From assembly GCA_026414765.1 (NCBI GenBank), contig JAOAIJ010000015.1, positions 124,001 to 188,000 of the forward strand: 64,000 nt of DNA, given 5' to 3'. Below the pieces are notes generated by a model. That model was given only the letters and a program-made list of their open reading frames with translations. It had not been told where the DNA came from and made no database searches. The position numbers and the translations under genes are program-made. Numbering within the stretch: position 1 is the stretch's first letter; each line of letters opens with the position of its first letter. This document shows positions 1-64,000 of this stretch, piece after piece. The DNA is from Clostridia bacterium (GTDB taxonomy: Bacteria > Bacillota > Clostridia > Acetivibrionales > DSM-27016).

Positions 1-1493
1 CACCGGAGTCCTATCTGGAATATGTAAAAAATGATTCGGAGGGCTTGATAAGAGAAGACCTGGTCTACTCCATGTCTAAAGGTCTGAATAGAGTTACTGA
101 AAAGATGGAAAGCTTGGGCCTTGTGATTTTGAAGAATTCCAATGGCGAGTATGCTGCCAGAGGCAGAAGGAACATAAAAATAAACGGTGAAAATATTAAG
201 CCTATTCTGGCGGATGCAGTAGGAAAGTTTCCGAATGTCCGGGTGCTGAACCGTGTAAACATCATTGATTATCTTGTAAATAACAATAAAGTGATAGGGG
301 CATACGGGTTTTCACTTGATGAGGGTGTCTTGTATGTAATCAACTCAAAGGCTGTAATATGTGCAACTGGTGGAGCGGCCGGATTATACAAACCTAACAA
401 TCCCGGGTTTTCCAGACATAAGATGTGGTATCCTCCTTTTAATACCGGTTCAGGATATGCAATGGGAATAAGGGCAGGAGCAGAAATGACAACCTTTGAA
501 ATGAGGTTTATTGCATTGAGATGCAAAGATACCATTGCACCTACAGGTACAATTGCGCAGGGAGTAGGAGCACCTCAGGTAAACAGTGAAGGAAATGAAT
601 ATGAAAAACAGTATGGCAGGCCCGGCACGCCTATTCGCTTATATTCAACCGTTATGGAAAACAGGGAGGGAAGAGGTCCCTGCTATCTGAAAACAGCCGG
701 GACACCGAAGGAACAGGAAGCTGAACTGCTGAAGGCGTATTTGAATATGGCGCCGGCACAAACCCTAAGATGGCTGGAAAGCGGTAAGGGACCGTCAGAA
801 GAAAATGTAGAGATAGAAGGTTCTGAGCCATATATAGTAGGTGGGCATACTTCAAGCGGCTATTGGGTAGACATAAACAGAACCACAACCCTTGAAGGAT
901 TATTTGCTGCAGGGGATGTTGCCGGGGGAAGTCCACAAAAATACGTAACAGGCTGTTTTGTAGAAGGAGAAATAGCAGCTGTGGCTGCACTGGATTATAT
1001 AGTTCATAAAGAGAAGGAAATACCGGATTTAAGTAATATAGATGCAAAACTCCAGGAAATAAACAGCTTTGTGGATGGTGCGGAAAGTCCGTTCAGCCCG
1101 GAAGAAATTGAAGATGCGATGCAAAAGACAATGGATACCTATGCAGGCGGTATTTCTACAGGCTACGCTTATAATTCTGCAAAGCTTAGATTAGCAAAAG
1201 GCAGAATTGATGAACTTTTGGAGTTGAGTAAGGGATTGAGGGCAAGTGACTTGCACCAATTAATGCACATTTACGAAGTTATTGACCGTCTTTATGTATG
1301 CAAGGTGCTTATAAGGCATTTGGAGGAAAGGAAGGAAACCAGATGGCGCAGCTTCCAGGAAAACACCGATTATCCGGAGAAGGACGATGTTAACTGGATG
1401 AAATATGTCAACTCACGTTATGAAAACGGAGAAATAAAGGTCATTTTCAGAGACCTGGTAAAGAAGGATGAGGTTTATGAGCATAAGGATTGA
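1..1493 (+). CDS. aprA: Adenylylsulfate (APS) reductase alpha subunit, 5' truncated
   Basis: This is the flavoprotein subunit that reduces adenosine 5'-phosphosulfate to sulfite and AMP in the cytoplasm. The reading frame is open from base 3 with no start in view, so the N-terminal FAD-binding part lies outside the window. An internal TTG at 45 is not a credible start because matching sequence continues upstream of it. Visible features are the conserved stretch TGGAAGLYKPNNPG, the segment EMRFIALRCKDTIAPTG, and FAAGDVAGGSPQKYVTGC near the C-terminal FAD contact, all typical of AprA in the fumarate reductase/succinate dehydrogenase flavoprotein family. The stop overlaps the ferredoxin-like aprB, and cysD and cysN follow. 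The pairing with CysDN, and no dsr or qmo genes in view, suggests sulfate assimilation, which is an inference. Confidence 0.9.
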   Translation, partial: PESYLEYVKNDSEGLIREDLVYSMSKGLNRVTEKMESLGLVILKNSNGEYAARGRRNIKINGENIKPILADAVGKFPNVRVLNRVNIIDYLVNNNKVIGAYGFSLDEGVLYVINSKAVICATGGAAGLYKPNNPGFSRHKMWYPPFNTGSGYAMGIRAGAEMTTFEMRFIALRCKDTIAPTGTIAQGVGAPQVNSEGNEYEKQYGRPGTPIRLYSTVMENREGRGPCYLKTAGTPKEQEAELLKAYLNMAPAQTLRWLESGKGPSEENVEIEGSEPYIVGGHTSSGYWVDINRTTTLEGLFAAGDVAGGSPQKYVTGCFVEGEIAAVAALDYIVHKEKEIPDLSNIDAKLQEINSFVDGAESPFSPEEIEDAMQKTMDTYAGGISTGYAYNSAKLRLAKGRIDELLELSKGLRASDLHQLMHIYEVIDRLYVCKVLIRHLEERKETRWRSFQENTDYPEKDDVNWMKYVNSRYENGEIKVIFRDLVKKDEVYEHKD

Positions 1494-1791
1494 GAAGGAT
1501 AAGTGCGTAGGGTGCGGCAGATGCAGTGGTGTTTGTCCCGGAAGCCTCATCAGTAAAGACGGTGAGGACAAAGCCTATATCAGATTTCCAAAGGACTGCT
1601 GGGGCTGTACTGCTTGTTTGAAAGAGTGCAGGACAGGGGCAATCAGGTATTTTTTAGGAGCGGATATAGGTGGTAAGGGGTCTACTCTGCATATAAAGCG
1701 GGAGAAGGATTTGCTCCACTGGCATATTATAAGGCCGGGCGGGGAGGTAGAGGTAATTACTATAAATCAAAAAGAATCAAACAAGTATTGA
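1477..1791 (+). CDS. aprB: APS reductase beta subunit, 2x[4Fe-4S] ferredoxin-like
   Basis: This small iron-sulfur protein (about 104 aa) carries electrons to the AprA flavin. Two clusters are visible: a CVGCGRCSGVCPGS motif near the N-terminus and CWGCTACLKECRTG around residues 44-57. It is shorter than the roughly 150-residue AprB of sulfate-respiring bacteria because the C-terminal tail that wraps the alpha subunit is reduced. I chose ATG 1477 because the GATGAGG ribosome-binding sequence is correctly spaced from it. An in-frame ATG at 1468 lies directly on that sequence. The gene begins inside the end of aprA, so the two are translationally coupled. About 70 bp separate it from cysD. Confidence 0.88.
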   Translation: MSIRIEKDKCVGCGRCSGVCPGSLISKDGEDKAYIRFPKDCWGCTACLKECRTGAIRYFLGADIGGKGSTLHIKREKDLLHWHIIRPGGEVEVITINQKESNKY

Positions 1792-1861
1792 CAGAGAGTG
1801 GCGATAAGCGTTTAACATTGCAGTTCAGTATATTTTAAATTTTTCCTAAGGGGGATTAAAA

Positions 1862-2662
1862 ATGGATCATTTGGACAGGTTGGAAGCACAAAGTATTTTT
1901 ATATTAAGAGAAGCTTATAAGAAATTCGGAAAGCTTGGAATGCTGTGGTCAATAGGAAAGGATTCTACGGTATTGCTATGGTTGGCGAAAAAAGCATTTT
2001 TCGGACACTGCCCGTTTCCATTCATCCATGTTGACACTACTTACAAAATACCTGAGATGATACAGTACAGGGACAAAATCGCAAAAGAGTACAACCTGGA
2101 TTTGATAGTACATATAAATGAAGAAGCTATCAAAGGAGGTATGGGGCCTGAGCATGGCAGGTTGGTTTGCTGTAAGGCGTTAAAAACCGATGGACTTCAG
2201 CAGGTGGTGACAAAGTATGAGTTTGAAGGTCTAATCCTTGGAATCAGAAGAGATGAAGAGGGTTCCCGTTCAAAGGAACGTGTTTTCAGTGAGAGAAACA
2301 AGGATTCGGAATGGGATTATACAAATCAGCCTCCTGAGTTGTGGGACCAGTTTAAAACCGACTTCCCTAAAGGGAACCATATACGTGTACATCCGATACT
2401 TCACTGGAATGAGATAGACATATGGGCATATATAGGGCGTGAAAACATTCCCCTGGTTGACCTTTACTATGCAAAAGACGGAAAAAGATACAGGAGTCTT
2501 GGATGTGCCCCCTGCACAGGAAAAATTGATTCAAATGCAATAACAATAGATCAAATTATTGAGGAATTGAAAAATACAAAAGTAAGCGAACGTGCAGGGA
2601 GAGCTCAGGATCAGGAAGATGCGTATGCTATGCAGAAGCTTCGTAAAGACGGGTATATGTAA
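1862..2662 (+). CDS. cysD: Sulfate adenylyltransferase subunit 2 (ATP sulfurylase)
   Basis: CysD forms APS and pyrophosphate from ATP and sulfate, driven by GTP hydrolysis in its partner CysN. The 266-aa protein has the PP-loop [17 protein letters not shown] near residue 30 (family form SxGKDS), the [13 protein letters not shown] segment, [20 protein letters not shown], and the C-terminal [10 protein letters not shown] region typical of PAPS-reductase-fold ATP sulfurylases. The start is fixed by a strong AAGGGGGAT ribosome binding site. It lies between aprB and cysN on the same strand, so activation and reduction of sulfate are encoded together. Confidence 0.95.
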
Positions 2663-2767
2663 TTTGAAGCGGATAAGGGCCGTATAGTTGTGTTGTACTC
2701 CGTATTACTGAAGTATTTCTAAGTTTTGCAAATTGTGTTTATCAAAATGTTTAGGGAGGTTAACAAA

Positions 2768-4495
2768 ATGGAAAACAACCGTGAGGTTTTAAAAATTGTT
2801 GTGGTAGGCCACGTAGACCATGGTAAATCCACTGTTATAGGTAGATTGCTCTATGATACAAAGTCTGTCCCTGAAGGAAAGATTGAGAGAGTAAAAAAAA
2901 CTTGTAAGGAAAAAGGAAAACCTTTTGAATATGCATACCTTCTTGATGCTTTTGAAGAAGAGCAGAAACAGGGTATAACCATAGATACAACCCAGCTCCA
3001 ATTTTTTACCGAGAAAAGGGATTATGTGATAATTGATGCTCCCGGGCATAAGGAATTTTTAAAGAACATGATATCAGGTGCAGCAAATGCCGAAGCTGCT
3101 TTATTGATTATAGATGCCTTTGAGGGAGTACAGGAACAATCCAAAAGACATGGATACATCCTTTCGCTTCTGGGAATACAGAAAGTATATGTTGTTGTGA
3201 ATAAGATGGATCTGATTGATTATTCCGAGGAGAAATTCAACAGCATTAAGCTTGAAATGAATAAATTTTTGAACAACCTGAATGTCTATCCTTTGAAGTA
3301 TATTCCACTGTCTGCCTTTTTGGGAGAAAACATGACCACCAGGTCAGACAAGATGCCCTGGTACAAGGGAGAAGCAATTTTAGAAGCAATAGACCTTTTT
3401 GAGAAGGATAAGGGCATTGAGGATAAGCCTTTAAGGTTTCCCATACAGGATGTTTACAAGTTTGATAACAGAAGGATAATTGCAGGCAGAATTGAATCAG
3501 GAAAGCTAAGGGTAGGAGATGAAATACTAATTTCACCCAGTAATAAGGTAACAAAAGTAAAATCCATAGAATACTGGGCGGAAAAAGATAAGCTGGACGA
3601 GGTTGGGGCAGGAATGTCTGTAGGAATAACTGTTGAAGACGAGTTTTTCAATAAAAGAGGAGAGATAATCACCCACAAGGATTCAGCTCCTCTTTCTTCG
3701 GACCTGGTTAAGGTGAACCTGTTCTGGATGGGAAAAAGTCCTTTGACTAAATCCAAAAAGTACAAATTGAAGCTTGTTACACAGGAAGTTGAGTGTGAGG
3801 TTGTTTCCATAAGTAAGGTTATAGATGCCACAACCCTTGAAACTCTTGAAAACGCAAGTGAAGTCAAGACAAATGATGTTGCTGAGGTAACAATAAGAGC
3901 CAAGGAAAGAGTAAGCTTTGATGAGTTTAAAAATAACCAGAATACGGGACGGTTTGTATTAGTTGATGGTTATGATGTGAGCGGTGGCGGGATAATATCC
4001 GGCCTGGGCGCTTCGATGCTGGCATCAAGTAAATTTGTAAAGGATGGCGCAGAAATTGCGATTAGCTGCTTTGATGAGTACTACTTTACAGTATCTGAAG
4101 GTACTATAAAAAAAGTTTCAGCTCATCCAAAGGCATTTGAAATAGGAGATGCAGTTCCGGTAGAGGGTGAAACCTATACTTACCCTGAAAGCTTTGACAT
4201 TATTGATTTGCATTCGGGTAAAATTGCGCTTGTCAGGAATTCAAGACTAAGTGATATTATAAATTTGGGAGATTACACGTATAATGGTCTGACACTTATT
4301 AATATTAACGGTTTTCAGAGTAATGTCGATTCTGGTGAAAGATTTGAGGCATTTAAAGCGGAATTTAAATCTCTCGACATGATGAAAAAAGAGAAAATAG
4401 CAGCTTTTGCGAATAAGTGGTATGATATACAGAAAAACCGGAGGATCAAATTTATTGACAGCACTGAAACTAACAATATCGAATATCAGATATAG
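2768..4495 (+). CDS. cysN: Sulfate adenylyltransferase subunit 1 (GTPase)
   Basis: CysN is the EF-Tu-like GTPase that powers APS synthesis by CysD. The G1 motif GHVDHGKS is at residues 14-21, followed by DAPGHKEF (G3) and NKMD (G4), then the beta-barrel domains. The protein is 575 aa from ATG 2768, chosen because a clear AGGGAGG site precedes it; an upstream TTG adds 14 unlikely residues. There is no second P-loop, so it is not a CysNC fusion with APS kinase. The long C-terminal region after the barrels (about residues 420-575) is larger than in the enterobacterial enzyme, and its role cannot be told from sequence. This is the last gene of the sulfate cluster before tRNA-Pro. Confidence 0.92.
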
Positions 4496-4673
4496 TATTT
4501 GTAAATCAAGCTATGTACTTAGCTTTGACAGTATTGAATAATAGAGAAGATGGAGAAAAATAAAAGCTGAAAGAGTAAATAACTGTAAAGGGTACGTATT
4601 TAGAAATATATGATAAAATTGCCGCTTGCCTATATAGCATGTTTGCTGGTAAAATATTATATGTTTCAAATAC

Positions 4674-4749
4674 CGGGGTGTAGCGCAGATGGTAGCGCGC
4701 TTGGTTCGGGACCAAGAAGCCGCAGGTTCAAATCCTGTCACTCCGACCA
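4674..4749 (+). tRNA. tRNA-Pro (anticodon CGG), CCA encoded
   Basis: A complete 76-nt cloverleaf can be drawn. The acceptor stem CGGGGTG pairs with CACTCCG (one G-T pair), and the anticodon stem CTTGG pairs with CCAAG around loop TTCGGGA, giving anticodon CGG. The T arm contains GGTTCAAATCC, followed by discriminator A and an encoded CCA. The gene's 3' half is the left edge of a long direct repeat that reappears at 7523, so this is the attachment site for the adjacent island, and the tRNA has stayed intact on this side. Confidence 0.96.
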
Positions 4750-4940
4750 AAAAACAAAAGTTTCGATTCAATATCGAAGCTTTTATTTTTTTATACAGTG
4801 GATTTGAACCTGCGAAGGCACGAGGCGTGTAGAAAACGTGCTAAATGCACGTTCTTAGCTGAGTGTGCCGAGTCCGTGAGGACAAGGCGGTAGTATGCGA
4901 GTGAAGCGAAGCAGACGGTCAAATCCTGTCACTCCGACCA
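4705..4940 (+). repeat. Left copy of tRNA-Pro-derived direct repeat (att-like)
   Basis: The repeat starts at the tRNA anticodon loop (TTCGGG), runs through the tRNA 3' end, and continues for 190 bp to a second copy of the tRNA tail (TCAAATCCTGTCACTCCGAC plus CA at 4919-4940). In between, at about 4799-4813, lies an inverted piece of the T arm (GGATTTGAACCTGCG). It differs from the right copy by two substitutions (C/T and C/A near 4854-4860) and one T in a poly-T run. Confidence 0.9.
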
Positions 4941-4947
4941 TATGAAA

Positions 4948-4984
4948 AAGCAAGGGTTTGCAGATTTTGTACCCTTGCTTTTTT
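4948..4984 (+). terminator. Intrinsic terminator downstream of tRNA-Pro repeat
   Basis: A perfect 10-bp stem (AAGCAAGGGT at 4948-4957, ACCCTTGCTT at 4971-4980) with a 13-nt loop runs into a T tract. It would end the tRNA-Pro transcript. A degenerate counterpart follows the right repeat copy, so the duplicated homology extends past the near-identical 236 bp. Confidence 0.75.
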
Positions 4985-5049
4985 GTTGGAGAAATGGGGG
5001 AAATGTACCAAAAATGTACCAATGAAAGTTATAAGCCTTTAATGTTCTA

Positions 5050-5868
5050 TTAATATCTTTGAACTGATTTCTTTTTTATGATTTGTATTAGCTGATTAAT
5101 AGCATCATCTTGTTTAAAATCAATATATCTATATTCTTGAATAAGTGGAGGTAATTCGTCATGGTTTAAATCTATATTAACACAAACAAATTCTTTTTTA
5201 TGAGCTTGCATTCTCTTTTGTATAAAGTAATTCATCTCGCTTTTAGTCCAACCAGTAGTTGGATTGAAGAAATTTTTTGACAAAAGAATTATTCCAACAT
5301 CACTTTTAGCTAAACCATCATTAATTTTATCTACTATGCTATCTCCTGGGTCAATTTCATACTTATCGTACCAAGCTCGTATTTCTGATTTTTGTAGTTC
5401 ATAAAAAATTCTATCGACAGTATGCTTATCTTTGCTTGAGTGTGATAAAAATACTATAAAATCGTTTTCTATTAGACCGCCCCTAAAGGTTGAATCCATT
5501 GTTTTTTTATCTGGAAATAGAAAAATACCGTTTGGTTCACTTGTTATAATAAAATCGACCATATCACTTCCTATTAATCCACACCCATTATATCCTTTTG
5601 TTGCAATCGAACTGAATATATCCCCAAGGAAATAATTGTGCTTTATTTTTTTCTCTCGATAATTCTGATATAACCATTCATCAAATTCATTCGAGACTCC
5701 TTTAAAGGTTAAATGAAGATAAAATTCGAAAGAATATGGATTGTTGTTAACAAAAATGTTTGCGCCTGTTAGTTTTGATGAACTATATCTATTAAGTATG
5801 TCCTTGATAAATTGTTTTTCATCAAGTCTTTTACCGTAATTTAATTCAAAAATGTAAGTGGATTCCAT
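5050..5868 (-). CDS. TIR-domain protein with unknown N-terminal domain
   Basis: The 272-aa protein has a C-terminal TIR domain at about residues 135-255. It opens with IVFLSHSSKDKHTVDRIF, has the WYDKYEIDPGDSI strand, and has W207xxxE211 (GWTKSEMNYF), where the glutamate matches the catalytic residue of NAD-cleaving TIR enzymes. Residues 1-130 are not a family I recognise; they contain no obvious membrane segment or P-loop. Bacterial TIR proteins commonly act in anti-phage defence by depleting or cyclising NAD, so a defence role is an inference from domain and island location. A strong GGGGGA site precedes the start. It stands alone and points toward tRNA-Pro, with no partner gene adjacent. 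It could also be a toxin-like effector. Confidence 0.85.
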   Translation of the reverse strand: MESTYIFELNYGKRLDEKQFIKDILNRYSSSKLTGANIFVNNNPYSFEFYLHLTFKGVSNEFDEWLYQNYREKKIKHNYFLGDIFSSIATKGYNGCGLIGSDMVDFIITSEPNGIFLFPDKKTMDSTFRGGLIENDFIVFLSHSSKDKHTVDRIFYELQKSEIRAWYDKYEIDPGDSIVDKINDGLAKSDVGIILLSKNFFNPTTGWTKSEMNYFIQKRMQAHKKEFVCVNIDLNHDELPPLIQEYRYIDFKQDDAINQLIQIIKKKSVQRY

Positions 5869-5978
5869 AATTATTCCCCCATTATATGTCTATAATTTTA
5901 GTTATTAATAGTATTAAACATAATATTAACTATAGCATAAAATGGGATTATATGCAAAATTTTGCCAAGTTCTCGAGC

Positions 5979-6460
5979 TTAATTGTTAGTTACCTCCTTT
6001 AATAACATACTTCTCTTATTTGCTGCATCTTTTTTCATAGTTTCATTTACATGCCCATACTTATCAAGTGTAGTTTCTATACTTTCATGCCCTAAGTCCG
6101 ATTGTAAAGTTTTGATATCAACACCTTGTTGTAGGCTTAATAGGGCAAAAGTATGTCTCATATCGTGAAATCTTACATGTTCTTTTAAAGCTTTTATTAC
6201 TTCATCTGGTGTAGCTATAATGCTATTTTGTGAGGATTCAGTTTTTAATTTTCTTAATACATGCTTACTGCCGACTTTTACTAATTGCTGTACTACCTTG
6301 ATTTTTCCGCTTTTCATATCTACATCTTTCCAACGTAGACCGACAAGTTTACCACGTCTCAAACATGTATATAGTTCTAGGAGATATGAACCATAATAAC
6401 GGTTGTAATATTTATCAATTTTCACCGTTTCGAGAAACTTTTTGTTTGAACTTTTGATTT
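5979..6460 (-). pseudogene. Tyrosine recombinase/integrase remnant
   Basis: The catalytic half of a phage-type integrase survives: CLRRGKLVGLRWKDVD (first arginine), FHDMRHTFALL (HxxR), LGHESIETTLDKYGH (histidine and nucleophilic tyrosine). The stretch between LKEH and VRFHDMRH is far too short, so roughly 40-50 residues have been lost by an in-frame deletion. The N-terminal arm-binding and core-binding domains are also missing. Homologous sequence (KKFLETVKIDKYY) continues upstream of the GTG at 6425 with no start and ends at a TAA near 6462. I call it a decayed gene, although the longest open frame, 5979-6425, could still yield a 148-aa fragment. It presumably inserted this island at tRNA-Pro. 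Confidence 0.8.
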
Positions 6461-6480
6461 ATTAAAGCTAAGCAATGTGG

Positions 6481-6486
6481 TATAAT
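6481..6486 (+). promoter_or_regulatory. Candidate -10 box for the antitoxin-fic pair
   Basis: A perfect TATAAT lies 37 bp before the antitoxin start. The best -35-like hexamer at proper spacing is poor (TTTATT), so this is a weak call. Confidence 0.35.
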
Positions 6487-6522
6487 AATATTAAGATTTT
6501 AGTTAGTTATGGAGGTATTCTG

Positions 6523-6699
6523 ATGAGGCGAAAGCATGTCAATATAGATAAAATTATTAGTAACGTTACAGCGACACTTGCAATTGAGGGTCTTAAGCCA
6601 AGTAAAACTGCAGTTAATATAAACCGCCAATTTCTTGAAGGTAAGATTACTAGTAAAGAAGCAGTAAGAAGAATAAAGGCTAAGTATGTAAGAGTATAG
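6523..6699 (+). CDS. VbhA-type antitoxin (Fic inhibitor)
   Basis: This 58-aa protein carries the Fic-inhibitory helix signature [S/T]xxxE[G/N] as TLAIEG at residues 18-23. The glutamate of this motif blocks ATP gamma-phosphate binding in the partner Fic enzyme. The C-terminal KITSKEAVRRIKAKY resembles the end of VbhA-family antitoxins. I chose ATG 6523 because GGAGG sits 7 bp upstream; an open frame reaches farther back but lacks a site. The stop is 10 bp before the fic gene, so it forms a class I antitoxin-toxin operon. The family assignment rests on the motif and gene order. Confidence 0.82.
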   Translation: MRRKHVNIDKIISNVTATLAIEGLKPSKTAVNINRQFLEGKITSKEAVRRIKAKYVRV

Positions 6700-6709
6700 G
6701 TGTATTAAT

Positions 6710-7342
6710 ATGGAGTATAATCCGTTTTCTAGATACAACAGACAAGACACAATACAGTCTGTATATCATTATCAGGATACCGAAGTTTATATTAATAAAT
6801 TAAACATAAGGAATCCTGATATTTTATTAGCAATGGAAAACGATTTAACATATCACAGATTATCAGAACTGCATTTAAACCCTTTAAAAGGACGTTTTGG
6901 ATTAACTCACTTACTTAATATTCACAAACATATTTTTCAGGACTTATATCCATTTGCCGGTAAGATAAGGGAAGAGGACATAACCAAAGGTTATACATGC
7001 TTTTGTAGTTGTAAGTTTATAGTTGAAAACCTTAACACCCTATTGCAGAATCTGAAACAAGAAAAATATCTGGTAGGACTAAATATTAAAGATTTTACTG
7101 AAAGGTCTGCTTATTATCTTTCTGAATTGAATATGATTCACCCATTTAGAGAAGGTAATGGAAGGGCGATTCGTGAATATTACAGATGTATGGCTTTGAA
7201 AAGTGGTTATGTCATTGAGTGGTCTTTAGTTGATAAGAACGAGCTTCTAAACGCATTTATCCGTTCTGTGGACAAAAAACTGTGTGAATTGACCCAATGC
7301 ATATATAAGGTTATAGAGAATAAACCCAAGGTAATGATTTAG
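6710..7342 (+). CDS. Fic-domain AMP-transferase toxin
   Basis: Fic proteins transfer AMP (sometimes other nucleotides) to hydroxyl side chains of target proteins. The complete core motif HPFREGNGRAIREY lies at residues 144-157, with catalytic H144, the anion-binding GNGR and a second arginine. The upstream segment YPFAGKIREEDITKG forms the target-docking flap. No inhibitory helix is seen within the protein, consistent with class I Fic controlled in trans by the preceding VbhA-like antitoxin. The protein is 210 aa, a usual length for bacterial FicT/VbhT cores. Its ribosome binding site is weak, as expected if translation is coupled to the antitoxin. Targets are unknown; topoisomerases are the known targets of some FicT toxins. 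Confidence 0.9.
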   Translation: MEYNPFSRYNRQDTIQSVYHYQDTEVYINKLNIRNPDILLAMENDLTYHRLSELHLNPLKGRFGLTHLLNIHKHIFQDLYPFAGKIREEDITKGYTCFCSCKFIVENLNTLLQNLKQEKYLVGLNIKDFTERSAYYLSELNMIHPFREGNGRAIREYYRCMALKSGYVIEWSLVDKNELLNAFIRSVDKKLCELTQCIYKVIENKPKVMI

Positions 7343-7522
7343 CTATAGGTTTTAGAAATTATTGGAGATGGGGAGAGGGCAATTATTTTTACACCTATTC
7401 TACACCCATGAAAATAAATTAAATGAATCTTAATAACTTCACATAAACATGAAAATCTCAAAAGCTGCTTAAATGGAAGCTTTTAAAGTTTTACGCCCAA
7501 TTATAAAACTCATCGCTCTTAT

Positions 7523-7757
7523 TTCGGGACCAAGAAGCCGCAGGTTCAAATCCTGTCACTCCGACCAAAAAACAAAAGTTTCGATTCAATATCGAAGCTT
7601 TTATTTTTTATACAGTGGATTTGAACCTGCGAAGGCACGAGGCGTGTAGAAAACGTGCTAAATGCACGTTTTTAGATGAGTGTGCCGAGTCCGTGAGGAC
7701 AAGGCGGTAGTATGCGAGTGAAGCGAAGCAGACGGTCAAATCCTGTCACTCCGACCA
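7523..7757 (+). repeat. Right copy of tRNA-Pro-derived direct repeat (att-like)
   Basis: This near-identical copy of 4705-4940 begins with the 3' half of tRNA-Pro (7523-7567) but lacks the 5' half, so it is not a functional tRNA gene. It includes the same inverted T-arm piece and the terminal tRNA-tail copy ending at 7757. Confidence 0.9.
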
Positions 7758-7763
7758 GAGGTA

Positions 7764-7799
7764 GAGCAAGGGTTTGCGAGTTTATAGCTCTTGCTTTTT
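7764..7799 (+). terminator. Degenerate terminator after right repeat
   Basis: AGCAAG at about 7765 pairs with CTTGCT at about 7790 and is followed by five T residues. This is a decayed duplicate of the terminator at 4948-4984. Confidence 0.45.
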
Positions 7800-7933
7800 G
7801 TTGGGGAAATGGGGGGAATGAGCCGGATTACTAAATAAATTACCTTTGATAGTTTTCGTCATTACTTGGAATTATTACATGTATAAAGTAGACACATAAA
7901 AATATAGAAATATCATCAGAACTGCATATGTTT

Positions 7934-8560
7934 TCATAAACTATCAATATAATTTTGTAAACATGAAAAATACTTACCAATATGTATGCCGTCAACTAAT
8001 GAATGATTTACTTGTACAGAAAACGGTAATAAGACTTTGTTAGTTTCCGAAAAGTATTTTCCCCAAGAAATTCTTGGTACAGAATCATGCTTGTTCAACG
8101 AAATGGTATGTGACAAATGCGTAAAAGAAATCCAAGGTATACAGGTTATGTATATTAAGTCATCTCTTCCGGCAAGTCCCTCCAAATTAAAGTAATCCTT
8201 CTGCTTTTTAGATTTTTCCTCAGTGTATTTTACAAATTCGTATAAGTCACCTTTTATATCAACTGTAATCAGTTTAAATAAATCATCTCCATTACCGATA
8301 TCTGTAAATGAAGGATGGAGCTTATCATGTAAAATGACTTTACCCTCCCTTATTCTGTACCGGAAATTCATTATTTCATTTGCAGCATGAGTAGAAGCAT
8401 AAATCATTGCGTAATAGAATGAAATCTTCTTGGTTCTCACAAAGCTGTGAAAATTAGTCACATCAATATTAGCGCAAATATTATATTGAGGGTAATCCAT
8501 TCTCTGAAAGAAATTAAAATGTTCTTTTCTTTCCCATTTTTCCAAGTCTATATACTCCAT
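7934..8560 (-). CDS. Chloramphenicol acetyltransferase-like protein
   Basis: This 208-aa protein of the CAT family would transfer acetyl from acetyl-CoA to a hydroxylated acceptor. The active-site region reads VNHSLVDGIHIGKY near the C-terminus, matching the family HHxxxDG pattern with the catalytic second histidine retained; the first position is Asn instead of His. FFQRMDYPQYNICANIDVTNF and ISFYYAMIYASTHAAN match the CAT N-terminal half. I placed the start at 8560, where CGGAGGGA is well spaced; an upstream ATG at 8626 is open but has no site. It lies just outside the tRNA island repeat. Whether it gives drug resistance or acetylates another substrate cannot be told. Confidence 0.82.
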   Translation of the reverse strand: MEYIDLEKWERKEHFNFFQRMDYPQYNICANIDVTNFHSFVRTKKISFYYAMIYASTHAANEIMNFRYRIREGKVILHDKLHPSFTDIGNGDDLFKLITVDIKGDLYEFVKYTEEKSKKQKDYFNLEGLAGRDDLIYITCIPWISFTHLSHTISLNKHDSVPRISWGKYFSETNKVLLPFSVQVNHSLVDGIHIGKYFSCLQNYIDSL

Positions 8561-8846
8561 TTTTCCCTCCGGGTTTGCTTTTGTATTACTGCGGTATTCC
8601 TTAAACTGCGAGTTTAGTATTATCATAATAATTATAATCTTTATTTTTAATACCTGCTACATTTTATCTTAACAATATCATAATTATTAAAATGTAAAAA
8701 ACTTAATGGGGTATATTTACTAAATTATTAGAATTTGTAATAATTATATGGATTGGATTACTATCAATCAGTAGCAATAAGCATAGGATTTATCAGATAC
8801 TGGTTGATATAGGCAAGTATATTATACTTTTTATAGAGGGTTTTTT

Positions 8847-9464
8847 ATGAAGTTCAAATCTAACTATGTGATTGCTTCTTGTATAATTATTGCTGCATTA
8901 GGGATAACAACCTATGCATACCAGAATAACATATTTTTTAACGTCGGTCAAAAAGTAAAGGATATTACTAAGAATAATGATACCGGTATTGTAGCAGTAG
9001 TTGGCGATAAAAAAATAACGAAAAAGGAATTTGATACATTTAAAACACTATATAGTGCGAGCGATAATATTCCTTCAGACACGGAACTTATTGAAAAGAT
9101 GATAAAAAATGAGGTTATATATGAACAAGCAATAAAAGATAATATAAATGTGAGTGAGGAAGAGCTTGATAAAGCTCTACAGGAACAGAAAGACATCATA
9201 GCAAAAGATAGAGATGCTAATATGAGCTATAAAAATTATGTTTCGGGTCTTAATATTACTGAGGAGGAGTATTGGGAAAAAGCAAAAGAGGGCATTAAGA
9301 AGGCTTTGATACGAGGCAAGTATAAGAATAAGCTAAAAGAATCATTTAAAGAGGAAAACCCTGATATAAAAGATAATGAATTTCAAGCTAAGTTTAATAA
9401 ATATTATAATGATATAGTTACTACACTGAAAAATGGTATGAAGATTGAAAACTATATTAAGTAA
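8847..9464 (+). CDS. SurA N-terminal-like membrane-anchored protein
   Basis: This 205-aa protein has an N-terminal hydrophobic segment (about residues 7-26) followed by GIVAVVGDKKITKKEFDTFK and NEVIYEQAIKDNINVSEEELDKAL. These resemble the chaperone part of SurA/PrsA-type proteins that handle exported polypeptides outside the membrane. No parvulin prolyl-isomerase domain follows, so it would be a chaperone-only or degenerate version. No lipobox cysteine is present, so it is anchored as a signal-anchor or secreted after cleavage. It is Lys/Asn/Asp-rich and AT-rich compared with housekeeping neighbours, which fits the accessory tract after the island. Confidence 0.65.
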   Translation: MKFKSNYVIASCIIIAALGITTYAYQNNIFFNVGQKVKDITKNNDTGIVAVVGDKKITKKEFDTFKTLYSASDNIPSDTELIEKMIKNEVIYEQAIKDNINVSEEELDKALQEQKDIIAKDRDANMSYKNYVSGLNITEEEYWEKAKEGIKKALIRGKYKNKLKESFKEENPDIKDNEFQAKFNKYYNDIVTTLKNGMKIENYIK

Positions 9465-9657
9465 AAACTAAGGCATGAAAAAAATCATTTTTTGGGAATT
9501 AAGAAAATACTTTTTTCTGGTAGATGATGTAAAGGTTAACCGGACAAAACTTTGTTAACATAACTGAAATTAGACTGGTGGCATGATAATACTTATTACA
9601 GTGAAGTTTATAAGATAATGAGTAGATCAAAAAGTCCCAACAAAAAGGTACGAAGAT

Positions 9658-10083
9658 ATGTTGCAATGGGGAGCTACTGCTGTGAACAAATTCAAATACT
9701 GTTTCCAACAGTTTAAATCAAGAGCTAGAAAACTAAAAAATGAAGTAAAAGCTTTATATCTGGCATATAAGCACCCTGAAGTGCCCTGGTATGCCAGATT
9801 TTTAATACTTTTGGTAGTAGGGTATGCATTGAGTCCTGTTGACTTGATACCTGATTTTATTCCTGTGCTGGGTTATCTTGATGATTTGATACTAATACCT
9901 TTAGGAGTATCTCTAGCAATAAAGCTTATACCAAGCGGTGTTATGGAAGAGTGCAGACGCCAGTCGGAAGGTGTATTCAGGGGCAAGAAACCGAAAAATT
10001 GGATTGCCGGGGCTGTAATAATTTTTATATGGTTGTTTTTCATAAGCTTTATTGTATACAAGATTCTTAGGGTGGTAGTGTAA
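9658..10083 (+). CDS. YkvA-like (DUF1232) membrane protein
   Basis: This 141-aa protein contains the DUF1232 signature around residues 40-80: HPEVPWYARFLILLVVGYALSP followed by VDLIPDFIPVLGYLDD. Three hydrophobic segments (about 45-62, 72-92, 117-137) indicate an inner-membrane protein. Function of the family is unknown. It ends 20 bp before the stop of the convergent cheY gene, with no obvious terminator between them. Confidence 0.8.
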   Translation: MLQWGATAVNKFKYCFQQFKSRARKLKNEVKALYLAYKHPEVPWYARFLILLVVGYALSPVDLIPDFIPVLGYLDDLILIPLGVSLAIKLIPSGVMEECRRQSEGVFRGKKPKNWIAGAVIIFIWLFFISFIVYKILRVVV

Positions 10084-10102
10084 AATACGGCGTAAATACA
10101 AA

Positions 10103-10468
10103 CTAGGACATGGACTTGAGTGTCTTCAATGCTGATGCTATGGCCTCTTCCTTAAAGGGCTTGACTATAAAACCCTTTGCCCCTGCCTGTATAGCATCAA
10201 TAACCATGAGTTTTTGCCCCATAGCCGAAACCATTATGATTTTTGCTTTGGGATCAAAGGCCATAATCTCCTTTACGGCACCTATACCGTCCAATTCTGG
10301 CATGGTTATATCCATAGTTACTATATCAGGGTGAAGTTCCCTGTATTTTTTGATAGCGGATATTCCGTTATCCGCTTCGCCTACAACAGTACATTCAAGC
10401 TTTTCCAGGATAGCTTTTAAAGTAAGCCTTGCAACTGCAGCATCATCAACAATCATTACTCTATTCAT
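10103..10468 (-). CDS. cheY: CheY-like single-domain response regulator
   Basis: This 121-aa protein is a stand-alone receiver. It has the acidic pocket IVDDAAVAR, the phospho-accepting Asp in PDIVTMDITMPELDG, the conserved Ser in MVSAMGQ and the Lys in KGFIVKPF. It probably accepts phosphate from CheA and signals to the flagellar motor or another target. The start at 10468 follows AAGGAGG by a normal distance; the frame extends farther upstream without a site. A chemoreceptor (12291-14531) and a cheW fragment lie nearby on the same strand, separated by aroC. No cheA is in the window, so its partner is unknown. Confidence 0.85.
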   Translation of the reverse strand: MNRVMIVDDAAVARLTLKAILEKLECTVVGEADNGISAIKKYRELHPDIVTMDITMPELDGIGAVKEIMAFDPKAKIIMVSAMGQKLMVIDAIQAGAKGFIVKPFKEEAIASALKTLKSMS

Positions 10469-10754
10469 GAACATTAGCCTCCTTAAGATGATTATTTTCC
10501 TAGAAGTCATTAAAACAAATAATAGTATATCGGGAATTCCAAATCTAGCCCTCTATACGGAAAAAGTCTATCAGGGTAACCGGTATTCAGTTCTGAAAAT
10601 AAGATTTACAGGTACATGACGCGTTAATTTTTACAGAATATATTCGGATTTTCTGATGACAGTTTTATTTAGTAGCATTCTAAAGTATAACTATTCGACA
10701 AATATTTAGATTTTCCTGCCGGAAAAATGGAAGCTTTAATAAATAAAATTCTAT

Positions 10755-10979
10755 TCAATGTGGTTTGATACCTATTCTGAATCTGTTGACATTTCTGCAA
10801 AGAGGGCAGTTGATGTCAATTTCCAATTTGTTTTTATCAATAAAAGTAGGTATACCTATTTCCTCATCTATTGTTTTTGCTACTGTCTCAATATTTTCGT
10901 CCTTTATTGTAACAGCCCAGCCAAATTCCCTGTCACAAAAGTAACATTTATGCTTTCCTCTTATTGTCACAGCGATCAC
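10755..10979 (-). CDS. Small zinc-ribbon-like protein, unknown function
   Basis: A protein of about 71-74 aa with two CxxC pairs (KCYFCDREF near the start and NCPLCRNVNRF near the end), spaced like a zinc ribbon. The middle is acidic (ENIETVAKTIDEEIG). The first GTG (10979) is only a base or two from the AAGGGA site, so GTG 10970, three codons in, may be the true start. I do not recognise a named family. It sits alone between cheY and aroC. Confidence 0.55.
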   Translation of the reverse strand: MIAVTIRGKHKCYFCDREFGWAVTIKDENIETVAKTIDEEIGIPTFIDKNKLEIDINCPLCRNVNRFRIGIKPH

Positions 10980-11074
10980 ATCCCTTCATTTAATAATATG
11001 CAGGTATGAGCAATAATTTTCTGAAATCTTATGCTTTATCTGCTTAAAATACAGACTAAAATATTATTCATAGG

Positions 11075-11103
11075 TTTCACTCCTTGGATTGTTTTGATAT
11101 AAT
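11075..11103 (+). promoter_or_regulatory. Candidate sigma-A promoter of aroC
   Basis: TATAAT at 11098-11103 has a TTTCAC -35-like element 17 bp upstream (11075-11080). It is 45 bp before the aroC start. Confidence 0.5.
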
Positions 11104-11147
11104 ATTAAGATAAAATTTCAGATTTATAAATCGCAGAAAGGAATAAT

Positions 11148-12248
11148 ATGTCAGGATCAATTTTTGGAAAGAATTTTCAGATATCCACCTGGGGTGAATC
11201 CCATGGTAAAGCATTGGGGGTAGTTATTGACGGCTGCCCGGCAGGAATAACATTATGTGAGGAAGATATCCAGGTGGATCTGGATAAAAGAAAACCCGGT
11301 AAATCACCGTTTGCGACACCAAGAAAAGAAGAAGACAAAGTTGAAATATTATCAGGAGTTTTTGAAGGAAAGACTACGGGAACCCCTGTTTCATTGATTA
11401 TACATAATACAAACCAGAGGTCCTATGATTATTCTGAGATATCTCAGTGTTATAGACCTGGGCATGCTGATTATTCATATGATCAGAAATACGGTTTCAG
11501 GGATTACAGAGGGGGAGGCCGCTCCTCGGGAAGGGAGACTACAGCAAGAGTAGCTGCCGGTGCTGTTGCTAAAAAGATTTTGTCGGAGCTGGATGTCAGC
11601 ATTCTGACATATACTCTTTCCATTGGGGATATAGTAATTGATAAATCTAAATTTGATGCTAAGCAGATTTATGAAAATTTTGTAGGTATGCCCGACAGTG
11701 ATGCTGCGGAAAAAGCTGCAGTCCTTCTGCAAAAGCGGAAAGAGGAGGAAGATTCTGCCGGAGGTGTTGTAGAATGTATTATAACCGGGCTGCCAAGCGG
11801 GGTAGGGGAGCCTGTTTTTGAGAAGCTTGATGCTATGCTTGGGAAGGCAATTTTTTCTATTGGAGCTGTTAAGGGTGTTGAGTTTGGAAACGGATTTGAT
11901 GCAGCTAAATTGGCAGGTTCAGAGAATAATGACTTTTTGAGATATGGTGAAGATGAAAATCTTACCAAGCTTTCAAATAATTCGGGAGGAATAACAGGAG
12001 GAATAAGTGACGGATTTCCTATCGTATTGCGGGCTGCATTCAAACCAACTCCCTCAATACACAAAACACAACAGACTGTCAATAAAAGGTGTGAGAACGT
12101 AGAAATTAATATTGAGGGCAGACACGATCCTATTATCGTTCCCAGGGCTATCATAGTGGTGGAAGCTATGGTAGCATTGACTTTGGTTGATTACCTCCTG
12201 CAAAGGATATTTTCGCGTATTGATCTCATAAAAAAGGCATTAAAGTAG
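11148..12248 (+). CDS. aroC: Chorismate synthase
   Basis: AroC performs the last step of the shikimate pathway, removing phosphate from 5-enolpyruvylshikimate-3-phosphate to give chorismate with reduced FMN as cofactor. The 366-aa protein begins GSIFGKNFQISTWGESHGKALG and has RPGHADYSYDQKYGFRDYRGGGRSSGRET and the GGISDGFPIVLRAAFKPTPSI segments that line the active site. Length is normal for the family. GAAAGGA precedes the ATG. It stands as a single gene, away from other aro genes, with its own promoter and a bidirectional terminator. Confidence 0.97.
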   Translation: MSGSIFGKNFQISTWGESHGKALGVVIDGCPAGITLCEEDIQVDLDKRKPGKSPFATPRKEEDKVEILSGVFEGKTTGTPVSLIIHNTNQRSYDYSEISQCYRPGHADYSYDQKYGFRDYRGGGRSSGRETTARVAAGAVAKKILSELDVSILTYTLSIGDIVIDKSKFDAKQIYENFVGMPDSDAAEKAAVLLQKRKEEEDSAGGVVECIITGLPSGVGEPVFEKLDAMLGKAIFSIGAVKGVEFGNGFDAAKLAGSENNDFLRYGEDENLTKLSNNSGGITGGISDGFPIVLRAAFKPTPSIHKTQQTVNKRCENVEINIEGRHDPIIVPRAIIVVEAMVALTLVDYLLQRIFSRIDLIKKALK

Positions 12249-12256
12249 CAAGAAAA

Positions 12257-12286
12257 AGCGGGAGGGTAAAACCCTCCCGCTGCTTT
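12257..12286. terminator. Bidirectional terminator between aroC and chemoreceptor
   Basis: A perfect 11-bp GC-rich stem (AGCGGGAGGGT/ACCCTCCCGCT, 3-nt loop) is flanked by A residues on the left and T residues on the right. It serves the convergent genes on both strands. Confidence 0.88.
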
Positions 12287-12290
12287 TGCA

Positions 12291-14531
12291 TTAATATTTT
12301 CCGTAGCTTGTGCCTTCCAGAGAAATATGCGGCTTACTTGTGCCCGTATTAGTATCCTTCTTGTTTGTTTTCTTCTCTACATTATAACCCAACATATTCA
12401 GAATGTCGGAATCTATGGTTTTCAAACTGCCTGCACCCAGACTTTTTTTCTGTAATTTAAACTTACTTACCAATTCTTTCAGAACCTCTGACTGGCTCGA
12501 CAATTCTTCACTTGCTGCTGCACCCTGTTGTGAAGTCGCTGAGTTTGTCTGGATGACCTGAGACACTTCGTTTATTGCTTGATTGATTTGACTGATCCCC
12601 GAAGCCTGTTCATTTGATGCAATAGCAATTTCACCTACCAGATTGGCTGCTTTTGATATATCATCAACTATCTTGTCAAGTGCGTTTGCGGTATCAGTTG
12701 CAAGCTTTGTTCCGGATTCTACTTTCTTAATTGATCCTTCAATAAGAGAAGTAGTTTCTTTAGCTGCACTTGCGCTGCGTGCCGCCAGGTTTCTGACTTC
12801 TTCGGCAACCACTGCGAAGCCTTTCCCGTGCTGTCCTGCCCGTGCTGCTTCTACAGCTGCGTTAAGCGCCAGTATATTGGTTTGGAATGCTATTTCATCA
12901 ATAACCTTGATAATTTTTGAGATATTGCTTGATGCTTCATTAATTTCAGACATTGATTTCAGCATATCCTTCATCTGTCTGTTTCCCTGCTCTGCATTTT
13001 CCTTTGCCACCACAGCCAGTTCGTTGGCCTGGCCGGCACTTAGCGCATTTTGTTTGGTTTGTGCGGCTACCTGAGTCATTGATGCGGTAATTTCCTCAAC
13101 AGAACCAGCCTGCTCTGTTGCTCCCTGTGATAAGGACTGGCTTGAGTCTGACACCTGTCTTGCACCGGATGCAACTTGCCGTGCGGACATATTCAAATCA
13201 CTTAATACTTCATTTAAGGATTCTATTATAAGGTTCAGCGAATTCCTGATACCGGAAAAATCGCCCTTATACTCATTGGTTATACTCACGTTGAGATTTC
13301 CGCCTGCCATTTCATTCAAAACCTCGGATATTTCATTTACATATGAGCTTAATATTTTTGCTGTCTCATTAAGTGCTGTTTTTATTTCTGCATGATCACC
13401 TCTGTAATTTCCCTGAACCCTTACCTGTAAGTTGCCTTTTGCTATTTCCTGCAAAACCCTTGATGATTCTTTGATTGGTTCGATTACTGCATCAAGTGTG
13501 TTGTTTATTCCTAGTAGGATTTCCTTATAGCCGCCATTAAAGCTTTCTGCATTACCCCTGGTATCCAGACGGCCTTCTATAGCAGCTCTGGTAAGAATAC
13601 TCGTTTCTTCAGACAGCATCTTTAATGAAACTATCATTGATTTCATGCTTTTTGCAAGAATATCATCATCAGACTTGGATTTTATTTCAACATTAAGATT
13701 ACCTTGTGCGATATTCTCCGCTGCATCAGCTTTTTCAACAATACTGTCAATCATTTTTCCGAATGCATCGGAAAGTTTTCCTATTTCATCATTTGACTTT
13801 ATATTCATATTTACATTTGTTTTTCCAAGTGCAATTTCTTCTGCTGCTTCACGCAGGTTTTTCAGAGAGCGTGAAATCATCCGAAGGAAAATTAGTGAAA
13901 GCCCTATTGCTAGCAAAAGAGCCACAATATCTATAATAACAATCTTTCTGGACATGGAGTCTTTTTCATTTTCGATAAGTGACATTTGAGTTTCCGCACT
14001 TTTATCAATTGCTTCTCCAATGGAGTTGATTAATTCTCTTGACTCATCAAATTTATCTGTCCAGCCTGTTGAAACACTCTGTGTTTTTATCATGTTTTTG
14101 CAAATATCGGTCCATTCTTTGAAGCTTGCATCAAAAGAGGCAAAAATCTCGAATATGGTTTTCTGTGTTTTATCGTCCTTTACATTACTCCACATATCTT
14201 TATTAAGTTCCATAATCGTTTTTATTTTGGATGATCTGTCTATAACCTGGCCTACATTTTCTTCAAATGACTTAACTTGTTTGTCAAAATTCTCACCTGT
14301 ATTGTCTATGTAGATTATTTGCTGCATTGCTGTCAAGGCCTGATACATATCTCTGTCGGCATTCAATATCAAGGTGGTGGACTGGAGGTGCTCGTCAAAA
14401 ATCGAACCTTTCATTTTGCTAAAAACATCGTTGACTGTAAAAATGGAATAGGCAGTTACAATTATAACAGCAATAATCGGGATAGCTATTACAGTTACAA
14501 GTTTGAGCTTAAGGGAGAGCTTATCCAACAT
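12291..14531 (-). CDS. Methyl-accepting chemotaxis protein with serial HAMP domains
   Basis: This 746-aa transmembrane receptor signals to CheA through CheW. TM1 is at about residues 11-29, an extracytoplasmic helical sensor (four-helix-bundle type) at 30-195, and TM2 at 197-218. Then come about five HAMP-like units between 220 and 440, with recurring GNLxV and NxT/SLN patterns, and the signalling hairpin at 455-705. The hairpin tip reads [21 protein letters not shown]. Start 14531 has AAAGGAG upstream; the open frame extends 33 codons farther without a site. The stacked HAMP units are unusual for a membrane receptor. The ligand cannot be inferred. A cheW fragment lies just upstream on the same strand. 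Confidence 0.93.
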
Positions 14532-14580
14532 ATTGATTCTCCTTTCAAGAGATGATTTGAAGCTGACAGGATATGGCGTT

Positions 14581-14715
14581 TCAAACAAGGTGCAGTGATG
14601 CAACATCCTTGGTACATGGAAGCTTCTCACAATCCAACAAAAGAATTACTTTGTTTTCCTCCTTTCCGATGCCCTTTATGTAGTTGTTACTGGAGCTGAT
14701 TTTTATGTCAGGTAG
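14581..14715 (-). pseudogene. cheW C-terminal remnant
   Basis: About 35 residues match the end of CheW proteins: a LPDIKISSS stretch, then [19 protein letters not shown] and CEKL. This is the conserved 'yikGig...d.liilLDlekl' region. Upstream sequence in this frame is not CheW-like and is interrupted by a TAA near 14790. The fragment lies 50 bp upstream of the chemoreceptor on the same strand, so an ancestral cheW-mcp operon is plausible. Confidence 0.55.
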
Positions 14716-15030
14716 TGCTTGTTGTGAGTGATTATAGTTGAGCCGATAAATGTAATTTAAATACATACAAGTCAAACAATATTACATGGTGGAAAATCCT
14801 GAATTGTAGAAACAATAAACTATATACTTAACAAGCTTTTGCTATGCGTAGTACTTAAGAAATCTTGTCCGTGAGGAATATATTAAGAAAATTAATGAAT
14901 TGATAAAGATATTTAAATTATAAGTTCATAACAGAAGTGTGTCAACTATGAGTTTTATACCTATTGTCTTTTTTGATTTGTATACATACAGCCGTTATGA
15001 TAAAATTATGTTTATGGCAAATCCGGGGGC
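14716..15030. other. Intergenic stretch, no gene seen
   Basis: This AT-rich sequence lies between the cheW remnant and the MFS gene, with stops in all frames and no clear hairpin with a T tract. It presumably holds the divergent promoters of the chemoreceptor and the transporter, but I could not assign a convincing -35/-10 pair. Confidence 0.4.
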
Positions 15031-16314
15031 ATGAACATGAAGCATATCGATAAAAACAGAAATACATTATTTTTAGTATCTGAAGGTATTGCAGCTGCTG
15101 TCATACTAAACCTTTTCAGCCCTTTTACCCAGATGTTTGCCAAGAGAATGGGGGCTGGAGATTTACACATAGCCCTGATAAATTCACTTCCTCCACTTGT
15201 TGCGATTCTTGTACTGATACCTTGCAGTATTCTGATTGAAAGAGTAGCAGACAAGAAATTTGTTACAGGTATTATGATAGTATTTAACAGCATTTTCTAT
15301 GCAATTATTGCATTTACACCCAATTTACCACATGAACTGAGAGTTATAGTATATGTTGTTCTTATAGGGCTTATGAATTGGCCAGGGGCGCTTTATACCA
15401 CATCATGGCAGTCTTTCTTTTCATACACTTTTACGGATAAGGAAGCAAACCGTATCTATTCGCTGAGGAGCAAATATGGCGCTTTTTTCGGATTGATAAC
15501 GGTATTGCTGACAGGACTGCTGCTTTCCACGGTTCCTAAAAGCGACTCTGACAGAATACTGCTATACCAGTTTTTTTATGGCACCTGTTTTTTGATTTCA
15601 ATGGTTCAAGTGTTTTTTTTATCCGGAATAAGACAAAACTCTGTTGATAGTGCAAACAAGCAAGATTCTGAAAAGTCTGACATATCTCTGAAGGATATTA
15701 AGGGCGTGTTTGCCAACAAGCCTTTTATGATTTTCTGTGCTTGTGTATTTACATTTCATATAGCCTGGCAAATGGGGTGGCCGTTGTTTTTCTTATATAA
15801 TGCAGATTATATCAGGGTAAACGAATTTCAACTGGGTATTTTAAATGTAGCATCAGGGCTTGCGTCATTCCTGTCCTATCCTTTGTGGCACAAGCTTGCA
15901 GTAAAGAAGGGGAACAGTTTTGTAATTATTATTGGTGCTTTAGGGCTTACTACAAACCCATTTTTTTATACTGGAATAATGCCTTTTTATGTAATTGTTG
16001 CTGTAAACATAATAGTAGGCGCTGCTTGTGCGGCCTTTACCATGATGCTGTTTTGCAATCTCATGGAGATTTTGCCCACAAGCAAGAAAACCATGTATAT
16101 ATCGATGTATAATACATTTATTAACATATCGGGCTTTATTGCCCCGCTTTTAGGCATATGGATGAACAGGCATACTGGTATATTCCGTGCCATGTTGATA
16201 ATTGGTGTTTTGAGAACTATCGGGGTAGGGATGTTTGCATTTAGATGGTTTTTATCTTTAAAAGAAAAGGAAAATAAAAGCAGTGCAGGACAGGTTTATG
16301 GGAGGAATCAGTGA
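15031..16314 (+). CDS. MFS-type transporter
   Basis: This 427-aa integral membrane protein has about 12 hydrophobic segments, with a central cytoplasmic loop around residues 205-235 ([16 protein letters not shown]), the usual 6+6 layout of the major facilitator superfamily. The substrate is not evident. A CGGGGGC site precedes ATG 15031; ATG 15037 is two codons in and better spaced. The stop is 1 bp before the pdxA-family gene, so the two are co-translated. The transporter may import or export a compound linked to that dehydrogenase, which is an inference from gene order alone. Confidence 0.82.
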
Positions 16315-16315
16315 T

Positions 16316-17314
16316 ATGGACAGACCGGTAATTGGTATACCTTTGGGAGATCCGGCAGGCATAGGGCCTGAAATTGTTGTGAAAGCACTTATTAACTCAG
16401 GAGTATACAAAAACTGCAAGCCCTTAGTGATCGGCAACATCGGAGTGATGAAAAGGATTTGTACAGATATTGGGTTGGATATAAAATTCAATGTAATAGA
16501 AGACCCGGTTAAGGGCAGATACTGTCCGGGGCTCATAGATTTGGTATCTCTTGAAAATATTGAGTACAATGGCATTAAGTATGGTGAAGTACAGGCTGAG
16601 GCAGGAAGGGCTGCTTATGATTATATAGTGAAGACAACGGAATTCGCTTTGGACGGAAAAATTAATGCAATTGCTACTACACCTATAAACAAAGAAGCAA
16701 TAAAAGCTGCAAATATTGATTTTATAGGACATACAGAGATGCTTGCCGACTTGACAAAAACTGATGATCCGCTTACCATGTTCCAGGTCTACAGCTTAAG
16801 GGTATTTTTCCTTTCAAGGCATGTTTCACTCAGGAAAGCCTGTGATTTGGTTAAAAAGCAAAGATTATTCGACTATGTAGTCAGATGCGATAATGCTTTG
16901 AAACGTCTTGGGCTTGATAGAAGACTTATTGCAATAGCCGGTCTTAATCCACACAGCGGAGAGCACGGCCTTTTTGGTGATGAGGAAACAAGGGAGGTAA
17001 TACCTGCTGTAACAGCCTTAAAGGAAAAAGGTTTTGATGTCGTTGGCCCGGTTCCTGCAGATTCGGTTTTCTATCAGGCATTAAAGGGCAGATATGATGC
17101 CGTACTTTCCCTCTATCATGATCAAGGTCACATAGCAACGAAAACTGTAGATTTTGAGAAGACAATCTCCCTTACTATAGGGATGCCTTTTTTAAGGACA
17201 TCTGTTGATCACGGTACAGCCTTTGATATTGCCGGAAAGGGTATAGCAAGTCCGGTAAGTATGGAGGAGGCGATAAGATTGGCGGCTTTGTATTGCGGTT
17301 CATATATGGGGTGA
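16316..17314 (+). CDS. PdxA-family 4-phosphate dehydrogenase
   Basis: The 332-aa protein belongs to the 4-hydroxythreonine-4-phosphate dehydrogenase family, which oxidises and decarboxylates phosphorylated hydroxy acids with [16 protein letters not shown] is at the N-terminus, followed by [33 protein letters not shown] (with the metal-ligand histidine), [10 protein letters not shown] and [13 protein letters not shown]. Many clostridial members are PdxA2-like and act on D-threonate/D-erythronate 4-phosphate. Whether this one serves vitamin B6 synthesis or sugar-acid catabolism is open; the adjacent transporter leans toward catabolism. ATG 16316 has GGGAGGA 9 bp upstream inside the end of the MFS gene. 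Confidence 0.88.
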
Positions 17315-17322
17315 AGCAAATA

Positions 17323-17359
17323 CGGGTATCCTGGAAGATCCAACCGGGATACCCTTTTT
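17323..17359 (+). terminator. Terminator after the pdxA-family gene
   Basis: GGGTATCC at 17324 pairs with GGATACCC ending at 17354, and the stem runs directly into five T residues. Confidence 0.75.
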
Positions 17360-17399
17360 AGTTAATAGATGCAGCTTTGATTCATTGGGTTTTCAATGA

Positions 17400-17747
17400 T
17401 TACAGCGATTCGCGTGCTGATTTGGGCAAACTCTTTAAAACCAGATCATAGGAGTGGTTTATCATCCAGAACAATTCTTCTTCAGGGATTGAATCATCTA
17501 CAACAATGGTATTCCAGTTTTTCTTACTCATATGGTAACCCGGAGTGATGGATGAATAACGCTGTCTGAATTCCTGGGCAAGGAACGGGTCGCATTTTAG
17601 TGATAGATTCAGCTTGTTATCGCGCTGTGAGATGAGTGCAAACATTTTGCCTCCAGCCTTAATTACAATGACATCAGGGCCGAAGGGGAAATCCTCGACT
17701 GCTCCACTCTTTGATAAGCAATAATCCTTCAATTCCTTTGGATTCAT
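17400..17747 (-). CDS. YjbR/MmcQ-family protein
   Basis: This 115-aa protein of the YjbR/MmcQ (CyaY-like fold) family begins MNPKELKDYCLSKSGAVEDFPFG and contains GGKMFALIS, LNLSLKCDPFLAQEFR, ITPGYHMSKKNWNTIVVD and a final helix SYDLVLKSLPK. Members are thought to bind DNA or small ligands, but the role is unknown. A GGAGG site lies just upstream. It is a single gene convergent with pdxA. Confidence 0.85.
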   Translation of the reverse strand: MNPKELKDYCLSKSGAVEDFPFGPDVIVIKAGGKMFALISQRDNKLNLSLKCDPFLAQEFRQRYSSITPGYHMSKKNWNTIVVDDSIPEEELFWMINHSYDLVLKSLPKSARESL

Positions 17748-18042
17748 ACAGTGCCTCCGTTATCGCGCACAGGTATGCGCTGACTAAAATAAGCTTTGTT
17801 ATGCATTATAAGTATAACATGAATTGGTAATTATGCAATAGAAAAAAGAACGTATGTTTATTCTGCTGATCTGAATTGCTAATATCGATGTAAAACAGAG
17901 AAAAAAATGTTTGTTCATTGTTGCTAAAAAGGACTTAATTGGGTAATATATGTATTAGTGTGCAACATTCGTTAAGCAGCAGGAGGCAGTTAAAGTACCA
18001 CACATGCCATCATTCAGTTTAGATAGTATTACGGAGGATATA

Positions 18043-19881
18043 ATGCCTTATATAGTAAACGATGAAATACTTCAGAGTGTAGAAAAACCTTCCAGATATA
18101 CCGGGAGCGAGTGGAACAGTGTTCATAAAAATCCTGGAGATGTAAATATCAGATTTGCATTTTGTTTTCCTGATGTTTATGAAATCGGAATGTCACATCT
18201 GGGAATGAAAATATTATATCATCTGTTGAATGAAAGAGAAGATGTATACTGTGAAAGAGTATTTGCCCCATGGGTAGATATGGAGCAAAAACTTCGTGAG
18301 AATAAAATTCCACTTTTTGCCTTGGAATCGCAGGAACCTATCAGGGATTTTGATTTTATAGGCTTTACCCTCCAATATGAAATGAGCTATACAAATATAG
18401 TAAACATGCTTGATCTTGCAGGTGTGCCTATATTCAGCAGTGACCGAACAGAAGAACATCCTTTAATCTGTGCAGGAGGACCTTGTGCATACAATCCCGA
18501 ACCCCTTGCGGAAATAGTTGATTTTTTTATGCTGGGTGAGGGTGAAGAAATTATTAGTGAAGTTATGGATGTGTATAGTGCATGGAAAGCGGATAATGCA
18601 ACCAGAGAAGATTTTTTGAATAGAATAGTAAATATAGAAGGAATCTATGTACCTCGGTTTTATGAGGTTAAGTATAATTCAGACGGCACAATCAGCTCGA
18701 TAATGCCCAAAGATGCAAAATATCCCCAAAAGATAAGGAAAAGAATCATTGATAACCTTAATGAGACTTTCTTTCCTGAAAGGATTATCGTTCCTTTTAC
18801 GGATATCGTACATGACCGGATAATGCTTGAACTGTTCAGAGGGTGTACCAGGGGATGCAGGTTTTGCCAGGCAGGGTTTATATATAGACCGGTAAGGGAA
18901 AGATCGCCAGAAAAGCTTCTGGATATGGCGCGGAAGCTGGAAGAAAACACCGGATACGAAGAAATATCTCTGACATCGCTAAGTACCAGTGATTATTCTG
19001 GATTAGGCAGTCTTACAGAAGGTCTGATTAAAGAAATGGAAGAAAAAAGAGTAAACCTGTCCTTGCCTTCTCTGAGGATCGATTCTTTTTCCCTGGATTT
19101 GATGGAAAAAGCACAAAAAGTAAGGAAGAGCGGTTTGACATTTGCTCCTGAAGCGGGAACACAAAGGCTTAGAGATGTAATCAACAAGGGAGTAACGGAA
19201 AATGATCTCATAAATTCCGTAACGACAGCTTTCAGTGGTGGCTGGAACAGCGTGAAACTGTATTTTATGCTGGGATTACCGTCAGAAACATTTGAAGATA
19301 TTGAGGGAATAGCAGAGTTGGGTTATAAGGTGGTAAGTGCATATTCGGCTATACCAAGGGAAAAAAGGGGCAAAGGTTTGAATGTTACTATCAGTACCTC
19401 ATCTTTTGTACCTAAACCTTTCACACCATTCCAATGGGAATCCCAAGATGAAATGGATGTGCTGAGAGAAAAACAGAGGTTCTTAAAAGGGAAAATAAAA
19501 AGTAAAAATATAAGTTACAACTGGCATGATTCTGAATTAAGTCTACTTGAAGCAGTTTTTGCAAGGGGTGATCGGAGAACGGGAAGAGTACTTGTGAAAG
19601 CATGGGAGAAAGGGTGCAGGTTTGATAGTTGGGGTGAACACTTTAAATTCCAGGAATGGATGGAAGCTTTTGAAGAATGTGGCCTCAGTCCTTCCTTTTA
19701 TGCAAACAGAAGAAGAAGGTATGATGAAGTATTTCCTTGGGATCATATTGATGTAGGAGTATCAAAAAAATTCCTGCTAAAAGAAAATGAAAGGGCTTAT
19801 AAAGGGGAAGTGACCCCAAACTGCAGGATTGATTGTACGGGATGTGGAGCATCAGCTTTAGGTGGGGGTGGTTTCTGTTGA
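18043..19881 (+). CDS. B12-binding-domain radical SAM protein (TIGR03960-type)
   Basis: This 612-aa protein has an N-terminal B12-binding-like Rossmann region and a radical SAM core with RGCTRGCRFCQAGFIY near residue 270 (CxxxCxxC for the [4Fe-4S] cluster). It ends with a Cys-rich, Gly-rich tail (NCRIDCTGCGASALGGGGFC). In clostridia it is regularly next to the DUF2344 protein and RNase G, as here, suggesting an RNA-modification or translation-linked role, but its substrate is unknown. ATG 18043 has ACGGAGGAT in front; an in-frame ATG at 18004 lies farther from any site. The stop overlaps the next gene by 4 bp (TTGA). Confidence 0.88.
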   Translation: MPYIVNDEILQSVEKPSRYTGSEWNSVHKNPGDVNIRFAFCFPDVYEIGMSHLGMKILYHLLNEREDVYCERVFAPWVDMEQKLRENKIPLFALESQEPIRDFDFIGFTLQYEMSYTNIVNMLDLAGVPIFSSDRTEEHPLICAGGPCAYNPEPLAEIVDFFMLGEGEEIISEVMDVYSAWKADNATREDFLNRIVNIEGIYVPRFYEVKYNSDGTISSIMPKDAKYPQKIRKRIIDNLNETFFPERIIVPFTDIVHDRIMLELFRGCTRGCRFCQAGFIYRPVRERSPEKLLDMARKLEENTGYEEISLTSLSTSDYSGLGSLTEGLIKEMEEKRVNLSLPSLRIDSFSLDLMEKAQKVRKSGLTFAPEAGTQRLRDVINKGVTENDLINSVTTAFSGGWNSVKLYFMLGLPSETFEDIEGIAELGYKVVSAYSAIPREKRGKGLNVTISTSSFVPKPFTPFQWESQDEMDVLREKQRFLKGKIKSKNISYNWHDSELSLLEAVFARGDRRTGRVLVKAWEKGCRFDSWGEHFKFQEWMEAFEECGLSPSFYANRRRRYDEVFPWDHIDVGVSKKFLLKENERAYKGEVTPNCRIDCTGCGASALGGGGFC

Positions 19882-20702
19882 AAAGTATCAGAATGAAGTT
19901 TATCCGTGGGGAAGAAGTGAAATTCATATCACACCTTGATCTGATGAAAACTTTTGAAAGAGCTTTGAGACGTTCGGGACTTCCTATCGCGTACTCACAG
20001 GGTTTCAATCCCCATCCGCAAATGGTTTTTGGATTGCCGTTGTCAGTAGGAGTGACAAGTGAAGCGGAGTATGCTGATTTTGATCTTTCTACTCCGGTTG
20101 ATACCGGAGAATTCATTGAGAGATTAAATGGGAGTTTGCCAAATGGGCTAAAAATCCTGAATGTGAAAGAAAAAAATGTGAAGGATAATATTATGGCATC
20201 CATATCTATGGCACGTTATGTGATACTGGTTTCTCCAGAGCTGGGATGGGATGCGGAAACCTTACAAGGAAGAATAAAAAATCTACTTGAAAGTAAAGAG
20301 ATAATCGTTAAGAAGGAAGGAAAAAAAGGTGCAAGGGATATCGACATCAGACCTATGATACACAGTATAGAGGTTGGTAAGTTGAATACTGAAGCTATGA
20401 CTGGTTCGGAAAATCAGGTGAATATCCAGGATTCTACAAAGAGTTGGCTGAATGACTATATTGAAAAAATATATAAAGGCTTTACAAAACCAAGCTATAA
20501 TCAGGATAACATTTTCTGCCTGAACGTACTTTTAAGTGCCGGAAGCGCTGCCAATCTAAAGCCGGAACTCCTTGTTTCCGCCCTTGAAAGCTATCTTGAT
20601 GAAAGGCTTAAAATAGTAAAAATACACCGTACTGAATTGTTTGTCGACAGAAAAGGGAACATTGCAGAACCCTTGGATGATAAGGTAATAAACAGTCAAT
20701 GA
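19878..20702 (+). CDS. TIGR03936/DUF2344 radical SAM-associated protein
   Basis: This 274-aa protein begins KSIRMKFIRGEEVKFISHLDLMKTFERALRRSGLP and continues AYSQGFNPHPQMVFGLPLSVGVTSEAEY, the hallmark of the DUF2344 family that travels with TIGR03960 radical SAM proteins. The likely start is TTG 19878, which overlaps the upstream stop and has a G-rich site just before it. ATG 19893 is an alternative. The biochemical role is not known; the strict pairing suggests a complex. Confidence 0.87.
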   Translation: MKSIRMKFIRGEEVKFISHLDLMKTFERALRRSGLPIAYSQGFNPHPQMVFGLPLSVGVTSEAEYADFDLSTPVDTGEFIERLNGSLPNGLKILNVKEKNVKDNIMASISMARYVILVSPELGWDAETLQGRIKNLLESKEIIVKKEGKKGARDIDIRPMIHSIEVGKLNTEAMTGSENQVNIQDSTKSWLNDYIEKIYKGFTKPSYNQDNIFCLNVLLSAGSAANLKPELLVSALESYLDERLKIVKIHRTELFVDRKGNIAEPLDDKVINSQ

Positions 20703-20810
20703 GTGGGTATCAACAGTTTTTATATGTCCGACACCGCACTAGTGGAAAGACCAGGCCAGATACTTTTTAGGATTATGTAAGCCTGCTTTGTGGGTTGTAA
20801 GGAGGAAGAA

Positions 20811-22307
20811 ATGGTAAATGAAATAATTGTCGATGTAGGGTTTGAAGAGACACGCGTGGCTTTACTTGAAGATAAGGAACTCGTTGAGATATATATAGAA
20901 AGACCTAATTCCGAGAGACTTGTAGGAAATATATACAGAGGTAAGGTAAGCAGTGTGCTTCCGGGTATGCAGGCTGCATTCATTGATATAGGGTATGAAA
21001 AAAATGCATTTTTATATGTTGGTGATGCGATAGCACCTAAGGAGTTTTCTGAGGAGGAGGATGAGGTATACCAAGACGTTAAAGGATATAATATCGATGA
21101 AATATTAAGGCCCGGACAAGAAATAACAGTACAGGTTATAAAGGAGCCTATAGGAACCAAGGGGCCGAGAGTTACCACACATATTACTCTTCCGGGGAGA
21201 CATCTCGTACTTTTGCCAAATGCAGATTACATAGGTATCTCCAGAAGGATAGAAAATGAGTTGGAAAGGTCCAAACTGAAAAAGATTGCAGAATCCATAA
21301 AACCAAAGAATATGGGTCTTATTGTAAGAACGGCATCAGAGGGCAAGGAAGCTGAAGATTTCAGTCATGATTTAAATTTCCTGCTAAAGCTGTGGGATAC
21401 AATAAAACAGAAGGAGCACAGCGGTCATGTGCCGAGATGCCTTCATAAGGACCTGAATCTGATTTACAGGACAGTCAGGGATCTGTTTACCTGGAATGTC
21501 GATAAATTCATCATTAACGACAGACAGCAGTATAGCAAGGTTCTTGAACTTGTAGACATGATATCTCCAGCGTTAAAGCTGAGGGTGGAATATTTCAGTA
21601 AAAACTATGATTTGTTTGAATACTATCAGATAGAAAGCAAGATCTCCAGAGCGCTCTCCAGAAAGGTATGGCTGAAGTGCGGGGGATATATAGTAATAGA
21701 TCAGACTGAGGCTCTGACGGTAATCGATGTAAATACAGGGAAATATATAGGCGGAAACAACCTCGAGGACACTGTACTAAGGACAAATATAGAAGCAGCA
21801 AGAGAAATATCAAAACAACTCAGACTGAGGGATATTGGCGGTATAATAATAATTGATTTCATAGATATGCATGAGTACGAGCACCAGCAAATGGTTCTGG
21901 ATGCACTGAGGCAGGCATTGAAAAAGGACAGGACAAAAACTACTGTTGTAGGTATGACTGGCTTAGGACTTATAGAGATGACAAGGAAAAAGGTACGTCA
22001 AGTATTATCTTCAATAATGAATGTTAGTTGTCCTTGTTGTGAGGGCACAGGAAAAATCCTTGCTCCAGAATCTGTAGCAAGAAATGTGGAAAAAGAAATC
22101 GGCAGGTACTTTAATGAAACTATAGCTCATGCGATTCAGGTAGAAGTACATCCCTCCGTTGCCGCTATATTGACAGGTCCTGATGGTGATAAACTGACTG
22201 CTCTGGAGAGCAACTACAATAAAAAAATTGTTGTAAAAGCTTCAGAAATGATGAAGAATGAAGAAATAAAAATACGGGAGATTGACATTAATTCTCTTGT
22301 ATGCTAG
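20811..22307 (+). CDS. rng: Ribonuclease G/E family protein
   Basis: This 498-aa endoribonuclease (Rne/Rng family) cleaves single-stranded RNA in rRNA maturation or mRNA decay. An S1 RNA-binding domain lies at about residues 36-110 (RLVGNIYRGKVSSVLPGMQAAFIDIGYEKNAFLY). The catalytic region has the magnesium-binding VIDVNTGKY and IIIIDFIDM, and a CPCCEGTG zinc-link motif sits near residue 410. It lacks the long C-terminal scaffold of E. coli RNase E. ATG 20811 has AAGGAGG upstream. It is part of the conserved block leading to rplU, rpmA and obg. Confidence 0.93.
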   Translation: MVNEIIVDVGFEETRVALLEDKELVEIYIERPNSERLVGNIYRGKVSSVLPGMQAAFIDIGYEKNAFLYVGDAIAPKEFSEEEDEVYQDVKGYNIDEILRPGQEITVQVIKEPIGTKGPRVTTHITLPGRHLVLLPNADYIGISRRIENELERSKLKKIAESIKPKNMGLIVRTASEGKEAEDFSHDLNFLLKLWDTIKQKEHSGHVPRCLHKDLNLIYRTVRDLFTWNVDKFIINDRQQYSKVLELVDMISPALKLRVEYFSKNYDLFEYYQIESKISRALSRKVWLKCGGYIVIDQTEALTVIDVNTGKYIGGNNLEDTVLRTNIEAAREISKQLRLRDIGGIIIIDFIDMHEYEHQQMVLDALRQALKKDRTKTTVVGMTGLGLIEMTRKKVRQVLSSIMNVSCPCCEGTGKILAPESVARNVEKEIGRYFNETIAHAIQVEVHPSVAAILTGPDGDKLTALESNYNKKIVVKASEMMKNEEIKIREIDINSLVC

Positions 22308-22309
22308 AA

Positions 22310-22559
22310 TATATCGGTAGCCGCACGGCAAAGGCCAAAGCAGCCGGCAGTTTTATAATGCATAGTATACAGTTGAAATCATTGACTGAGGCTATCGTTG
22401 GTAAACTGCTGCAGCTGGAATAAATGAGATTTTCAGTTTGCTGGACTTTGGAGGTTTGGCAGTATCACTGTCAACTTTCAATTTTACACTGAAAACCCTG
22501 CCTTTTGGATATCTTCTTTGGTATCAATCCGGCGAGACTGGAATGAGGAGGTGCTTTAG
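22310..22559 (+). ncRNA. Leader region of rplU, possible L21 leader
   Basis: About 250 nt without a reading frame separates rng from rplU and is rich in short pairable segments (for example GCCGCACGGC near 22320 and several CTGAAAAC/GTTTTCAG-like pieces). Firmicutes often carry an autoregulatory L21 leader here. I infer it from position and cannot match the consensus by eye. Confidence 0.35.
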
Positions 22560-22871
22560 ATGTACGCTATAATTGAGACAGGCGGAAAACAATACAGAGT
22601 GCAGGAAGGCGATGTAATATTCGTTGAAAAGATTGCTGTAGAAGAAGGTTCAGCTGTAACTTTCGATAAGGTTCTTGCAGTTTCAAAAGAAGGCAGTGTA
22701 AGCTTCGGGAGTCCTATAGTTGCAGATGCAACTGTAAGTGGAAAAGTTTTAGGCCACGGAAAGGACAAGAAGGTAATTGTTTTCAAGTATAAGCCTAAAA
22801 AGGGTTATAGAAGAAAACAGGGACACAGACAGCCTTATACAAAAGTATCAATTGAAAAAATCAATGCTTAA
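22560..22871 (+). CDS. rplU: 50S ribosomal protein L21
   Basis: This 103-aa ribosomal protein binds 23S r[27 protein letters not shown] at the start and the C-terminal [24 protein letters not shown] are the L21 signature. Length is typical. A GAGGAGG site precedes the ATG. It is followed by prp and rpmA, the standard Firmicutes order. Confidence 0.98.
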
Positions 22872-22916
22872 TAACCGTAACAAAACCTTAAACTTAGACT
22901 GTGTAAGGTATTTCGA

Positions 22917-23249
22917 ATGATTAATATAAGCATAGTGAGAGATAAAAGCAAGTTTATATGGCAGTTTGTTGTTAAAGGACATGCCGAGTATGATGAGCCT
23001 GGACGTGATATCATATGCGCAGCTGTTTCAGTTACCGCATATACAGCAGTAGGTGCTCTTGAGGAACTGGCAGGTTTAAAAGGCTGTTATACCGAAAGAG
23101 AAGGCTATATGATGTGCAGTATACCTCAGGGTATACCAGAGAGTAAAAAGCAGATTGTAAAAATCATACTGGAGACAACAACAATAGGGTTCAAACAAAT
23201 TGAACTCGCTTATGAAGATTATGTATCGGTTTTGGATGAGGAGGTGTAA
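22917..23249 (+). CDS. prp: Ribosomal-processing cysteine protease Prp
   Basis: Prp removes the N-terminal extension of ribosomal protein L27, an essential step in Firmicutes. The 110-aa protein has the catalytic pair in [20 protein letters not shown]: His near residue 23 and Cys near residue 35. It lies between rplU and rpmA, and its substrate encoded immediately downstream carries the matching cleavage motif. Confidence 0.94.
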
Positions 23250-23253
23250 CCCG

Positions 23254-23532
23254 ATGATTAAAATAAATCTTCAGTTATTCGCTCATAAAAAGGGTGTTGG
23301 TAGCTCAAAGAACGGCCGTGATAGTGAATCCAAAAGGCTGGGTGTTAAGAGGGCTGACGGTCAGTTCGTACTGGCTGGAAACATTCTTGTTAGACAGAGA
23401 GGAACTAAAATATTTCCGGGAACTAACGTAGGCATAGGCAGTGATGATACTCTTTTCGCACTGGCTGACGGAAAGGTTAAGTTCGAAAGAAAAGGAAAAG
23501 ACAAGAAGCAGGTTAGTATAGTAACGGCATAA
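23254..23532 (+). CDS. rpmA: 50S ribosomal protein L27 with cleavable extension
   Basis: The 92-aa L27 starts [23 protein letters not shown]. The first nine residues form the Firmicutes-type pre-sequence, ending at the LQLF/AHKKG site cut by Prp. The mature N-terminus reaches the peptidyl transferase centre. ATG 23254 has GAGGAGGTG at correct spacing and lies 4 bp after the prp stop. Confidence 0.98.
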
Positions 23533-23545
23533 ATAGCAAAAAATA

Positions 23546-23574
23546 AATCCCAGTGAAAGCTGGGATTATTTTTT
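23546..23574 (+). terminator. Terminator after rpmA
   Basis: An 8-bp stem AATCCCAG/CTGGGATT (23546-23567) is followed by ATTTTTT. It ends the rplU-prp-rpmA transcript before obg. Confidence 0.85.
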
Positions 23575-23726
23575 ACTATTTTTGAAGAATATTGGCCATA
23601 CTTATGGGCAATAGAAAATAGCAGTATAAAAAGGGAGGAAGCAGGTTAGTCTACTGGTCGGCGAACGGGTATTTGTTTTATACTAATTACCTGTTGCACA
23701 TTGCCAGTGGCCTGCAACGAAGTTGA

Positions 23727-25001
<1,275 letters not shown>

Positions 25002-25175
25002 ACTCTAAATCCTTTATCCTTCTCAACACTTATCTGTCTCCTTATTAAGGAATGTTAATCAGCTTGCCGGTTATGTGAGTTAAATTATGTATGGACAAAC
25101 ATATTGTACCTATTGTACAATATAAAGTACAATATTACATGTTTATTTCCTGAACGGAGGGGCAGTATTTGATCT

Positions 25176-25364
25176 ATGGAGTGCTTTAATTGTGGTAATT
25201 GCAAGAGTGGAAGCGTTGCTTATTTTTGTTTGATGAAGAACGATTTTCTGGTAAGCGAGGAAGCACAAACACAGATTATTGAAAAAAGCAGGTCTGGTTG
25301 GAAAAAAGGAGACCCAAGCTACGAAATACACAGGAGAAAAACCCGGAAAGAGGTAGAAGTGTAA
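25176..25364 (+). CDS. Small Cys-rich protein between obg and yhbY
   Basis: This 62-aa protein begins MECFNCGNCKSGSVAYFCLMK, with four cysteines in the first 18 residues in a CxxCxxC arrangement that suggests metal binding. The remainder is charged and basic (KSRSGWKKGDPSYEIHRRKTRKE). A GGAGGGG site lies 14 bp upstream, a little far, and the TGA just before the ATG rules out an earlier start. I do not recognise the family. Confidence 0.6.
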   Translation: MECFNCGNCKSGSVAYFCLMKNDFLVSEEAQTQIIEKSRSGWKKGDPSYEIHRRKTRKEVEV

Positions 25365-25419
25365 AGTGTGAGGGATAGATATTGTCTATCCCTTTATTTA
25401 TTTATTATTGGAGGAACAG

Positions 25420-25710
25420 ATGCTGACAAGTAAACAAAGAAGTTATCTAAGAGGTTTGGCTAACGGGATACCGCCTATATTTCAGGTAGGAAAAGGCGGT
25501 GTGAATGAGAATATGATAAAACAATTCGGTGATGCCCTTGAGGCCAGAGAGCTTATTAAAGCAACAGTATTAAAGAATTCATTGGCGGATGTCAGATCTA
25601 TTTGTGAAGAGCTTTCGCAAGCTACAGATTCTGATGTAGTACAGGTTATTGGGAATAAGTTTGTACTGTACAAGGAATCTAAAGAAAACAAAGTAATAGA
25701 GCTGCCATAA
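25420..25710 (+). CDS. yhbY: YhbY-family RNA-binding protein
   Basis: This 96-aa CRS1/YhbY (CRM) domain protein associates with pre-50S ribosomal particles. LTSKQRSYLRGLANGIPPIFQVGKGGVNENM contains the GxxG-type RNA-binding loop. ATG 25420 follows GGAGGAAC; a TTG at 25408 overlaps that site and is unlikely. It ends in a long inverted repeat. Confidence 0.93.
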   Translation: MLTSKQRSYLRGLANGIPPIFQVGKGGVNENMIKQFGDALEARELIKATVLKNSLADVRSICEELSQATDSDVVQVIGNKFVLYKESKENKVIELP

Positions 25711-25776
25711 GCATATACTAACGATAAGGGGCTGCTGTCTTCATCCGGACCGCAGCCCCTTATCGTTAGTATATGC
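25711..25776. terminator. 25-bp perfect inverted repeat after yhbY
   Basis: Arms 25711-25735 and 25752-25776 are exact reverse complements around a 16-nt loop and start directly after the yhbY stop. There is no T tract, so it may stabilise the transcript end or be a Rho-independent terminator of atypical form. It could also be a remnant of a miniature element. Confidence 0.6.
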
Positions 25777-25987
25777 AGACTTTAGCTGCATATAAATGTA
25801 TAGCATGTTAGTATCAGAGTCTGCAATATAAAATTTACTTTCAAAACAAATAACTATATAATATTTTTGTATATAAGTGGGAACAAGAAAATGTAGGCTG
25901 AAAAGCAGTTATTGCATAATGGTGTTTCTGTGGGAAATAACTGTTAGAATTTACTGCTGGCAAAATGGTAATAGGGGTTCATAGCAT

Positions 25988-27190
25988 ATGATTAAGTATG
26001 AAGATATTTTAAAAGCAAGGGAAAACCTAAAAGGAATTCTGTTAGATACTCCGACTAAATATAATCAGGAATTCAGTGATATTTCCCAAAACGAAATATA
26101 TCTCAAGCTGGAGAATTTTCAAAAGACTGGCTCTTTCAAAATAAGAGGCGCCTGCAATAAGGTAGCAAGTTTAAGTGAAAGTGCAAAAAAGAAAGGTATT
26201 ATCACCGCATCAGCGGGAAATCACGCGCAGGGGGTTGCGTTGGCAGCAGCTTTAAGGAATATAAAGGCAGTTGTAGTAATGCCTGAAACCACACCTATTG
26301 CCAAAATAACTGCTACCAAGGAGTATGGGGCTGAAGTACTGCTTTATGGAGACGGATATGATGAAGCATATAAAAAGGCAGTAGAAATCAGGGATAGGGC
26401 TGAAATGACACTCATACATGCCTTTGATGATCCGTTTGTAATTGCAGGACAGGGTACTATAGGACTAGAAATGCTGGAAGATATGTATGACCTCGATATA
26501 ATTGTTGCTCCTATAGGGGGAGGGGGGCTCATTTCCGGTATAGGGACTGCAGCAAAGAGAATTAAGCCAGGTATTAAGCTTATAGGTGTGGAGACTGTAG
26601 GGTTTGATGCCATGAGGCAATCAGTAGCGGCTAAAAAAATCATGTCTATCAATATGGCAAATACAATTGCAGAGGGAATTGCTGTCAGGAAACCCGGCAG
26701 TATTACTTTTCAGATGGTAAATACATATGTAGACGATATAGTAACTGTAACTGAGGATGAAATTGCTTCGACAATATTATTGATGATGGAGAAAGCAAAG
26801 TTTATTGTTGAAGGTGCGGGTGCCGCGGCTTTAGCTTCTGCAATTCATAAAAAACTGGGAGTAAGGGATAAGAAAATAGGGGTAGTGATTTCAGGCGGAA
26901 ATATTGATATAAACCTCTTATCACTTATCATACATAAGGGCTTAGTGAAATCAGGAAGAAAGGTTCAAATAAAAACGATTCTCAAAGATAGGCCGGGGCA
27001 ATTGGATGCATTATTGGATCTATTGGCTGAAGCGAAGGTAAATATTATCTCTATAAATCATGAAAGGGATAGGCTTGGTGTGGAAATTGGTTTTGCCGAG
27101 GTAGACCTCACTGTTGAGACTGAAGGCGTGGAGCATGCTGAGAGACTTTGCAGGCTGATGAAAAGCAGAGGGTATGCTGCAGAAATCTAA
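25988..27190 (+). CDS. ilvA: Threonine ammonia-lyase with ACT domain
   Basis: This PLP enzyme deaminates threonine to 2-oxobutanoate, the entry to isoleucine synthesis, or degrades threonine. In the 400-aa protein, K51 in TGSFKIRGA binds PLP, SAGNHAQGVA contacts the cofactor phosphate region, and GGGGLISGIG forms the phosphate loop. A C-terminal ACT domain (about 325-400) begins at QIKTILKDRPGQLDALL. The 400-residue single-ACT form matches the medium-length family also named TdcB in some genomes, so anabolic or catabolic use is uncertain. It is a single gene. Confidence 0.93.
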   Translation: MIKYEDILKARENLKGILLDTPTKYNQEFSDISQNEIYLKLENFQKTGSFKIRGACNKVASLSESAKKKGIITASAGNHAQGVALAAALRNIKAVVVMPETTPIAKITATKEYGAEVLLYGDGYDEAYKKAVEIRDRAEMTLIHAFDDPFVIAGQGTIGLEMLEDMYDLDIIVAPIGGGGLISGIGTAAKRIKPGIKLIGVETVGFDAMRQSVAAKKIMSINMANTIAEGIAVRKPGSITFQMVNTYVDDIVTVTEDEIASTILLMMEKAKFIVEGAGAAALASAIHKKLGVRDKKIGVVISGGNIDINLLSLIIHKGLVKSGRKVQIKTILKDRPGQLDALLDLLAEAKVNIISINHERDRLGVEIGFAEVDLTVETEGVEHAERLCRLMKSRGYAAEI

Positions 27191-27343
27191 AAAGATTGGT
27201 AAACTGCAAAAAATCATGTTAAGTAATAACAATATCTATTATTGCGCATATAATGTTTATGTAAATTAACGCGTTGAATTGTACAGTTGAATAAAAATGA
27301 AATTGTTGAAATAGTTAGGGTCTATGTTTTAGTGGAGGACGAA

Positions 27344-27649
27344 ATGAAAGAAGAAAATATTAATATCCAGGCTGGGGCAAACTATGATTCGGAGCTTCTT
27401 GGAAGGATAGAGTGTGCTTACAGGATCTATAAGCTGAGTGAAATGTTTCTAAGAGATGTGGAAAATGACTATACAAAAGATTACGGCAAACTCAAAATTG
27501 CACGGTTGAGGTATGAATTTGCACAGCATGAGATGCTTTCCTTACTCAAGGAGGCCAGAGCTAAAGGAATAAGGTGGAGGGATAATGAATTTATCAGGAA
27601 GTGTTTTTACCCGGATACCTGCGCCGGAGGAATAAATAACCTGCCTTAA
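27344..27649 (+). CDS. Hypothetical helical protein
   Basis: This 101-aa protein starts MKEENINIQAGANYDSELLG and is predicted mostly helical from its charged heptad-like middle (RIYKLSEMFLRDVENDY, KLKIARLRYEFAQHEMLSLL). Its start was chosen because GTGGAGGAC is well spaced; the open frame extends to a TTG at 27287. No family is recognised and it has no signal peptide. Confidence 0.6.
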   Translation: MKEENINIQAGANYDSELLGRIECAYRIYKLSEMFLRDVENDYTKDYGKLKIARLRYEFAQHEMLSLLKEARAKGIRWRDNEFIRKCFYPDTCAGGINNLP

Positions 27650-27703
27650 GAGGATTATATGGGGTATGGTTCACTTCGGAAATAAAGCAAGCAGCTAAAT
27701 GAA

Positions 27704-27729
27704 AAACACCAAAGAATCCTTTGGTGTTT
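27704..27729. terminator. Bidirectional terminator
   Basis: An 11-bp perfect stem AAACACCAAAG/CTTTGGTGTTT with a 4-nt loop lies between two convergent genes. Confidence 0.85.
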
Positions 27730-27747
27730 ATACATAGAAAATATCTG

Positions 27748-28284
27748 CTATTCACGTTTCTTTATCAGACTGTCAATTATTTCTGCGTATATCGCCTGAG
27801 AGTTTTTTTTCCAGTTATCACAGATAGTTCTTGCATCATTTCTTGTACCTACAGTGATCTTTAAATCGATAAGTGAGAAATTATCCTCATTTACTTTACA
27901 GGAGACTACAAACTCTTTTTCACTTTCGGGAGTAAAGTCTGCCGTAATAAGTGTTTCATTTTTTATATTTTTCCGGATAGAAGTAATTGTATCATCTATC
28001 CTCCCCTTTATGCCAAAAGGGATAAGGCTCGTAAAATATTCCAGGGTTTGCCTGCCGCTTGAGGTTATTGCATAAAAGGTTTTGTCTTCTACTAATTCCG
28101 TTGAAAGAAAGCCGTTTTCACTTAACTCATTTAAAAACTGCTGGAGGAGGAAATAATTCATAAACTTGTTTTCCAGAATCAGTTTTGTAATTTGGAGATT
28201 ACTCACAGGCATATTTATTTTCTCTAATATATATAGAAGTATAAGCTTGTTTTCTGCAAGTTCCCTATTACTGCCTAAGCTCAT
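27748..28284 (-). CDS. DUF4364-family protein
   Basis: This 178-aa protein begins MSLGSNRELAENKLILLYILEKINMPVSNLQITKLILENKFMNYF and continues with a winged-helix-like region (FLNELSENGFLSTELVEDKTFYAITSSGRQTL), matching the clostridial DUF4364 family. The fold suggests a regulator, but no target is known. A GGAGGGA site precedes the start. Confidence 0.82.
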   Translation of the reverse strand: MSLGSNRELAENKLILLYILEKINMPVSNLQITKLILENKFMNYFLLQQFLNELSENGFLSTELVEDKTFYAITSSGRQTLEYFTSLIPFGIKGRIDDTITSIRKNIKNETLITADFTPESEKEFVVSCKVNEDNFSLIDLKITVGTRNDARTICDNWKKNSQAIYAEIIDSLIKKRE

Positions 28285-28326
28285 TTTTCCCTCCGGTAAT
28301 CCTAACTTTTACGAGTATTATAGCAT

Positions 28327-28366
28327 AGTCCGGCATGAGCCGCAACAGGATTACCCGCGGCGAAAT
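28327..28366. repeat. 40-bp direct repeat, copy 1
   Basis: Identical to 28441-28480. It contains a 5-bp inverted pair GCCGC/GCGGC around a 12-nt loop and is more GC-rich than its surroundings. Confidence 0.85.
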
Positions 28367-28440
28367 GCGGCACCTAACATAACCTATGTCGTTATTACCG
28401 CAAAAAAAGCAAGTCTTTAGCTTTTTGAGGATAATAACAA

Positions 28441-28480
28441 AGTCCGGCATGAGCCGCAACAGGATTACCCGCGGCGAAAT
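28441..28480. repeat. 40-bp direct repeat, copy 2
   Basis: Exact second copy of 28327-28366, with a 74-bp spacer between them, just before the QueG-like gene. Confidence 0.85.
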
Positions 28481-28553
28481 TTCTTAAAAATGTATATGGA
28501 AATATGCAGTTTTGATATAATAAGACGGAAAGAATCAGCTAAGAGGTGCTATT

Positions 28554-29234
28554 ATGGAATTTATAAATGATTTGCAAGTAAGGATAAAGGAATGGGGAGC
28601 CAGTTTTATTGGATATTCGGATCTTTCAGAAAAACTGCCGGAAAGATACAGCAGACTAAGGTATGGAATAACTGTTGGAGTGAGGCTCTCAGACTTTATC
28701 ATTGATGAAATAGAGAATTGCCCAACATATACATATTTCCACCATTACCGCACAGTAAATACTCTGATTGACCAGATTACACTGAAGTCACTTCTTCTTA
28801 TCCAGGACAAAGGCTTTATGGCATTAGCCGTTCCTGCATCGCAAACAGTAAACGATATAGAAGATAAGTATAGTGGAATATTTCCACATAAGACAGCAGC
28901 TGTTATGGCTGGACTTGGATGGATAGGTAAGAACGGGCTTTTCATAAGTAAAGACTACGGTCCTAGAGTAAGGCTTGGTACAATTCTCACAAATTTGGAG
29001 CTTCCAACCGTCCTCTCGGATAATGAGAACAAATGCGGTAATTGCAGGCTGTGTGTGGATAGTTGTCCTGCAGCAGCACTTTCAGGCAACTGCTGGGAGC
29101 AAGGCTGCAATAGAGAACATGTAGTTGATGCAAAAGCTTGCAGTGAGTATATGAACGCAAAATTCAAACATATTGGAAGAGGGTCGGTTTGCGGCATATG
29201 CATTAAAGTATGTCCCCATGGAGGAAAGAAATAG
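28554..29234 (+). CDS. QueG-like double-cluster [4Fe-4S] protein
   Basis: This 226-aa protein is related to epoxyqueuosine reductase but is shorter (QueG is about 310-380 aa). The middle KTAAVMAGLGWIGKNGLFI and YGPRVRLGTILTNLELP match the QueG core. Two ferredoxin-type motifs follow: CGNCRLCVDSCPAAAL and CGICIKVCPHGG, with extra cysteines between (CWEQGCNREH). The N-terminal cobalamin-binding domain seems reduced and the C-terminal HEAT repeats are absent, so it is probably a QueG paralogue of unknown reaction. The window also has queH at 58109, which could do the queuosine step instead. A TATAAT lies at 28516-28521. Confidence 0.82.
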   Translation: MEFINDLQVRIKEWGASFIGYSDLSEKLPERYSRLRYGITVGVRLSDFIIDEIENCPTYTYFHHYRTVNTLIDQITLKSLLLIQDKGFMALAVPASQTVNDIEDKYSGIFPHKTAAVMAGLGWIGKNGLFISKDYGPRVRLGTILTNLELPTVLSDNENKCGNCRLCVDSCPAAALSGNCWEQGCNREHVVDAKACSEYMNAKFKHIGRGSVCGICIKVCPHGGKK

Positions 29235-29383
29235 GTTTGAATATTGTTTAATTGCACCTTTTGGTATATAATCTTTATATAGCAGGTAAATATAAACAAT
29301 AGTATTACAAGTCTGTATTGATTATGTCATATCCATCAAAAATTTTCTTAGAATAGTTTCTTTTTTATGAAAGGAATTCAGAC

Positions 29384-29872
29384 ATGAAAAAGGTTCTACT
29401 AGTAAACGATAGCAAGTTTGAAAGTATTATCATGAAAGATATCTTAAATTCAATGGGATATGATGTCAAAGTATCGGATGAGTTCAATGCCACTGGCGTT
29501 ATTGAAAATTTTCATCCAGATTTTCTTGTAGTTAATTATATTATGAAGGAAATCAGGGGTGACCAGCTTATTGCTATGGTAAAACTCCACAACCCAGGAA
29601 TTAAGTGTTTTTTGTGCTCAAGTAGCAGCTTGGATACAATGCAAAATAAAAAGATAGATGGCTTCATTAAGACTCCTGTTGAGAAAGATGAGATAGCAAA
29701 GATATTCAATTACTTTCAAAGCAGCAATAATGATGATTATGAAATAGTCAAAAAGAAGGATATAGAAGCCAGAGTAGGTGAAATAATGCATTGTAGAGGC
29801 TGTGGCCGTGAAATAGGCAAAGGGGGCACCAGTGGTTTTGCTTTTTGTCCCTACTGTGGGGGTAAGAATTAA
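29384..29872 (+). CDS. Degenerate receiver domain with C-terminal zinc ribbon
   Basis: This 162-aa protein has a CheY-like fold at residues 1-112: KKVLLVNDSKFESIIMKDIL, PDFLVVNYIMKEIRGDQL and DGFIKTPV. The phospho-accepting aspartate is replaced by Asn51 (VVNY) and one acidic-pocket Asp is Asn8, so normal phosphorylation is not expected. Residues 130-162 form a zinc ribbon (CRGCGREIG...FCPYCGGKN). The combination suggests a phosphorylation-independent signalling or scaffold protein. It is monocistronic, with AAAGGA upstream. Confidence 0.8.
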   Translation: MKKVLLVNDSKFESIIMKDILNSMGYDVKVSDEFNATGVIENFHPDFLVVNYIMKEIRGDQLIAMVKLHNPGIKCFLCSSSSLDTMQNKKIDGFIKTPVEKDEIAKIFNYFQSSNNDDYEIVKKKDIEARVGEIMHCRGCGREIGKGGTSGFAFCPYCGGKN

Positions 29873-30201
29873 CATAGAGCCTTTCTTGATTTAGTAAGGT
29901 TAGGACATAAAATAATATATTTTTATTTATTTTCAAAATTTATTCTATTTAGTTTCATAATTTTCCGGGAAAAAAAATATACTTTATCTGTTAAGGAAGT
30001 ATAATGTGATATCAATTTGCAGTTTAAAGCAGACAGATGTCTTTCTGCCTTGCTGGTAAACCCGATGCTTCATTATGTAAACTCTTTGTTAAACCCTTTA
30101 CTGCCAGAATTAATGGTGATAAGCTTATTAATGAAATAGCATAACCAAATGTGGAACGCAGAAGAAAATAATTATGTAATCAGAATACGGGAGGTAAATA
30201 A
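29873..30201. other. Intergenic stretch before glgC
   Basis: About 330 bp, AT-rich, with no open frame. A TATAAT at 30000-30005 is a possible -10 element for glgCD, but its -35 region is not convincing. Confidence 0.35.
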
Positions 30202-31482
30202 ATGGTAAGAAAAGAAATTGTTGCGTTACTTCTTGCCGGTGGGCAGGGAAGCAGGCTTGGAGTTTTGACAAAAACCATAGCCAAGCCGGCAGTTTTGTAT
30301 GGAGGGAAGTACAGGATAATTGATTTTTCACTAAGTAACTGTATAAATTCCGGCATTGATACAGTTGGAGTTCTGACACAGTATCAGCCGTTAAAGCTAA
30401 ATTCCCATATAGGTATAGGTAAACCTTGGGATATGGACAGAATAAATGGGGGAGTAACAATTTTATCACCTTACCTTAAGGAAGAAGTGGGTGAATGGTA
30501 CAAGGGTACTGCAAATGCGGTATTTCAAAATATTCACTATATAGACAAATTAGCGCCGGAATACGTGATTATACTTTCCGGAGATCATATATACAAGATG
30601 GATTATTCACTAATGCTGGATTTTCATAAGAGAAATGATGCCGAAGCAACTATCTCTGTTATTGATGTCCCTTATGCGGAAGCGAGCAGATACGGAATAA
30701 TGAATACATATGAAAATGGCAGGATATATGAATTTGAAGAAAAACCTCAAAACCCTAAAAGTACGTTGGCATCAATGGGGGTATATATTTTCACCTGGAA
30801 GGTGCTTAGAGAATACCTGATACGTGATAGTGAAAATCCCGTATCGGATTATGACTTCGGGAAAAATATCATTCCCTTGATGCTTGGTGAAGGAAGAAGC
30901 ATGTGGGCCTATAAGTTCCAGGGGTATTGGAGGGATGTAGGCACGATTCAGGCTTTTTGGGAATCTAATATGGATTTGATCAGAAGAGTTCCTGATTTTA
31001 ATCTATTTGATCCTGGTTGGAAGATTTATACCCCAAACCCGGTTGCTCCTGCCCACTATATCGGGCCAAACGGCAGCGTCAAGAAATCAATTGTTGCTGA
31101 AGGGTGCATGATTTACGGACAGGTAAAAAACTCTGTTGTTTTTCCTGGAGTAATTATTGAGGAAGGTACTGTTATAGAAGACTCCATAGTTATGTCAAAT
31201 TGCAGGATTGGGGCAGGCAGCTATGCAAACCAGTGCATTATCGGTGAAAGTGTGCAGATAGGGCAAGGGGTGAAAATTGGCATCGGAGAAATTGTTTCAA
31301 ACGAACATAAGCCCAATATATATACTTCCGGCATAACTGTTATTGGTGAAGGTGCTATGATACCCGATGGTGTAGAAATAGGGAAGAATGTAATGGTGGA
31401 TATAGATGCCTCAACTGAAGATTTCTACCAAATGAGAATTCTTTCAGGAAAAAGTGTATTTAAGGGTGGTGTAAGCGAATGA
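30202..31482 (+). CDS. glgC: Glucose-1-phosphate adenylyltransferase (GlgC)
   Basis: GlgC makes ADP-glucose from glucose-1-phosphate and ATP, the committed step of glycogen synthesis. The 426-aa protein has [14 protein letters not shown] (nucleotide loop), [21 protein letters not shown], the catalytic [19 protein letters not shown] (glucose-1-P site), and a C-terminal left-handed beta-helix with hexapeptide repeats. A GGGAGG site precedes the ATG. Its stop overlaps glgD by 4 bp (ATGA), so both are co-translated. No glgA or glgB is in view. Confidence 0.96.
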
Positions 31483-32600
31483 AAAATACAATGGGAATAA
31501 TACTGACCGGAGGAAAAAACAACAGATTAAAGGAATTATCTGCTAAGAGGTCAATTTCGGCTGTACCGGTAGGAGGCAAATATAGGACTATTGATTTTAC
31601 TTTATCAAATTTTGTTAATTCGGGTGTAACGAATATAGGTGTATTAACCCAGTATAGTTTCCGTTCTCTTATGGATCATCTGGGATCAGGCAAGGAGTGG
31701 GACCTGGATAGGAAAAACGACGGGCTGTTTATTTTTCCTCCTTATTTGTCAGGTGATGATAACGGGTGGTATAGGGGCAGTGCGGATGCAATGTATAACA
31801 ATCTGACCTTCTTGAGGAGAAGTAATGAGAAATACGTTATCATTGCACAAGGTAACTGCATATATAAAATGAATTTTGATGATATGCTTGATTTCCATAT
31901 AAATAAAAATTCCGATATAACTGTTGCTTACAGGGAGATGAACAATTATTCCGACGAAGAAATGTCTCTCCTGGGCTTATTGAAGGTAGACGAAAACAAA
32001 AGGATTGTGGACTTACAGGAAAAACCTCGTCATCCATGGACGAAAACGGGTTCCATGGGTATATATATAATAAACAGGGAGTTGCTGATTGCACTGCTGG
32101 AAGAGAGTGCAGCCCACGGAAATTATGATTTTGTGAAAGATATTTTGATTAAAAAACTTAACGAGCTGAATTTATTCGGTTATGAATTCAAGGGATATTG
32201 GAGAAGTCTGAGTACAATACAAATGTATTACAAGTGCAATATGGAATTGCTGAATCCTGAAACCAGACGAGAGCTATTCATTGACAGTGGCAGGATATAT
32301 ACTAAGGTAAAAGATGAGCCGCCTGCAAAATACAATGATGAAGCAGAGGTAAAGAACTCTATTATAGCTGACGGGTGCATTATTGAGGGGACAGTGGAAA
32401 ATTCCGTGCTATTCAGGGGAGTTACAGTAAAGAGGGGGGCTTTTATAAAGGATAGTATAATTATGCAGGGGGCGAGCATTGAAGAGGGTGCTGTTTTAAA
32501 TTATGCAATTCTTGATAAGGGTGTTGTTATGACAGAGGGTAAATGTCTGAAAGGTGAGCCAAACTGGCCGATTATAGTGGGTAAGAATGTAAGAGTTTAG
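31479..32600 (+). CDS. glgD: Glucose-1-phosphate adenylyltransferase subunit GlgD
   Basis: GlgD is the regulatory-type partner of GlgC in Firmicutes, forming a heteromeric ADP-glucose pyrophosphorylase. The 373-aa protein shares the fold ([35 protein letters not shown]) but loses key catalytic residues: GDHIYKMDY of GlgC reads [10 protein letters not shown] here. A shorter hexapeptide-repeat domain closes the protein. The gene starts within the glgC stop. Confidence 0.95.
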
Positions 32601-32759
32601 TATTGAGTCAATGGCTTAATCCCTAAAAATGACTCATATTTATACTTTGAGTAAAGTTATTGAGTTAAGGCAGTAAACGAAGGTAGAGAAAATGCTTTTA
32701 AGTATTGAGCAGAATCTTTACCTTTTTATTTTGAGCATCTAATTACGGAGGATACACAG

Positions 32760-33848
32760 ATGATACATGGGATACCAAAGTACAAAGAGCCGGATTTCAG
32801 CAAGGAGCAGTTTACTTCGGCACCGGATGTCAGGGTGGCTGTAGTATTGGCAGATGGAGTAGCTCCAGAGGATTATCATGCGACTAGTATTTTTCCGGAA
32901 TATTTTAAGTTACATGGTAAGTGGACACTTATAAGTGAAAGCAGAATGGATTCGGTAGTCGTGGTAAAAAAGAATAATACTCTCGAAGTAAAAGAATTGA
33001 GAAAGTTAGCCAAGGGTGAACGTGTGGTGTTGGGAAGGTCTGAAGATGCAAGTGAAGGCATATTTGTATATACTCAGGGCTTCAGGAAACTTATGGAGAA
33101 GGATGAAGCTTTTGCATTCAGATCTGGAAGGTCCAGGGAAACTCCATATTCACGTGATTATGACAGATTATATGAATTGCTGATGCATGAAAAGAGGAAC
33201 GGATACATAGTATGGGTATTAGGACCGGCAGTTACCTTTGACTCGGATTCCAGGAGAGCGATGGAATCGCTTATAGAGAACGGATTTGTACATGCTGTTT
33301 TTGCAGGTAATGCCTTAGCTACTCACGATATGGAAGGAAGTATGTTCAAGACTGCTTTAGGACAGGATATTTATACACAGGATTCTATTTTGAATGGGCA
33401 TTATCATCACCTTGATGTTATAAACAGAGCAAGAACGGCGGGTTCAATAAAGGAATTCCTTGAACATTATAATATAAACAGTGGCATAGTACATGCATGT
33501 GTAAAAAACAATGTTCCATTGGTGCTGGCTGGATCAATAAGGGATGACGGGCCTTTGCCGGGGGTCATATCTGATGTTTATGAAGCTCAGGATGCAATGA
33601 GACAGCATACAAGAAAAGCGACCACAGTGTTGGGCTTGGCTACACAGCTTCATTCCATAGCGACAGGCAATATGACACCTGCATATCAGGTGATTAGTGG
33701 CGTTGTACGGCCTGTATTTATTTATAGCATAGATATTTCGGAATTTGCTGTCAACAAATTGAGGGATAGAGGGAGTCTTGAAGTAACTTCTATAGTAACA
33801 AATATTCAGGATTTTTTAGTTAATCTCGAAAGAAATTTGACTAGGTAA
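32760..33848 (+). CDS. LOR/SDH-domain protein (TIGR00300-like), possible ornithine cyclodeaminase
   Basis: This 362-aa protein carries the conserved C-terminal region of the LOR/SDH (TIGR00300) family: WVLGPAVTFDSDSRRAM, VHAVFAGNALATHDMEGSM, NGHYHHLDVIN, VPLVLAGSIRDDGPLP and LATQLHSIATGNMTP. In archaea and in the cyanobacterial AgrE/ArgZ fusion this region has been linked to ornithine cyclodeaminase activity (ornithine to proline plus ammonia). That link is family knowledge, not shown here. The N-terminal 170 residues are less familiar, and there is no arginine dihydrolase domain. An EamA-type transporter follows 10 bp later and is likely co-transcribed. Confidence 0.75.
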   Translation: MIHGIPKYKEPDFSKEQFTSAPDVRVAVVLADGVAPEDYHATSIFPEYFKLHGKWTLISESRMDSVVVVKKNNTLEVKELRKLAKGERVVLGRSEDASEGIFVYTQGFRKLMEKDEAFAFRSGRSRETPYSRDYDRLYELLMHEKRNGYIVWVLGPAVTFDSDSRRAMESLIENGFVHAVFAGNALATHDMEGSMFKTALGQDIYTQDSILNGHYHHLDVINRARTAGSIKEFLEHYNINSGIVHACVKNNVPLVLAGSIRDDGPLPGVISDVYEAQDAMRQHTRKATTVLGLATQLHSIATGNMTPAYQVISGVVRPVFIYSIDISEFAVNKLRDRGSLEVTSIVTNIQDFLVNLERNLTR

Positions 33849-33858
33849 AGGAGCAGTA

Positions 33859-34761
33859 ATGAAGAGTTTTTATTTCGGAGCTATACTTGTATCGGTTTCT
33901 GCGCTGGGTTACGGCATTATGCCTGTATTTGCAAAATTCGCATATAAAGGTGGAATAAATACTACGACACTTTTACTAATCCGATTTGGGCTGGCGGCGT
34001 TGTTATTTTTTTCTTATTTATTAATCAGATACAGAAAAATAAGTATCAGCCTGAAACAAGTCGGAGTTCTGTTTATTCTAGGCGGTATATGCTACACAGG
34101 TCAATCCTTTCTGTATTTTTCTGCAGTCAAACACATTCCGGGCTCTCTCGCTACACTGCTTGTGTATGTAGCACCGGTGCTTGTAGCTGTTTTTTCTTTT
34201 TTTATTGACAAAGAAAGAATCACACTGAAAGTAATACTCCCGATAGCAGTAGCCTTTACAGGCCTTGTGATTGTTTGCAAAGACAGCATTGGAAAGGTTG
34301 ACTTTAGAGGGATTATTATGGCTCTGGGTGCTGCGTTAGTATATGCATTCTATGTGATTTTAAGTAACCGTGTTGTCAAACAGCTTCCAGCTGTTATGTC
34401 CAGTGCGTTTATTACATTTTTTACAGCCGTAGCTCTTTTATCCGGTGGCACGGCATCAGGTTCTGTGTCACTTGATTTCAAACCTGTTACCTGGGTATAT
34501 ATAGCCGCATTGGTAATGATCTCGACTGTACTTGCATTAGCTGCTTTTTTAGCCGGACTTGACAGGCTGGGGTCCACAAAAGCATCCATACTTAGTATGC
34601 TGGAACCAGTCTTTGCGGTCATTTTTTCAGTGGCTTTTCTTGCGGAAAAACTTACTGTGTATCAACTTTTTGGCGGTATGATAGTAATAACGGGGGCCTT
34701 TATGGTAATAAGACCGCAAAAGACCGATAAAAAGAGTACAAATGGTAAAGAATTAAATTAA
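33859..34761 (+). CDS. EamA/DMT-family transporter
   Basis: This 300-aa membrane protein has ten hydrophobic segments and two EamA repeats (about residues 8-135 and 150-285), with the typical LLLIRFGLAALLFF and LEPVFAVIFSVAFLAEKL segments. Such transporters often export amino acids or metabolites. An AAAGGAG site precedes the ATG and the gene follows the LOR/SDH gene by 10 bp, hinting that it moves that enzyme's substrate or product. Confidence 0.88.
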   Translation: MKSFYFGAILVSVSALGYGIMPVFAKFAYKGGINTTTLLLIRFGLAALLFFSYLLIRYRKISISLKQVGVLFILGGICYTGQSFLYFSAVKHIPGSLATLLVYVAPVLVAVFSFFIDKERITLKVILPIAVAFTGLVIVCKDSIGKVDFRGIIMALGAALVYAFYVILSNRVVKQLPAVMSSAFITFFTAVALLSGGTASGSVSLDFKPVTWVYIAALVMISTVLALAAFLAGLDRLGSTKASILSMLEPVFAVIFSVAFLAEKLTVYQLFGGMIVITGAFMVIRPQKTDKKSTNGKELN

Positions 34762-34938
34762 CATAATATAATATTTACTGTTTATGTTATCCGTTCTATA
34801 ATGTTTATAGATAAACTATCTTAAAGCTGTTTACATCTGAGCTTTTATTTCCACTAAAGCTACGATTCTGAATGAAAGGTATTTTTGCGTAGAGTTGCTG
34901 GTTCGCAAGCAATAAAATATTTCCCGGGAGGAAAAAAT

Positions 34939-35322
34939 ATGTTAAATGAATCAAGTTTCACGGTAAGAGAATCAGGCAGGAGGGAGGACAGTTTCTATAT
35001 TGACTATTCCGGAGTGTACAGAATAGCTGATATAGCTAATCAGGCAGGCATTAAGAATGCAGAAATTAAGAAGATATATATAGATAACGGGGGAATCTAT
35101 GATGAATCACTTGACATATATTACTTTAACAATATAGATAGCGCAAAAACAGTTATTTATGAAATTTTGAAAGGTATGAAGCCTGATGCCAGAGGAAGGC
35201 TTTTACTGCTGACAGAAGCGGAGATTGAATACATCCGGCAGGCATTGATAAACGAAGGTTCAAATAATTTGCATCTCAGTAATAAAGTAAAGGATGCGAT
35301 CTTTAAGAAATTGAACAGATAA
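34939..35322 (+). CDS. Hypothetical protein
   Basis: This 127-aa soluble protein starts MLNESSFTVRESGRREDSFYIDY, with a mixed alpha/beta pattern and no recognised motif. GGGAGG lies 8 bp upstream of ATG 34939; the frame is open to 34885 without a better start. The C-terminal helix (TEAEIEYIRQALINEG) is amphipathic. It ends in a 13-bp perfect hairpin. Confidence 0.62.
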   Translation: MLNESSFTVRESGRREDSFYIDYSGVYRIADIANQAGIKNAEIKKIYIDNGGIYDESLDIYYFNNIDSAKTVIYEILKGMKPDARGRLLLLTEAEIEYIRQALINEGSNNLHLSNKVKDAIFKKLNR

Positions 35323-35358
35323 ACCTATATAGCATGTAGGTATGAATGCTATATAGGT
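35323..35358. terminator. 13-bp perfect inverted repeat after hypothetical gene
   Basis: ACCTATATAGCAT (35323-35335) and its complement (35346-35358) flank a 10-nt loop. No T tract follows, so the terminator role is uncertain. Confidence 0.5.
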
Positions 35359-35639
35359 AGACAAAAAGTAAAAGTACAAAGATGTATGCATTTTTGTACA
35401 AATCTTTACAGGTTTATTATAGTACGTTAGCAGGCAGTACTAAATTTTCAGAGATACAAAATAAATAATTATTATGTAAATTAAATATTGTAATATTTGT
35501 GCTTTTAATATAATATATTAATGATAAATATACGGACTGACCGGGATTGTTTACAGTTGAGTGGATATACTTTTTGTAAACAATCTTTTTATTTACAAGG
35601 AAAATTCGTAATTTGTTATTAAGGATAGGGGGAACAATT
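35359..35639. other. Long leader of the amino-acid ABC operon
   Basis: An AT-rich stretch of 280 bp with a TATAAT at 35509-35514 (a -35-like TTGTAA 15 bp before it) and, downstream, a terminator hairpin listed separately. No reading frame is seen. Confidence 0.45.
35545..35590 (+). terminator. Leader terminator/attenuator before ABC operon
   Basis: A perfect 11-bp stem GATTGTTTACA (35545-35555)/TGTAAACAATC (35575-35585) is followed by TTTTT, 50 bp before the start of the binding-protein gene and downstream of the probable promoter. Position suggests attenuation or a short leader RNA. Confidence 0.65.
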
Positions 35640-36431
35640 ATGGCAGGAATAAAAAACAGAATTTTTGTATGTGTATTGGCTTTGGTATTGATTTTGTCTC
35701 TGGCACTTAGCGCATGTGGAAAAGCAGACGATAGTATACTTCGTGTAGGGGTAGATGACAGCTATCCTCCAATGGAGTATAAGGACAAGGATGGTAAAAC
35801 AACAATAGGGTTTGACGTTGATGTAGCAAAGGAATTGGCAAAAAAGCTTGGGAAAAAGGATGTTGAGTTTATATCAAATGACTGGACAGGTATTTTTGAT
35901 GCCCTTGAAACAGATAAATTCGATGTAATTATTTCTTCTGTAAGTATTAATGATGAGAGAAATGAAAAACATTCTCTTACAAAACCTTATATAGCAAATA
36001 AGCAGGTTATAGTCACAAAGGCGGGAACAACAGCGATAAAGTCGCCTGAAGACTTGAAGGATAAGAAGGTAGGATTTCAGGCTGGTACTACATCTGAAGA
36101 ATTCTGCAAGGATACTTTAAAACTTGATGAAAAGAATCTCAGTTCATATCCCTTAGTTACACAGCCTTTTATGGACCTTGAAGCTGGTAGGATTGAAGCA
36201 ATAATGGTTGACGTAGTTGTTGCGAAATACTATATTGCAAACAATAAAGGCAAATTTGTACTTGCCTGGGAAAGCTCAGAAGCTGAACCTATGGCGCTCT
36301 GCTTCCCTAAAAAAGACACAGAATTGAGAGATAAGGCAAATCAGATATTGGATGAAATGCAGAAAGACGGAACTATGAAGGCTATTTCAGAAAAATGGTT
36401 TGGTGAAGACGTTACAAAGAACCTTGAGTGA
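35640..36431 (+). CDS. Amino-acid ABC transporter substrate-binding lipoprotein
   Basis: This 263-aa lipoprotein has a signal peptide ending in the lipobox LSAC (Cys near residue 24) and a family 3 solute-binding fold: LRVGVDDSYPPMEYKDKDGKT, IGFDVDVAKELAKKLG, KVGFQAGTTSEEF and an EKWFGED C-terminus. It delivers a polar amino acid (possibly cystine, glutamine or similar) to the permease encoded next. ATG 35640 has AGGGGGAA upstream. It forms an operon with the permease and ATPase. Confidence 0.92.
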   Translation: MAGIKNRIFVCVLALVLILSLALSACGKADDSILRVGVDDSYPPMEYKDKDGKTTIGFDVDVAKELAKKLGKKDVEFISNDWTGIFDALETDKFDVIISSVSINDERNEKHSLTKPYIANKQVIVTKAGTTAIKSPEDLKDKKVGFQAGTTSEEFCKDTLKLDEKNLSSYPLVTQPFMDLEAGRIEAIMVDVVVAKYYIANNKGKFVLAWESSEAEPMALCFPKKDTELRDKANQILDEMQKDGTMKAISEKWFGEDVTKNLE

Positions 36432-36526
36432 TATTTCGTATTTATGCGTTGGGCTGCGTAGGTTTATTGCAGTTCAACGCAGTTTTATGATTTGTGTAAT
36501 GTATAACAATTAGGGAGTTGTTCAAT

Positions 36527-37183
36527 TTGGATTTTGATAGGCTTATAGGATATATGCCAGCTCTTTTGGAAGGTGCACTGAACACGGTTTTGTTAACGGT
36601 TATTTCCGTTTTATTCGGGTCTGTACTCGGTCTTTTTCTGGCGCTTGGCAGACTTTCTAAAAACAAAATAGTCGATAGGATATGCTGGATTTATATTTGG
36701 CTGTTCAGGGGAACGCCACTTTTAATGCAATTGTTTTTCATTTATTATGCATTGCCAAAGATACATCCTGCACTTACACTGCCGGGACAGTGGATACCTG
36801 CACTACTGGCGCTTGCATTGAATTCCGGAGCATATCTGGCCGAAATTATCAGGGCAGCAATACAGTCAATTGATAAAGGCCAGATGGAAGCAGCCAAAGC
36901 ACTTGGGATGAGTTATAGTCAGGCAATGAGGAGAATTATCGTGCCTCAATCCTATAGAAGGTTGATACCGCCTGTTGGAAATGAGTTGATAGCATTATTG
37001 AAGGATTCTTCACTTGTTGCAATGATTGCAATGACCGAGCTTATGAAAGTGACAAATCAGATATCCACCAGGGAATCTGATGCAGCAATTTACTTGCCTG
37101 CAGCAATACTGTATCTGTCGATGACCACGTTGTTTACCTATGTTTTTGAAAAGCTGGAAAAGAAATATTCTGTATATGAATAG
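36527..37183 (+). CDS. Amino-acid ABC transporter permease
   Basis: This 218-aa inner-membrane permease of the His/Glu/Gln family begins LDFDRLIGYMPALLEGALNTVLLT and has five hydrophobic segments. The EAA loop reads EAAKALGMSYSQAMRRIIVPQSYRRLIPP and contacts the ATPase. TTG 36527 is preferred because AGGGAG lies 9 bp upstream; TTG 36518 touches that site. Confidence 0.93.
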   Translation: MDFDRLIGYMPALLEGALNTVLLTVISVLFGSVLGLFLALGRLSKNKIVDRICWIYIWLFRGTPLLMQLFFIYYALPKIHPALTLPGQWIPALLALALNSGAYLAEIIRAAIQSIDKGQMEAAKALGMSYSQAMRRIIVPQSYRRLIPPVGNELIALLKDSSLVAMIAMTELMKVTNQISTRESDAAIYLPAAILYLSMTTLFTYVFEKLEKKYSVYE

Positions 37184-37195
37184 GGGGTGGAGCGA

Positions 37196-37951
37196 ATGAT
37201 GGTTAAAATGGAAAATGTGGCAAAGTCATTCGGAACCCTTGAGGTGCTTAGAAATATCAATTTTGAGGTAACACAAGGAGAGGTTGTCTGTATTATAGGC
37301 CCAAGTGGTTCCGGAAAGAGTACCATACTGAGGTGCTTGAACCATCTTGAAAGGATTACTTCCGGCAGGGTATTTATCCAGGGAAGGCTGGTGGATGAAA
37401 GAATTAACGGAAAGGATCAGCTGAAGATATCTCACAAGCAGGTTTCTGAGATTTGTACGGAACTTGGCATGGTATTTCAGAGATTTAACCTGTTTCCACA
37501 TATGACTGTATTAGAAAACATAATAGAGGCGCCTGTCACTGTCAAAAAAGTGCCTAAAGAAGAAGCTTCAAGATATGCTGCTGAACTGTTGAAAAAGGTA
37601 GGACTCGAAGATAAGCGGGATGAATATCCCTCCAGGTTGTCCGGAGGTCAGCAGCAGAGGGTTGCCATAGCAAGAGCCCTTGCTATGAAACCAAAGATAA
37701 TGCTGTTTGATGAACCAACTTCAGCACTTGACCCTGAACTGGTAGGTGAGGTGCTTGAAGTAATGAAAGAACTGGCACGGGAAGGTATGACCATGATAGT
37801 GGTAACACATGAGATGGGCTTTGCCAAGGAAGTAGCTAACAGAGTATTGTTTATGGATAGAGGAGAGATTCTTGAGGAAGGTGTACCGGCTGATATATTT
37901 TCTAACCCTAAGCATGAAAGAACCAGATCATTTCTACAAAAAGTGCTATAA
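37196..37951 (+). CDS. Amino-acid ABC transporter ATPase
   Basis: This ATPase of about 251 aa drives uptake. Walker A is GPSGSGKST, the Q-loop is [12 protein letters not shown], the signature is [15 protein letters not shown], Walker B is [13 protein letters not shown], and the switch histidine is in [12 protein letters not shown]. An insert at about residues 60-80 ([16 protein letters not shown]) is longer than in the shortest members. ATG 37196 and 37199 are both possible after GGGGTGGAG. Last gene of the operon. Confidence 0.95.
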
Positions 37952-37960
37952 TATATGGGA

Positions 37961-37995
37961 AAATGCCGTTTGCAGAAGCAAATGGCATTTTTATT
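37961..37995 (+). terminator. Terminator of the ABC operon
   Basis: A 13-bp stem (AAATGCCGTTTGC/GCAAATGGCATTT, one G-T pair) with a 4-nt loop is followed by T residues. Confidence 0.85.
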
Positions 37996-38149
37996 TATGC
38001 TACTACATCTATATGTTGGATTGTACCGGCAGTGCCGTTTTCTTATAAAATATTCCTGTATTTCATTTATAGGGTTGCTTGTAGTATCTTAATAAGTTAG
38101 AATAAAATATTGTGGAATAAATACGATTTGATTTATTTGTGAGGTAAAT

Positions 38150-40054
38150 ATGTCGGATAAAATGGAATTAAAGTTATTGGAACGGGTAAGAAGCTATATG
38201 GAAAAGCTCATATCTTCTGCTTTTGAGGTATTATTGTTTACTTTTATTATGCTGGTTAAGAGCATATTCTTTAATAGAGAAATCTCACTTACCTTTACAA
38301 ATATAGTGTTTATGTTATCATCTATCGGTATGGTTCTTGTTTTTACGAGTTTTTCATTGTGGTTTAAAAGGAAAATAAGAATCATGATTCTTATATTTTG
38401 GGATTTGGTGTTAACTGTATTTATGATTGCAGACATGGTTTATTTCAGGTATTTCAATGATGTGATATCCGTACCGGTCTTAAGGCAGGCTGTGTTGATG
38501 GATACTCTTCAAAGTAGTATATCAAGTCTCTTCAGAATCAGTGACATCTTTTTTGTTTTTGATATCCTGTTATTTATTGCAGTATTGATTATTACTGCAG
38601 GAAAAACCAACTTTTCCGGCCCCACACTGAAACAGCGTGTGATAAGCGCCTCTTCAGTTTTGCTCATAGGTATATGCTTTGTGTCTTACGGCTTTTTTGA
38701 CATAAACCGGACTATGGGCAGTAAAATATTTGATAATGTTTTAGACCGTACTTTTTTTGTCCAGAATATCGGCATCATTAATTACCACGGCTTTGACATA
38801 TATGCAACTGTATTAAAGAGCACTTTGGGGGACAAGGGTATTTCTGAAGAAAGGAAAAAGGAAGTACTGCAGGCTTTCAAAAGCATGGAGAAAAAGCAGG
38901 GTACAAATCTGACAGGAGCTGCAAAAGGCTATAACCTTATTGTAGTACAGGCAGAAGCATTTCAGAACATGCTTATTGATATGAAGGTTAATGGAAGGGA
39001 AGTTACGCCAAATCTTAATAGATTTATAAAAAAGAGTGCATATTTCAAAAACTACTTTTCTCAGACAGCACAGGGAAGTACATCAGATGCGGAGTTTCTG
39101 TCCAATGCATCCTACTACCCTCTGACTGAGGGCTCGGTGTATTTCCGGTATCCCAATAATACATTTGATACTCTTCCTAAAGCAATGAAAGGTCTTGGCT
39201 ACAAGACTTATGCAATGCATGCTTATAAGGGAAGCTATTGGAACAGATCTTTTGTTTATCCTGTTATCGGATTTGACCATTTCTATAATATGCCGGACTA
39301 TAAATTTAATGAGAGTGTAGGCTGGGGACTTGGTGACAAGTCATTTTTCAAGCAGTCGGTAGATAAGCTGAAAAAAATCGATAGCCCTTTTCATGCATTT
39401 CTGATATCACTTTCGGCCCATCATCCGTATGATGCTTTCAACGATATTTCTAATTTTGATGTTGCACCCTATGAACATACATTTCTGGGTAATTATCTGA
39501 AAGCTCAGCATTATGCAGATGAGGCCCTGGGAGAGCTTTTTATGGAACTGGAAAACAGTGGTTTGATGGGAAATAGTGTAATTGTAATATATGGTGACCA
39601 TGCAGGAATTCAGAAGGAAAAGACTGAAGAGTACAAAGAATTTTTAAATTTGAATGATAATGCAGAACTTAGACTGATTCAAATGTCAAAAGTACCGCTT
39701 ATAATACATTTTCCCGGTGATAAGGCAGCGGGGGTAAGGGAGACTGCGGGAGGGCAGATCGATTTATACCCTACTCTGGCCAATCTTTATGGAATCAAGC
39801 CTGCATATGCACTTGGCAAGGATTTGTTTAACTCAGACATAGGTTATGCTGTGTTTAGAAATGGGAATATTACTGACGGTACAACTGCATATATAAAATC
39901 TGCAAACTTGTGCTTCGATATTGTTTCAGGACAGGAAAGGGATCTGAATACATTAAGTGAAAAAATTGAATTTGCTGAAAAACAACTAGAAGTATCGGAT
40001 GATATTATAAGCGGCAACCTGATAAGTTATTTTCTAAAAGATAAAAGTAAATAA
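38150..40054 (+). CDS. LTA synthase-family phosphoglycerol transferase/sulfatase
   Basis: This 634-aa polytopic protein has about five N-terminal membrane helices (residues 22-180) and an extracellular sulfatase-fold domain (about 255-630). Features of the lipoteichoic acid synthase family are the metal-ligand Glu in VVQAEAFQN, TPNLNRF, the nucleophile Thr311 in QGSTSDAEF, and YGDHAG. It would transfer glycerophosphate from phosphatidylglycerol to a polymer or glycolipid on the cell surface. No neighbouring teichoic genes help to fix the acceptor. A GAGGTAA site precedes the ATG. Confidence 0.9.
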   Translation: MSDKMELKLLERVRSYMEKLISSAFEVLLFTFIMLVKSIFFNREISLTFTNIVFMLSSIGMVLVFTSFSLWFKRKIRIMILIFWDLVLTVFMIADMVYFRYFNDVISVPVLRQAVLMDTLQSSISSLFRISDIFFVFDILLFIAVLIITAGKTNFSGPTLKQRVISASSVLLIGICFVSYGFFDINRTMGSKIFDNVLDRTFFVQNIGIINYHGFDIYATVLKSTLGDKGISEERKKEVLQAFKSMEKKQGTNLTGAAKGYNLIVVQAEAFQNMLIDMKVNGREVTPNLNRFIKKSAYFKNYFSQTAQGSTSDAEFLSNASYYPLTEGSVYFRYPNNTFDTLPKAMKGLGYKTYAMHAYKGSYWNRSFVYPVIGFDHFYNMPDYKFNESVGWGLGDKSFFKQSVDKLKKIDSPFHAFLISLSAHHPYDAFNDISNFDVAPYEHTFLGNYLKAQHYADEALGELFMELENSGLMGNSVIVIYGDHAGIQKEKTEEYKEFLNLNDNAELRLIQMSKVPLIIHFPGDKAAGVRETAGGQIDLYPTLANLYGIKPAYALGKDLFNSDIGYAVFRNGNITDGTTAYIKSANLCFDIVSGQERDLNTLSEKIEFAEKQLEVSDDIISGNLISYFLKDKSK

Positions 40055-40167
40055 TTGTGCGGTTTAGCATCCATCACCTTCTTGAGACTGCTGTCATATT
40101 TTATTAGGAGAACAGTTTTGTTTTGGAAAAAATATATTAAGCATAGCAGCAATTGAGGTGTGAAAAT

Positions 40168-40614
40168 GTGAACAATGATGTATATGCCGATAACTGTAAT
40201 TCTTACTTTCAGCCTGAATACTCCATGATAGGAGACATAGAGGAGTACATACAAAATGAATTAAAAGACAGTATGTATTATTTTGAGCTCTCTAAAAAAG
40301 CGCCCTCACAGATGGCCAAAGATTTGCTTGAGGAGTTTTCTAAAGATGAAAAGACCCATGCTGAAGGATTTGTCAAAGCCTATGGAATTCTCACAGGTTT
40401 GATGTTTCATAGTATGGATGTGGGTGTACAACAGATACCCGAATACAGCGAAGCACTGAAGTCAAGATTCTTATCAGAAACAAGTGAGAGTAAGAAGTAT
40501 AGTGATCAATACCTGAAGACCAGAAACCAATTCTTGAAGGACTTGTTTTTTTCCATAAGCTCCTCAGAAGCACAGCATGCAATGAAAATACTGTTGTTGA
40601 TGTGTGAAGCATAA
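40168..40614 (+). CDS. Ferritin-like domain protein
   Basis: This helical protein of about 148 aa resembles rubrerythrin-type diiron proteins: IQNELKDSMYYFELSKKAPSQMAKDLLEEFSKDEKTHAEGF holds an E...EKxHA pattern, and a second SSSEAQHAMKILLL closes it. No rubredoxin domain is present. GTG 40168 is preferred after GAGGTG; TTG 40153 overlaps that site. It may serve peroxide handling or spore coat, but this is not decided by the sequence. Confidence 0.7.
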   Translation: MNNDVYADNCNSYFQPEYSMIGDIEEYIQNELKDSMYYFELSKKAPSQMAKDLLEEFSKDEKTHAEGFVKAYGILTGLMFHSMDVGVQQIPEYSEALKSRFLSETSESKKYSDQYLKTRNQFLKDLFFSISSSEAQHAMKILLLMCEA

Positions 40615-40620
40615 ATAATG

Positions 40621-40720
40621 AAGGAACTGTATTTTTGTAATATGCTCCCCCGTGGTAATGAGTTACTATTACTAAAACTGTCTATCACAAAAGGAGCATA
40701 ACATTGTAGTACAGTTCCTT
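40621..40720. terminator. Large two-stem inverted repeat between convergent genes
   Basis: An 11-bp outer stem AAGGAACTGTA/TACAGTTCCTT (40621-40631/40710-40720) and an 8-bp inner stem TATGCTCC/GGAGCATA (40641-40648/40693-40700) are separated by symmetric 9-nt internal loops. Likely a bidirectional terminator. Confidence 0.6.
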
Positions 40721-40725
40721 ATTGT

Positions 40726-41517
40726 CTATGGTACAAAGAATGTAAAAATTTTTATTATCCATTCACTGATATTTGGATACGCAGATTTTATCAGGTTTGA
40801 TACCTGTTCCGGTGCCAGGTGACCGACAGTTTCCAAGGAGTAGCTGCTTCCTGCTGCATTTCCGCTTATTATGTATTCTCCTATTGCTTTTCCTCCTATT
40901 GCTACTACACCTTTTGCATAACCACCAAGTGCGATTTTACCGAAAGCAGCTCCGCCGATAGCTCCAAGTCCGACTGCACAACCGCCGACCGCCAAAAGAC
41001 CTATAGCAAGACCGCCCAGCGAAACACCACCAACAGCAGCTCCGCCCAGAGCCAGCAGACCCAGTGAAATTGCACCCAGACTCAGGCCTCCAAGAGAAAC
41101 CGCCCCCATTGAAATTACTCCTATGGAAATATCACCTAAAGCAATAATTCCTTTAGCTACCGCCGGTTTTCCCATCCCCCAGCCCCTTCTAAGCTTGATA
41201 TGAACTAGAGGTAAGCCGAAGAGGATTTTTTTCGATTTGTACTCATAAAAATAGTTGTTAAGGAAATATTGTGTTTGTACCTGCTGATGTATAAGCTTTT
41301 CCATCTCGGGATTCTTTTCTTCATACATTGTACTCATGAATTCCTTTGCTACCTCTTCAGGTCTGCCCATTCTAGCTATTACAACGTCAATATTTTCATT
41401 TTTGACGGCTATGCTGATATGAGAGCGGAGATCTTTCGCTATCCTGTCCTTCAAGGCTTTATGAGCTGTAATATGACAGATAACTTCTTTTACATAACTT
41501 TCTATTTTAGCATCCAT
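40726..41517 (-). CDS. HAAS-like protein with 18 glycine pentad repeats
   Basis: The 263-aa protein has an N-terminal helical part (residues 1-60: KIESYVKEVICHITAHKALKDRIAKDLRSH...GRPEEVAKEF) that resembles the HAAS/DUF1700 domain found beside PadR regulators. Residues 123-212 consist of 18 exact five-residue repeats of form G-x-hydrophobic-[SA]-hydrophobic (GDISI, GVISM, GAVSL, GGLSL and so on). This suggests a regular beta-helix or a membrane-associated hydrophobic solenoid. No signal peptide is seen. Its start is 2 bp after the padR stop, with GGGAGG inside the end of padR, so translation is coupled. Function is unknown; control by PadR is likely. Confidence 0.78.
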   Translation of the reverse strand: MDAKIESYVKEVICHITAHKALKDRIAKDLRSHISIAVKNENIDVVIARMGRPEEVAKEFMSTMYEEKNPEMEKLIHQQVQTQYFLNNYFYEYKSKKILFGLPLVHIKLRRGWGMGKPAVAKGIIALGDISIGVISMGAVSLGGLSLGAISLGLLALGGAAVGGVSLGGLAIGLLAVGGCAVGLGAIGGAAFGKIALGGYAKGVVAIGGKAIGEYIISGNAAGSSYSLETVGHLAPEQVSNLIKSAYPNISEWIIKIFTFFVP

Positions 41518-41519
41518 TT

Positions 41520-41882
41520 TTATACCTCCCACTGCATTATGGATTTTACTACATCCAACAAAGCTTTTAGTTCCTTTTCCATGTTAACCAGTTCAGAACG
41601 GCCTTCCTTTGTAATTCTATAATATTTCCTAGGTACGCTTCGCCTATCAGAGGAATCCTGTTCCCAACAGCTCTCAATCAAGCTGTTGTCCTCAAGCCTG
41701 TAAAGAATGGGGTATAGGGTACCTTCTTTCATTTTAAAAACACCTCGGCTTTTTGTGTCAAGTTCCTGCATGAGTTGATATCCGTACATGCTTTGGCTGC
41801 TGAGGAGTTTCAGGATAAGTATCTCTATTATGCCTTTCTTAAGCTGTTTGTTTATTTCAGCCACTGCATTTCCATAGTCCAC
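41520..41882 (-). CDS. PadR-family transcriptional regulator
   Basis: This 120-aa winged-helix repressor has the PadR signature: KGIIEILILKLLSSQSMYGYQLMQEL, MKEGTLYPILYRLEDNSLIES and RKYYRITKEGRSEL, followed by the short dimerisation helix. Such proteins bind a palindrome at their own promoter and release it on binding a hydrophobic ligand or another signal. A 13-bp perfect palindrome lies 19 bp upstream. It forms an operon with the pentad-repeat protein. Confidence 0.93.
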   Translation of the reverse strand: MDYGNAVAEINKQLKKGIIEILILKLLSSQSMYGYQLMQELDTKSRGVFKMKEGTLYPILYRLEDNSLIESCWEQDSSDRRSVPRKYYRITKEGRSELVNMEKELKALLDVVKSIMQWEV

Positions 41883-41900
41883 ATAAACACCTTCTTAAAC

Positions 41901-41927
41901 CATATATTTAGTATTACTAAATATATG
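41901..41927 (-). promoter_or_regulatory. PadR operator candidate
   Basis: Perfect 13-bp inverted repeat CATATATTTAGTA/TACTAAATATATG with a 1-nt centre, 19 bp upstream of the padR start. The TAGTA...TACTA core resembles sites used by PadR-family repressors, so autoregulation is likely. Confidence 0.7.
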
Positions 41928-41956
41928 ATAATGGAAAATATTTAATCTGTCAACAA

Positions 41957-41987
41957 TAAAAAGGAAGCCTACTCATGCAGGCTTCCT
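41957..41987 (-). terminator. Terminator of hcp
   Basis: A 9-bp stem AGGAAGCCT/AGGCTTCCT (41962-41970, 41979-41987) is followed on the minus strand by TTTTTATTG. Confidence 0.85.
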
Positions 41988-42005
41988 GAACAACTTTATA
42001 TCTGG

Positions 42006-43292
42006 TTATCCGAGCATATTCTGTAAGTCGGTATTTGCATTGCCTGTAAGTTTCAACCCAAAGGTCTTCTGCAATACATCGACAACACCTGGTGCAAGGA
42101 ATTCGGGTGCTTTTGGTCCTATCCGTATATCCTGTACACCGAGACTGAATAGGCCGAGAAGTATAGCAACAGCTTTTTGTTCAAACCATGATAATACAAT
42201 AGAAAGAGGAAGTTCATTTACTGTACAGTTAAATGCGCCAGCCAGTGCTACTGCGATCTTAACGGCCGATCCCGAGTTGTTGCACTGCCCGAGGTCAATA
42301 TATCTTGGAATAATAGTTCCAGGAACTACACCAAAATCATGGTCGTTGAATCTGAACTTACCACATGATGTTGTAATAATTACGCAATTTTGTGGAATTG
42401 AAAGTGCAAGCTCTCTGTAATATTCCCCGCCTTTACCGGGAGCATCGCATCCTGCTATTACGAAAAATCTTTTTATCTTACCTGATTTTACGGCATCAAT
42501 GATTTCCGGAGCGATTCCAAGCACTGTTTCATGATGATATCCGGTCACAAGTGTCTTATCAGATTGTATATTTGCTTCAGGAAGGGAGAGTGCCTTATCT
42601 ATTATTGGTGAAAAATCATCATTTTCTATCTTCTTTACTCCTTCCAGACCGGCAACGTCATAAGAGAAAAATCTGTCTCCGTATGTGCCTTTGATTGGCA
42701 TCAGACAGTTTGTCGTTCCCAGTATTGCACCTGGGAATTCTTCAAAAACCTTTCTTTGATCATACCAGGCTTTACCTACATTGCCTTTCAGGTGGGGATA
42801 TCTCTTTAGCTGAGGGTATCCGTGAGCCGGAAGCATTTCTGAGTGTGTATATATGTTAATACCTTTTCCTTCAGTTTGTTTTAGCAGTTCTTCCAGAGCA
42901 AACAGGTTGTGGCCTGTTACAAGTATGCATTTTCCTTCAACCTTGTCTTCTGAAACAGTAACAGGCTGAGGTACTCCTAGCTTTGCTGTATGTGCCTTGT
43001 CGAGAAGATCCATTACTCTTACTGTTGCAGTACCTACCTTCATTGCCATATCTATATGTTCGGACAAGTTAAAGTTTGAGTTTGTCAATGTCATATATAA
43101 AGCTTCATGAGTGACCCTATCAACTTCGGTATCACTACAGCCAAGCTGGCGGGCATGTGTAGCATAAGCAGCTATACCCTTTAAACCGAATATGATAGTA
43201 TCTTGAAGACTTGAAATATTTTCGTCCTTTCCGCATACACCAATCTTAGTGCATCCTCCACTGGGACATTGCTCACACTGGTAACAAAACAT
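42006..43292 (-). CDS. hcp: Hybrid-cluster protein (Hcp), class III
   Basis: Hcp reduces nitric oxide or hydroxylamine and protects against nitrosative stress. The 428-aa protein starts with Cys3, Cys6, Cys14 and Cys20 (FCYQCEQ...GGCTKIGVCGK) for the cubane cluster. Hybrid-cluster ligands are in VTGHNLFALEEL, GTTNCLMP, VIAGCDAP, TTSCGKFRF and QCNNSGSAVKIA. It lacks about 110 residues of the usual class I length (about 550), which fits the class III form of thermophiles and clostridia. AAGGAGG precedes the start. A TGTGA-N6-TCACA operator lies about 100 bp upstream. Confidence 0.94.
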   Translation of the reverse strand: MFCYQCEQCPSGGCTKIGVCGKDENISSLQDTIIFGLKGIAAYATHARQLGCSDTEVDRVTHEALYMTLTNSNFNLSEHIDMAMKVGTATVRVMDLLDKAHTAKLGVPQPVTVSEDKVEGKCILVTGHNLFALEELLKQTEGKGINIYTHSEMLPAHGYPQLKRYPHLKGNVGKAWYDQRKVFEEFPGAILGTTNCLMPIKGTYGDRFFSYDVAGLEGVKKIENDDFSPIIDKALSLPEANIQSDKTLVTGYHHETVLGIAPEIIDAVKSGKIKRFFVIAGCDAPGKGGEYYRELALSIPQNCVIITTSCGKFRFNDHDFGVVPGTIIPRYIDLGQCNNSGSAVKIAVALAGAFNCTVNELPLSIVLSWFEQKAVAILLGLFSLGVQDIRIGPKAPEFLAPGVVDVLQKTFGLKLTGNANTDLQNMLG

Positions 43293-43388
43293 TTTGAATT
43301 CCTCCTTAAGTAATTTGGATTGTTTGATTCGATAATCTTATTCTATAAGATTTCTATGAATTGGTATGTTAACTATGACACAATATCC

Positions 43389-43404
43389 TGTGATTTATAT
43401 CACA
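43389..43404 (-). promoter_or_regulatory. FNR/CRP-family operator upstream of hcp
   Basis: Perfect TGTGA-N6-TCACA palindrome at 43389-43404, about 100 bp upstream of hcp. HcpR-type CRP/FNR regulators control hcp in many anaerobes through sites of this shape. The regulator gene is not in the window. Confidence 0.65.
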
Positions 43405-43461
43405 AGCTCAAATAAATAAGTGCACAGGATAATCCTGTGCACTTATTTATTTGAGCTTGTG
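43401..43461. terminator. 30-bp perfect inverted repeat (bidirectional terminator)
   Basis: Arms 43401-43430 and 43432-43461 are exact complements around a single base. The right arm includes the last four codons and stop of the small gene on the minus strand. The left arm begins with the CACA of the hcp operator. Confidence 0.75.
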
Positions 43462-43638
43462 GCCCATCTTCACTTTCTTATCCTTTCTCTCTACCATACC
43501 CGGAGAACCAAAACTTTCAAGTTGTGCCTTCTGCGACTTAACTTCTCTTGGAACTGGCTGGCCTCTGTGTTCTGGAATTTCTGTAGCGAACTCCTGTTTG
43601 GCAAAATCTTTTTTATTTCTGTATATATCCTTTGACAT
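43447..43638 (-). CDS. Small basic protein, unknown function
   Basis: This 63-aa hydrophilic protein begins MSKDIYRNKKDFAKQEFATEIPEHRG and ends VKMGHKLK, rich in Lys and Glu with no hydrophobic core, and may be disordered. ATG 43638 has AAGGAGA upstream; the frame extends farther but without a site. I do not recognise a family. Its stop lies in the long hairpin shared with the hcp promoter region. Confidence 0.6.
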   Translation of the reverse strand: MSKDIYRNKKDFAKQEFATEIPEHRGQPVPREVKSQKAQLESFGSPGMVERKDKKVKMGHKLK

Positions 43639-44256
43639 ATGAAATCTCCTTTTTGAATAAAATACTGACATTATACGTATTTTTTGCACCAATAAATCAT
43701 GTTATTCAAATATTATTTAGCATAAAAGCAAATAAAAGTATGCTTACCCTGAAGTGTTATTCCAGCTAAATTTTTCTGGTAACAAGCTTTCTTTATACTA
43801 AAATACTTTTGCAAAATAAAATAGAAGGAGGTAAAATGTAGAAGCTCGTTTTATAAAGTCTAAAAATGTGTCAAAATGAGTTTTTATGTAAAAAATGCTC
43901 GAAAAAGTTTAGTTTACTATTATGCATCATTATGGTAAAATATCCAATATAAAACAAATGTCAATTTCAAGGAATTTTTACAAAGTTTTATTGCTAGATT
44001 ATGTCAGTTTTTATTCTTCTGTTTTCCAAAATAAAGATATAATGATTTATCGGTAAGTTCTATACTCCTTTATTATATATAAAAAAGTGCGGTATTTACT
44101 GTAAAATAAAGGCACGAATACATATACATGGAGATTATGTAATTAATTTTATGATTTATTAAAATTAATATGAATTGGAAACGGTTTGTACAATGCTGGA
44201 TTGCAATTCTTATTTATTTTGCATATTATTAATAATTTTGGAAGGAGAGTATAGTG
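43639..44256. other. AT-rich intergenic region, 618 bp
   Basis: No coding frame is seen. At 43823-43841 a near-perfect AGAAGGAGG is followed by ATG and immediately by TAG, a start-stop pair with no coding value. The rest shows no clear hairpin with a T tract. Confidence 0.4.
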
Positions 44257-44685
44257 ATGACTTGCAAAAATCTCGATGAACTGTTTGCAAAGATAAGAAC
44301 AATAACCGGTGTGGGGGATATCGGGTATCACGAAATACGTGACGGGAGGCTTAATCCTGTACATAAAACAAATACAGATGCTCTGGGAGTAGAAAAGTGG
44401 AAAAGTACTCATGCCGAGAGACCGGTGTATATTGAAAAAACTCCCATACTGAAAGAGTTATTAAACACCGGTAAGGCGTCGTCAATAGCAAATACAAAGA
44501 GTGACTCCCGTTCGGACGATGCATTCTTTCTTTTTGGAATTGACAGTATTTTAATAATACCTGTTGTTCAGGAGGAATGCATTAAAGGCATAATATGCAT
44601 AGCTTCCATAGGAAAACTCCATGAATTCTCTAAAGAAGAAATAAACGAATGTACAAAAGCAGTTAATAAACATTTCAATTCATAA
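44257..44685 (+). CDS. GAF-domain protein
   Basis: This 142-aa single GAF domain begins MTCKNLDELFAKIRTITGVGDIGYHEI and contains SILIIPVVQEECIKGIICIASIGKLHEFSKEEI, the typical end of a GAF sensor fold. It may bind a small ligand. ATG 44257 is 7 bp after GGAAGGAGAG; GTG 44254 is possible. It lies 27 bp before the TPP enzyme and is probably in the same operon, so it may sense that enzyme's metabolite. Confidence 0.78.
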   Translation: MTCKNLDELFAKIRTITGVGDIGYHEIRDGRLNPVHKTNTDALGVEKWKSTHAERPVYIEKTPILKELLNTGKASSIANTKSDSRSDDAFFLFGIDSILIIPVVQEECIKGIICIASIGKLHEFSKEEINECTKAVNKHFNS

Positions 44686-44712
44686 TACTTTTATCGTATT
44701 GGAGGTTACAAA

Positions 44713-46344
44713 ATGAAAATATCTGAAGCAATTTTGAAGTATCTTAAGGAGAATGGAGTTGAGTGCATATTCGGAATACCGGCAGGAACAGTAAGCCCGA
44801 TTTTTGATTCTATGAACAATATTGACATAGAACTGATTATTACAAAGAATGAAGCAGGAGCAGCATACTCGGCAGCAAGGTATGCAAGTATGTCGAAGCA
44901 GCTTGGTGTTTGTATAGGGGCAGGCGGCGTGGGTGTAAATAATATGGTGAACGGTATTGCGGATGCAATGAGGGCAAAAGCACCGGTACTTGTGATAACC
45001 GGATATGTAAACAGATGGCAGATAGGAAAAGGTGCGATACAAGAGCTGGATACAAAAGATATTTTGAAGCCTATTACAAAATACAGTAATACTATTCTAT
45101 ATGAAGAAATGGTGCCTGGGGAACTGAAAAAAGCAATAGAGCTCGCACTTACGCCCCCGATGGGACCTGTACACATTTGTATACCCGTAGATATACAAGG
45201 TGCACAGCTACCGGTTGAAATGCCGGAAAAAGTCGATATTGCCAGGGTAAGACAAATACAATTTAACAGACATTCACTGCAAAAAGCCTTGGATATAATC
45301 AATAATGAGAAATACGGCATTATAATGGTAGGGAAAGGCTGCAGAGGAATGTCTGAGAAAGTTATGAAACTTAGCGAGCATTTGCAATGGCCTATCATAA
45401 CTACTCCTGAGGGGAAAGGGGTTGTGCATTCGGATTTTTATCTGAACCTAGGGAATTATGGTTTTGCAGGAACTGATGCAGCCGACGAATATGTTGAAAA
45501 AGGCCCTGCAACTTGTATATTAATACTTGGGACAAGCCTGGGTGAGCCATCTACATATAACTTCAATCAAATGCTTGTAAAGGGGAAAAAGGTTATACAT
45601 GTAGATTGGGATATCCGGGAGTTGGGTAAGGTCTTTGAGACGGATGCAAAGATTCATGGCGACCTGGAATATGTGCTTACAGAAATAATCAGAAACTGCA
45701 GGAAATCCAATATGATTTTTAATCGCCCGGAACTTAATAAGCAATATGAATGTAACCATACAGGGTTATCATTAAGGCTTTTTCTGGAACAAATTACAAG
45801 AATATTACCCATGGATACCCGCTATGTTTGTGATATTGGTGAATATACCAACTTTGTTTTCAAATACCTCTCAATTCCCGAGGGCGGAGATTTTGAAGTT
45901 AATATAAATTATGGTGCGATGGGTTCCGCAATAGCCGGCTCTTTAGGCGCATATATGGCCGATGCCAAAAAGCCTCTTTCCATATTTGCCGGTGACGGGT
46001 CCTTCTTCATGAACGGAGCAGAGGTTTTGACGGCTAAAGAGTACAAGCTGCCGATCATATATATAATTAGCAATAATGCAATGTTGGGTTATGTTGACCG
46101 GGGACACAGCTTTTTGTATGGAAGAACGCTACGAGGTTTCAGACAGGAAAGAATATCGATTGCCGATATGATGCGCTCGGTTGGTGTGAAGTCCATGCAA
46201 ATCAGATGTTTGGATGATATGAAATATATTAGTACATTTATAGAAAAAGCTGATGGACCGTGCGTGATTGAATTAATTACTGACGGGAGTGAGCCCGCGC
46301 CCATTCTAGACAGGCTAAAAGCCCTGAGAAAAAGTACTGCGTAA
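44713..46344 (+). CDS. TPP-dependent enzyme, acetolactate synthase large-subunit-like
   Basis: This 543-aa protein has the three-domain layout of the pyruvate oxidase/acetolactate synthase family. E47 (TKNEAGAAYSAARYA) is the catalytic Glu. The TPP and magnesium motif GDGSFFMNGAEVLTAKEYKLPIIYIISNNA is near residues 425-454. There is no adjacent ilvN regulatory subunit and no ilv or leu context, so I do not assign it to isoleucine synthesis. The reaction could be a decarboxylase or carboligase on another 2-oxo acid. GGAGG precedes the ATG and a GAF gene lies upstream. Confidence 0.85.
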   Translation: MKISEAILKYLKENGVECIFGIPAGTVSPIFDSMNNIDIELIITKNEAGAAYSAARYASMSKQLGVCIGAGGVGVNNMVNGIADAMRAKAPVLVITGYVNRWQIGKGAIQELDTKDILKPITKYSNTILYEEMVPGELKKAIELALTPPMGPVHICIPVDIQGAQLPVEMPEKVDIARVRQIQFNRHSLQKALDIINNEKYGIIMVGKGCRGMSEKVMKLSEHLQWPIITTPEGKGVVHSDFYLNLGNYGFAGTDAADEYVEKGPATCILILGTSLGEPSTYNFNQMLVKGKKVIHVDWDIRELGKVFETDAKIHGDLEYVLTEIIRNCRKSNMIFNRPELNKQYECNHTGLSLRLFLEQITRILPMDTRYVCDIGEYTNFVFKYLSIPEGGDFEVNINYGAMGSAIAGSLGAYMADAKKPLSIFAGDGSFFMNGAEVLTAKEYKLPIIYIISNNAMLGYVDRGHSFLYGRTLRGFRQERISIADMMRSVGVKSMQIRCLDDMKYISTFIEKADGPCVIELITDGSEPAPILDRLKALRKSTA

Positions 46345-46377
46345 GTATTTTGACAATACGTATGTAAATAATGAAAA

Positions 46378-46408
46378 GCTGAGGATTTTACTCGGCTTTT
46401 TTTATTTT
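46378..46408 (+). terminator. Terminator after the TPP enzyme gene
   Basis: A 7-bp stem AGCTGAG/CTCGGCT (one G-T pair) is followed by TTTTTTTA. Confidence 0.75.
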
Positions 46409-46806
46409 CTTAAAATCTAATTAAGTTTATTGAAAAATTGCAATTTTTTAAGGAATTTTAAGTTTTTATTAGAAAAAGCTTCCTATTTTGGCTAAATAGG
46501 AGTATACAAAATTCGACAACATTTGTAATAATGTGTAATATTAGTTTAAAATAGCTCAAATAAGCAAGTAATTACTAACCCAGGCAGTAATACACATATC
46601 ATAACAGTGTAAAGAACATTGCTGCTTACAGCTGAAATCTTTAAGTAGATTAAGCTGATTCTAAAAGATATATTTACCGTGTGGTAGATATCCTTCAACA
46701 TCATTCAACTATTCTTTCTTATAACAAATGAATACTGGATTACTGAAAACGCAGGTATTATTAATAACTTTCCAGTATAAGTATTATTTTTTATGGAGGT
46801 GCAATT
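46409..46806. other. AT-rich leader of second chemoreceptor
   Basis: About 400 bp with stops in all frames. I looked for a cyclic-di-GMP or other riboswitch and saw no conserved core. Confidence 0.35.
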
Positions 46807-48048
46807 TTGAGTTCTACAAAGATTGTTAATGTCAAAATTAAGGTTTTGGTAGTTTTTTCCGCCTTAAGTATTTTGTTGATTCTCTCTTCGTTGTTTTTTG
46901 TTCACCTCAAGTTATCATCAGTAAGTTTTATCCTTTATCCTTTAGCAGGAATTCAGCTGATAGTTTTATTTCTGGCTCTGTATTACTACAGTCTGACTAA
47001 GAAAGTGATGGATAAGGCAAAGGAAGCTGCTTTGGGCAGAATGGACATTAGAGTCGATGTTGAAGGGAAAAACGAGATAGCAGTAATTGCCGGGTATATA
47101 AATACGATTTTAAAAACTACTGAAGATGTAATTTCAGAAATGGCTGAAATAGGAGCAAGCATTACTGCTTCATCACAAGAGATACTGGCATCGTCCCAGC
47201 AGGTAAATATGACTTCAAGGCAGATTACGGCAACAGTGGATGAACTTGCTAAGGGGGCTATGGAACAGGCAACTTCTACAGAGAAGGGCAGCTTGATGAT
47301 AAACGAAATTGTAAACGGGCTTAAAGAAATTTCTGGCGAAATGCAATATGCAGAGACTTTGGTTGATGAGTCAAAAGAAAATGTAGTAACAATAAAACAA
47401 GCAATTGAGCAGCAAGTATTCAAAATGGGGGAAAATAAAGCGATTTCTGAAAAAGTTCATTTGACTGTTAATGAACTGCGGAGGAAATCTGATGAAATAA
47501 TACATATTCTTGAGGTAATACGCGGAATAGCCGAACAGACTAATCTACTATCGCTAAACGCCGCAATAGAGGCTGCAAGAGCTGGCGAACATGGAAAGGG
47601 GTTCGCAGTTGTTTCTGACGAGATAAAAAAGCTTGCAGAGCAATCAAGTCAGTCTGTTAAAAAGATTGCCCTAATTATTGACGATGTGAACAATGCTGTT
47701 GAAAGTACTGTATTGGAAATAAACAGGTCAAATTCTGCAGTATATGAACAGGAAATGGCTTTAGATCAGACTGTAAAGGCATTTGATGGTATTTGTTCCA
47801 CAATTGACTCTATAGCTACAAATGTCAAGACAGTGGCGGAGGCTGCAGAAGAACTGAATAACAGTGCGGTACACGCGGGGGAATTGATTATGGACATAGC
47901 AAGTGTATCGCAGGAGGCAGCAGCAAGTACGGAGGAGATATCTGCTTCAATTGAAGAAGAGGGAAATTCCATACAACTGATATTTGAATGTGCTGAAGAG
48001 CTGGGGGGGATAGCTTCCAGGTTTGAAAAAACCAGTAGCTTTTTATAA
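46807..48048 (+). CDS. Methyl-accepting chemotaxis protein lacking a sensor domain
   Basis: This 413-aa protein has two adjacent membrane segments (about residues 11-33 and 40-62) with only a few residues between, so there is no extracytoplasmic ligand domain. A HAMP-like segment follows ([21 protein letters not shown], about 64-115), then the signalling coiled coil with tip [24 protein letters not shown]-type sequence at about 240-260. It may sense membrane or intracellular cues. Start is TTG 46807 with GGAGG well placed; no ATG alternative fits. Confidence 0.9.
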
Positions 48049-48137
48049 GGAAAGACAAAAACAAGATGAATAATTTTTATTAACCTCACAAAACAGGCAT
48101 TTATGCAAATTCCTATAATTTTTTAAGGAGGATTTAT

Positions 48138-48524
48138 ATGTTAATTTCTGATGTAAAAGGAATGTACAAATTGGAGTTTAATCCGGGTAGGAATATTTGT
48201 TATGAGACAAATACCGGATTATGGACAAAAGAGGATTATATGAGGTATCACAATGATTATGCTACGAAAATCAGTACTATGTTAAAGGGAAAACCATGGG
48301 CCAAGTACATAGACCTAAGAAACTATAAGGTATCTAATATAACCAGTGAAATACAAATGCATGCAGAGTGGATGGAAAAAAATAATGTTACTACAATTGC
48401 GGTTATCGTGGATAGCGCAATAGCTAAGATGCAAATGAACAGGGCTGGTGGGGGAAAATTCGATCAACAGGCGTTTACAGATGAGAAGGAAGCTGATGCA
48501 TGGCTTAAATCAAAAGGGTTTTAG
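48138..48524 (+). CDS. SpoIIAA/STAS-like protein
   Basis: This 128-aa protein resembles the SpoIIAA-like (STAS/SEC14 fold) family: GMYKLEFNPGRNICYETNTGLWTKEDYMRYHNDY, WAKYIDLRNYKV, and a final FTDEKEADAWLKSKG. The role is unknown. It follows the second chemoreceptor by 90 bp with AAGGAGG, possibly co-transcribed, and ends at a 26-bp perfect hairpin. Confidence 0.7.
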   Translation: MLISDVKGMYKLEFNPGRNICYETNTGLWTKEDYMRYHNDYATKISTMLKGKPWAKYIDLRNYKVSNITSEIQMHAEWMEKNNVTTIAVIVDSAIAKMQMNRAGGGKFDQQAFTDEKEADAWLKSKGF

Positions 48525-48559
48525 TTCTGAAAATTGCATTAATATCACTAAAGAGGACA

Positions 48560-48613
48560 ACTGTAAAAAAAGTTAAACCAGAATTATAATTCTGGTTTAA
48601 CTTTTTTTACAGT
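48560..48613. terminator. 26-bp perfect inverted repeat terminator
   Basis: Arms 48560-48585 and 48588-48613 are exact complements around AT. The lower stem contains seven A/T pairs, so each strand ends in a T run, making it a bidirectional terminator. Confidence 0.85.
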
Positions 48614-48726
48614 GAATAACATAATGCCTTTGGGTGAGTGAGAGCCGGGGGAGTGTGGAAAGAAGCTCATATCCTGAAATTTGCTGATTCCGGTAGGAGA
48701 ATCTTCATGCCAGGTAATTGCTTTGT

Positions 48727-49425
48727 TTATTCTCTGATTTTCCTGCGCTTTATGATAGCAAGGTCATGGTATTTGTTCATTCTGCCCCACCTTCGTACAC
48801 CAAAATCCCTCTCAAAATCAATATGTTCAATAATCCAGTTTTGATTTTTAAAAGCATGCAGACTTTTCGGATTATAGTAAACAACGGTAAGCTGCCTGTC
48901 TGTAGATAGCTCCGATAACCGGTTTTCAAAGCTTTTGACCTTTTCCTCACAGAAAGGATTATAAAAATAAAATATCGTACCGTAAGGTGGAAGATTGGAT
49001 ATAGCATCGCCGGAAATAATGCGTACATTTTTATGCCGTTTTAGCTGCGCAGAGGTTTTGGCTGCAATTTTAGGGTCTAACTCCAATCCGATAATTCTAT
49101 TTTTATATTTCTGACTTAGCCAATAGTTGATTACCCTGCCTTTTCCGCACCCAACATCTACCAGAACATCTGAGGGAGTGATCTTTAGGTTTCTGAATAT
49201 CAAGGGCATAACGGAATAATCTGTGTGGTAAGTGTCATTTGCTCCAAAGTCTTTGAATAGTGATTTATGGTTACCGCGCAGAGACCTGCCACTATACCTG
49301 AAATCCAAAAAGGTATTGCGAATAAAGGATGTCAAGCAGTAAAATACTACGTAAACAATGTATTTTATTGTGTAGGCAAAACCCTCTTCATGAACCCTGG
49401 ACTTCAACCTGTAGGAATAACTCAT
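48727..49425 (-). CDS. Class I SAM-dependent methyltransferase
   Basis: This 232-aa protein has motif I VLVDVGCGKGRVINY, the acidic loop IGLELDPKIAA, and FYFYNPFCEE in place of the common NPPY. The N-terminal part (GFAYTIKYIVYVVFYCLTSFIRN) is hydrophobic and may associate with the membrane. Substrate unknown. ATG 49425 has AGGAG 9 bp upstream; TTG 49434 lies right next to that site and is unlikely. Confidence 0.82.
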   Translation of the reverse strand: MSYSYRLKSRVHEEGFAYTIKYIVYVVFYCLTSFIRNTFLDFRYSGRSLRGNHKSLFKDFGANDTYHTDYSVMPLIFRNLKITPSDVLVDVGCGKGRVINYWLSQKYKNRIIGLELDPKIAAKTSAQLKRHKNVRIISGDAISNLPPYGTIFYFYNPFCEEKVKSFENRLSELSTDRQLTVVYYNPKSLHAFKNQNWIIEHIDFERDFGVRRWGRMNKYHDLAIIKRRKIRE

Positions 49426-49620
49426 ACGTTTCAACTCCTGGAATTTTTTGCTCTTTTTATCGCATGATTATGAAAACAATCACCGGTTGATTATAGTATG
49501 CTACATATAGGACGTTTTTCTGCATAATCCTGAAATTTCATGTATTTGTATTGTTTATAGAAAAGGATTCATTATTTCACACGTACACAGCATTGGGAAT
49601 TAAATCATTTGTAATAGAAA

Positions 49621-49668
49621 AAAGCTAGCTGTAATAATTTTCTTTTTCAATTACCTCAGCTAGCTTTA
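49621..49668 (-). terminator. Terminator of the metalloprotease gene
   Basis: AAAGCTAGCTG (49621-49631) pairs with CAGCTAGCTTT (49657-49667), and on the minus strand T residues follow. Confidence 0.65.
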
Positions 49669-49690
49669 TATATTATGTTAATATATGGGG

Positions 49691-50212
49691 TTATACCCTC
49701 ACATCCAATTCTTTACCGAAATGTTTGTTTTCGATTTTCTTTACGTTATCCATAAAGAAGTCCTTTTTGTTATCGGCTTTTGTTACTGTCCTGGTTTCGC
49801 CTCCGGAAACATAGGATCTCCCGCATTCCGGACATACGCTTGTTTCGAGCTTAACACTCTGAGATATAACTTTCCTGTTTTCTCCTGCTGCTTTAGCAGA
49901 TTCATTTCTAACATGTTCCTGCTCATGAGACATTACGACTGAAGCCGATACACTGGGATCAATATGCGCCGGTGTTTTAAAAGAAACCCCCGGATCATTT
50001 GAACCATCCTGATATTTTCTGTTGCTGCAGGTTTCACAATCAATTTGACCAATACGTTTCTGCATACGCACATAAGGGTCACTTTGCTCATTACCCTTTA
50101 TTTCGGCAATTTTACCATTACCGGATATGTTATCTGCAGCTTCCGGGATTCTTGAGAAGCTGTTATTTGTATGGGTATAGGTGTTTTGATACGGATTGAA
50201 GGAAATGCTCAT
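49691..50212 (-). CDS. Putative SprA-related metalloprotease
   Basis: This 173-aa protein contains CETCSNRKYQDGSNDPGVSF, VVMSHEQEHV (an HExxH zinc motif) and VCPECGRSYVSGG, features of a family annotated as putative SprA-related metalloproteases. The N-terminus (NPYQNTYTHTNNSF) is low in complexity. Activity is not proven for the family. The start at 50212 lacks a strong ribosome binding site. Confidence 0.8.
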   Translation of the reverse strand: MSISFNPYQNTYTHTNNSFSRIPEAADNISGNGKIAEIKGNEQSDPYVRMQKRIGQIDCETCSNRKYQDGSNDPGVSFKTPAHIDPSVSASVVMSHEQEHVRNESAKAAGENRKVISQSVKLETSVCPECGRSYVSGGETRTVTKADNKKDFFMDNVKKIENKHFGKELDVRV

Positions 50213-50352
50213 AAAACTTCACTTCCTAAATACTAATATTTCTAATGGCCATAAATGTAAGTAAGAGAGTTAATATTTTAATATAGTATTACCATATCAT
50301 ACTATACAAAATATGTAAATATTTATTATGGTAAACCAGGTACAAATTGTAT

Positions 50353-50382
50353 TTGAACAACTTAGAAAATATATAGTATAAT
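50353..50382 (+). promoter_or_regulatory. Sigma-A promoter of candidate ncRNA
   Basis: TTGAAC (50353-50358), 18-bp spacer, TATAAT (50377-50382). Good match to consensus, over 500 bp from the nearest downstream gene. Confidence 0.7.
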
Positions 50383-50388
50383 TGGGTC

Positions 50389-50790
50389 AAAAGGGATACA
50401 AATTTGGGGGAAAAGCCTTACGGATTAAGCATGGCCTGCTATATATGCTAAAAACAACAGCAGGTTGAAGAACAGTTTGAGACTGCTTTAAAATATTTGT
50501 GTCAGAGTATACTTTTTTATATGCATGGATGTGCAGGATTTATATTCTTTAACGTATTTAATCCGTATATTGTCCGGTACAGAAAAATCTACGGTACGTT
50601 ATTGGAAATTGCCTCCATACATCATATTGTCACGAAAGCGGTTTGCGTGATCCCTTCTAAAAAGGTCCGGTAGGAGTAATCTACCGCGTGTTGTTTTATA
50701 GCGGGTGAGTAAATAACCCGTGTCTGAAAAATATAGAGGCTTTTCCTTCGGATTCCCTGCATCATTTATGTGTAGGGTTTCAAATTTTTA
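50389..50790 (+). ncRNA. Candidate structured non-coding RNA
   Basis: This 400-nt intergenic region has no reading frame but looks like an RNA gene. A sigma-A promoter ends 7 bp before it. A 10-bp perfect closing helix is formed by GGAAAAGCCT (50410-50419) and AGGCTTTTCC (50737-50746). Internal hairpins include AGCAG/CTGCT, GGTAG/CTACC and CGGGT/ACCCG. A terminator-like stem CCCTGCA/TGTAGGG at 50755-50777 is followed by a T-rich run. It does not show the landmarks of tmRNA, RNase P RNA, SRP RNA, T-box or cobalamin elements. It may be a long leader for the downstream deacetylase instead. Confidence 0.45.
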
Positions 50791-50895
50791 TTGTTTTGTA
50801 AATACTTCATACCATATTTTTTGTATAATAAATCTATGGGTTTTTTATAATCTTAATATTATATTTCTACATATGTTAAAGGTGGGTGCATACAA

Positions 50896-52020
50896 ATGAA
50901 AAAAGGTTTAAGAGCAATTTCGGCTTTACTGATTTCCATAGCTGTAACTCTCACAGGGTGTACAAGCAGCCCTGATACTGATAAAGACAAACAGCCAAAT
51001 AACCAAAACCAGAATACTGTCCAATCAACACAACCGGTAAAAAACGAGGGTACCGGCAAAACAACTGTACCTGATAAAAATACAGGGGATAATCAAGGGG
51101 ATATAGACCTTGCGAAAGTAAAACCAAATGAAGCAGGAAAAATAATGGTTGTGATGTTTCATAATTTTATCGAAACTTATAAGTCCGGAGACAAGCAATA
51201 CACAACAACCTTCGGTGAATTCAGAAGTTTGCTTCAGACGTTGTATGACAAGGGTTATAGACTTGTTAATATGAATGATTATATAAATAATAATATAGAT
51301 ATACCTGCAGGTAATATACCTATGGTGTTTACTTTTGATGATGGGACAGCAGGCCAATTCAATCTGGTTGAGGAAAATGGACAGCTTGTTGCAAGCAAAC
51401 AATCTGCAGTCGGTATTATGGAAGAGTTTAATAAGCAGCACCCTGATTTCGGCCTTAAGGGTACTTTCTATGTTAACCTTGGGGACAATACTTTTACTGG
51501 AAAAGGAACACTTGCCGAAAGATTAAAATATTTAAAGGATAAAGGCTTTGAGATAGGAAATCACACATATACTCATATTGACTTGAAGACAGCTAAGACA
51601 GCCGATAAGATTATTGAGCAGGTTGGTGGCAATCAAAAGGCAGTAGAGGAGCTTGTACCAGGGTATAAGCTTACGACTCTCGCACTTCCCCTCGGACATT
51701 GGGCTAAGGAAGAAATAAGAGGTTATGTGACAAGAGGTGAGTTTGAAGGGGTTAAGTATGAAAATGCAGCTATAATGCTTGTGGGCGCAAATCCTGCACC
51801 CTCACCTGTCAGTGTGAAATTTAAGCCGCTGGCAACTCCCAGGGTAAGGGCAACAGGGATTGAAAAGGTTGACGCGGACCTTGCCTGGTGGATGGAGAAA
51901 ATGTCTGTAAGTGAACAGTATGTTAGTGATGGAAATGCAGATACTATAACAGTTCCAAAAGCGAAAGAGGCAGGAGTAGATAAGAATCTTTTAAACGGAA
52001 AAAAACTCATTGTATACTAG
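50896..52020 (+). CDS. Polysaccharide deacetylase lipoprotein
   Basis: This 374-aa lipoprotein has a signal peptide with lipobox LTGC (Cys near residue 22), a disordered Asn/Gln/Thr-rich linker (to about residue 75) and a NodB-type deacetylase domain. Metal-binding motifs are FTFDDG and NHTYTHIDL (HxxxH). It would remove acetyl groups from peptidoglycan or other glycans outside the membrane. A TATAAT at 50824-50829 and AGGTGGG upstream may drive it separately from the candidate RNA. Confidence 0.88.
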   Translation: MKKGLRAISALLISIAVTLTGCTSSPDTDKDKQPNNQNQNTVQSTQPVKNEGTGKTTVPDKNTGDNQGDIDLAKVKPNEAGKIMVVMFHNFIETYKSGDKQYTTTFGEFRSLLQTLYDKGYRLVNMNDYINNNIDIPAGNIPMVFTFDDGTAGQFNLVEENGQLVASKQSAVGIMEEFNKQHPDFGLKGTFYVNLGDNTFTGKGTLAERLKYLKDKGFEIGNHTYTHIDLKTAKTADKIIEQVGGNQKAVEELVPGYKLTTLALPLGHWAKEEIRGYVTRGEFEGVKYENAAIMLVGANPAPSPVSVKFKPLATPRVRATGIEKVDADLAWWMEKMSVSEQYVSDGNADTITVPKAKEAGVDKNLLNGKKLIVY

Positions 52021-52027
52021 TATAGAA

Positions 52028-52066
52028 AATTAGCCTCTTCTCAAAGGGAAGGGGCTAATTTTTTTA
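52028..52066 (+). terminator. Terminator of deacetylase gene
   Basis: AATTAGCC/GGCTAATT stem extended by a CTCTTC/GGAAGG region, followed by seven T residues. Confidence 0.85.
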
Positions 52067-52289
52067 TATGGCTTATGAAGGACGATGGATATTTTGAAAA
52101 ATATGTGTTATAATATGTACTATATAGAAATATAAAGACTTATATCCATATATTGTATGAGTGCATGATGTTTCAAATGAAAAACCTTTTTTTTATATCA
52201 TAAAAATAAGGTTTTTCTGTAATTATTAAGTATTTATAATTTATATATTATTTTCAAACATCAATCATTTTATTTAAGGAGTGTTTGGA

Positions 52290-52601
52290 ATGGCTAAGGA
52301 AAGTATTAAGAAGCTTCAGACAGATAGTGATGTAAAAAGAAAAGCAGTAAAACTTGTGATTTCTCATTTGAAGAAAAAGGTGCCAAACGAGTTTGTTGGG
52401 TCGGATCATCTGGAAGAATGGGTGGGTGAAATGGAAAAAGTGCTTGAAAATCCTGAGTTTAACCTCAAGGACTATATCCAAATGAGGAAAAACCTTAACG
52501 ATGTAATCGAAAGAACACTGGATGAGGAGATAAGATTCAAGCTTAGGGATTCCTGGTATAGCTTAGGAAAGGCATTAGATAAAAAAGTGAAGATCAATTA
52601 A
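52290..52601 (+). CDS. Hypothetical helical protein
   Basis: This 103-aa protein starts MAKESIKKLQTDSDVKRKAVKLV and is rich in charged residues, probably all helical. ATG 52290 has AGGAG 8 bp upstream. No family recognised. It ends in an 18-bp hairpin terminator. Confidence 0.65.
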   Translation: MAKESIKKLQTDSDVKRKAVKLVISHLKKKVPNEFVGSDHLEEWVGEMEKVLENPEFNLKDYIQMRKNLNDVIERTLDEEIRFKLRDSWYSLGKALDKKVKIN

Positions 52602-52645
52602 AATAGAGGGAAGGGTTCGAGTAACCTTTCCCTCTATTTTAGTTG
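52600..52645 (+). terminator. 18-bp hairpin terminator
   Basis: AAAATAGAGGGAA plus GGGTT pairs with AACC plus TTTCCCTCTATTTT (one G-T pair), loop CGAGT. Confidence 0.85.
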
Positions 52646-52813
52646 TACATTTTACTTGTGATTTTATAAAAAGGTAATCTTACAGTATCCGGCAGCAATG
52701 TCTTTATATTAATGAAAAAAGGATGTACGTATATGTTGATTTAGATGGAAATATTATACATATAAATGGAAATATTATATTATTAAATTGCTTATATGAA
52801 TAGGGGGAGTCGG

Positions 52814-52978
52814 ATGATGCTCGAATATCAGATAGATGAAAATATAGATGTAACTCTTGCAGAAAAAATCAAAAGAGAGCTTGTATCTACTCTTAAAATC
52901 AAAGGTATCAATATAGCGGGAATCCAGATAGAGATGAATTCTGGAAAAATTAATATTGAAGTATTTATGGGTGAATAA
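52814..52978 (+). CDS. Small hypothetical protein
   Basis: This protein of about 54 aa starts MMLEYQIDENIDVTLAEKIKREL and has an alternating strand/helix pattern. GGGGGAG lies just before tandem ATG codons at 52814 and 52817. No family recognised; it converges on argH across a terminator. Confidence 0.55.
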   Translation: MMLEYQIDENIDVTLAEKIKRELVSTLKIKGINIAGIQIEMNSGKINIEVFMGE

Positions 52979-53011
52979 AACAAAAAGGCGATCTTATCGC
53001 CTTTTTGTTTT
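52977..53011. terminator. Bidirectional terminator before argH end
   Basis: A 16-bp perfect stem AAAACAAAAAGGCGAT/ATCGCCTTTTTGTTTT with loop CTT. Confidence 0.9.
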
Positions 53012-53017
53012 ATTTGG

Positions 53018-54397
53018 TTATTTGGATAATGACAGGAATTCTTTTCCCTGAACGATGGATTGCTTTATGCTTTCTACCGCAGGCCCGCCTGGCAGATTTC
53101 TTCCGGAAATGCACTTTTCAAGGCTGATCTCTTCATAAACGTCTTCTTCAATATTTTCTGAAAAACTTTTGAATTCACTCATCGTCAAATGATCTATGGA
53201 CTTATTGTTTTCTATACAGTAGAGTACCATTTTACCTATTATCTCATGAGCACTGCGGAACGGAATACCCTTTTTTACCAGATAGTCAGCTATATCCGTT
53301 GCATTGGTAAATCCACCCTGAGCAGCATTATACATATTCTCTTTGCGTACCCTCATAGTGGAAATCATTTTTGTAAACACAGGCAGGCACATTTTTACTG
53401 TATCTACTGCATCAAATATTGCCTCCTTATCTTCCTGCATATCCTTGTTATATGCCAGGGGAAGGGATTTCATCACGGTCAGAAGAGTCATCAGACTGCC
53501 GTAAACCCTTCCGGTCTTACCCCTGACCAGCTCTGCAACGTCAGGATTCTTTTTCTGAGGCATGATACTGCTTCCTGTGCTGTAAGCATCATCCATCTCG
53601 ATGAACCCGAATTCGTGTGACGACCAAAGTATTAGTTCTTCACTGAAACGGCTTAAGTGCATCATTAAAATAGAAAAGCAGGATGAAAGCTCTATGGCGA
53701 AATCTCTGTCACTAACCCCATCCAGACTGTTTTCCGTAATAGAGGCAAACCCCAGTTCATCTGCTACCATTTGTCTGTCGAGAGGGTAGGTAGTACCGGC
53801 AAGTGCGCCTGAACCCAGGGGCATTATATTTGTACGTTTATAGCAGTCATGAAGCCTTTCCATATCTCTTTTGAACATCTGAAAATATGCCATCATATGA
53901 TGAGCAAGAGTAATGGGTTGGGCCCTCTGAAGGTGTGTATAGCCGGGAAGGATTGTGTTCAAATTGCTTTCTGCAATGCTGATGATTGCATTTTCCAGCT
54001 CTTTGAGCATGTTGTTTACTGCTGTTATTTCATCTTTTAAATACATTCTTATATCAAGAGCTACCTGATCATTTCTGCTTCTTCCGGTATGAAGCCTTTT
54101 TCCTGTGTCACCGATTCGTGATATAAGTATCTTTTCTATATTCATATGGATATCTTCTGCATCTACCTCAAATTCTACAAGGCCGTTTTCTATATCATGA
54201 AGTATCTCCAATAGTGTTTTCTGTATAAGACCGGCATCTTCCTGAGGAATGATTCCGCATTTTCCAAGCATTTTGGAGTGAGCGACACTTCCAAGTATAT
54301 CCTGCTTATACATTCTACTATCAAACCTGATTGAAGAATTGAAATCGTCAACAAGCCTATCGGTAGCTTTCTCGAACCTACCGCCCCAAAGTTTCAT
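53018..54397 (-). CDS. argH: Argininosuccinate lyase
   Basis: ArgH splits argininosuccinate to arginine and fumarate, the final step of arginine synthesis. The 459-aa protein starts [20 protein letters not shown], and the fumarase-superfamily signature [12 protein letters not shown] holds the mobile catalytic loop serine. [12 protein letters not shown] and the helix-bundle histidine region HLQRAQP are also present. ATG 54397 follows GAGGTGAT. It is downstream of argG with about 100 bp between and is likely in the same operon. Confidence 0.97.
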
Positions 54398-54498
54398 AAT
54401 TAATATCACCTCTTCTTCAATCTTTCCTTTTCCCTTACCTTTTATATCACTATGCGTTTTCTACTATTGCCTAGAGCTTGTCGCTTGGTGACTGATTT

Positions 54499-55713
54499 TT
54501 ACTTTCCTTTGTTTTTTTCCATCATCAGAGATCTTACCTTCATAGGCAGACCGAAGAGGTTGATAAAGCCCTCAGCGTCTTTCTGGTTGTATACTGCATC
54601 TCTGCCGAAAGTGGATAATTCTTCACTGTACAGAGAGTAATCAGATTTAGCTCCTGCAGGCATGCAGTTTCCTTTGTAAAGCTTCATTCTGACTGTGCCT
54701 GTTACAGTTTCCTGTGTACTGTCAACAAAAGCGGAAATTGCTTCGCGGAGAGGTGTATACCATTGACCGAAGTAAACTAGCTCGGCGAATCTCTGGGCAA
54801 CAATATCCTTATAGTGTAATGTATCCCTATCAATGCATAACAATTCAAGTTCTCTATGTGCGGCATAGAGAATAGTTCCTCCTGGGGTTTCGTATACACC
54901 CCTGGATTTCATACCTACAAGCCTGTTTTCTACCATATCTACTATACCGACGCCATTTTCCCCGCCGACTTTATTGAGTACTTCCATCATTTCTATAGGA
55001 CTGTATTCAACACCATTTACCTTTTTAGGAATACCTTTTTCAAAGTATATTTCCACATAGGTTGGTTTATCTGGTGCTTTTTCCGGCGATACCATGAGCT
55101 TCAGAATTTTCTCATACTGAGGCTCGTTCCAAGGGTCTTCCAGGTCCTGGCCCTCATGGCTTAAATGCCACAGGTTTCTGTCCATACTATAGTTGTCTTT
55201 CTTTGTAACGGGTATAGGTATATTCCTTGCCTGCGCATAGTCTATTGCATCTTCTCTGGACTTAATATCCCATATTCTCCAAGGAGCTATTATTTTTAGG
55301 TGAGGTGCAAGTGCTTTGACAGTAAGTTCAAATCTTACCTGGTCATTTCCCTTTCCCGTAGCACCATGGCATATGGCGGTAGCTCCTTCCTGTATAGCTA
55401 TCTCAACCATTCTTTTTGCAATGATAGGCCTTGCAAATGATGTTCCCAGAAGGTATTTACCCTCATATACAGCACCAGCCTTAAGGGTGGGATATATGAA
55501 GTCTGTGATAAAAACTTCCTTCAAATCTTCTATGTATATTTTGCTGGCACCGGTTTTTATTGCTTTTTCATTGAGCGGGTCAAGTTCTTCGCCTTGACCT
55601 ACATCTGCCGCCATAGCGATTACTTCATAATCGTAGTTTTCCTTTAACCAAGGAATAATAATGGATGTATCCAATCCTCCTGAATAGGCGAGGATAACTT
55701 TTTCTTTACTCAT
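54499..55713 (-). CDS. argG: Argininosuccinate synthase
   Basis: ArgG joins citrulline and aspartate using ATP. The 404-aa protein has the PP-loop AYSGGLDTS at residues 9-17 and the [10 protein letters not shown] and [14 protein letters not shown] motifs of the family. ATG 55713 has GGAGG upstream. First gene of argGH, with a good promoter at 55821-55849. Confidence 0.97.
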
Positions 55714-55820
55714 ATACTTTTTCCTCCTCAAATATGTTATTATTTATGATGAAACGCAATAAGAATTAGCGTTTCCATGGAAGTTTATGTTATTCATTAT
55801 ATTATAGTTTAACCAATTGA

Positions 55821-55849
55821 ATTATACAATAAAATGTATAAATATGCAA
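55821..55849 (-). promoter_or_regulatory. Sigma-A promoter of argGH
   Basis: On the minus strand TTGCAT (55849-55844), 17-bp spacer, TATAAT (55826-55821). The AT-rich palindromic surroundings (for example ATTATTCA near 55861) may hold ArgR boxes, but no strong match is seen. Confidence 0.65.
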
Positions 55850-55920
55850 TAAATTAAATAATTATTCAAAATAAATTTGATTTGGTAAGAGTCTGAATAT
55901 TATGTACCGGAGGTACAATT

Positions 55921-56415
55921 ATGGTCATTATGGGTATTGATCCCGGATTTGCAATAACAGGTTATGGTATAGTAAAATATGAAGGAAACAAATTTTCAGT
56001 AATTGACTATGGAGCCATAACAACAGCTTCTTCCATGGTATTGCCTCATAGGCTCCTTCATTTGAATGACAGGCTTGAAGAAATAATAGCAAGATATAAG
56101 CCTGATGCTATTTCAGTAGAAGAGCTTTTCATAAATAAAAATCTAAAAACTGCGTTAAATGTAGGGCATGGAAGAGGGGTAGCAATACTGGCGGCAGCAA
56201 AATCCGGTGTTGAGGTATTTGAATACACTCCGCTTCAGGTTAAGCAGTCTGTTGTTGGTTATGGGAGGGCGGAAAAGGCTCAAATGCAGCAGATGATAAA
56301 AGTAATCCTTAACCTGCCTGCCATACCAAAGCCTGATGATGTAGCGGATGCATTGGCTGTCGCTGTATGCCACGGACATTCATATAAAATGCAGGCAATA
56401 GGAAATAGAATATAG
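55921..56415 (+). CDS. ruvC: Holliday junction resolvase RuvC
   Basis: RuvC cuts Holliday junctions. The 164-aa protein keeps the four acidic catalytic residues: D7 (GIDPGF), E67 or E68 (SVEELF), and D140 and D143 ([15 protein letters not shown]). A GGAGG site precedes the ATG. Operon ruvC-ruvA-ruvB-queH. Confidence 0.97.
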
Positions 56416-56438
56416 AAGTTGAAGAGTGGAGGAAAAGT

Positions 56439-57044
56439 ATGTTTGCTTATATAAAAGGAATACTTTCATATAAACACAATGAGTATTTGGTTGTCGAAGC
56501 CAATGGTATCGGATATAAGATTTATACTGCCATATCTACAGTGGAAGCCGTAGGTGCGGTGAATACGGAAGTGAAAATATATACTCACTTGTATGTGAGG
56601 GAAGATATCATGAGCTTATATGGTTTTTCAACCATGGAAGAGCTGGGGATGTTTGAGTTACTTATATCGGTATCCGGTGTAGGGCCTAAAGCTGCTATTT
56701 CAGTTATTTCCTCCGTGCCGCCTTCGAAATTCGGGCTGGCTGTAATCACCGACGATACCAAAACCCTGACAAAGGCTCAGGGTATAGGTAACAAAATGGC
56801 TCAAAGGATAATACTTGAACTAAAGGATAAGATAAAGAAAGAACAGCTGGTTGCGGTGAATAATATCAGTGAAGAACAAGTTGTAATGAATAAGGAGAGT
56901 TCAAGGGTTTCTGAAGCAGTCAGCGCCCTGATGGTATTGGGATATACCCCTCTGGAAGCAAGCAAGGCGGTTTCGGCTGTTTATTCGGAAGATATGGATC
57001 TGGAACAGATAATAAAAAGTGCACTAAAAGGGCTGGTCAGATAA
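56439..57044 (+). CDS. ruvA: Holliday junction helicase subunit RuvA
   Basis: This 201-aa DNA-binding subunit targets RuvB to the junction. MFAYIKGILSYKHNEYLVVEANGIGYKIY starts the OB fold, ELLISVSGVGPKAAISVIS and LTKAQGIGNKMAQRIILELKDK are the two helix-hairpin-helix motifs, and the C-terminal domain III (about 150-201) binds RuvB. Confidence 0.97.
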   Translation: MFAYIKGILSYKHNEYLVVEANGIGYKIYTAISTVEAVGAVNTEVKIYTHLYVREDIMSLYGFSTMEELGMFELLISVSGVGPKAAISVISSVPPSKFGLAVITDDTKTLTKAQGIGNKMAQRIILELKDKIKKEQLVAVNNISEEQVVMNKESSRVSEAVSALMVLGYTPLEASKAVSAVYSEDMDLEQIIKSALKGLVR

Positions 57045-57083
57045 GAGCGGTTGATAACGCATATACAGGAGGTTGAAGTATAG

Positions 57084-58079
57084 ATGGAAGAAGAGAGGCT
57101 GGTAGGATGTGAGGTCCGGCAGGAGGATCAGGATGAATCCAGCTTGAGGCCAAGGAAGCTGAGCGACTATATCGGACAAACAAAGGTAAAAGAAAACCTT
57201 TCCATATTTATTGAGGCTGCAAAAAAGAGGAACGAAGCTCTTGACCACGTACTCCTGTACGGTCCTCCCGGGCTTGGTAAGACTACTCTTGCAAGCATAA
57301 TAGCTTCTGAATTGGGAGTGAATCTGAGGATAACTTCAGGGCCAGCTATAGAAAAACCAGGAGATTTGGCGGCTATTCTGACAAACCTCGGGAATTATGA
57401 TGTTCTTTTTATTGACGAGATACACAGGTTGAACAGGAGTGTTGAAGAAATACTTTATCCCGCTATGGAGGATTATGCACTTGACATAATAATAGGAAAG
57501 GGGCCAAGTGCCCGTTCTATCAGGCTTGATCTGCCAAAGTTCACCTTGGTAGGCGCTACCACCAGGGCAGGACTTTTAACTTCTCCACTCAGAGATCGGT
57601 TCGGAGTGATTAACAGGCTGGAAATGTATACAAGTGATGAACTTACCCTGATTGTTAAAAGGTCGGCTAATATATTGGGTATGGGCATTGATGAGGAAGG
57701 AGCGCGGGAAATAGCTAGACGTGCCAGAGGTACTCCCAGAATTGTCAACCGTCTTCTAAAAAGAGTCAGGGATTTTGCTCAGGTAAAAGCTGACGGATTC
57801 ATTACAGGCAGTGTAGCAGTAATGGCTCTTGATGCGTTGGAGGTAGACAGGATAGGTCTGGATGGTGTAGATAGAAATATGCTTATGACTATTATCGATA
57901 AATTTGCTGGTGGTCCTGTGGGCCTTGATACTCTGGCTGCTTCAATCGGTGAGGAGACTGAGACTATCGAGGATGTCTATGAACCGTTTTTGCTGCAGCT
58001 TGGCTTTATAAACAAGACTCCAAGAGGCAGAATGGCAACAAAGCTTGCATATGAGCACCTGGGGTTAAGGTATGAGTAA
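57084..58079 (+). CDS. ruvB: Holliday junction helicase motor RuvB
   Basis: This 331-aa AAA+ ATPase drives branch migration. Walker A GPPGLGKT is at 60-67, Walker B FIDEIH near 109-114, the sensor GATTRAGLL follows, and a C-terminal winged helix ends [21 protein letters not shown]. It lies 40 bp after ruvA. Confidence 0.98.
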
Positions 58080-58108
58080 GGTTTATTCCGTTATATGAGA
58101 GGGTTTTT

Positions 58109-58636
58109 ATGAAACTGTTGATGCATATGTGTTGTGCCCCATGCTCGGTTTTTCCCACGAGTTTGATGAAGGGAGATATTGAGTTGGAAGGACTTTTCTA
58201 TAATCCGAATATTCATCCTGCCGAGGAGCATAAGCGGCGCAAGGAAAATGTAGAGTTGTTCTCAAAACTGGAGAATATACCCGTTACATGTATGGATGAC
58301 TTTATGCAGGATGAATGGGAGGCATTTAAAGGGCATGAGGATATGAGATGTAAAATGTGTTATGGCATACGTATGGATAAAGTAGCTCAATATGCTAAGG
58401 AAATGGGTTTTGACGCATTTACTACTTCCCTTCTGGTAAGTCCTTATCAAAAGCATGATGTGATTAAAAATCTGGGTCAAAAGGCTGCTGAAAAGTACGG
58501 AATTGATTTTTACTACAAAGATTTCCGTCCCGGGTTTAGGCAAGGCCAGCAGATGGCAAAGGAAATGGGACTATACAGGCAAAAGTTCTGCGGCTGCATA
58601 GTATCTTATAACGAGTCACAAAACAGGAAGAAATGA
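58109..58636 (+). CDS. queH: Epoxyqueuosine reductase QueH
   Basis: QueH reduces epoxyqueuosine to queuosine in tRNA, as the non-cobalamin alternative to QueG. The 175-aa protein has the vicinal HMCCAPCS motif, GHEDMRCKMCYGIRM and the C-terminal FCGCIVS, which hold the [4Fe-4S] cluster and the adjacent metal. It is 30 bp downstream of ruvB, a common association. Confidence 0.93.
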   Translation: MKLLMHMCCAPCSVFPTSLMKGDIELEGLFYNPNIHPAEEHKRRKENVELFSKLENIPVTCMDDFMQDEWEAFKGHEDMRCKMCYGIRMDKVAQYAKEMGFDAFTTSLLVSPYQKHDVIKNLGQKAAEKYGIDFYYKDFRPGFRQGQQMAKEMGLYRQKFCGCIVSYNESQNRKK

Positions 58637-58945
58637 TTGGCCTTAAAGTGGGTATATAGGTTCTAAGTTACTGCGCTGGGGATTATGACCAATTAATTAA
58701 TACGACATGGATATATTATTAAACTGATAAAATGCAAGAAATCCGGTTTACACGTGCAAAAAACCGGATTTCTTTATGTATATACGCTAAAATATAGCTT
58801 TCAATTACCGGAATTTTTATTGCATTACACTTTTGTTACAATACTATTAAAGTTATATAAAAATATAGGAAAAATAAGCTAAGATGTCGAATGATATGGT
58901 ATTATGGGAATGTACACAGGATAAAAAAATAGTGAGGTGTTAATT
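58637..58945. other. Intergenic region with queH terminator
   Basis: Besides the hairpin at 58736-58774 the 309-bp stretch is AT-rich, with no frame and no clear second element; it should hold the amidase promoter. Confidence 0.4.
58736..58778 (+). terminator. Terminator of ruvCAB-queH
   Basis: 14-bp perfect stem AAGAAATCCGGTTT (58736-58749)/AAACCGGATTTCTT (58761-58774), 11-nt loop, T-rich end. Confidence 0.88.
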
Positions 58946-61039
58946 ATGAGGAAAATCGCAGCAATGATCACGTCTATAGTTGTTATATTATTTTATACTA
59001 CTAATTCCTTTGCACAGACTATCACTTTATCTTCTCGGACAAATCAGAAAGCAGGAACTTTAAGTGAAGTAAAATGCTCTTCTCAAAGCATACAGGACAA
59101 GATAGAGATATCGGTAGATGCTTATGAAGGGTACATAGTAAAGCGCTATAACAAGCCTGACAGAATTGTCATTGATATCCCTAATACTACCATAGTTGCA
59201 AAGCAGCAGGGTACCAGTATTAAAAGCAATCTGACAAAAGCAGTGAGGTATGCCCAGTTTAGTAAAACTACTGCAAGAATTGTGATTGATACAGTAGGGC
59301 AACCTCAGTATCAGGTTGAGGAAAAGAAGCAAAAGCTGGTTTTATACATAATGAATCCGATAGTAAAAGGCGTTTCATATTATAATGACGGTGATAAGGC
59401 TAATATCATTCTTGCCGGCATCAAGCTGGTTGATGGAAGAGGCAATACCGGTAAATTATTTACTGAAAAGCATGAAATGTCAGGTAAAAAATACACTGTT
59501 ACATTTCTAAGCAAGTTGGGAAAGCTTGAGGATAAGACAGTTAAGGTTAATGATACTTTAATCAATTCAATTCAAATCTACAATAATAAGAAAACAAAAG
59601 AAACCAGTATAATATTTAACGCAAAGGACAGGCTGCGTTATGAAGCTGCAGCAAAGGATGAGGTTAAGGGTACTGTTATTAAGATTACTAATTCTGAGCT
59701 GGCTGACAGAGCTTATGAAAACAGAGGCTCCGAGGATGAAGCTGACAATGGAGGGATAGAGCCGGGAGAATTGGATTTTGAGATACCTGTATCCAATCCC
59801 GAAAAAGATGATACTGACAAGCAGAAGGAAGAATCTACTTTATCCTTGCTGAATATCAAGCATAGTTTTTTAGATAATGGTGCAAGTGAAGTAGCAATTT
59901 CGCTTGAGAACTATTTAAATTACAATATTATGAGGTTGACAGGACCGGACAGGCTGGTAATAGACATTCCTAATACAAATGCACCTGTTAATCAAGAGAC
60001 TTTGAGTATTGGCAGCAGTTTGGTGAAGAGTGTAAGATATGCGCAATTCGAGGATAAAACTGCGAGAATAGTTCTGGACACAGAAGGACAGCCTCAGTTC
60101 CGGGTTGAAGAAAGGCCGGGGCAGCTGGCATTGGTTATTGAGAAGCCTACGTATAAAAGTTTTAAATATAACAGTAGTGGAGACAGGGTGCATTTTATTC
60201 TTAGCAAGGTGAAACTTACTGAGGGCGGCGAAAAACTCAAAAAGCTTTATACTGAGAGCACAGATGATACAGGCCTCAAGTATACAATCTCTTTCAAAAG
60301 TGAACAGGCAGATATAGGTTATGGTACTTTTAAAATAAATGACAGTCTGTTGAATACGGTGGATATAGTAAAAGATGACCTGACAGGAATGACAAGCATT
60401 ACTTTCAACGCTAAGGACAAAACAGTTTACAATACTATTTCCAGACAATTGACAAATGATACTGCTATTACGGTTTTGAAACCCTTTACTGACGAGGATA
60501 AGCTGATTGTCATAGATGCAGGTCATGGTGGAATTGAACCTGGTGCAGTTCAGGGTGATTTGAAGGAAAAAACACTAAACCTGGATATAGCGATAAGACT
60601 GAACAGTCTGCTGAAAAGCAAAGGTGTTAAAACCTATATGACAAGGGAAGATGACAGCTATGTGGGACTTTACGAGAGGGCCTATATAGCAAACAAATTG
60701 AATGCAAAATTGTTTTTATCAATTCATAACAATGCATACTACTCGAAGCATAAAGGTACAGAAGTGTTGTATCACAGTTCCGGTGGGTTTGGTAAAAAGT
60801 TTGCTCAAATTTTGCAGGATATTTTGATTGGAAAACTTAATACTTACGATAGAAAGATAAAGGCAAGGCCTGAGCTGGTTGTACTGAAAGCTACTTTAAT
60901 GCCTTCGGCCCTGGCAGAAATTGCGTTTATGACAAATAAGGATGACAAGGAAAAGCTTATGGATGAGAATTTCAGGCAAAAATCTGCGGAAGCTCTGTGC
61001 GAAGGAATTATGAAAGCACTGGAGAGTATGGACGAATAA
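58946..61039 (+). CDS. N-acetylmuramoyl-L-alanine amidase with two AMIN modules
   Basis: This 697-aa secreted wall hydrolase cuts the amide bond between MurNAc and the stem peptide. A signal peptide spans residues 1-24. Two homologous AMIN-type modules (about 28-250 and 290-510) repeat the same landmarks: DRIVIDIPNT then AVRYAQFSKTTARIVIDT, and DRLVIDIPNT then SVRYAQFEDKTARIVLDT. The C-terminal Amidase_3 domain (about 515-697) has zinc ligands in DAGHGG, the Glu of KEKTLNLD and SIHNNA, plus the catalytic Glu in LAEIAFMTN. ATG 58946 follows GAGGTG. Likely acts in septation or sporulation. Confidence 0.92.
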   Translation: MRKIAAMITSIVVILFYTTNSFAQTITLSSRTNQKAGTLSEVKCSSQSIQDKIEISVDAYEGYIVKRYNKPDRIVIDIPNTTIVAKQQGTSIKSNLTKAVRYAQFSKTTARIVIDTVGQPQYQVEEKKQKLVLYIMNPIVKGVSYYNDGDKANIILAGIKLVDGRGNTGKLFTEKHEMSGKKYTVTFLSKLGKLEDKTVKVNDTLINSIQIYNNKKTKETSIIFNAKDRLRYEAAAKDEVKGTVIKITNSELADRAYENRGSEDEADNGGIEPGELDFEIPVSNPEKDDTDKQKEESTLSLLNIKHSFLDNGASEVAISLENYLNYNIMRLTGPDRLVIDIPNTNAPVNQETLSIGSSLVKSVRYAQFEDKTARIVLDTEGQPQFRVEERPGQLALVIEKPTYKSFKYNSSGDRVHFILSKVKLTEGGEKLKKLYTESTDDTGLKYTISFKSEQADIGYGTFKINDSLLNTVDIVKDDLTGMTSITFNAKDKTVYNTISRQLTNDTAITVLKPFTDEDKLIVIDAGHGGIEPGAVQGDLKEKTLNLDIAIRLNSLLKSKGVKTYMTREDDSYVGLYERAYIANKLNAKLFLSIHNNAYYSKHKGTEVLYHSSGGFGKKFAQILQDILIGKLNTYDRKIKARPELVVLKATLMPSALAEIAFMTNKDDKEKLMDENFRQKSAEALCEGIMKALESMDE

Positions 61040-61072
61040 ATAAATTAGAAATTTCAGTATATAAAGTATATA

Positions 61073-61112
61073 AAAAAAATCAGCAGAATTTATGTATTCT
61101 ACTGATTTTTTT
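61073..61112 (+). terminator. Terminator of amidase gene
   Basis: AAATCAGCAGAAT/ATTCTACTGATTT stem with one mismatch, 6-nt loop and T run. Confidence 0.82.
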
Positions 61113-61305
61113 TATTGGATGCTTGTGATAACATTGAACTATTGAACTAAGATGGGAAATAATATATTCTCTTAATTTTGTCCATAATTATAGTGTGTAA
61201 TTGTAAGAGTTTGGCAATTATAGTCTGCTGCTTATAACTCATAGCTTTTCCGGACTTTGGAATGCGGGAAGGTAATAATATTTACTCACTGTAAGGAGGA
61301 AAATT

Positions 61306-62409
61306 ATGAAGAGGAGTTTGTTTTATATAGTAGTTATGGGAATTCTATTGCTCTCAGCTTGTGATATACCTATAGAAAAGGATTCCAGTAATGCAATGAA
61401 TGAATACACAGAAACTGACCTGGCCAAGTCTGTCGATGAAACAGATAATAGCAAAGTGAATGGTGAAAAATCCGGCGAAGTAAAAGGTATTATGAAGGAT
61501 ACATCTACTGAGAATATACAGAGTGATAAAAGGTTGTCACTGGTTTTATACTATCAAAGTGAAAAAGGATTTTTAGTACCTGTAACAAGAAGGGCGACAA
61601 AACAGGAGGGGATTGCGAAAGCGGCAGTCTGTGGATTAATTGATAGTTCAATTAATAGGGAGGAATTGGAATATTTTGGACTTTACCCTACATTACCGGC
61701 GGGAACTGAAGTAAGAGGCCTTAGCATTAAAGACAGTACAGCTACTATAGATTTTAACTCCCTGATTCTTGATTATGAAAGCAAAGCAGAAGAACGGAAT
61801 ATAATTTCTTCTGTAGTATATACACTAACAGAATTTAAAACCGTTAAGAATGTCAAGATGCTTGTGAACGGTGCATTAAAAGAAAAGTTGAAGTTTGGTT
61901 CAGACATTTCAGGAATGCTAAACAGGGAAAATGTTTTAGTAAATACGGAAAAAATACATCTTACAAAGGGAATGGTGAAAAGTGACATATACTTTCTAAT
62001 GGATTCAGAAGCAATGCTTTCGTATACACTTCCTGTATCCGTTGAGTATCCTGAAACAAGTGACGATGCAAAACCGTCTAAAATAATAGAATTATTGGCT
62101 AAGGGACCTGAAAATAAGGAATTGTATTCTGAAATACCAAGAAAAACAAGGCTTCTGGGTAGTCATAGGGAAGGAAAAGTTCTCCAACTTGATTTTGATA
62201 AGGAAATAAAATCGTATGGAGGCGGAAACGCAAGAGAAAAAGGTATTTTAAATCAGATTTTGTATTCAATGAAACAAATAGATGATATTGAAAAGGTGAA
62301 AATAATTATTGAAGGTAAAGAAGGCAGTTTGCCTGAAGGAACGGAAATTTCACGTGGAATAAGTATTCCTGCTGAAATTAATGATTATCTAAATAGTAAG
62401 GCAAACTAG
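61306..62409 (+). CDS. gerM: GerM-like lipoprotein with two GerMN domains
   Basis: This 367-aa lipoprotein (lipobox LLSAC, Cys near residue 19) has two GerMN domains: about 80-190 (LVLYYQSEKGFLVPVTR... VKMLVNG) and 220-350 (SDIYFLMDSEAML... KIIIEGKEG). GerM works in sporulation and germination. The order gerM-rph-rdgB-ysnB matches Bacillus subtilis, supporting the name. An AAGGAGG site precedes the ATG. Confidence 0.9.
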   Translation: MKRSLFYIVVMGILLLSACDIPIEKDSSNAMNEYTETDLAKSVDETDNSKVNGEKSGEVKGIMKDTSTENIQSDKRLSLVLYYQSEKGFLVPVTRRATKQEGIAKAAVCGLIDSSINREELEYFGLYPTLPAGTEVRGLSIKDSTATIDFNSLILDYESKAEERNIISSVVYTLTEFKTVKNVKMLVNGALKEKLKFGSDISGMLNRENVLVNTEKIHLTKGMVKSDIYFLMDSEAMLSYTLPVSVEYPETSDDAKPSKIIELLAKGPENKELYSEIPRKTRLLGSHREGKVLQLDFDKEIKSYGGGNAREKGILNQILYSMKQIDDIEKVKIIIEGKEGSLPEGTEISRGISIPAEINDYLNSKAN

Positions 62410-62456
62410 TATATTAAGCGACTAAATTATTGAATTTGAAAGGTAGGATTTGTAAA

Positions 62457-63194
62457 TTGAGAGTTGACGGAAGGGAAAATACAGAACTTAGAAAAGCCAA
62501 AATAACCAGGAATTACTTGAAGCATGCGGAAGGGTCAGTGTTAATTGAAATGGGTGATACGAAAGTTATCTGTACTGCTTCTGTTGAAGAAAAAGTACCT
62601 CCTTTCAAAAAGGGCAGTGGTGAGGGATGGGTAACAGCAGAATATTCGATGTTGCCCAGGGCTACGCAGGTGAGGAATACAAGGGATATCAGCAAGCTTA
62701 AGCTAAATGGCAGAAGTCAGGAGATACAGAGACTGATAGGGAGATCTTTAAGATCTGTTGTTAATTTCAATATCCTCGGAGAGAGAGAAATTATTATAGA
62801 TTGTGATGTGGTTCAAGCTGATGGAGGTACAAGAACGGCTTCAATAACCGGGGCATTTGTAGCTCTTGCGGATGCATGCAGAACACTGGTTGAAAAGGGT
62901 ATCATTACAAAAATGCCTCTGACGGATTTTGTTGCTGCTGTAAGTGTGGGCCTGATTGGGCAGGATGAAATGCTTGATTTATGTTACCAGGAGGATTCAA
63001 ATGCAACAGTTGATATGAATGTGGTAATGACAGGAAGTGGAAGCTTTATCGAATTACAGGCGACAGGTGAACAAGCGCCCTTTAACCGTAAACAGTTTGA
63101 TAAACTCCTTAGCCTTGCTGAAAGCGGTATAAGAAGTTTACTTGAATTACAGAGAGAAGTGTTGGGGAGCATAACAAATAGTATCGGGGGCTAA
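62457..63194 (+). CDS. rph: Ribonuclease PH
   Basis: RNase PH is a phosphorolytic 3'-5' exonuclease that trims tRNA precursors. The 245-aa protein starts (TTG) [17 protein letters not shown] and contains [38 protein letters not shown] and [26 protein letters not shown] 62457 gives the normal family length and has AGGTAGGA at correct spacing; TTG 62430 would add nine residues. Confidence 0.96.
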
Positions 63195-63200
63195 CGAAAG

Positions 63201-63815
63201 ATGGAAGAATTCATAGTAGCATCAAGAAACAAAGGGAAGCTGAAAGAGATTTCCGAAATACTTGCGGATTTTCCGCTTCGAGTTGTCTCTATGGAAGAGA
63301 TAGGGATAGATAAGGATATAGAGGAGTACGGAAGTACATTTGAGGAAAATGCGTTGATAAAGGCAAAGGAAATACATAGTATTACCGGAAATATGGTTAT
63401 GGCTGATGATTCAGGTTTAGAGGTGGATTTTCTTAATGGTGCTCCTGGCATTTATTCTGCGAGATTTGCAGGTGAAGGTGCTACTGATGAAGATAAGAAC
63501 AATAAATTATTAGAGCTTCTGAAGGAAGTTCCATTTGAAAAGAGGAATGCAAGATTTGTCTGCGTAATTGCTGTTGTTTTTCCTGATGGTGAAAGTTTCA
63601 CGGTAAGGGGAACCTGCGAGGGTTATATTGCGTTTAAGCCAGAGGGGAAAAACGGATTTGGATACGATCCATTATTCTATGTTCCTGAATATGATATGAC
63701 AACTGCTCAGTTGGCTCCTGAAGAGAAACATAGAATAAGCCATAGAGGTAAGGCATTGAGGCTAATGGCGGAAAAGTTGAAAGAGTATGGGATTGAAGAT
63801 AAAGATCTATGGTAA
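63201..63815 (+). CDS. rdgB: XTP/dITP diphosphatase (RdgB/HAM1)
   Basis: This 204-aa house-cleaning enzyme hydrolyses ITP, XTP and dITP. SRNKGKLKEISEILAD binds the triphosphate, and MADDSGLEVDFLNGAPGIYSARFAG, FGYDPLFYVPEYD and SHRGKALRLM complete the family signature. It is 6 bp after rph. Confidence 0.96.
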   Translation: MEEFIVASRNKGKLKEISEILADFPLRVVSMEEIGIDKDIEEYGSTFEENALIKAKEIHSITGNMVMADDSGLEVDFLNGAPGIYSARFAGEGATDEDKNNKLLELLKEVPFEKRNARFVCVIAVVFPDGESFTVRGTCEGYIAFKPEGKNGFGYDPLFYVPEYDMTTAQLAPEEKHRISHRGKALRLMAEKLKEYGIEDKDLW

Positions 63816-63854
63816 ATATGTATTAATGCAAATGGTATTTCGGGGGTTGTAGCA

Positions 63855-64000
63855 ATGAAAATACTTGTACTTAGTGATACACATGGAGATACGGATAAAG
63901 CAGAGGAGGCAATAAGGACCGAAAGTGATGTAGATTTGATTATTCATTTAGGCGATTATTTCAGAGATGCACAAAAACTTTCAGGAATATTCCCACAGAT
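63855..64000 (+). CDS. YsnB-like metallophosphoesterase, 3' truncated
   Basis: The first 48 codons are visible: KILVLSDTHGDTDKAEEAI and LIIHLGDYFRDA, the SDTHG and GD metal-binding motifs of MJ0936/YsnB phosphodiesterases. A CGGGGG site precedes ATG 63855. It continues the gerM-rph-rdgB order known from Bacillus. The rest is beyond the window. Confidence 0.88.
   Translation, partial: MKILVLSDTHGDTDKAEEAIRTESDVDLIIHLGDYFRDAQKLSGIFPQ

Follow-up and report, generated by a model that had tools for sequence, protein, structure and literature searches.

The question raised by this locus is whether a long gene-free gap encodes a structured RNA and, if so, whether that RNA works alone or as the leader of the gene that follows it. 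The locus lies in the window, a stretch of 64,000 nucleotides (G000:C15:124001-188000) from the 4.56-Mb draft genome (G000) of a Clostridia bacterium. A sequence-only reading of the window had proposed a structured RNA of about 400 nt with its own promoter and terminator. The RNA itself is upheld by the lack of an Rfam match, by homologs that precede the same gene, and by a closing helix (P1) that is kept despite sequence change. It is judged close to certain that the locus encodes a structured RNA, which represents a new family within a known kind. A promoter and terminator of its own are less well supported, as described below.

The locus and its downstream gene

The gap separates a minus-strand ORF that starts at 50212 from a plus-strand gene at 50896-52020 and measures 683 bases. 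No ORF of at least 60 amino acids was found wholly inside 50213-50895, which bears out the gene-free region of about 680 bp described in the sequence-only reading. The RNA segment has a G+C content of 0.39, compared with 0.21 and 0.20 in the intergenic DNA to either side. A tRNA and tmRNA search returned only a tRNA-Pro at 4674. The minus-strand ORF (49691-50212) encodes a 173-amino-acid product with two CxxC pairs and an SHEQEH motif, for which no Pfam or NCBIfam match at E <= 0.001 was found.

The presumed target is the plus-strand gene at 50896-52020, whose product resembles a lipoprotein and contains a polysaccharide deacetylase domain (PF01522, E 1.2e-10). Against NCBIfam, the product has five matches, all far under their cut-offs. 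Related deacetylase genes (E <= 1e-40) are present in 54 of the 58 genomes of the order, with a single strong match in each.

A conserved core upstream of one gene

The family is composed of six members: the window (G000), G001 (L018), G016 (L008), G032 (L005), G049 (L006), and G052 (L011). G001 is the family relative of the window genome and corresponds to Anaerobacterium chartisolvens DSM 27016; blastn against it gave a short match upstream of the same gene. Order-wide blastn produced some match at E <= 0.1 in 20 of 58 genomes and added G016 and G032, the core matches being followed in G000, G001, G016, and G032. Upstream regions of related deacetylase genes were also read for 26 cases from named genomes, and five of them showed the core. 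In all members, the region directly upstream of the orthologous gene has a conserved hairpin, GUCACGnAAGCnGUUUGCGUGAUC, and its parts in one order; the arrangement seen in the window recurs in five more genera.

In the window, the core hairpin and its 3' flank, GUCACGAAAGCGGUUUGCGUGAUCCCUUC, occupy 50629-50657 on the plus strand. The core is represented by R1, a covariance model of 43 positions built from the window and the five homologs. R1 scores the window core at 58.6 bits and, in the window's own genome, at E 1.9e-12; the five homologs range from E 1.3e-11 to 2.6e-7. The core stem, GUCAC...GUGAU, has a compensatory change in none of its six pairs; the hairpin is almost invariant and therefore offers no covariation.

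A second conserved part, the 5' element AAGCCUUACGGAUU, was recognized in the alignment of members and is located at the inner end of P1 (50413-50426, plus strand). Three members carry the variant GCCUUACGG, two others carry GCCUUAGGGC and GCCGUAAGGC, and the element is divergent in G052. Judged by the alignment, it could form a small hairpin that would compete with the inner-end pairs of P1. Between the 5' element and the core is a variable central region (50427-50628, plus strand); the distance from the P1 5' arm to the core is 51 to 210 nt among the six members, and the hairpins predicted there differ from one member to another. The internal hairpins noticed earlier are present.

Three further candidate features were dropped. 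A loop pseudoknot, AAGCnGUU/ACUGCUU, was matched by 4 of 200 shuffles in the window and 7 of 200 in G032 and was inconsistent in the other four members. The core 3' flank was considered as an anti-Shine-Dalgarno sequence, and the ribosome-binding region of its own species pairs with it no better than those of other species. A leader peptide was considered as well; the longest ATG-started ORFs in the six leaders encode 50, 25, 19, 12, 16, and 12 amino acids and bear no resemblance to one another by eye.

The promoter

The promoter spans 50342-50382 on the plus strand and was seen directly, in the ortholog block, and in a consensus scan. It is made up of a conserved ACAAATTGTATTTGAA (50342-50357), a -35 box TTGAAC (50353-50358), and a -10 box TATAAT (50377-50382). 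The good promoter of the sequence-only reading, TTGAAC-N18-TATAAT at 50353-50382, is present and matches the consensus at 10 of 12 positions; by itself it is within chance, since the scan lists six promoter-like sites compared with 4.5 +/- 2.1 in shuffled sequence.

Comparison of orthologs is more informative on whose promoter this is. A block, ACAAATTnnATTTGAA, followed by the -10 box is found upstream of 13 of 53 orthologs with up to two substitutions and of 19 with up to three, these being raw counts with no control for chance; the 53 do not include G056, the 54th, whose gene lies at the edge of a contig. The block is present for orthologs both with and without the RNA. Six of the 19 block-bearing orthologs are the core carriers, where 200-521 bases separate the block from the chosen start codon. 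Among the 13 without the core, the block is 25-92 bases upstream of the gene in 11, the exceptions being G002 and G031, whose leaders are longer (311 and 230, respectively). The consensus scan lists a plus-strand promoter at the block position in G001, G016, G032, and G049 and leaves G052 unlisted. Because the block stands 25-92 bases from the gene in 11 of the 13 core-less orthologs, the promoter looks like the deacetylase gene's own. A similar block with and without the RNA means that the leader of one gene has either acquired the RNA or lost it.

An inverted repeat, CAAAT-TGT-ATTTG, with a 3-base gap overlaps the -35 box (50343-50355), and its relatives CAAATTTCATTTG and CAAATTGCATTTG are found upstream of several orthologs. 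Its role may be that of an operator, or it may belong to a promoter of unusual form. A search for a promoter regulon was uninformative: the strict pattern returned one other site in the window's own genome and, owing to its spacing limit, missed the window's own promoter.

The closing helix P1 and the overall fold

P1 is formed by 19 contiguous pairs, including G-U, between a 5' arm at 50401-50419 and a 3' arm at 50736-50754, both on the plus strand, and spans 354 nt. It is longer than the closing helix of 10 bp over 337 nt described in the earlier reading. Equivalents are found in G001, G016, G032, and G052, with duplex energies of -30.2 kcal/mol in the window, -30.6 in G001, -30.8 in G016, -32.1 in G032, and -28.5 in G052. 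Shuffling of the 5' arm gives means of -13.3 to -17.8, and shuffles as good number 0, 1, 1, 0, and 0 of 500 in these five members, respectively. The window arm 50389-50418 pairs better than all 500 of its shuffles. A wider test, in which 8 of 300 shuffles were as good for the window, 2 of 300 for G001, and 0 of 300 each for G016, G032, and G052, is less striking for the window and G001 than the 500-shuffle arm test. P1 of G049 is not significant (-15.2 kcal/mol, 194 of 500 shuffles as low; 96 of 300 in the wider test).

The outer halves of the P1 arms differ in sequence among species, and their complementarity is kept. In a hand-set register, pairs 6-8 from the outer end are G-U/G-C/C-G in G001, C-G/C-G/A-U in G016, C-G/A-U/U-A in G032, and U-A/G-C/U-A in G052. 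On sequence comparison, this change with complementarity kept is the main evidence suggesting selection on structure. On covariation, a check advised in the sequence-only reading, P1 has changes on both sides among species and the core stem has no compensatory pair.

The segment 50390-50795 folds at -110.8 kcal/mol, compared with -94.6 +/- 5.7 for shuffled sequence (z -2.9, 0 of 100 as low). When the stretch bounded by the two P1 arms is taken, which in G032 measures about 190 nt, all six members beat 100 of 100 shuffles, with z-scores of -3.2 to -6.75. A contiguous-helix score of 39 sets the window apart, since for 42 orthologs that lack the RNA the median score is 24 and the highest 31; the other five members score 21-28, which is not above these orthologs, because bulges interrupt their P1.

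A reading without a functional RNA, in which the pairing arose by chance in intergenic DNA, would fit a promoter scan that alone is within shuffles, a core stem without compensatory change, and a P1 that fails in G049. It would leave unexplained why homologs with the same order of parts occur in six genera, why P1 is kept in five of them despite sequence change, and why fold z-scores reach -6.75. Chance pairing is accordingly highly improbable.

Distribution among Clostridia

A search with R1 recovers the core from 6 of the order's 58 genomes, always directly upstream of the deacetylase gene's single strong match. Beyond the six members from which the model was built, nothing convincing was found in these genomes. 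The next best match (G024, E 0.017) lies inside a 462-amino-acid ORF and was set aside as chance, and eight further matches, at E 0.12-0.81, were dropped. Among 391 genomes of the class, a sample without the five other carriers, R1 gives E <= 0.01 in two: the window's own genome and G118 (E 0.003), where the match lies inside a 380-amino-acid ORF and was also set aside as chance. In 398 sampled genomes of the phylum, only the window's own genome reaches E <= 0.001. Diverged members could have escaped, since the large scans were filtered more strictly and only samples of the class and phylum were searched.

A pattern search of the 391 class genomes with three mismatches found four genomes, the window's own and three others, the same number as its reversed control; the three were set aside. 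Phage and plasmid records gave no match. The search for a second copy in the window's own genome gave only a weak 23-base match (E 0.07).

The deacetylase gene is present without a recognized core in 48 of the 54 genomes of the order that encode it, the core being missing or unrecognized. In a tree built from 27 deacetylase proteins, the six carriers lie apart from one another and require 5 changes, a number as low in 170 of 500 label shuffles. With 9 of the 24 inner branches open, the tree is compatible with a single origin. This scatter could reflect repeated loss or exchange, or carriers that have diverged beyond detection.

Several core-less orthologs also have long leaders. The leader of G002 has a P1 (5 of 300 shuffles) without a recognizable core, and that of G005 has parts only, with 140 of 300 shuffles as good in the P1 test. 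Both G005 (L081/L126) and G002 (L075/L128) have complementary stretches, GGAACC or GGGAAC with GGUUC and GAAGAAAA with UUUUCUUC, followed by UACAUA; these leaders are possible diverged relatives. P1 is unsupported in the long leaders of G003, G031, and G053 (220, 40, and 178 of 300 shuffles).

The Ruminiclostridium orthologs are a separate case. G017 and G027 (L026) have a 12-pair leader helix, AAAGUCAAUUAC/GUAAUUGACUUU, and the deacetylase upstream regions L026 and L013 share a CCGCC...GCGAAGGCUU motif. Neither L013 nor L026 has an Rfam match. These elements possibly represent another structured leader of the same deacetylase gene.

What follows P1

In the window, P1 is adjoined by a hairpin at 50755-50777 on the plus strand (CCCUGCAU-CAUUUAU-GUGUAGGG, -9.7 kcal/mol), in the same place as a hairpin of G001. 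Its U-rich tail, UUUCAAAUUUUU at 50778-50789, is interrupted, and the terminator consensus scan of the window leaves it unlisted. The terminator-like stem of the sequence-only reading thus exists and is terminator-like only. The scan lists another plus-strand site inside the RNA (50668-50686) and, over both strands, two sites compared with 0.3 +/- 0.7 expected. P1 of G001 is directly followed by an A+T-rich hairpin of 7 pairs, 2 of them G-C, and then by nine T; the scan does not list this hairpin, which is likewise terminator-like only. For G016, G032, G049, and G052, the scan found no plus-strand terminator between promoter and gene. Their RNA reaches the ribosome-binding region and ends near the start codon.

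These endings bear on the possibility of a stand-alone small RNA of about 395 nt that is released by a true terminator after P1 and acts elsewhere, the deacetylase gene having a second promoter. The hairpins placed right after P1 in G001 and the window would suit such an RNA, as would the TATAAT boxes between hairpin and gene, at 50824 and 50846 in the window and with one visible in G001. No two-hexamer plus-strand promoter is listed in that interval in either genome, however, and all six carriers have this one deacetylase gene downstream. Together with the four members that run on to the start codon without a terminator, this makes a stand-alone RNA quite unlikely. An RNA with its own promoter and terminator, as first proposed, is also less well supported, given a promoter that looks like the gene's own and RNA that reaches the ribosome-binding region in four of six members. 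A leader RNA fits better.

In several relatives, the 3' arm of P1 is predicted to have a pairing partner downstream instead. In G032, the P1 3' arm, GUUCCGUCUU, is predicted to pair with the ribosome-binding site, AGGAUGGAGU (6 of 500 shuffles as good). In G052, the 3' arm is predicted to pair with the AGGAC and GUG of AGGACGGGUG (21 of 500). A predicted hairpin of G049 holds AGGAGGUG (21 of 500), in a member where P1 is not significant and the likely start codon is served by a later GGAG. Of the two possible relatives, G005 has a hairpin that re-uses GGUUCC (4 of 500), but its P1 is not significant, and G002 has a P1 arm that can pair weakly with AGCCU ahead of four more T (62 of 500). The competing hairpin is weak in G016 (124 of 500) and absent in G001 (500 of 500, no overlap). 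For the window, it reaches 0 of 500 only if CCC at 50755-50757 is counted in P1; with the 19-pair P1 it merely abuts. A UACAUA sequence begins 1-5 bases past the assumed P1 end in six of eight leaders compared, the window and G049 being the exceptions, whereas only 3 of 45 other orthologs have it at any position within the 80 bases that precede the gene.

A leader need not switch. P1 may protect the mRNA from decay, or the core may bind a protein, including an antitermination or RNA-processing factor, with no metabolite being sensed. That five of the six members have a long P1 close to the 5' end is consistent with this role, and central regions that vary freely between 51 and 210 nt suggest that only the ends and the core matter. 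In Ruminiclostridium cellulolyticum, stem-loops reportedly control the processing of mRNA from a cellulosome operon (PMC10311766), which also counts in its favor. Protection alone, however, requires neither the conserved GUCAC...GUGAUC core nor the overlap of P1 with the ribosome-binding site in G032 and G052, and a leader of this kind, protective or protein-binding, is unlikely.

Relation to known RNAs

Rfam 15 has no match in the window region at gathering cut-offs, and the placement of this RNA outside known families by the sequence-only reading holds. Under lax settings, the region has one meaningless match, to a Leptospira sRNA (17.8 bits; cut-off 112). The five homologs have 19 sub-cut-off matches; among those overlapping the G049 leader, all of which are on the opposite strand, the best by E-value is rliD (24.3 of 50 bits). 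Across 16 homologous loci, Rfam reports nothing but an FMN riboswitch elsewhere: an ordinary one at L018:7007-7171 on the minus strand, near the deacetylase locus of Anaerobacterium chartisolvens. Large structured bacterial RNAs such as OLE, ROOL, GOLLD, and raiA/ModT are several hundred bases long, have long closing helices, and are included in Rfam. The present RNA differs from them in that Rfam reports only the sub-cut-off Leptospira sRNA for the window region.

The closest kind is the riboswitch. The RNA shares with riboswitches a position upstream of a protein-coding gene, as expected of a 5' leader (six of six members), a conserved core closed by P1, and endings that vary among members; in several members, a P1 arm is also predicted to be common to an alternative hairpin. 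Conservation across species extends to both core and secondary structure, with the core in six genera and P1 in five of six members. It differs in having no Rfam match at cut-off, a very narrow distribution in the genomes searched, and a single known target gene, which is unusual for a riboswitch class.

The nearest precedent in the literature searched is the 5'-UTR of the xyl-doc cluster of Clostridium papyrosolvens. This leader is described as structured, longer than 400 bases, and blocking transcription, a block that is relieved by corn stover (PMC5815224). A shift between two stem-loop forms was proposed, and with it a putative riboswitch (PMC5815224). By description, both are long structured leaders of cellulolytic clostridia that precede carbohydrate-acting genes, the xyl-doc leader serving other genes, a hemicellulase cluster. 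In the 58 genomes of the order, R1 finds the six deacetylase leaders and no further convincing match. The open-access literature searched contained no riboswitch for polysaccharide deacetylase, and the one paper with both terms treats them separately. No report of this RNA was found there either, including in the main texts of genome-wide ncRNA papers.

A proposed leader switch

One core and one gene, differing endings, and what looks like the gene's own promoter favor a leader that acts in cis and resembles a riboswitch over a free RNA. The region is therefore modeled as such a 5' leader of the deacetylase mRNA, and this is probably what it is, with transcription, switching, the direction of switching, and any ligand as predictions of the model. 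Transcription would begin at the deacetylase gene's own conserved promoter and produce a long 5' leader. The leader would fold into a domain that is closed by P1 and carries the 5' element and the GUCAC...GUGAUC hairpin, with the variable ending next. In several relatives, the 3' arm of P1 could alternatively pair downstream, with or beside the ribosome-binding site. Where the two overlap, a formed P1 would leave the gene free (ON) and a lost P1 would shut it (OFF), a direction that is itself a prediction. In the window and G001, P1 is abutted by a hairpin whose tail is T-rich, and there premature termination would be the likelier means of control. The balance would be set by whatever binds the conserved core, be it a small molecule, an ion, or a protein, and a riboswitch would be the most economical form.

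Some observations count against a leader switch. The hairpins after P1 in G001 and the window go unlisted by the terminator scan, the competing hairpin is weak or absent in some members, the core stem lacks compensatory change, P1 fails in G049, the contiguous-helix score is ordinary in five members, the core is absent or unrecognized in most genomes with the gene and scattered on the gene tree, and there is one known target gene only.

A narrower proposal is that the leader is a new riboswitch class of cellulolytic Clostridia. It would sense a metabolite derived from the cell wall or from polysaccharide and control just one polysaccharide deacetylase of the cell surface, the same aptamer acting through termination in some forms and through the ribosome-binding site in others. 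This proposal is tentative and, in this full form, doubtful.

Comparing the leaders of an orthologous gene can recover structured RNAs that are absent from Rfam, starting from one genome. If the leader is a riboswitch, it would be a new and narrowly distributed class and would offer a direct way to ask which signal precedes a change of surface polysaccharide in these Clostridia.
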